From a virus, in the IMG/VR virus record IMGVR_UViG_3300035666_001431, positions 1 through 21,165 of that record: a stretch of DNA of 21,165 bases; one strand, written 5' to 3'. The notes beneath the pieces were generated by a model. The model saw only the letters and a list, made by a program, of their open reading frames with translations. It had not been told where the DNA came from and did no database searches. Below, piece by piece: positions 1 through 21,165 of the stretch (position 1 is its first letter; every line of letters starts with the position of its first letter). A program made the translations under genes and the position numbers.

Positions 1-298
1 ACTGGGTTTCATAGCCAAATACATCGGCATAATCTTCCAGCCATTTAGATACAGACTCTTCAGTTGGGTCTATATCCTGTGGGATAAATGCAGCGATTTT
101 GCTGTTTACCCCGCGACTAGCAAGTGCATCTTTGATTGCTCGTTCACGGTTGGATTTAGAGATAGATTCAAACTGAGATTTTAATTCAGCTAGTTCTTTC
201 TCTTTTTGCTTGTTTGCTTTTCGCAACTGTTTGACGAGATCATTACCATCATTAGATGGTGTATCAAAGTCGTCATCTTCGTAGTCGTAGTTGGACAT
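1..298 (-). CDS. Capsid scaffolding protein, partial (3' end off left edge)
   Basis: This is the N-terminal 99 codons of a head-assembly scaffold, which guides major capsid protein polymerisation and is absent from the mature head. The start is an ATG preceded by GGAGAAGGACCT on the minus strand, a good ribosome site. The protein opens with an acidic stretch (MSNYDYEDDDFD). A lysine/glutamate-rich coiled coil follows at about residues 24-47 (LVKQLRKANKQKEKELAEL). Next comes a segment typical of actinophage scaffolds: ALASRGVNSKIAAFIPQDI, then PTEESVSKWLEDYADVFGY. The order fits, because a scaffold is expected between portal-side genes and the major capsid gene, which should lie just beyond the left edge. 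Identification rests on motif resemblance recalled from the family, not on a search. Confidence 0.82.
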   Translation of the reverse strand, partial: MSNYDYEDDDFDTPSNDGNDLVKQLRKANKQKEKELAELKSQFESISKSNRERAIKDALASRGVNSKIAAFIPQDIDPTEESVSKWLEDYADVFGYETQ

Positions 299-336
299 AG
301 GTCCTTCTCCCATTCGTTTTTAGTTTACGTAGACCT

Positions 337-363
337 CATACAGACTTGGGGGATTTCTGTATG
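337..363 (-). other. Stem-loop upstream of the scaffold gene
   Basis: A perfect 8-bp inverted repeat (CATACAGA at 337-344, TCTGTATG at 356-363) with an 11-nt C- or G-rich loop lies 38 nt upstream of the scaffold start. No T-run follows on the minus strand, so it is not a clear rho-independent terminator. It could be an mRNA processing or stabilising hairpin. Confidence 0.5.
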
Positions 364-390
364 GCTTCTACTACTGGTTTTGATATCTCT

Positions 391-414
391 CTAACGGACC
401 AGTCGTCCCGTTAG
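391..414 (-). other. Stem-loop just after the 479-aa gene
   Basis: A perfect 7-bp stem (CTAACGG 391-397, CCGTTAG 408-414) with a 10-nt loop begins 6 nt beyond the stop of the upstream minus-strand gene. No T-tract follows on the minus strand (AGAGATATC). It is either a U-less terminator or a processing hairpin separating the long virion genes from scaffold and capsid. Confidence 0.5.
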
Positions 415-419
415 CAGGC

Positions 420-1859
420 TTAGTATTGCCCTGCGCGTTCGCGGGCTAGTGCGCCTTGTGCAGCACCTGATGTGCCAGAGAACTGTGCAGTTTCTAGTTC
501 AGCAAGTTTGCGGCGTTTGCGTTGTGCTTCTACAGCACCTGTCGTTCCAAATACTTCTTGTTCGGCTGTTGTTTGTGTAAATGGTCCTTCGCCTTGTTTA
601 GCGTAGATGTCGCCAAGTTGTGATGCTCGTGGTAGGAATCCACCGATTGCTTGGTAACCAGTGCGTGCTTGTTCTCCAGTAACGCCAAAGCGTTGTAGTT
701 CTTCTGCTCTGGCAACACCTGTTGCAAGACCTGCCTGCATTGCACCTGCTCCAATTTCAGCAGCAGTTACCTTACGCTTGATATTCTCAATAGCCTTTTC
801 TGGGTCAAGAACATAAGCCAAGATATCGCCATTGCCAATCTCTGCTCCATAGAATTGTGTAAGAGCATCTCTGACTTGTGGTGCAGCATTTAGAACTCTG
901 CGCTGTGCTGTTTGAACGCGGTCTTCTAATTCAACAGGTGATACATCTCCACCAATAAACTTCTCAAATCCTTCTTGACGGCCCATATCACCGCGAGCAT
1001 AATAAGATGCTGGTAGACCATAACGGCGCATTACATCTTGATATTGGTCTTCAAGGCCAATGTATTCTGCCTCAGATATTGCACGTAAACCTTTGTTAAT
1101 GCGTTGTGCATTAGCAGCAAAGCGCTTCTTATAGGCATCAGTCTCGCGTAGTTTAATAGTAAACTCTGCTGGAGATATACCAGATTCAATAAGTCCTTTT
1201 AGTGGACTGACTAAGGCTCCAAGACCATAGGCATCAAACTGCTGGAATAATAAATCATAAGCAGATTGACGACCTGCTCTTGCTGCAGCGTCTGCTGCTG
1301 CTTTTGCTGTTGCAGCATCTGCTGCCTTAGTTCCTTTGGCTTGTAGAACTTTACTTCCATCAGAATAAACTAAATAAACATCTCCAGTTGCAGGATCTGT
1401 ATAAGTTCCAGTAACGGTTTTACCACCACCACTACTGCTGCTGCTACTACCAAAAACTTGAGGTGTAACCCTAGTTACACGAGTGCGAGATTTATCGGTG
1501 GACCAATATTCGTTCCAGTTAATTGTGCCATCAGGATTTGTAGTATCTTTAGCAGCATCGTGAATCCAGTATCCTTCATCTGAAGAAGAAGATGAAGATG
1601 CTTCTACCTGAATAGGAGCGCCACCAGATTCAGGACCACCCATACCAGTACGAGGTTTAATTTTACTTGGGTCATCTACATACTCGCCAGTATAATAATT
1701 GTAATAAAGTTTTGGTTCTGTTGATATAGGAACTGGGGTTGCTGATGCTGCTGCCATAGCAGCACGTTGAGTACGTTCATCAACTACAGGAGCAGTACTT
1801 GTAGTAGATAACGGTGCTAGTCCAAGTTGCCTACGTAATCTATCTTGTTCGTCAGCCAT
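420..1859 (-). CDS. Virion-associated structural protein of unknown function (479 aa)
   Basis: I do not recognise a named family. The first 170 residues look disordered, with two serine runs (around residues 87-93 and 137-143), glycine clusters and a Tyr-rich patch (KLYYNYYTGEYVDD). An Ala-rich helical stretch follows. The middle is a compact helical domain (about 200-290) containing YGLGALVSPLKGLIESG, SPAEFTIKLRETDAYKKRF and YGLPASYYARGD. I have the impression that such a domain recurs in predicted structural proteins of uncultured aquatic phages, but cannot prove it. The start follows AGGGGTAATA on the minus strand, a good site. It is the last of four consecutive large proteins between portal and scaffold. 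An internal-head, ejected or minor capsid role is inferred only from position. Confidence 0.75.
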   Translation of the reverse strand: MADEQDRLRRQLGLAPLSTTSTAPVVDERTQRAAMAAASATPVPISTEPKLYYNYYTGEYVDDPSKIKPRTGMGGPESGGAPIQVEASSSSSSDEGYWIHDAAKDTTNPDGTINWNEYWSTDKSRTRVTRVTPQVFGSSSSSSGGGKTVTGTYTDPATGDVYLVYSDGSKVLQAKGTKAADAATAKAAADAAARAGRQSAYDLLFQQFDAYGLGALVSPLKGLIESGISPAEFTIKLRETDAYKKRFAANAQRINKGLRAISEAEYIGLEDQYQDVMRRYGLPASYYARGDMGRQEGFEKFIGGDVSPVELEDRVQTAQRRVLNAAPQVRDALTQFYGAEIGNGDILAYVLDPEKAIENIKRKVTAAEIGAGAMQAGLATGVARAEELQRFGVTGEQARTGYQAIGGFLPRASQLGDIYAKQGEGPFTQTTAEQEVFGTTGAVEAQRKRRKLAELETAQFSGTSGAAQGALARERAGQY

Positions 1860-1861
1860 TA

Positions 1862-3457
1862 TTACCCCTGGAATCCAAAGTCACGAAGTACGCCAAGAAC
1901 TGAATTGGCAACTTCTTCACGGGCGTTCTCTGTGTACTGCCAGCGACTATCCTTACGGAGCGCTTTCTTAAAGTCATAGACATTCATTTCTCTATCTTGA
2001 CCAATAGCAGAGCGTAAGGTGTTGTCGTTAAGTTCAATTTCATCTGGGTTAAGTTCTAGAAGTTGTGCCATAACATTCTTGTATGGAGCATAGATTTGTT
2101 CTAGATCATAACCTTGCTGGAGTAGATTCTTAACATAGTCTGGACTACCCTGCGCTGCAATCATACGAGCGTCTTGAGCAAGTCGGTTAATATCTAATTC
2201 TCCTGTGGCTAACTTCTGTAGAACTACATCATCAAGATTCTGTCCTGGTAATACTGATAGTCTTGGAAGAATATCTTTGATACCTAAGCCATTAGCCTTG
2301 GCTACTGCTTGTAAGGCTTGATAGTTCTGTAAGGCTTGTCCAGTATAACCAGTAGGTTGCATACCAGTTCCTGTGCCTACAATGCTGGTTACCTTACCGA
2401 TATACGGAGCAATAAATGAATCAATAGCTACAGTATCATTTTCTAAAAAGCCATCATAGATACGAGCAACAATTTGATTTATTGCATTCTCATCAAGGTT
2501 GGAACCTAATTGACGAGCACGTGCTTGGACACTGCGCTTGATAGTAGCGGTATCCATAGCGTATTCAGTCTTAGAAGCATCTTGACCGCCTGCTTGAAGT
2601 TCATTGAACTTAGCACGAGCAATGATACGAGTGCGGATAGGCGCTGAGTTTTGTTGCCACCAAGTAGTTAGTTTGGCTTGAGATAAGAACTTCTCGTCAT
2701 CCCAACCTTCATTGACAGCCTTGACAAGTAACTCTCCAAGTTTTGGAACTGTCTTGAATAGATAGTCAGGTAGGTCATACCAAAACTCTGTCTGTCTTAG
2801 TAAAGATTCAAGATCGCGTTGAGACTTTGGTGGAATATTTGGGCTTCCAGGTCTATCTACTTCTTCTCCAGCGCGAGCCAGTGCAGGGTCAAATGAACCT
2901 GGGATAGCGTTACCAGATGGAGTAAGTGTGCCATCGCCTGTAGGCGTTTTAGGCATCTTGCCTTTAACCTTACCTGCTGCGATATCTGCTTCATCTTTTG
3001 CTGTTTGTTCAGCAGTCTTTGTAGCCTGAAGAGTTACTGGGCCAGTAGGACCAGCGGTAGATTTAGTAGCACCTGGCTTAGTTCTATCTTTTGTAGCTTC
3101 TTCTGCTCTAGTCTTACGAGCCTTTACTACTATGTCATAAGAATCTTTAACAGCCTTATCAATAGCTGTGCTAACAGACTTATATTCTTTGACTAGCCTA
3201 TCAAATTCTCTTTGTTCAACGGTATCAAATTTATCTCCGCGAGCAATTCTATTAGCATAAATTTTTAGACGAGCTTCGTAATCTTCAAGGCGTGGTCTTA
3301 AAGTATCAGCGTAGTCAGATTTAACTTTGGCTTCGGCAGCAGCTTTAGCAGTGGTTTTGTCCTTCTCTGCTTCAGCGCGTGCCGTTGCAGCATTCTTCTT
3401 AGCTTCTGCTTGTTTTTTCTTGGTATCTTCAATGAGTTTATCTACATCTATTGCCAT
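1862..3457 (-). CDS. Virion-associated structural protein of unknown function (531 aa)
   Basis: The family is not recognised. Residues 1-60 form a very charged Lys/Ala/Glu coiled coil (KKQAEAKKNAATARAEAEK). A Pro/Gly/Thr-rich linker runs to about 210. Then comes a helical region with LESLLRQTEFWYDLPDYLF, the aromatic pair in LTTWWQQNSAPIRTRI and a C-terminal helical domain ending DSRWQYTENAREEV. The ATG overlaps the stop of the upstream gene as TAATG, so the two are translationally coupled, and only 2 nt separate it from the next gene. A coiled-coil head followed by helical modules suits a protein packed inside the head or at the portal vertex. That role is an inference from order and composition. 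Confidence 0.75.
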   Translation of the reverse strand: MAIDVDKLIEDTKKKQAEAKKNAATARAEAEKDKTTAKAAAEAKVKSDYADTLRPRLEDYEARLKIYANRIARGDKFDTVEQREFDRLVKEYKSVSTAIDKAVKDSYDIVVKARKTRAEEATKDRTKPGATKSTAGPTGPVTLQATKTAEQTAKDEADIAAGKVKGKMPKTPTGDGTLTPSGNAIPGSFDPALARAGEEVDRPGSPNIPPKSQRDLESLLRQTEFWYDLPDYLFKTVPKLGELLVKAVNEGWDDEKFLSQAKLTTWWQQNSAPIRTRIIARAKFNELQAGGQDASKTEYAMDTATIKRSVQARARQLGSNLDENAINQIVARIYDGFLENDTVAIDSFIAPYIGKVTSIVGTGTGMQPTGYTGQALQNYQALQAVAKANGLGIKDILPRLSVLPGQNLDDVVLQKLATGELDINRLAQDARMIAAQGSPDYVKNLLQQGYDLEQIYAPYKNVMAQLLELNPDEIELNDNTLRSAIGQDREMNVYDFKKALRKDSRWQYTENAREEVANSVLGVLRDFGFQG

Positions 3458-4122
3458 TAGTCAGCACCCAACGCTCTCATAAATGTCTCATAAAAGCCAA
3501 GAACTTTATTAGCCTTTCCTTCATCTGTTCCAGATACCTGATCTAGCAGATACTGTCCAGCATCAAAACCACCAGTAGTTGTAACTTTTGTTCTACCGCC
3601 TACCTTCTGAGCAGTAGTTACAGTAGGCGATGCCTTCTGCGCTTTTCTTACTAACTTGGTATAGCGAGCAACTTCAGCATCATTAGCCTTACGACCTAAT
3701 TGGTCTTGGATAACAGCATCAATAAGAGCCTTAGCCTTGTCATCTGTAAGTAAAGTTAGAGACTCGGTAACTGATGGACCACCATCTCCGCCTTCGCCTT
3801 CAACTGCTAGGCTTGCAATAAAGTCATATCGGTCAGGAACATCAATAACTGTTGCTAACTCAGCACGGCGCTTTTCAGCCTCAATCAAGGCATCATAGAA
3901 ACGGTTATTAAATTCACCGCTTACTTTACCCCGATAGATTCCAGCATCTTTTAATTGCTGTGCAATCTTGGCGCGGATAGTAGGAGATGCTTGGCTTAAG
4001 CCTTTAGCAAAAGCTGTAAAGGTGTCCTCACCTGCAATAGTTGCATTCTGTTCGGCACCAACAGTGCGTGCTCTGGCTGCGGCTTCAGCCTGCGCTCTTG
4101 CCTCTTCAGCAGTTCTTGCCAA
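3457..4122 (-). CDS. Virion-associated protein of unknown function (221 aa, TTG start)
   Basis: The start is TTG, chosen because AGGAGA lies at ideal spacing (AGGAGACTAAATTG on the minus strand) and the upstream gene stops inside that leader. The first 25 residues are an Ala/Arg/Glu helix (EEARAQAEAAARART). Residues 35-75 contain SQASPTIRAKIAQQLKDAGIY and FNNRFYDALIEAEK, a pattern resembling a small helical peptidoglycan-binding-like fold; I mention this as resemblance only. The C-terminal half has DQLGRKANDAEVARYTKLVRKA. It overlaps the 531-aa gene by one base (TAATG). Role unknown; probably part of the same virion sub-assembly as its large neighbours. Confidence 0.72.
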   Translation of the reverse strand: MARTAEEARAQAEAAARARTVGAEQNATIAGEDTFTAFAKGLSQASPTIRAKIAQQLKDAGIYRGKVSGEFNNRFYDALIEAEKRRAELATVIDVPDRYDFIASLAVEGEGGDGGPSVTESLTLLTDDKAKALIDAVIQDQLGRKANDAEVARYTKLVRKAQKASPTVTTAQKVGGRTKVTTTGGFDAGQYLLDQVSGTDEGKANKVLGFYETFMRALGAD

Positions 4123-4123
4123 T

Positions 4124-7100
4124 TTAGTCTCCTAACAGCGAGGCAAACAAGACATTGTATGCACTCTTTGTGTTTTCATTGAACTCTGATAATTGACGCA
4201 TCTTTAAGATTGTCTCATCTTTAAGATTCTGCGATAAGAATGTTCCACCGCTAATTACATCAAGAGCCTTACGTTCATTCTTGTATGTATCATATAAGTC
4301 AAGCATTTCACGTAGTTTATTCTCGGTAGCAGGCATAACGTTCGGCTTAGCCTCTAGCATACTGCGTAGATCATTGATGGCATTGATACGTTCAATAGCC
4401 TTCTGACTACCTTGAGATAACTCTTCTGCAACCAATGGACGACCTGCAAAGAATAGTGTCTTCCAGTTACTAAACTCTTGACGTAATTGACTACGCTCAA
4501 AGTCTGTGCCTACCTGAGTTAAAGACTCTTCGTAAGCATTACGCTTTGCATAGTATTGCTGTAAATCTGCTGAGGTCTGCACATCGCGGAGATAATCAGC
4601 AACGCGTTTATTGCGCTTTAGACCCATATCGGTCATAGTCTTATAGGCATCCCAAGAAAATCCAGCCTTATGTGGGATCAAGAATGCTGCACCTTGAGGG
4701 AACTTCTTGAATAAGTCTTGGTTCTGCTCTACAAAAGCGCCTGATTCCTCAGCATAACGGAAGTATGCAACAGTTGAACGCTCTGATTCCACTACAGTAA
4801 ACGGAATCTGGTCTGGATATAGCTCAACCCACTTAGCCATTGCAGCGTCATAGTCACCTGGATACTGGTCAAGTAGTTTGTTCCAGAGTTGCTTGAAGTT
4901 AGCACGACCATTATCGCGTACCCACTCAGCCATATCACTCTTTAACTGTACTTGTGGTGATGCTGGAGCAAAGAAACCAAATACGAAACGAGTTCCTAGA
5001 ATTGCAATCGTAGTATTCTTGACTCGTAAGCGATATTCTTCAAGTTCTTGAGCAGATGGTGGAATAAGATTACCAGCATCGTCATATTCTTTAGGAATAC
5101 CGTGACCGCCAGCCTCAAGATAGGTAACAGCCTTACGCCAAGCAGAGGCATACTGACCATCTCGCTCATCTTTGTTCATTGCAGAGTAAAGACGGTTGAT
5201 ATGTGCTGGCAAGAAGGCAGAAACCATAGGTTGATCTACTGCATACTTACCTAAAGCAAGTTGTGTGATGCTATCTGCAGCGCCTGGGTTCCAGATATCT
5301 ACAAGATTGGTAAGAACCTTTACAGATACACCAGCTAACGGACCAGCAAATGTAGGTGCTAAAGAATCTGGGTTCAAAGATGGGGTAATCATCTTCAACT
5401 GAGCACCAAATTGAACTGGTAATGGTGTCTTAAACTCAGCATCTATACCTAAACCTTGCATTGCAAACTGCACTGCACGATAAACTGGCTCAATACCTGG
5501 ATAAACAAAGTATGGTTCGCCTTGGTCATCCTTTTGAATCCATCCAGAGTGGGTAATACCTTCATAGGTAAGACCTGCTTTGACAATAGACTCAGGGTTA
5601 TAGCGAACTGCTCTGTAAGCGCGGCGATAAAAGTCTTCAGTAGCGCGATAGAAACGAGCAAAGTTACGAGAAGAGAAAGCAATCTGTGAACGAACTAGCG
5701 GATTATCTACATACTGTAGTATCTGCGATGTTGCTCTTTCTTCAATAGCCTCAGCTAACTTACGCTTGGCTAAGTTTGTTGCTGCTTCTACCTTGGCTGG
5801 TTTAGTAGGATCTACATTCTTTGTGAATGAAGCGATATAAGCATCATAGAATCCAGACTTCTTCATCTGCTTGCGAATCTTAACCATCTCATTTACAACC
5901 AAAGGCTCACGAGATAGACGGGCGTTGGATAGACCTAGCCAGGTCCAACCTTTTGTCATCAAAGATGCAGTATAACTACCAGCATCTGCTACTGGAACAA
6001 GGGTAGGTCCAATAACATACTCTGGAATATCATCTAGATTATCTGGTAAATCATCTAATGACAGACGACCAGAGGTAATATACTGGCCTTTCTCATCATC
6101 AAAGACACGAATCTTATTGAGAAGTTCTGTGTTTAGGACAACATTACCAGCGTCATCTGCTTTACGCTTAGCAAAGATTTCTTTTGCACGCCTTACCACT
6201 AACTCAGCGTGGGCTCTTTCGTCTACACCTTGCGCTGCAAGCCTTGCATTCTTGGTAAATTCTGGATGCTTAACAATCCAGTCATAAACTAAATCAACTG
6301 CATTAGGTTGGTCTAGGTTTGCTATAGCAATAGCGCCTAGTTCATCATTAGCGTAGTAAGAAATACGCATTAGCCAAGCAATCATTGCGGCTTCATCTTG
6401 CTGACCTAAAGCAATTTTCTTAAATCCGCGTTCCCCGCGTGCGCGGGCATACAGGTTATTTGGAACATTTATCTCTAAGGCAGATAAACGAACTCCTGTA
6501 GCTTTCTGGAAATTGACTGTGCGAGTTATGTAGTCATTACCAGTAGCAAAGTTAATGCCGCCTTCAGATACTAGCGATAGAGTATTATCAATATTACCGT
6601 AAGTAATCTGCTCTGCTAGTAACTGTAGCTCTTCATCATCAAGTGGGCTTGATCCTAATTTAACACGTAGTTTATTTACTCGGCCTTCTTCAAGAGCGCG
6701 AGCTAGAATATTACGAGTCTGTTGAACTAGACCACCTTGAGTTACATTGCGTAGTTCATCAATGCGGTCTTCAATATCAATTACTTTTCCTGGATTGAGA
6801 ACCTTATCGGTTATTTTCAACTCATCGCGTAATGCTTTGATTTCAGCTTTAGCGTTTCTAATAGTATCGTCAAGTCCAGCAATTTCTGCTTCAAACTTAG
6901 CTGCTTCTTTTTTATTAACAATACGCATTACCAAGCCAAGTGGATTCTCGGCTATACGCTCACCCTTGGTAAGTCCTTTGCGAACTCCAAGAGCTGTATT
7001 GATGCGAGTAGATAGGTAGCGAGACTTAGCCAATCCCCAAGGAGTTACCTGACCAATAGCCAGAGCAACCATTAAATCTTCTGTGGCATTACGAATAGCG

Positions 7101-8965
7101 TAACGAGGACCTGCTAGAGTTAAGAATGACCAGTAACCAGTCATCTTATCTACCCAGTCTTTGTTGGCAGTGCCAAGCATTTTCTGAATGATAGTGCTAC
7201 GAGCTGCTGCTCTATCAATATCTACAAGACTAGGTGCAGATACAAAATTATTAAAGTCAGATGGCAGAGCTCCAACATCTTCAAACTCATCACCAAAACG
7301 ACCTACTTGGAACTTAACATCACCTTTACCAGTCAAACGGCGAACGATTAACTGACCAGGCTCTGTAGTGTTAAGGCCACGAATATCAGCGATAGTGGAC
7401 CAGAGTCCATAGAACATCTCTTTGCGCTGACCTACATCATCTACAGATGCAAATGTCTGCTGGAGTAACTGGCTGTCGCGCTTAGTCATAACAAGGCGAG
7501 CAAGACGATACATCTGCTCAGGAGCGTCTGTGGATGTTACATCAAAAGTATCATCACGAAATAGTGGAGCAATAGCAAACTTAGCCTTTGCTCTATCAAG
7601 ACGCTTCATAATCCAAGCCATTGATGGGCGTGCAATTTCTTTGAAGTTATCATTAGCGTTTACTTCTGCAACGGTAGTCTTCTTGCCATTGATAATGGTG
7701 TTCTTGATTCCATCTGTAGTTGTAGCATCACCAAAGTAGGTTGCTTCTACAAACTTAGAACCCATTGTATCAATATCAAACATCTTATTGGCTGTAGTAG
7801 CAATAGCAATACGAGTCTTACGCTTAGCATCAAGCACTGGCATAACTACTCTCTTACGAGCAATTCCACCTTTAATTATTTTGAGTGCATTATCTGCATT
7901 CTCAAAGTAAGCCTGTGCGGTAAGTGCATTAGTTACTGGTTGGTCTGCTTTAAGAAAGTCATCTATAACTGCAGGACCAAACTCAGGTGCTAGACGGCGT
8001 AGTTCAGCATCTGCAACACGTGCTGCCTCTGCGTTACCTGTTGAACGAGCGGTCTTGAGTTCATCTAGTTTAGCACCGTAATTATCCCAGAAAGCCTTGC
8101 CATTTGCTGAACCAAAATAATCTTGAAGTTTTTGACCGCCCTTAGCAAAGTTGCCATAGAGGACATCTACTGAATACTTAGATACTTTATAGGCATTAGA
8201 TACTTTACCGCCGATAATGAGCGGATCTGCAAATACCCGATAGGCAGCATCTATAGTTCCTGAGATAGCTTTATAGAAAAATCCTGAGCCTTCAAGTTGT
8301 TTTGGTAGTAATAAGTTTGCTACTTGTCTACCTGGAGAATACTTAGAAGCATTAACTGCATCAATAGTATCCTGAAACAAATCTTGTTCTGCTTGAGTTC
8401 CAGCCTTTTTGTATGCAAGTTGCACATACTTTTGTTCTTCTGGAGTAGCAGAGGCTATAATCTTTTCTGGGTCTTCGCCTGCTGCAATACGCATTGCAAT
8501 AGTAACTGCGGTATTGCCAAACTTAGCACGAGCTTCACCAATGCGACCAGGATTAAATACCTTATCGCCTTTGTCGTTTGCTTCATCCCACGCATCAGCA
8601 AGGTTCATACCTTGAGTTGTGCCGATAGCAGCGGTTCTATAAAGACGAGTAGTAAAATCTGATACGTTCTGTAAGCCAGCCATTAACTTGCTGCCAGCAT
8701 TCCATACAGCTCCACCTGTGTAATGCCAAGCAGTGCTTAACGCACCTCTATCAGGCTTAACTACAGGATCTTCTGCGCCAAATGTTTGCACTAAAGATTG
8801 CTGTTGTGAAATTGGTTTTGAGTTGTAAACCTTATTGGCTACATCTGCTGGAAGATTATTAAGCTGTTTATTTACAGTTACTGCTTTAATAAGAGCATTA
8901 ACTTCACGCTTCTCTGCTTCAGTTAGTCCAGCAGCCATTGATGCGGCTTTGAGGCTATCTGACAT
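4124..8965 (-). CDS. Giant virion protein, possible internal/ejected head protein (1613 aa)
   Basis: This is the largest gene in the window and has no catalytic motif that I recognise. Visible landmarks are an N-terminal helical region and WSFLTLAGPRYAIRNATEDL at about residues 612-635. A charged coiled coil spans about 690-740 (EIAGLDDTIRNAKAEIKALR). RSQIAFSSRNFARFYRATED and a Tyr/Arg-rich run occur at about 1090-1118, and PYFVYPGIEPVYRAVQFAMQ soon after 1145. The C-terminus is long and helical. There is no signal peptide and no clear membrane segment. The ATG overlaps the previous stop as TAATG. Position between portal and scaffold, and a size like the long internal virion proteins of podoviruses, suggest a protein loaded into the head and ejected with DNA. 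A fused head-maturation or minor capsid protein is an alternative. Confidence 0.8.
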   Translation of the reverse strand: MSDSLKAASMAAGLTEAEKREVNALIKAVTVNKQLNNLPADVANKVYNSKPISQQQSLVQTFGAEDPVVKPDRGALSTAWHYTGGAVWNAGSKLMAGLQNVSDFTTRLYRTAAIGTTQGMNLADAWDEANDKGDKVFNPGRIGEARAKFGNTAVTIAMRIAAGEDPEKIIASATPEEQKYVQLAYKKAGTQAEQDLFQDTIDAVNASKYSPGRQVANLLLPKQLEGSGFFYKAISGTIDAAYRVFADPLIIGGKVSNAYKVSKYSVDVLYGNFAKGGQKLQDYFGSANGKAFWDNYGAKLDELKTARSTGNAEAARVADAELRRLAPEFGPAVIDDFLKADQPVTNALTAQAYFENADNALKIIKGGIARKRVVMPVLDAKRKTRIAIATTANKMFDIDTMGSKFVEATYFGDATTTDGIKNTIINGKKTTVAEVNANDNFKEIARPSMAWIMKRLDRAKAKFAIAPLFRDDTFDVTSTDAPEQMYRLARLVMTKRDSQLLQQTFASVDDVGQRKEMFYGLWSTIADIRGLNTTEPGQLIVRRLTGKGDVKFQVGRFGDEFEDVGALPSDFNNFVSAPSLVDIDRAAARSTIIQKMLGTANKDWVDKMTGYWSFLTLAGPRYAIRNATEDLMVALAIGQVTPWGLAKSRYLSTRINTALGVRKGLTKGERIAENPLGLVMRIVNKKEAAKFEAEIAGLDDTIRNAKAEIKALRDELKITDKVLNPGKVIDIEDRIDELRNVTQGGLVQQTRNILARALEEGRVNKLRVKLGSSPLDDEELQLLAEQITYGNIDNTLSLVSEGGINFATGNDYITRTVNFQKATGVRLSALEINVPNNLYARARGERGFKKIALGQQDEAAMIAWLMRISYYANDELGAIAIANLDQPNAVDLVYDWIVKHPEFTKNARLAAQGVDERAHAELVVRRAKEIFAKRKADDAGNVVLNTELLNKIRVFDDEKGQYITSGRLSLDDLPDNLDDIPEYVIGPTLVPVADAGSYTASLMTKGWTWLGLSNARLSREPLVVNEMVKIRKQMKKSGFYDAYIASFTKNVDPTKPAKVEAATNLAKRKLAEAIEERATSQILQYVDNPLVRSQIAFSSRNFARFYRATEDFYRRAYRAVRYNPESIVKAGLTYEGITHSGWIQKDDQGEPYFVYPGIEPVYRAVQFAMQGLGIDAEFKTPLPVQFGAQLKMITPSLNPDSLAPTFAGPLAGVSVKVLTNLVDIWNPGAADSITQLALGKYAVDQPMVSAFLPAHINRLYSAMNKDERDGQYASAWRKAVTYLEAGGHGIPKEYDDAGNLIPPSAQELEEYRLRVKNTTIAILGTRFVFGFFAPASPQVQLKSDMAEWVRDNGRANFKQLWNKLLDQYPGDYDAAMAKWVELYPDQIPFTVVESERSTVAYFRYAEESGAFVEQNQDLFKKFPQGAAFLIPHKAGFSWDAYKTMTDMGLKRNKRVADYLRDVQTSADLQQYYAKRNAYEESLTQVGTDFERSQLRQEFSNWKTLFFAGRPLVAEELSQGSQKAIERINAINDLRSMLEAKPNVMPATENKLREMLDLYDTYKNERKALDVISGGTFLSQNLKDETILKMRQLSEFNENTKSAYNVLFASLLGD

Positions 8966-9369
8966 TAGTTACCTCGCGCTAGTGCCTCTTGATACAAGAT
9001 AGCAATTTCGCCAGTATCATCAAAAGGTAGTAGTTTGGCTAAAGTATCTGATGTCTTAATTCTAATTTGTGCTGCTCCCATAACTTCAGGACCAGGACCA
9101 GGACCCATTGCAATACCTGCAGTGATAGGTTCATCTGGACGACTTGATGGAGCATATAGCGGAGTTACTGGTTCCATTTGACTTGGAGCCATACCCATCT
9201 CGCTACGAGATGTTGGGCGCACATCTGGAGTTCTTGCTAGTGGAGCGCCTGCTTTATTAGCAGTGTTCTCAACACCTGAACCATACTCTGTAGATTGGAA
9301 TGATAAACCATCTGTTCTCTTGGAGAATTTACCAGGTCCTGATACACCTGCCATAGGCCCTCTAGCCAT
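8965..9369 (-). CDS. Small disordered structural-region protein (134 aa)
   Basis: The family is unknown. It is dominated by Gly, Pro, Ser and Met (MARGPMAGVSGPGKF; AMGPGPGPEVMG) and so is probably disordered. A short folded C-terminus follows (IRIKTSDTLAKLLPFDDTGE then IAILYQEAL). It overlaps the preceding gene by 8 nt and the giant virion gene by 1 nt, so all three should be co-translated. The C-terminal helix may be the docking part of a virion accessory protein; this is inference. Confidence 0.7.
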   Translation of the reverse strand: MARGPMAGVSGPGKFSKRTDGLSFQSTEYGSGVENTANKAGAPLARTPDVRPTSRSEMGMAPSQMEPVTPLYAPSSRPDEPITAGIAMGPGPGPEVMGAAQIRIKTSDTLAKLLPFDDTGEIAILYQEALARGN

Positions 9370-9580
9370 TTGGATCCTCCATCTTCTCTAAATCTGATGT
9401 GAACTGTTCCCATACTCTGGAAACTTTTGTTGTTCTATTTGCGTGATACACTGCTAAATCTAAAAGTTCTGATGCAAGCATCTCTACGGCTCGCACTATA
9501 TTTACAAAGAAACCTGATACAACTACTAAGAAATCTGCAAGAGTGACAGAGCGTGGTACATAATCTTTGTTATCTTCCAC
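9362..9580 (-). CDS. Small protein with a hydrophobic segment (72 aa, GTG start)
   Basis: The start codon is GTG, supported by GAGAGGATAGAGC directly upstream on the minus strand (GAGG with a 7-nt spacer). A hydrophobic stretch at about residues 15-46 (LADFLVVVSGFFVNIVRAVE, then MLASELLDLAVYH) could be one membrane helix or an amphipathic helix. The tail is polar and acidic (LEKMEDPNG). It sits between the 42-aa basic protein and the 134-aa disordered protein, overlapping the latter by 8 nt. The family is not recognised; a small virion or membrane accessory protein is possible. Confidence 0.68.
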   Translation of the reverse strand: MEDNKDYVPRSVTLADFLVVVSGFFVNIVRAVEMLASELLDLAVYHANRTTKVSRVWEQFTSDLEKMEDPNG

Positions 9581-9604
9581 GCTCTATCCTCTCAACGAGT
9601 AACA

Positions 9605-9733
9605 CTAAGCCTTCTTGCCTTTACGAGCTTTGCCAGCATATCCAAATTCAACCTTGCCGCCTGGCTTCTTCATATCCTTCTTGCCTTCGGTTGGCTTAGC
9701 CATTGGAGCCTTTGCACGACCACCTTTTTTCAT
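9605..9733 (-). CDS. Small very basic protein (42 aa)
   Basis: The reading frame starts at ATG with a near-perfect ribosome site, GGGAGGTGTGAA, and stops at TAG after 42 codons. The peptide is extremely Lys/Gly-rich (MKKGGRAKAPMAKPTEGKKD, then MKKPGGKVEFGYAGKARKGK and KA). It lies 12 nt after the portal stop. Small basic proteins like this are frequent in phage structural operons. DNA or RNA binding inside the head is plausible from charge alone. Confidence 0.8.
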   Translation of the reverse strand: MKKGGRAKAPMAKPTEGKKDMKKPGGKVEFGYAGKARKGKKA

Positions 9734-9745
9734 TTCACACCTCCC

Positions 9746-11473
9746 TTACCCTGCAATAGATGCGAGTAATGACGCTATATCTGGACGAGAGCCAGCAGCA
9801 GGGGCCGCACCCATTTGTTCTGGAGTTGGCTGCGAGGCAGGAACGGGGGCCATACCTGCTGCTGGAACTTCTTCGCCCATTGGCATTTCTGGTTGTGGTT
9901 CTGGGGCGAATACTTCTTCAACTATCGTCTCAAGTTGTTTACCTTTTTGGCGACCCTTAATAACCTCGGCGATTCTAGAAACAATCTGAGAAGGATCTTG
10001 ACCTTGGGCTGCAAGTGCTGGAATGGTCTGAGCATACTGAGCAACAGCAAGACGCAAAGAATCACGCATCTCTTCAATATCCACACGCTGCTCTTCTTGA
10101 GTGACATTTAACTCCATAGGAATTTCTCTGCGTACATAATCTCTTGATACAAGTTTGTCGCTTCGCATCTGTAGTAAAGCAATAATGGCATTGTTTGGAT
10201 TCATACCAGACATAATGCCGTAGCGAACATCTACACCATACTCGCCAGCAATCTGACGACTTGGTACATACTTCATATTAAACGGAGTACCGTCATCTAC
10301 TCCCTTGATTTCCTTGGTCATATTGCCAAAGATTTTCTCATCCACCTCAAAGCTAAGTGATACTAGCTCGGTGAATAGTCTTGCAAACTGTGCTTGCGCT
10401 GCACGTACCTGTGTATCAAAGCCAGCTTGTAGGGCTTGTACGCCGCGACCTGTAATGATTGAAGCATCAACGTTACCGCTACGTACTTCTGGATAGCGTG
10501 AACCTAAACGTAGTTCTCGCTCTAGAACGCTTGACTCAGTAAAGACTCCAGGTGGAAGTTCTAATGGAACACGGCGGATACCTTGCGGATTAGCAGAACG
10601 CATAATCGCATCAGGACCAAGTGCTAGTTCCTGTACATCTTGCGGAATAGCAATAGGTGCTTGGATAGACTTCTCTGCTGCTTGAATCTGTAATACTGCA
10701 AAACGAGCACGAGCAAGTTGTACTGCTAGAACATCATCAAACTGACCGCGTGCTTCTCCGTCTAGGGATGAACGCATTGCAACGCGGGCTAAACATTTAC
10801 CAATGGCATTAGGTAGGTTTAATAAAACTAAGTTGTTACGATCTGGAACATAGATTAAATCTTGGTCCTTATCGTGGTAGCGAATCATTGTGATATAAGG
10901 AGAGCTACTTGCATAGTTCCTGTTTGTAATAATTTGATTATAGAACTCTGGATACTGCATTGCTAGAGTCTCTGCATCAGTATTCATTACTTGAGTAATT
11001 GAGATACAGCGACCAAAGCGGTCCATCTCTGGATAGACACCAAAAGGATTTAGCAAACGGATTCTAGGATTGTTTGTCTCGTAATCCATCTCTACCATTG
11101 CTGGTAGTAAGCCGTAGGTGTTAAACCAGTCAGCACCCTGATACATCTGAATCTGCAGCTCTGAGCCTGATACGAAGTAATTTGCAATACGAGTTCTAGT
11201 ATCTGCTGCTTTGCGTGCAGAGTCTGAAACCATATTGGTAGCAGCGCAGTTAAATGATGGAAGTGGTGCCATTACCTCTGCTAGGTCGCGTGCAGCTACA
11301 TCTACAAAGTTAGCAACCAGAGGCTTTGGGTACTCCTCAGAGAACATAGCAGGATAGACCTTGCTTATATCTCCTTGGCGCACAGATAGCACGTCACGCA
11401 TACGCTGATCACGCGCTGAGTACTTAGTCTGTAACCGTGATACCTTAGCAATAACCTCTTTGGTTGTAAGCAT
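9746..11473 (-). CDS. Portal protein
   Basis: The portal is the dodecameric ring at one head vertex through which the terminase pumps DNA. The 575-aa length suits the family. Features typical of phage portals are an N-terminal helical part (VIAKVSRLQTKYSARDQRMR), the segment LVANFVDVAARDLAEVMAPL, ADWFNTYGLLPAMVEMDYET followed by an Asn/Pro-rich strand (RLLNPFGVYPEMD), and a C-terminal helical crown-like region. The last 60 residues are Pro/Met/Ala-rich and probably disordered (PQPEMPMGEEVPAAGMAPVP). The ATG follows AAGGAAAA on the minus strand and overlaps the stop of the upstream basic gene. Its place after terminase is canonical. Family assignment is from pattern recognition. Confidence 0.85.
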   Translation of the reverse strand: MLTTKEVIAKVSRLQTKYSARDQRMRDVLSVRQGDISKVYPAMFSEEYPKPLVANFVDVAARDLAEVMAPLPSFNCAATNMVSDSARKAADTRTRIANYFVSGSELQIQMYQGADWFNTYGLLPAMVEMDYETNNPRIRLLNPFGVYPEMDRFGRCISITQVMNTDAETLAMQYPEFYNQIITNRNYASSSPYITMIRYHDKDQDLIYVPDRNNLVLLNLPNAIGKCLARVAMRSSLDGEARGQFDDVLAVQLARARFAVLQIQAAEKSIQAPIAIPQDVQELALGPDAIMRSANPQGIRRVPLELPPGVFTESSVLERELRLGSRYPEVRSGNVDASIITGRGVQALQAGFDTQVRAAQAQFARLFTELVSLSFEVDEKIFGNMTKEIKGVDDGTPFNMKYVPSRQIAGEYGVDVRYGIMSGMNPNNAIIALLQMRSDKLVSRDYVRREIPMELNVTQEEQRVDIEEMRDSLRLAVAQYAQTIPALAAQGQDPSQIVSRIAEVIKGRQKGKQLETIVEEVFAPEPQPEMPMGEEVPAAGMAPVPASQPTPEQMGAAPAAGSRPDIASLLASIAG

Positions 11474-11479
11474 TTTTCC

Positions 11480-11749
11480 TTACTTCTTCTTTGACTTAAT
11501 ATTACCTTTACGTGGCTTTGACCTTACTCCAGTTTCCATTGGGCTCTTTGGTCCCTTTGGCATTGGGGCTGGCTTACCAGTTCTTGACGTTGGTTTAGGT
11601 TTAGGCTTTGGCTTAATCCTTGTAGGCTGCTTAGTAGCAGTAGGCTTGGTGTATCCCATACCAGGTAGAATCACATCGTAATCTGGTGGAACAGAACCTC
11701 TTTTATTTTTAGAAGGAATCTTCCTCTTAGTGCCGTAATGATTAGGCAT
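11480..11749 (-). CDS. Basic Lys/Pro-rich small protein (89 aa)
   Basis: The protein is almost entirely Lys, Arg, Pro, Thr and Gly (TRIKPKPKPKPTSRTGKPAP; carboxy end GNIKSKKK). There is one less extreme patch in the first third (PPDYDVILPGMGY). It is likely disordered and nucleic-acid binding. It lies between the 115-aa basic protein (9 nt upstream) and portal, whose ATG precedes its stop slightly. No family is recognised. It could be a head decoration or DNA-condensing protein, or a packaging accessory; only charge and position support this. Confidence 0.7.
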   Translation of the reverse strand: MPNHYGTKRKIPSKNKRGSVPPDYDVILPGMGYTKPTATKQPTRIKPKPKPKPTSRTGKPAPMPKGPKSPMETGVRSKPRKGNIKSKKK

Positions 11750-11758
11750 TAGTTCTAC

Positions 11759-12106
11759 CTACATACCCATATCTATTTGACGAGCAGTTTTTCTTTTCTT
11801 AGCAGGAACAAATTTGCCACCACGTGGGTTTCCATAAGAATCACGTGTATCTGTTTTAATTTTAGCAGCAGTAGTTCCTCTTTTACCTTTAACAGCAGCT
11901 CTACCAGTTTCGCGTACTTGCTTAACTACGCCTCTTACACCTGCTTCTACTTTACCCTTGCCACTAGCACCTTTTTGACCAATTACATTTCTATCAACTA
12001 CTGCACGTCCAAGTGTTCCAACTGCTGTAGCGATGTCACGTGCTTCACGTGCTGTAATCTTGTAACGCTTTGCAATATCTGCTATGCCTACTTTTTTTCT
12101 TGCCAT
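11759..12106 (-). CDS. Basic HTH-like small protein (115 aa) after terminase
   Basis: The N-terminus (GIADIAKRYKITAREARDIA, residues 7-26) has the spacing of a helix-turn-helix. The rest is Lys/Arg/Gly-rich (RGVVKQVRETGRAAVKGKRG) and probably extended on nucleic acid. The start follows GGGAGAAAAAACA, a good site that begins at the terminase stop codon. DNA binding is strongly suggested by composition. Because no separate small terminase is visible, one speculative role is pac-site recognition, but the N-terminus of the large subunit has its own HTH-like segment. A transcriptional or chromatin-like role is equally possible. Confidence 0.7.
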   Translation of the reverse strand: MARKKVGIADIAKRYKITAREARDIATAVGTLGRAVVDRNVIGQKGASGKGKVEAGVRGVVKQVRETGRAAVKGKRGTTAAKIKTDTRDSYGNPRGGKFVPAKKRKTARQIDMGM

Positions 12107-12118
12107 TGTTTTTTCTCC

Positions 12119-13918
12119 CTAGATGAATTGACGTTGTTGTTCTGCTAACAGCTCGTCTATGTTTACTACTAGACGCTTGCCTCGTTCATAGCGAGACAAA
12201 AATGGATTCTTTAGATGATGCGTAGTATGTATTCCGTTATTAAGCCATTCTCTAGCTTTAATCTCACAGAACCATAGAGCCATCACCATATCGGTCTTAC
12301 CCTTAGTAGTAGGTGACCAGGTAATAAGTTGTTCTATTAAAGCCTTGACATTCTCGGTCTGATCTGATGGGAGATGAATAATGTTATCTCTGTGGTGCTT
12401 ACCATCGGCTTGCTTAGTTCCAAACAGGGTTGACATAGAAGCTACACCAAAGCCTGCATCCCATTTGTTATTACCAGTATGGTGTTCTCTAAGTACTGTT
12501 CCCTTAGATGCTAGGAACTGTCTGATACCTTCATCCTGAGTTAGGAAGGACTGGAAAGCGTTACGCTCTACAACCCATTCAGCAGGAGCATAGACGTTGG
12601 TCCAATCAATAATCAACTGTCTAATCTGAGCAGGTGTTGGTCTAGTAATCTTGATAGCATCTACAATGTAGCGCTTATGAGTAACACGATCTACGCCGTA
12701 GCAGATAGCAGCAGTATCACCAACCATTGCAGGGTCTAGTCCACATACAAAAGAAAAACCAGTTAAATCTTTAGGATGGCCTGGGGCTCCCATCTGGAGC
12801 CTACCTGACTTACGCATACCATCAATAGAGCCCTTTACACATACAGGGTCAAAGGTGGCATCATCTGAAACATCTTGCTGCTGATAAACTAAAGCCCAAG
12901 TCTGAGCATCCATAGCTTGACGTTCTGCATAGAGATGCTTACCGTTCCAGCGAGGATATAAACCCTCTTCGGTCTTATCAGAGTCTTTCTGCCCATCAAA
13001 GGGTTGGTCTGAGTTAGGCCAGAGAGTTACCCACTTGGTGGGGTCCTCATTGGTTTCAAGTAATGCTGGCATTGCCAGATATGTCCAAGGGACCAGACCA
13101 CCAGGGTATCTATCAGGAGAGCGTAGTTCTTTGTATAAGTCTACAGAGGCAACGCGGGTTCCGATAACAATTAACTTACCAGTAGGGTTAAGACGGGATC
13201 TAACATCTTGGGTAAGCCATCTAATCTGCTTTTCAAATTCATTTGCATTCTTCAAGGTAACAGCGTCATCAACAATAATCATATCGGCACGCTTACCGTA
13301 TATCTGACCGCCAATACCTACAGCTTCTAGGTTTGGGTCTTTCTCAGATGATTCTCTGAGTTCATCACCAAAGGTGACACGAGTAGTAGTCCAGGTAGCA
13401 GACTTAGAGTTAAAGCCGACACCAGCGGCGTAAGCCTGCTGTAGGGTCTCATACATCGGATGGGTAAGTCTTTGCTTGATGGCATATAGGAAGTCTGCTG
13501 CAAGCTGCTGAGTCTGGGATACTATCAAGACTCTAAAGTTAGGATTCTGGACTATCTTCCAAGTTACATAATCTACGGTAATCGTAATTGACTTGGCGTG
13601 GTTAGGGGGGATGTTGATAAGGATACGGTTATCTGCAATACCCTTTTCAAACTTCATAGCGGGATGGTGCCAGGAAGGGTTTCTTCCCTCTATAACATCT
13701 GCCAGGTTCTGCTGGTGGGGGAAGGTAGTCTGATGGAGGAACTTCTGGCGGAACTCGGCAAAGCCGAGGTCGTGGACATCGGTAGCTGCAAAGTTCTTTG
13801 ACCTTAACCCTAGACGGGTTCTATCAACTTTATCTGCAAAGACCTTATCGGATCTGCGGTAGTATTCATAAGTCTTCATAGACTTACCAGCTTCACCGCA
13901 AGCCTGCTCTATAGTCAT
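12119..13918 (-). CDS. Terminase large subunit (packaging ATPase/nuclease)
   Basis: This motor hydrolyses ATP to pump DNA into the prohead and cuts concatemers. Numbered from the ATG at 13918, it shows a variant Walker A (IPPNHAKS, K109), Walker B (MIIVDD, 213-218) and a coupling motif (VIGTR, 251-255). The RNase H-like nuclease has acidic residues D395 (GLDPA), E451 (VVERNAF) and D543 (KTDMVMALW). The first 35 residues are a helix-turn-helix-like segment (EQACGEAGKSMKTYEYYRRS) normally seen in small terminases. The open frame continues 20 codons upstream of this ATG and completes that fold. An ATT at 13978 has a better ribosome site than the ATG, so translation may really begin there (619 aa). 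No separate small subunit is seen. Confidence 0.95.
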   Translation of the reverse strand: MTIEQACGEAGKSMKTYEYYRRSDKVFADKVDRTRLGLRSKNFAATDVHDLGFAEFRQKFLHQTTFPHQQNLADVIEGRNPSWHHPAMKFEKGIADNRILINIPPNHAKSITITVDYVTWKIVQNPNFRVLIVSQTQQLAADFLYAIKQRLTHPMYETLQQAYAAGVGFNSKSATWTTTRVTFGDELRESSEKDPNLEAVGIGGQIYGKRADMIIVDDAVTLKNANEFEKQIRWLTQDVRSRLNPTGKLIVIGTRVASVDLYKELRSPDRYPGGLVPWTYLAMPALLETNEDPTKWVTLWPNSDQPFDGQKDSDKTEEGLYPRWNGKHLYAERQAMDAQTWALVYQQQDVSDDATFDPVCVKGSIDGMRKSGRLQMGAPGHPKDLTGFSFVCGLDPAMVGDTAAICYGVDRVTHKRYIVDAIKITRPTPAQIRQLIIDWTNVYAPAEWVVERNAFQSFLTQDEGIRQFLASKGTVLREHHTGNNKWDAGFGVASMSTLFGTKQADGKHHRDNIIHLPSDQTENVKALIEQLITWSPTTKGKTDMVMALWFCEIKAREWLNNGIHTTHHLKNPFLSRYERGKRLVVNIDELLAEQQRQFI

Positions 13919-13989
13919 ACCTTCTGCTACAGCGTTAAGGATTACCCGCTTTGCTATATCAGCAGTGTTATTAGAAATAGCAGGCTCCT
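13919..13989 (-). promoter_or_regulatory. Possible N-terminal extension of terminase with AGGAG site and ATT start
   Basis: On the minus strand AGGAG (13989-13985) is followed by a 6-nt spacer and ATT (13978-13976). The frame stays open into the terminase ATG. The added residues would be MSNNTADIAKRVILNAVAEG, which join smoothly to the HTH-like segment. A TAG (13990-13988) closes the frame just upstream, and no ATG, GTG or TTG occurs between. The ATG at 13918 has only AGAAGG one base away, which is too close. ATT initiation is known for bacterial infC. Confidence 0.5.
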
Positions 13990-14018
13990 AAATTTTGGTA
14001 GATTGCACCCAACTAAAT

Positions 14019-14078
14019 GAGGCGCCTTGCGCCTCGCTATCGGGCTTGGCGCCCGAGCGAGCCTCAAGCGAAGTGAGG
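14019..14078. repeat. Cluster of three short perfect hairpins
   Basis: Three inverted repeats stand side by side: GAGGCGC/GCGCCTC with a 3-nt loop (14019-14035), TCGGGC/GCCCGA with a 5-nt loop (14040-14056), and CCTCA/TGAGG with a 7-nt loop (14062-14078). They resemble short repeated extragenic palindromes. None is followed by a clear T-run. Confidence 0.7.
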
Positions 14079-14125
14079 GGTAAGTCCGCTACAGCCCTTA
14101 GAGGGGCGTAGCGTGAGCGTAGCCC

Positions 14126-14155
14126 GCAGTAAGCTACCACTATTCCGCTTACTGC
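14126..14155. promoter_or_regulatory. Palindrome GCAGTAAGC / GCTTACTGC, candidate operator
   Basis: A perfect 9-bp inverted repeat (14126-14134 and 14147-14155) is separated by 12 nt. Its half site, CAGTAAGC with the mirrored CCGCTTAC, recurs in the palindrome at 14746-14762 in front of the early operon. Shared half sites at both ends of one intergenic region suggest one DNA-binding protein acting on both divergent operons. A hairpin in RNA is the alternative. Confidence 0.5.
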
Positions 14156-14171
14156 TCCTATACTGTATTAG

Positions 14172-14196
14172 GCGGGAAAAAATACCCATTTCCCGC
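14172..14196. repeat. Perfect 8-bp stem-loop GCGGGAAA / TTTCCCGC
   Basis: The arms are 14172-14179 and 14189-14196, with a 9-nt loop. On the plus strand TTTCTGTT follows, so a weak rightward terminator is possible, but no plus-strand gene lies upstream. The adjoining AT-rich DNA to the right makes an origin-associated hairpin an alternative reading. Confidence 0.55.
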
Positions 14197-14372
14197 TTTC
14201 TGTTAATAAATCTTTTATTTGTGACAGACCTCACAGTTAAATACGGACAAACTAGGACAGTGGTGATCAAGGTTCACTTTAGGAAAAAAACTTTGTTGGG
14301 GAGTACAGGACACACACCGCGCAGTTTAATCACCTAGGGTCTGGCTTTTATCTGGCTTGGTTTTGCGTGGGC

Positions 14373-14381
14373 TGTGGATAA
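14373..14381 (-). promoter_or_regulatory. DnaA box 1 (TTATCCACA on minus strand)
   Basis: The plus strand reads TGTGGATAA, an exact match to the reverse complement of the bacterial DnaA-box consensus TTATCCACA. It lies in non-coding DNA 12 bp from a second exact box in the same orientation. Confidence 0.7.
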
Positions 14382-14384
14382 GGC

Positions 14385-14393
14385 TGTGGATAA
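14385..14393 (-). promoter_or_regulatory. DnaA box 2 (TTATCCACA on minus strand)
   Basis: This second exact TGTGGATAA has the same orientation and a 12-bp period relative to box 1. A degenerate third copy, TGTGGTAA, follows at 14395-14402. Tandem boxes of this kind are usual in origins that use host DnaA. Confidence 0.7.
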
Positions 14394-14550
14394 CTGTGGT
14401 AATTTTCTATGGGCTGTCTATCACTCTGGCACTCTCTAGCCCCCCTCTCTCCCTAATAATTCTGTGGCCTGTTATTTAATAACCGCCCTGCCCTGCCCTG
14501 CTATCTCAACCCGCTATCTATCCCCGCGCCAATACATCACGCCACTAGCT

Positions 14551-14702
14551 CCAGGCCTTAGCCTGGCCCTGGATCTATTACAGCCGCCAGGCCTTAGACC
14601 CTGCCAGGCCTTGCGATCCTGGAGAGCTGTTAGAGCCTGGAGCCCTGGACCGATAAGGCCTACAGCTCCAGCCCGACACGCTGCAATTATTTATCCGCCA
14701 GG
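14551..14702. repeat. Cluster of nine CCAGG/CCTGG pentamers
   Basis: CCWGG occurs at 14551, 14562, 14568, 14587, 14604, 14618, 14636, 14644 and 14698 within 152 bases. Three copies extend to CCAGGCCTT (14551, 14587, 14604). Several pair into hairpins, for example CCAGGC/GCCTGG at 14551-14566. The segment is non-coding and GC-richer than the flanks. Function unknown. Confidence 0.75.
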
Positions 14703-14704
14703 AC

Positions 14705-14734
14705 TTGACGGGTTAGACTAGCCTGCCCTATCCT
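14705..14734 (+). promoter_or_regulatory. Sigma70-like promoter of the early operon
   Basis: TTGACG (14705-14710) matches the -35 consensus at five of six bases. TATCCT (14729-14734) matches the -10 at four of six, with an 18-nt spacer. Transcription would start near 14741, just before the palindrome at 14746, and run into the ArdA-like gene. Inferred from consensus only. Confidence 0.45.
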
Positions 14735-14745
14735 AAGCCCTAACA

Positions 14746-14762
14746 GTAAGCGATCCGCTTAC
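14746..14762. promoter_or_regulatory. Palindrome GTAAGCG-ATC-CGCTTAC, candidate operator
   Basis: A perfect 7-bp inverted repeat with a 3-nt centre lies directly after the predicted early promoter and 23 nt before the first early ATG. It shares its half site with the 14126-14155 palindrome. A repressor bound here would block early transcription; an mRNA leader hairpin is the alternative. Confidence 0.55.
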
Positions 14763-14785
14763 ACCGTAGAAAGAGAGCTAAATAG

Positions 14786-15352
14786 ATGAACACTACAACA
14801 TCAACAGATACGCCTAACGCCTGGATCGGCTGCCTGTCTTGCTATAACAGCGGGAGCCTATTCGGTAAGTGGATAGAGGGAACACAGGCAGCGGACTTAG
14901 AAGCGGCAGGCCTGGCTAAAGTCCAGACAGTAGGAGATTACACCGCCCCGCGCTGTGTCCGTTGCTTCGGTGATGAATTCGCTGTGTTAGATCACGAGAA
15001 TTATCACGGTTTCATTAAGGGAGAGTGCTCCACAGTAGAAGCGCAAGAAGCGGCGGAGCTAATAGAGAGCATACAGCGCGAGGGGATAGAGATCGCTGCC
15101 GCTGGTGCCTGGATATCTTTCACGGGCCAGGCGTGGAATCTAGACAGCTTCCAGGATAGCTACCAGGGAGAGCGCGACAGCTTCCAGGACTATGCAGAGG
15201 AGCTAGCGCGGGAGCTACACGGGGAGCAACTAGACGCGGCCCGCTGGCCGTTCTCTTGCATAAATTGGGAGCACGCAGCGCGGGAGCTCTCCTACGATTA
15301 CCACACCGAGGAAGCTCCAGGCGGCGGCGTGTTTATCTTTAGGAATTGCTAA
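14786..15352 (+). CDS. ArdA-like antirestriction protein with two CxxC pairs
   Basis: ArdA proteins mimic the shape and charge of B-form DNA and block type I restriction enzymes when phage DNA enters. Matches to the family are the N-terminal strand with CYNSGSLFGKWIEG (residues 19-32), the core EFAVLDHENYHGF-IKGE (64-80), and the C-terminal domain YQGERDSFQDYAEELARELHG (126-146) with INWEHAARELSYDY and GGGVFIF. Length (188 aa) and acidity fit. Unusual are two CxxC pairs, C16-C19 and C57-C60, placed just before two conserved strands, which could bind one zinc. It is first in the early operon, behind the promoter and palindrome, as expected for a protein needed at once. The leader is purine-rich (AAAGAGAG) rather than a classical ribosome site. 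Confidence 0.85.
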   Translation: MNTTTSTDTPNAWIGCLSCYNSGSLFGKWIEGTQAADLEAAGLAKVQTVGDYTAPRCVRCFGDEFAVLDHENYHGFIKGECSTVEAQEAAELIESIQREGIEIAAAGAWISFTGQAWNLDSFQDSYQGERDSFQDYAEELARELHGEQLDAARWPFSCINWEHAARELSYDYHTEEAPGGGVFIFRNC

Positions 15353-15477
15353 TGATAAAGATAAGTGATGATGGGCGCGTGCTGTGTTTATCTTGCGGCC
15401 TTGATGATGATGGCGTGCTGGTGGAAAGAGCGGGCTCCTGTGATACTTGCGGGAGAGAGATAGCGGCTAATAACTAG
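15352..15477 (+). CDS. 41-aa zinc-ribbon protein coupled to ardA
   Basis: The ATG shares one base with the ArdA-like stop (TAATG), so translation is probably coupled. The peptide is little more than one zinc ribbon: CLSCG at residues 12-16 and CDTCG at 30-34, separated by an acidic loop (LDDDGVLVERAGS). The family is unrecognised. The second cysteine pattern echoes the CxxC pairs of ArdA itself, so a partner or detached zinc module of the antirestriction protein is an attractive inference. A small transcription regulator is also possible. Confidence 0.75.
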   Translation: MIKISDDGRVLCLSCGLDDDGVLVERAGSCDTCGREIAANN

Positions 15478-15489
15478 GCCTGGACTATG

Positions 15490-15553
15490 GCCCACGGTAT
15501 CGCCGTGGGCTGTGGCCTATGCCTAACGGCTAGGCCCTGGCAGATCGCCAGGG
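15490..15553 (+). other. Three consecutive stem-loops between zinc-ribbon and clamp genes
   Basis: GCCCACGG-TATCG-CCGTGGGC (15490-15510, perfect 8-bp stem) is followed by GGCCTA/TAGGCC enclosing GCC-TAAC-GGC (15514-15536). CCCTGGC-AGATC-GCCAGGG (15535-15553, perfect 7-bp stem) overlaps the last arm. No T-run follows. This is a structured mRNA segment: U-less terminator, processing site or translational control of the clamp. Confidence 0.7.
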
Positions 15554-15580
15554 AATTACAGAAAGAGAGAGCAAGAGAAT

Positions 15581-16192
15581 ATGGACACTATTACAGATAA
15601 CAGCACGGCTACCATTACCGCTAATGCGGAGAGCGTAAGAGAGCTACTAGCGGGAGCGGCAACACAGGCCCACAGTAAAGAGGATCTGCCTGCAATTAAC
15701 GCTGTTAAGCTCTACAGCGAGAGCGGCAGGCTATACGCTGTCGCCACAGATCGCTACCGCCTAATTGAGGGCAGCATAGAGGGAGAGATAGCGGGAGAGC
15801 TGGCGGCTACTGTGCTCCGCCTGTCCGATATTAAGCGGATACTGGAGCTATTGAAAGAGAAGCGCCTGGACCGTATGCCTGTGCAGATTAACCGCGTGGG
15901 AGATATGGTTAGCGTGGCTGTGGCTGGCAATAGCACTACTGTGCAGGCGTGGGAATGCAGCTACCCGCCACACGCTCAACTATTCCAGGCTGGAGAGCCT
16001 GTCCCTGTGTCGGAGATAGCTTTTAACCCTGGCTTTTTTGCAGATTACTCTAAGATAGAGAAGCTGGCAGGCAGAAAGTCTAGCGCTGGCGTTAAAGTGT
16101 CTTTCTATGGAGAGAGAAAGCCTATCGGGATACACCTTAACGGTGATAAAGTATCCTGGCGGGCCTTGCTTATGCCTATGCGGACAGCTTAG
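15581..16192 (+). CDS. Shortened DNA polymerase III beta (sliding clamp)-like protein
   Basis: Sliding clamps encircle DNA and tether the polymerase. Residues 11-135 line up with domain II of bacterial DnaN: VRELLAGAATQAHSKEDLPA, the hallmark ATDRYRL at 55-61 (ATDGHRLA in E. coli), the helix LRLSDIKRILELLKEKRL, and ECSYPPH for the RFPDY region. Residues 143-203 match the end of domain III (EIAFNPGFFADYSKIEKL, then VKVSFYGERKPIGIHLN and the terminal LLMPMR). Domain I and the first half of domain III are missing. The chain is 203 aa against about 370 for DnaN, close to the two-domain T4 clamp gp45. It may be a trimeric mini-clamp or may interfere with the host clamp. It is preceded by three hairpins and a GAAAGAGAG leader. 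Confidence 0.82.
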   Translation: MDTITDNSTATITANAESVRELLAGAATQAHSKEDLPAINAVKLYSESGRLYAVATDRYRLIEGSIEGEIAGELAATVLRLSDIKRILELLKEKRLDRMPVQINRVGDMVSVAVAGNSTTVQAWECSYPPHAQLFQAGEPVPVSEIAFNPGFFADYSKIEKLAGRKSSAGVKVSFYGERKPIGIHLNGDKVSWRALLMPMRTA

Positions 16193-16210
16193 AGCTTAGA
16201 GCTGTGCTGT

Positions 16211-16238
16211 CGCGCTCTCTTTCTACGGGGAGAGCGCG
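16211..16238 (+). other. Stem-loop after the clamp gene
   Basis: A perfect 9-bp stem (CGCGCTCTC 16211-16219, GAGAGCGCG 16230-16238) with a 10-nt loop lies 18 nt past the clamp stop. It is GC-rich with no T-run after it. A partial U-less terminator or 3' stabiliser is possible. A weaker CCTGG/CCAGG hairpin follows at about 16242-16265. Confidence 0.6.
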
Positions 16239-16284
16239 GCGGCCTGGATCTAATCGGGGAGCCAGGATAGAGAAAGAGGGAGAG

Positions 16285-16443
16285 ATGACGATAGAGAAGC
16301 TATATCCATCGGGAGCGTGGCGTATCTGTGGCGTGGTAGAGGGAGATAGCCATTACTTTCTTACCCGTACCTATTATGGATACACTAAGCGCCAGGCAAT
16401 TAGGTTATGGAATAGAGAAGTGAGAGAGCAGGCGAGCGAGTGA
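16285..16443 (+). CDS. Small aromatic protein of unknown function (52 aa)
   Basis: The frame is open farther upstream, but the ATG at 16285 is preferred because GAAAGAGGGAGAG lies just before it and the upstream part runs through the hairpin with unlikely composition. The peptide (MTIEKLYPSGAWRICGVVEG, then HYFLTRTYYGYTKRQAIRLW) looks like a small beta-sheet unit followed by a helix. I recall similar YYGYTKREA-type peptides among actinophage hypothetical proteins. Its stop overlaps the GTG of the next gene by 4 nt. Confidence 0.72.
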   Translation: MTIEKLYPSGAWRICGVVEGDSHYFLTRTYYGYTKRQAIRLWNREVREQASE

Positions 16444-16592
16444 GAGATCTTTTTGAGCTTAGCTTTCGCTGGCAAGATGGAGCAATTCAAGTAATAATCT
16501 ATGCCCTAGTAATCTATCTAGGGCTAGTAATCATAAGCAAGATAAGCGACAAGAGAAAGAGAGAGAGGGCAAGTAATGGAGAAAGTGATTAA
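16440..16592 (+). CDS. Small single-pass membrane protein (50 aa, GTG start)
   Basis: The start is a GTG nested in the previous stop (GTGA), with AGAGAGCAGG upstream. After a short N-terminus (MRDLFELSFRWQDG) comes one strong hydrophobic helix (AIQVIIYALVIYLGLVIIS, residues 15-33). A positively charged tail follows (KISDKRKRERASN), predicting a cytoplasmic C-terminus. It overlaps the next gene by 17 nt. Function unknown; a holin-like, superinfection-exclusion or membrane-anchoring role would fit its shape. Confidence 0.6.
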   Translation: MRDLFELSFRWQDGAIQVIIYALVIYLGLVIISKISDKRKRERASNGESD

Positions 16593-16893
16593 GGTATCTA
16601 GCTTGCTGGATAATTCTGCCTATAGTGAAGCTATCTATGGGTGGGGAGAGAAAGAGAGCGAGATAAGGCTAGGCCAGAAGATACGCATAGAGCGCGAGGG
16701 CTTACCTATAAAGACAGGCTACGCCTATAAGGAGCAGGGATCTTGGCTAGGTATTAGATACACCTGGCGCAGTATGCGCTGGTGGAGCTTGCTTAACTAT
16801 AATAATCCGCTAATCAAGTTAGAGGCAGAGAATATAGACGGGCAAGGCAATAGCTATTGGACAACACTATGGGAAAGAGAGGGAGAGAGATAG
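16576..16893 (+). CDS. Hypothetical tryptophan-rich early protein (105 aa)
   Basis: The family is not recognised. The protein is rich in Trp/Tyr (GIRYTWRSMRWWSLLNYNNP) and in charged residues, with alternating strands (IRLGQKIRIEREGLPIKTGY) suggesting a small beta fold. No membrane segment or cysteine motif is seen. The ATG follows GAAAGAGAGAGAGGGCAAGTA, the purine-rich leader shared with other early genes, and lies inside the end of the membrane-protein gene, implying coupling. Confidence 0.7.
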   Translation: MEKVIKVSSLLDNSAYSEAIYGWGEKESEIRLGQKIRIEREGLPIKTGYAYKEQGSWLGIRYTWRSMRWWSLLNYNNPLIKLEAENIDGQGNSYWTTLWEREGER

Positions 16894-16977
16894 CTCTGGT
16901 GCTTGCTTTCCCTGCTAGATTAACCTACTCTAGTGGGGAGGGGAGGAACTAGCCTCCAATTATGAAAGAGAGAGATA

Positions 16978-17199
16978 ATGGCTAACTACACGACAATAGG
17001 AGAGCTGATAGAACACTTGAAGGGAGAGGATTTAGAAGCCCCGATTATCTATCAGTATTACTTAGCAGAACACTTTGAGATCTCGGAGGAGGTCTTTGCG
17101 GAGGTTGCTAGAGATTTTGATTCTCTAATTCCTTGCTCTGATTCATACGAGGTTATCTCTAAGGAAATCAATAGCAAGAGGGAGGAAGTAAATGCCTAG
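16978..17199 (+). CDS. Small acidic early protein (73 aa)
   Basis: The sequence begins MANYTTIGELIEHLKGEDLE and continues PIIYQYYLAEHFEISEEVFA. The pattern of a helix, a short strand and the YYLAEHF motif is, as far as I recall, seen in small proteins of other phages, without known function. It is acidic, with a single Cys. The leader is GAAAGAGAGAGATA. It starts a run of genes joined by 8-nt overlaps. The same ATGNNTAA junction pattern is present at its own start although no full gene precedes it. Confidence 0.72.
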   Translation: MANYTTIGELIEHLKGEDLEAPIIYQYYLAEHFEISEEVFAEVARDFDSLIPCSDSYEVISKEINSKREEVNA

Positions 17200-17353
17200 A
17201 CCGATAAACCCTAGCCCGTATAAACCTAACCTTGCCTCGTGTGAGGTGTGCTGGGCTGATAGCAGTGAAGGTAATGTTTATCGCTACAAGGGAACTACCT
17301 ATTGTGAGCAAGACTTAGAGAGAGCAAAGAGAGAGGGCTGGCATAATGACTAA
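17192..17353 (+). CDS. Small cysteine-motif protein (53 aa)
   Basis: The start ATG overlaps the upstream stop by exactly 8 nt (ATGCCTAG) and has GAGGAAGTAA in front. The peptide has a Pro-rich N-terminus (MPRPINPSPYKPN), then CEVCW at residues 17-21 and a third Cys at 38 (TTYCEQDLERAKREGW), giving a possible zinc knuckle with His51 as fourth ligand. Function unknown; small nucleic-acid or protein-binding module by inference. Confidence 0.75.
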   Translation: MPRPINPSPYKPNLASCEVCWADSSEGNVYRYKGTTYCEQDLERAKREGWHND

Positions 17354-17498
17354 CTTTGATGAACTACTAAAACATAAGGGTCATAAGATAGTAATTGCTA
17401 CCTATGGGCAGGAGAGCGATCCGCTCAATGTAGCTATTGAGTGTGAAACCTGCTATGAAGTATTAACCGATTATGAAAGAGAGGAAAGTAATGTCTGA
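17346..17498 (+). CDS. Small CxxC protein (50 aa)
   Basis: It overlaps the upstream stop by 8 nt (ATGACTAA). The sequence LLKHKGHKIVIATYG, then NVAIECETCYEVLTDYE, resembles a small domain I associate with actinophages: HxGH, a strand, then ECxxCxxVL. One CxxC pair (residues 33-36) and two nearby His (10 and 13) could coordinate a metal. Function unknown. Confidence 0.78.
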   Translation: MTNFDELLKHKGHKIVIATYGQESDPLNVAIECETCYEVLTDYEREESNV

Positions 17499-17637
17499 TG
17501 ACGCAATTAGCTGGGGAGAACTAGCAGAACTAACCCACGCTACACAGGTGGAGAGGTTTGGTTGGTGTATCTGCGAGGATACTGACGGAGAAGGGCAACT
17601 AGCAGATGACTGCCCTAGAGAGGAAGCTAATGTCTGA
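17491..17637 (+). CDS. Small cysteine-containing acidic protein (48 aa)
   Basis: It overlaps the previous stop by 8 nt (ATGTCTGA), after the ribosome site GAGAGGAAAGTA. The peptide has a helical N-terminus (ISWGELAELTHATQVERFG), then WCICEDTDGEGQLADDCP with three Cys, and is strongly acidic. The family is unknown. Its last codons and next junction are nearly identical in DNA to the preceding junction (GAGGAAGCTAATGTCTGA against GAGGAAAGTAATGTCTGA). Confidence 0.7.
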   Translation: MSDDAISWGELAELTHATQVERFGWCICEDTDGEGQLADDCPREEANV

Positions 17638-17821
17638 CTACGAGTTTGTAAAGGGCTACGGAGATAACATCACTTGCGATAACTGCTGGGATAGTGTTGA
17701 TGAGTGGTGGTCTGCTGACCACGCTATCTGTAATAAATGCCATACTAAATACCAGCAAGAACTAACACCTGAGAAAACTATAAACGACATAAAGAGAGAG
17801 CAGGAGGAGAGTAATGAATAA
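17630..17821 (+). CDS. Small two-CxxC zinc-ribbon protein (63 aa)
   Basis: The ATG at 17630 is chosen because it repeats the 8-nt overlap (ATGTCTGA) and follows GAGAGGAAGCTA. An in-frame start 24 nt earlier lacks such a site. CDNCW (residues 17-21) and CNKCH (37-41), with Trp-rich spacing (DSVDEWWSADHAI), make a treble-clef or ribbon-type zinc site. The tail is a charged helix (PEKTINDIKREQEESNE). Likely nucleic-acid or protein binding, inferred from the zinc site. Confidence 0.8.
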   Translation: MSDYEFVKGYGDNITCDNCWDSVDEWWSADHAICNKCHTKYQQELTPEKTINDIKREQEESNE

Positions 17822-17981
17822 AGAATACTATCAAGCTAAGGCAGACCTATGCCGAGATCTATTTATCAAGCAGGTGGGAGAGGGAGATAGCAAGGAGGCA
17901 TCTCATAATTTAATTCGTATGGTTAATGCCTTAAATCAAATCAACTTAATCAACTACAAGGAGGAGAAGGGTAATGAGTAA
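17814..17981 (+). CDS. Small helical early protein (55 aa)
   Basis: It overlaps the upstream stop by 8 nt (ATGAATAA) with GCAGGAGGAGAGTA in front, a strong site. It is predicted to be all helix (YYQAKADLCRDLFIKQVGEG, then NLIRMVNALNQINLINYKEE). No known motif is visible. It is part of the same coupled array as its neighbours. Function unknown. Confidence 0.72.
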   Translation: MNKEYYQAKADLCRDLFIKQVGEGDSKEASHNLIRMVNALNQINLINYKEEKGNE

Positions 17982-18111
17982 AACATACACAATAACGCTA
18001 GAGCTGGAGTGTGATACCGATCCGAGTGAGTGGGTGTATCCTGAAGTATTAGTGATAGACGAGCCTTACAGAGTAAAGAAAGTGGAGGAGAACAAGTATG
18101 AAGCTAACTAA
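17974..18111 (+). CDS. Small acidic beta-rich protein (45 aa)
   Basis: This is the sixth successive gene with an 8-nt overlap (ATGAGTAA), preceded by AAGGAGGAGAAGGGTA. The sequence MSKTYTITLELECDTDPSEW, then VYPEVLVIDEPYRVKKVEEN, suggests a small antiparallel sheet. Function unknown. Its 3' end overlaps the next gene by 14 nt. Confidence 0.72.
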   Translation: MSKTYTITLELECDTDPSEWVYPEVLVIDEPYRVKKVEENKYEAN

Positions 18112-18319
18112 CTTCTATGAAGTGGCAGATCGCAAGGGAGATACTGCTTGGGGAGGAGCGAGCGCGATAGATGCTATTGAGTGGTTTAGGCGAGGCTTAG
18201 ATAACTCTATCTATGTATCAGTATGGAACGAGGAGGATATTGAGGAGCCTAAGTTAGTCATTGATAAGATAGATATAACTAAGATAATCTTGGCTACAAT
18301 AGTAGGGGAGATGGCGTGA
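18098..18319 (+). CDS. Hypothetical early protein (73 aa)
   Basis: It starts 14 nt inside the preceding gene, after GTGGAGGAGAACAAGT (good ribosome site). The sequence NFYEVADRKGDTAWGGASAI, then DAIEWFRRGLDNSIYVSVWN, combines a short sheet and a helix. EWFRR with a following SVW strand is a pattern I recall from actinophage proteins of unknown function. The C-terminus ends in a moderately hydrophobic strand (ITKIILATIVGEMA). Its stop forms a GTGA overlap with the next small gene. Confidence 0.72.
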   Translation: MKLTNFYEVADRKGDTAWGGASAIDAIEWFRRGLDNSIYVSVWNEEDIEEPKLVIDKIDITKIILATIVGEMA

Positions 18320-18399
18320 TATTTCTAGGTGTAATTCTTATGACTATCCTTGCCTATCTGCTTATAGTATGGGAGGATAAGCTCAATGAAAACGATTAG
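18316..18399 (+). CDS. 27-aa single-helix membrane micropeptide (GTG start)
   Basis: The frame begins at GTG in a GTGA overlap with the upstream stop and has AGTAGGGGAGATGGC before it. The peptide is one hydrophobic helix (IFLGVILMTILAYLLIVW) followed by a charged tail (EDKLNEND). It ends 14 nt inside the next gene, continuing the pattern of coupled overlaps. As one of the last genes before the lysozyme it could be a minimal holin-like or regulatory membrane peptide. Its small size makes this uncertain. Confidence 0.5.
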   Translation: MIFLGVILMTILAYLLIVWEDKLNEND

Positions 18400-18748
18400 T
18401 GCGGAGCGGAGAGAGAAGTTTAGACAAGGCAAACTTGAGATAAACGAGAAGCATAGGAAGCGGAAAGAGAAGGCTGAGAGGCGAGCAGTATGGCTACGCA
18501 ACTATCAGCGAGCAAGAGGGCGAGCCCTTACTAAGCTAGCCCAGCAGTATCCCGACCAATACAAGGAAATACTTGAGCAGGAGAGGTTATCTGATGAGGC
18601 TAATGGCAAGGCGTGGCTGGACATTACTGGCGCTACCGATAATAGTGCTGGTGTTCTTACTAACGCAGATGGATACAACAACACACTTAGATCCGAGCAA
18701 GCAGACAGAGATGAGCAGAACGAAGGCTACTTGGGAGGAGAAAAATGA
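18386..18748 (+). CDS. Basic helical protein (120 aa) overlapping the lysozyme gene
   Basis: The first 55 residues are highly charged, Lys/Arg/Glu-rich helix (RREKFRQGKLEINEKHRKRK). Then comes RNYQRARGRALTKLAQQYPD and a Tyr-Lys-Glu helix, a motif I associate with small actinophage proteins. The last third (GATDNSAGVLTNADGYNNTL) is polar and probably disordered. It is also the part whose DNA encodes the membrane anchor of the lysozyme in another frame. It starts 14 nt inside the membrane micropeptide gene behind GGGAGGATAAGCTCA. DNA binding is possible from charge. The stop TGA sits after GGGAGGAGAAAAA, an odd position for a ribosome site. Confidence 0.72.
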   Translation: MKTISAERREKFRQGKLEINEKHRKRKEKAERRAVWLRNYQRARGRALTKLAQQYPDQYKEILEQERLSDEANGKAWLDITGATDNSAGVLTNADGYNNTLRSEQADRDEQNEGYLGGEK

Positions 18749-19019
18749 GAACAGAAAACTGGCAAAGCAATACGCCTGGGTTGCGTTTGGTTGGAGAGGG
18801 AGAGAGTGGGAGTGCCTCAAGTCCTTATGGACCAATGAGAGCAGATTTGACCACTACGCACAGAACCCAGCTTCTAGTGCTTTCGGAATTGCTCAGCTCC
18901 TTGGAGAAAGAAGTAGAGATCCTGCACTCCAAGTATTGCGAGGCTTACGTTATATTGATAGACGTTATGGAACGCCTTGCAAGGCTTACAAGTTCTCTCT
19001 TACCCACCGACACTACTAA
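18594..19019 (+). CDS. Membrane-anchored lysozyme/lytic transglycosylase-like enzyme
   Basis: It is predicted to cleave peptidoglycan for lysis or DNA entry. The catalytic domain (residues 58-141) has WECLKSLWTNESRFDHYAQN with probable catalytic Glu82, SSAFGIAQLLGE, and GLRYIDRRYGTPCKAYKF. The pattern and cysteines C74 and C129 match the aggregation-promoting-factor-like lysozyme fold of actinobacteria. The ATG at 18594 is chosen because AGGAGAGG lies 7 nt upstream. It adds a basic N-terminus and a hydrophobic helix (LLALPIIVLVFLLT, about 9-24), a signal-anchor. That part overlaps the 120-aa gene by 155 nt in another frame. The ATG at 18711 would give a soluble form without the anchor but has a weak site. 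A rho-independent terminator follows. Confidence 0.82.
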   Translation: MRLMARRGWTLLALPIIVLVFLLTQMDTTTHLDPSKQTEMSRTKATWEEKNENRKLAKQYAWVAFGWRGREWECLKSLWTNESRFDHYAQNPASSAFGIAQLLGERSRDPALQVLRGLRYIDRRYGTPCKAYKFSLTHRHY

Positions 19020-19033
19020 AGAATAGAATAGAA

Positions 19034-19063
19034 TTGCCAGCGTTATCTCTCTTTCACTGGCAA
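19034..19063 (+). other. Stem-loop preceding the terminator
   Basis: TTGCCAG (19034-19040) pairs with CTGGCAA (19057-19063), a perfect 7-bp stem with a 16-nt loop. An alternative pairing, GTTATCT (19042-19048) with AGATAAC (19065-19071), overlaps both this hairpin and the 5' arm of the terminator, so the structures cannot all form together. Confidence 0.55.
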
Positions 19064-19068
19064 TAGAT

Positions 19069-19109
19069 AACCCCGCAGATCAAGAGTGCTAACTGCGGGG
19101 TTATTTTTA
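19069..19109 (+). terminator. Rho-independent terminator between converging operons
   Basis: A perfect 10-bp stem (AACCCCGCAG 19069-19078, CTGCGGGGTT 19093-19102) with a 14-nt loop is followed by ATTTTTATT on the plus strand. It ends the early operon 50 nt after the lysozyme stop. It also sits just past the stop of the converging FmdB-like gene; on the minus strand the T-run is weaker (ATCTATT). Confidence 0.9.
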
Positions 19110-19280
19110 TTGGTCAGTTGAATAGAAGCCTGATCCCCGAAACATAATCGGGGGTGGGGACCAGACCCTATTCATTATTTCACCGCAGTCAGCGCAGGAG
19201 GGAGCACTCACTTCGGCGTGGATAGAACGCTCAACTTCAAGGGTAGTTGAGCAGTTCAGACATTTATAGAGGTATCGCAT
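19107..19280 (-). CDS. FmdB-type zinc-ribbon protein (57 aa)
   Basis: The protein reads MRYLYKCLNCSTTLEVERSI, then CADCGEIMNRVW, and ends PPPIMFRGSGFYSTDQ. This is the full signature of the FmdB zinc-ribbon family: an N-terminal YxYxC start, CxxC at residues 7-10 and 29-32, then F-x-G-x-GFY-x-TD. FmdB was named as a putative regulator of formamidase genes. In phages the role is unknown but transcriptional or protein-binding activity is assumed. It overlaps the upstream nuclease-like gene by 17 nt and is the last gene of the right-hand cluster. Its stop lies in the T-run of the terminator. Confidence 0.9.
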   Translation of the reverse strand: MRYLYKCLNCSTTLEVERSIHAEVSAPSCADCGEIMNRVWSPPPIMFRGSGFYSTDQ

Positions 19281-19641
19281 AATCTAGGTGAAGGAAGCCC
19301 ACCAACTTCATAATCTTTCTAGTATCTGCAAACTCAGTGGTAGTAGGCATCCACTTCTCAGACCAAGCTGGTTCAGGAACTCTTGATAAGTCAAAGGCAT
19401 AGACTCCCTGCGGAGTGGAGTTAATGTAGTAAGGGGTGAGGCTACCTGCTTGGTTGATAAGTCTGCGATACTTCATCTCTTCAATAAGTAAATCTGGATA
19501 GTGAGTATGCCTACACTTTAATTCTATGTATAGATTCTTTTCATTAGTTGAGCAGTCAAAAGAATCATAGACCCCTTCAGACTTTTCAAGGTCGGGAAAG
19601 TGTGTGCCTTTTAGATAGTCAAAGAGCTCTTGTTCTTTCAC
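19264..19641 (-). CDS. Putative PD-(D/E)XK-type nuclease (125 aa)
   Basis: The motif FDCSTNEKNLYIELKCR (residues 28-44) has the spacing of a PD-(D/E)XK active site: D29, then E40-L-K42 on a hydrophobic strand. A helix bearing YPDLLIEEMKYRRL follows, as in this fold. The protein is short, like single-domain phage nucleases. The C-terminal half (GVYAFDLSRVPEPAWSEKWM) has strands and a conserved-looking Trp pair. It overlaps the sigma-like gene by 4 nt (ATGA) and the FmdB-like gene by 17 nt. A Holliday-junction resolvase-like, host-DNA-degrading or repair nuclease are all possible. The fold assignment is from the motif only. Confidence 0.62.
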   Translation of the reverse strand: MKEQELFDYLKGTHFPDLEKSEGVYDSFDCSTNEKNLYIELKCRHTHYPDLLIEEMKYRRLINQAGSLTPYYINSTPQGVYAFDLSRVPEPAWSEKWMPTTTEFADTRKIMKLVGFLHLDYAIPL

Positions 19642-20270
19642 TGGTAGGGACTCTCCCCGCCCACATTATTCTGCAACTTACGCAGAGAAGCCTGACATCT
19701 ACGATCAGCAGTAGATACAGCGCAACCTAGATACTCTGCCATAGCCTCAAGGGTGAGGCTCTCGTGGTATCTCTTGATAAGAATATCTTTATCTGTTATC
19801 TCTAGCTTTAGATAAGCCTTCTTAATATCTATCAGAGTAGCAAGTAGATTACCGCCCTCTGCTGGAGCTGACTGCTTACGCGGCTGACCATCATTGATGA
19901 GGTTCTGTGCCTGTTCTAAGACTATATTATCTACTACTGAGGCAATAACGTGAGGCAGTAGTTGAGCTATCGTTGCAGTGTCATAGAAGGCTTCATCGCC
20001 TATGCGATAGCCTGACTTTGCTGCCTTCTCTTTGCGAGCATAGCGCTCACAGTGGCGCTTCATCTGCCAAGCAATACGCTTCTCGTTGATTACCTTCTGA
20101 ATAGGATTAGTTTCATTTAATAATTCATCTAGATGTTCTACTCTTGATAGATACCAGGCGTAGCATTCCTGCTTTACATCATCTCTATCTACATAATTGC
20201 GAAACCTACGACAGATAGTATTGGCTACGCTAGGAGCTATATCAAGGATAGCTGGATGAATGTTAGTCAC
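19638..20270 (-). CDS. Sigma-factor-like helix-turn-helix protein (210 aa)
   Basis: The N-terminal part (YVDRDDVKQECYAWYLSRVE, residues 26-45) recalls sigma region 2 of ECF-type factors. The C-terminus has a good region-4-like HTH: DILIKRYHESLTLEAMAEYL, then GCAVSTADRRCQASLRKLQ (162-200). Between them is a charged helical linker. It may redirect host RNA polymerase to phage promoters or act as a DNA-binding regulator without sigma activity. Region 2 is only weakly conserved, so sigma activity is not assured. The ATG overlaps the methyltransferase stop by 4 nt, and its stop overlaps the nuclease start. Confidence 0.7.
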   Translation of the reverse strand: MTNIHPAILDIAPSVANTICRRFRNYVDRDDVKQECYAWYLSRVEHLDELLNETNPIQKVINEKRIAWQMKRHCERYARKEKAAKSGYRIGDEAFYDTATIAQLLPHVIASVVDNIVLEQAQNLINDGQPRKQSAPAEGGNLLATLIDIKKAYLKLEITDKDILIKRYHESLTLEAMAEYLGCAVSTADRRCQASLRKLQNNVGGESPYQ

Positions 20271-20944
20271 GATGCCTCTCCAAGTATTCTTTCTTGAGCA
20301 ATACTGTGATACTCAGCGTCCATTTCAATGCCTATAAAATTACGATTCAATAATTTGCAAGCTAATCCTGTTGTGCCTGAACCCATAAATGGATCTACTA
20401 TTGTGTAATCAGGTGGCAAGATACCAATAATTCTTTTCATAACTTCTAAAGGCATTTGACAAGGATGCTTTGTTTTTTCTTTTGATACATTTTTTATCTG
20501 GTTAATCTCCCACCAGTCATAGAGCCTTGCTGTTTTACCATCAGCAATTCTTTGCATAATTCTTTTGTCTGTTGGATTTTTATATGGCTGTCCATATTGT
20601 TTGAAGTCTGGCTTGATACCAAAGAATGCTATATCCCTATGTTGCTTTGCTGTGTTGGAGTTATACACCCAGCTAACAACTTTATCAGGAAACTCGCCAA
20701 CTTGAAATGCTATCTTGTATATCTCTTCTGGATAATGTATAACAACAAACGGAGAGTATTGAAATATAGAAGCAAGCATCTCATAGTATTCCTGCGAACC
20801 CATATTGTCTTTGTAATTGTTATAGTGATACCCAATATTGAAAGGCGGGTCAGTCACAATTACAAACTTTTTTTCTTTTACATTTATCTTAGGTAACTCC
20901 TCTGAACAGTCACCTAAAATTAGTTCACTTTTAATATTAGTCAT
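20267..20944 (-). CDS. DNA methyltransferase, beta-class N6-adenine/N4-cytosine type
   Basis: It transfers a methyl group from S-adenosylmethionine to an exocyclic amino group in DNA. The catalytic motif IV, TDPPF (residues 31-35), precedes the AdoMet-binding motif I, DPFMGSGTTG (184-193), followed by NFIGIEMD. This order defines the beta class. DPPF most often means adenine N6, but cytosine N4 cannot be excluded. The protein is 225 aa, short, with little room for a large target-recognition domain. No restriction enzyme is adjacent, so it looks like a solitary protective or regulatory enzyme, complementing the ArdA-like protein. It is AT-richer than the early genes, which hints at separate acquisition. 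It overlaps the Nmad1-like gene by 8 nt. Confidence 0.93.
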   Translation of the reverse strand: MTNIKSELILGDCSEELPKINVKEKKFVIVTDPPFNIGYHYNNYKDNMGSQEYYEMLASIFQYSPFVVIHYPEEIYKIAFQVGEFPDKVVSWVYNSNTAKQHRDIAFFGIKPDFKQYGQPYKNPTDKRIMQRIADGKTARLYDWWEINQIKNVSKEKTKHPCQMPLEVMKRIIGILPPDYTIVDPFMGSGTTGLACKLLNRNFIGIEMDAEYHSIAQERILGEAS

Positions 20945-21165
20945 TGGGAACTTCAGGCCAAGTCTTATCTAGGACCATCATTGCAATAGCGGAATAGTTA
21001 AGTAGATCTAAGAAACTATCTCTGAGTGACTCGTTGCTGGGAGAGACTTCACTATCAACGAGGTGATTGATTCTAGCCACCTTGTCGTGCATACGCACTC
21101 GTAATCCGTTGAGTGCTCCACCTGGACTGTGAGAGATGTTCTTTGGACCATAATCTTTATGTTTG
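20937..21165 (-). CDS. Nmad1/DUF1599-like protein, partial (5' end off right edge)
   Basis: The 76 C-terminal codons are visible. The sequence KHKDYGPKNISHSPGGALNG, then LRVRMHDKVARINHLV, then ESLRDSFLDLLNYSAIAMMV, matches the pattern of DUF1599, called nucleotide modification associated domain 1: a DYG motif, R-x-x-x-K-x-R, and a C-terminal ESL-x-D-x-x-x-DL-x-NY helix. The family is common in phages near nucleotide and DNA modification genes; its exact chemistry is not established. It ends inside the start of the methyltransferase (8-nt overlap), so the two are co-expressed. Confidence 0.85.
   Translation of the reverse strand, partial: KHKDYGPKNISHSPGGALNGLRVRMHDKVARINHLVDSEVSPSNESLRDSFLDLLNYSAIAMMVLDKTWPEVPND

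Follow-up and report, generated by a model that had tools for sequence, protein, structure and literature searches.

Whole-gene turnover at 8-nt start/stop joints in a probable hypervariable operon of small phage genes

A run of small genes joined by exactly 8-nt start/stop overlaps lies in the window (the whole virus record analysed, 21,165 bases in length), and it probably belongs to a hypervariable operon in which small genes are translationally coupled and units recombine at the joints, in register near the start codon. In the window and its relatives, the characteristic anatomy of the joints is accompanied by gene turnover at all six joints of the run, by chimeric joints formed in register, and by a conserved gene order.

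Source and comparison set

The large terminase of the window is ~46% identical to that of an unannotated Caudovirales record and ~44% identical to those of Streptomyces phages such as Zeigle, and the window and its relatives form a podovirus-like phage group. Relatives were collected by IMG/VR searches using a sliding-clamp-like gene on the left flank and the gene at 17814 (marker gene E), which gave more than 100 loci, and the arrays were compared in the 85 loci around the marker gene (17814-17981). Genes were called with our own simple scorer, in which overlaps earn no bonus, and the 1,435 proteins around the marker gene in these 85 loci were grouped into 267 families, one of which (family 0) was over-merged by single linkage, so that counts involving it are rough. 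The relatives are all metagenomic contigs, and comparisons among them lack phylogenetic independence. The marker gene and the right-flank gene had no match among 50,697 records of isolated phages, and we found no relatives of the marker gene in GTDB genomes, which therefore give no connection to a host or a prophage. Pfam and PHROGs gave nothing firm for the small genes of the array. Scanning IMG/VR with the pattern GAGGAAGCTAATGTCTRA returned 19 stretches, ~10 of them in contigs already assigned to the phage group, which is suggestive.

Anatomy of the run

The earlier note had described six consecutive 8-nt overlaps, and all of them are present at the starts 17192, 17346, 17491, 17630, 17814 and 17974 (Table 1). 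Nothing interrupts this run: to its left is the gap at 16894-16977, which contains a hairpin and is followed by the gene at 16978, and to its right is the overlap at 18098, which is 14 nt long; the overlapping joints before the run measure 4 and 17 nt. The genes that start at the six joints have, in order, 53, 50, 48, 63, 55 and 45 codons. A GAGGA-type ribosome site, previously said to stand before nearly all of these starts, was found ahead of five of the six joints and is missing at 17346, which has only AGAGAGGG. The near-identical pair of joints was also recovered, with both ATGTCTGA joints matching at 22 of 26 bases. Across the phage group, the consensus of 184 non-redundant 8-nt joints, representing 143 family pairs, is AGGAGGaaGntA-ATGncTAA. 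The start/stop overlap and an SD inside the upstream gene together give the joints the anatomy of translational coupling, and we infer that coupling of the array genes is functional.

Table 1 Features of the array and their variation among relatives
Feature	Positions	Strand	Description	Relatives
Left-flank gene	15581..16192	+	Sliding-clamp-like	Conserved
Hairpin leader	16900..16977	+	Directly 5' of the run; leader model 67.7 bits (training-set member)	Examples at L121:887-976, L119:7115-7191, L033:3003-3095
First gene of the 8-nt-joined run	16978..17199	+	73 aa, MANYTTIGELIEHLKG..; open reading frame and joint	
Joint 1 (17192)	17182..17199	+	SD GAGGAAG + AATGCCTAG; overlap 17192-17199, ATGCCTAG	Two other genes inserted in L015
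Small gene (family 30)	17192..17353	+	53 aa, contains Cys	
Joint 2 (17346)	17346..17353	+	ATGACTAA; SD weak	Gene 17346-17498 absent in L002, L016, L017; deletion chimera in L016
Small gene	17346..17498	+	50 aa	Missing joint-to-joint in L002, L016, L017
Joint 3 (17491)	17481..17498	+	GAGGAAAGTAATGTCTGA; overlap ATGTCTGA	A different gene follows gene 17346 in L020
Small gene	17491..17637	+	48 aa	Absent in L015, replaced in L020
Joint 4 (17630)	17620..17637	+	GAGGAAGCTAATGTCTGA; overlap ATGTCTGA	L015 passes directly from the 17192 gene to the 17630 gene
Small gene	17630..17821	+	63 aa, CxxC pairs; zinc-ribbon-like at weak score	
Joint 5 (17814)	17803..17821	+	SD AGGAGGAG + TAATGAATAA; overlap ATGAATAA	L002 and L015 carry different inserted genes
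Marker gene E	17814..17981	+	55 aa, MNKEYYQAKADLC..	In 84 of 85 loci; replaced in L003
Joint 6 (17974)	17959..17981	+	SD AGGAGGAG + GGGTAATGAGTAA; overlap ATGAGTAA	Another gene in L002; the 18098 gene follows directly in L015
Small gene	17974..18111	+	45 aa	Replaced or missing in many relatives
Right-flank gene	18098..18319	+	MKLTNFYEV..; 14-nt overlap	Conserved

In this anatomy, the ribosome-binding site of a gene is encoded by the last codons of the gene before it, and ATGNNTRR, its own first 8 bases, gives that previous gene its stop, so that in effect a unit begins at a start codon and ends just short of the following one. In the mechanism that we propose, recombination joins two such junctions in register near the start codon, by which a whole unit is gained, lost or replaced; joining in register at this point would leave the product genes intact and coupled.

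Gene turnover among relatives

It had been suggested from the window that small genes are exchanged or inserted as units at the joints, and the relatives bear this out, with whole-gene gain, loss and replacement occurring exactly there while the neighbouring genes stay intact. The turnover preserves the ribosome site and usually the overlap as well. Every one of the six window joints shows gain, loss or replacement in some relative, including the last one (17974), where several relatives skip to the 18098 gene or insert other genes. The 85 arrays contain 79 distinct family strings; marker gene E has 28 different left-neighbour families, and the gene at 16978 (family 10) has 7 different left partners. 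We identified 62 events with anchors at least 90% identical, of which 32 are clean gains or losses, and the overlap lengths of the joints in these clean events were 8/8/8 in 12 and 4/4/4 in 7.

Free shuffling of cassettes, by contrast, is contradicted by gene order, as co-occurring families kept to one order in 99% of observations, with both orders seen for only 39 of 1,484 family pairs. The earlier note had set against its own idea the case of relatives with the same genes in fixed order and drifting overlap lengths. For gene content that case does not apply. Gene order is conserved, and overlap length drifts at some homologous joints, being mixed at 15 family pairs. The array is thus a fixed-order operon with gene presence and absence.

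Breakpoints and register at the joints

Where arrays have the same left gene and a different right gene, identity is ~95% through the SD to position -8, fades from -7 to -2, and is at background from +8. Where the right gene is the same and the left gene differs, the upstream sequences are close to background, and from the second codon onward identity mostly reaches 93-100%. These profiles place the ribosome site with the upstream gene and make the natural unit the stretch between one start codon and the following one. In the 32 clean gains and losses, the joint of the short form is a chimera of the two joints of the long form, with the best crossover interval lying within -18 to +12 relative to the start and usually being much narrower. 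Two elements of a boundary-sequence model are found here: a short conserved sequence common to many boundaries (the 184 joints of 143 family pairs) and a switch of sequence at the boundary (the identity profiles and the 32 clean events).

The main competing explanation is that selection alone produced these patterns, with crossovers falling anywhere and only those survivors retained whose genes are intact and tightly coupled, so that the joints are not recombination sites. Since hardly any intergenic DNA lies in the array, such survivors would necessarily break at the joints, and each phase favours its shortest overlaps. Illegitimate recombination plus selection is also the standing alternative for phage mosaicism in general (PMC3233612). 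Similarity among the joints points the same way, as event joints match at ~14.5 of 23 positions (the mean of joints in the 8/8/8 events) and unrelated joints at ~14.3 of 23 (the sum of the background profile), which lends no support to the earlier idea that the joint acts as a connector in recombination. We also considered whether events choose the most similar joints and found no support, as their similarity equals background.

Register is the observation that sits less easily with selection alone. Exact register was kept in 30 of the 32 clean events (our own count, with at least 36 of 43 positions matched ungapped) and in 146 of 164 unique +1-phase family triples, against an expected fraction of 0.20 from redrawn population SD spacings. 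These spacings vary widely, and unguided joining with any workable spacing should have altered spacing and phase more often. Exact register thus favours an alignment of joints during recombination. Selection on spacing may contribute, and because it could do so and the comparisons are non-independent, the register counts fall short of proof. Selection alone remains the serious rival, a plausible account though somewhat less likely than not. A further step, which we hold only tentatively, is that the joint of SD, start and stop acts as a phase-keeping connector, with recombination aligning any two joints so that genes plug in while coupling and frame are kept; the short repeated SD-ATG blocks would then guide recombination.

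Searches of 11 related contigs with three Pfam models (RecT, RecA and PDDEXK_1) gave zero matches. In one relative, a RecE/Cas4-like exonuclease and a RusA-like resolvase were matched.

Geometry and frequency of 8-nt overlaps

When the start is ATG or GTG and lies in the +1 phase, the possible overlaps with the upstream gene are 8, 11, 14 or more nt, overlaps of 2 and 5 being impossible; when it lies in the other phase, they are 1, 4 or 7. With two conserved flank families excluded, the overlaps counted in the phage group were 8 (184), 11 (5), 14 (24) and 17 (7) in the +1 phase and 4 (201), 1 (140) and 7 (2) in the other. Both phases thus sit at the minimum, and the 8-nt overlap is explained as the +1-phase counterpart of the familiar 4, which is the modal overlap across prokaryotes (PMC2174442). 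Joints of 4 and 1 nt within these arrays show the same behaviour, and the view that 8-nt overlaps are unexpected under ordinary coupling does not hold up; selection for short overlaps probably maintains the 8 nt. The ending of the upstream genes in AAT, GNN and stop was seen as described, and most of it is forced by geometry, since an ATG whose A is the second base of a codon of the upstream gene leaves that gene to end in nAT-Gnn-stop; what is extra is only the A at -1, present in 92% of the 184 joints.

The run nevertheless exceeds sequence chance. Among starts without an overlapping gene before them, ~14% have a stop at the first +1-phase position, and six of six such stops would arise by chance at ~8e-6. 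Given the local 8-nt preference of the phage group, a run of at least 6 has P ~0.02 per array, and runs of 6 or 8 such joints also occur in six relatives. Over the five positions that lead to the marker gene, 8-nt joints account for about half of the junctions; upstream of this zone 4- and 1-nt joints dominate and do the same job. Among homologous joints seen repeatedly, 21 family pairs were always 8 nt and 15 of 36 were mixed. An unused ATGNNTRR stop was found in 30% of genes after 1-nt joints versus 14% after gaps (p=6e-4), which is consistent with past use in 8-nt joints. The idea that each unit has stops in the two other frames as well was unsupported, as TGA follows the start in 30-34% of 8-nt joints, less than the 51-60% found after 1-nt joints or gaps. 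On the minus strand of the window, two more 8-nt overlaps of the same AAT-GNN-stop form (9362-9369 and 20937-20944) sit between genes of the structural region and of the methyltransferase region.

A stable operon with a plain lineage-specific taste for 8-nt coupling overlaps, and no special exchange, could account for 8-nt overlaps being found outside the array and for 8 being the minimal +1-phase overlap. Outside the arrays, however, only 3 of 26 overlaps are 8 nt (inside versus outside over all zones, p=0.07 only), and the annotated genome of Zeigle has 1 among ~22 short overlaps. Stability is further contradicted by the turnover of genes at every window joint, by the 79 family strings in 85 arrays and by the 62 gain, loss or replacement events, and we consider this explanation unlikely.

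Tandem duplication and divergence would make the joints alike as copies, in keeping with their shared consensus and with the pair that matches at 22 of 26 bases. Adjacent proteins belong to different families, however, and the upstream gene bodies show no similarity to one another. Because a family is present twice in only 7 of 85 arrays (the merged family excluded), and always the same family, we regard this origin as very unlikely. Still less probable is an artefact of gene calling or metagenome assembly, as, although the open reading frames are small, the caller home-made and the contigs unfinished, overlaps get no bonus from the caller, the frames are conserved as protein families across contigs, and the same gene absence recurs in three loci (L002, L016 and L017) that each have a different metagenome number.

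Comparison with known systems

It has long been asked whether short boundary sequences target phage mosaicism or whether it arises at random and is then filtered by selection; PMC3233612 and PMC3029335 present the debate as one of conserved boundary sequences against illegitimate recombination followed by selection. The lambdoid linkers share with the array short conserved boundary sequences between which unrelated genes are exchanged. The array differs from them in that its boundary is itself coding on both sides (a ribosome site and a start/stop overlap), keeps phase, and recurs at nearly every gene. In the mycobacteriophages Island3 and Brujita, a single-gene insertion or deletion between short repeated 3' gene ends was attributed to short-repeat recombination; it involves a single 18-codon repeat and was reported as the first mycobacteriophage example (PMC3029335). 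The array, in contrast, has 32 clean cases with short SD-ATG blocks.

The start-associated sequence (SAS) of cluster K mycobacteriophages is an AGGAG-containing repeat that lies just ahead of many non-structural genes unrelated to one another, a few bases from their starts (PMC3203893), with a 13-bp sequence, GGGATAGGAGCCC, for which ribosome pairing alone is considered an insufficient explanation. The array joints do not match GGGATAGGAGCCC; their consensus is AGGAGGaaGntAATG, and they consist of a plain SD, a spacer and the overlap. The passages on the SAS consulted in PMC3203893 describe no gene turnover at these elements. In T4-type phages, as cited in PMC4503421, genes are shuffled between phages at repeated regulatory elements, the PeSL, which are promoter/stem-loop motifs. 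The 8-nt joints of the array contain no intergenic DNA and lack the combination of promoter and stem-loop, and the hairpin leaders of the array may be the nearer parallel to the PeSL.

The array may also be compared with the ninR region of lambda. The ninR region is a chain of small coupled genes with 4-nt ATGA start/stop overlaps that is mosaic among relatives, whereas the array has three overlap classes arranged in zones. The array is best called boundary-sequence mosaicism in which the boundary is a coding overlap with a ribosome site, which is a new variation. With dozens of recent clean gains and losses at near-identical coding joints, both models of mosaicism become testable in numbers. 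The array also illustrates how a virus can keep fast-changing small accessory proteins in one coupled translation unit, and if the joints do act as connectors, a boundary sequence at the coding level would render this small-gene operon modular.

Hairpin leader and neighbouring genes

Hairpin leaders fill gaps of 75-105 nt in the arrays directly before genes, often immediately preceding a run of 8-nt joints. The leader hairpin, which is long and covarying, has 13 consensus pairs in 21 sequences, of which 9 show double-sided changes and 0 are broken. Searches with the hairpin model found 0-3 copies per related genome and zero in phage Zeigle, and a search of Rfam with the leader matched no family. 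Hairpin look-alikes occur in the window at 16202-16247 and 15481-15519. The 3' end of the leader (16956-16972) and the tail of the 17346 gene (17467-17483) have 16 of 17 bases in common, which is perhaps a trace of past exchange between leader and joint.

The protein of the left-flank gene (15581-16192) hit the beta-clamp model PF02767 below cut-off (E=0.004) and a PHROG processivity-factor family (E=9e-7); it also hit a PHROG family labelled RusA-like resolvase (E=2e-16), a label that may be a misannotation. An ArdA-type antirestriction gene (14786-15352; PF07275, E=8e-18) adjoins the array, and an ArdA gene is also found in Zeigle. Beyond the right flank, a frame recognised by eye as lysozyme/transglycosylase-like (18573-19019, the frame with ESRFDHYAQNPASSAFGIAQLL) overlaps a second frame at 18745-19026. 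A second open frame of ~90-117 codons inside the lysozyme-like gene was present in 24 of 24 distinct sequences, with the third frame closed, and the two frames are a candidate overlapping gene pair.
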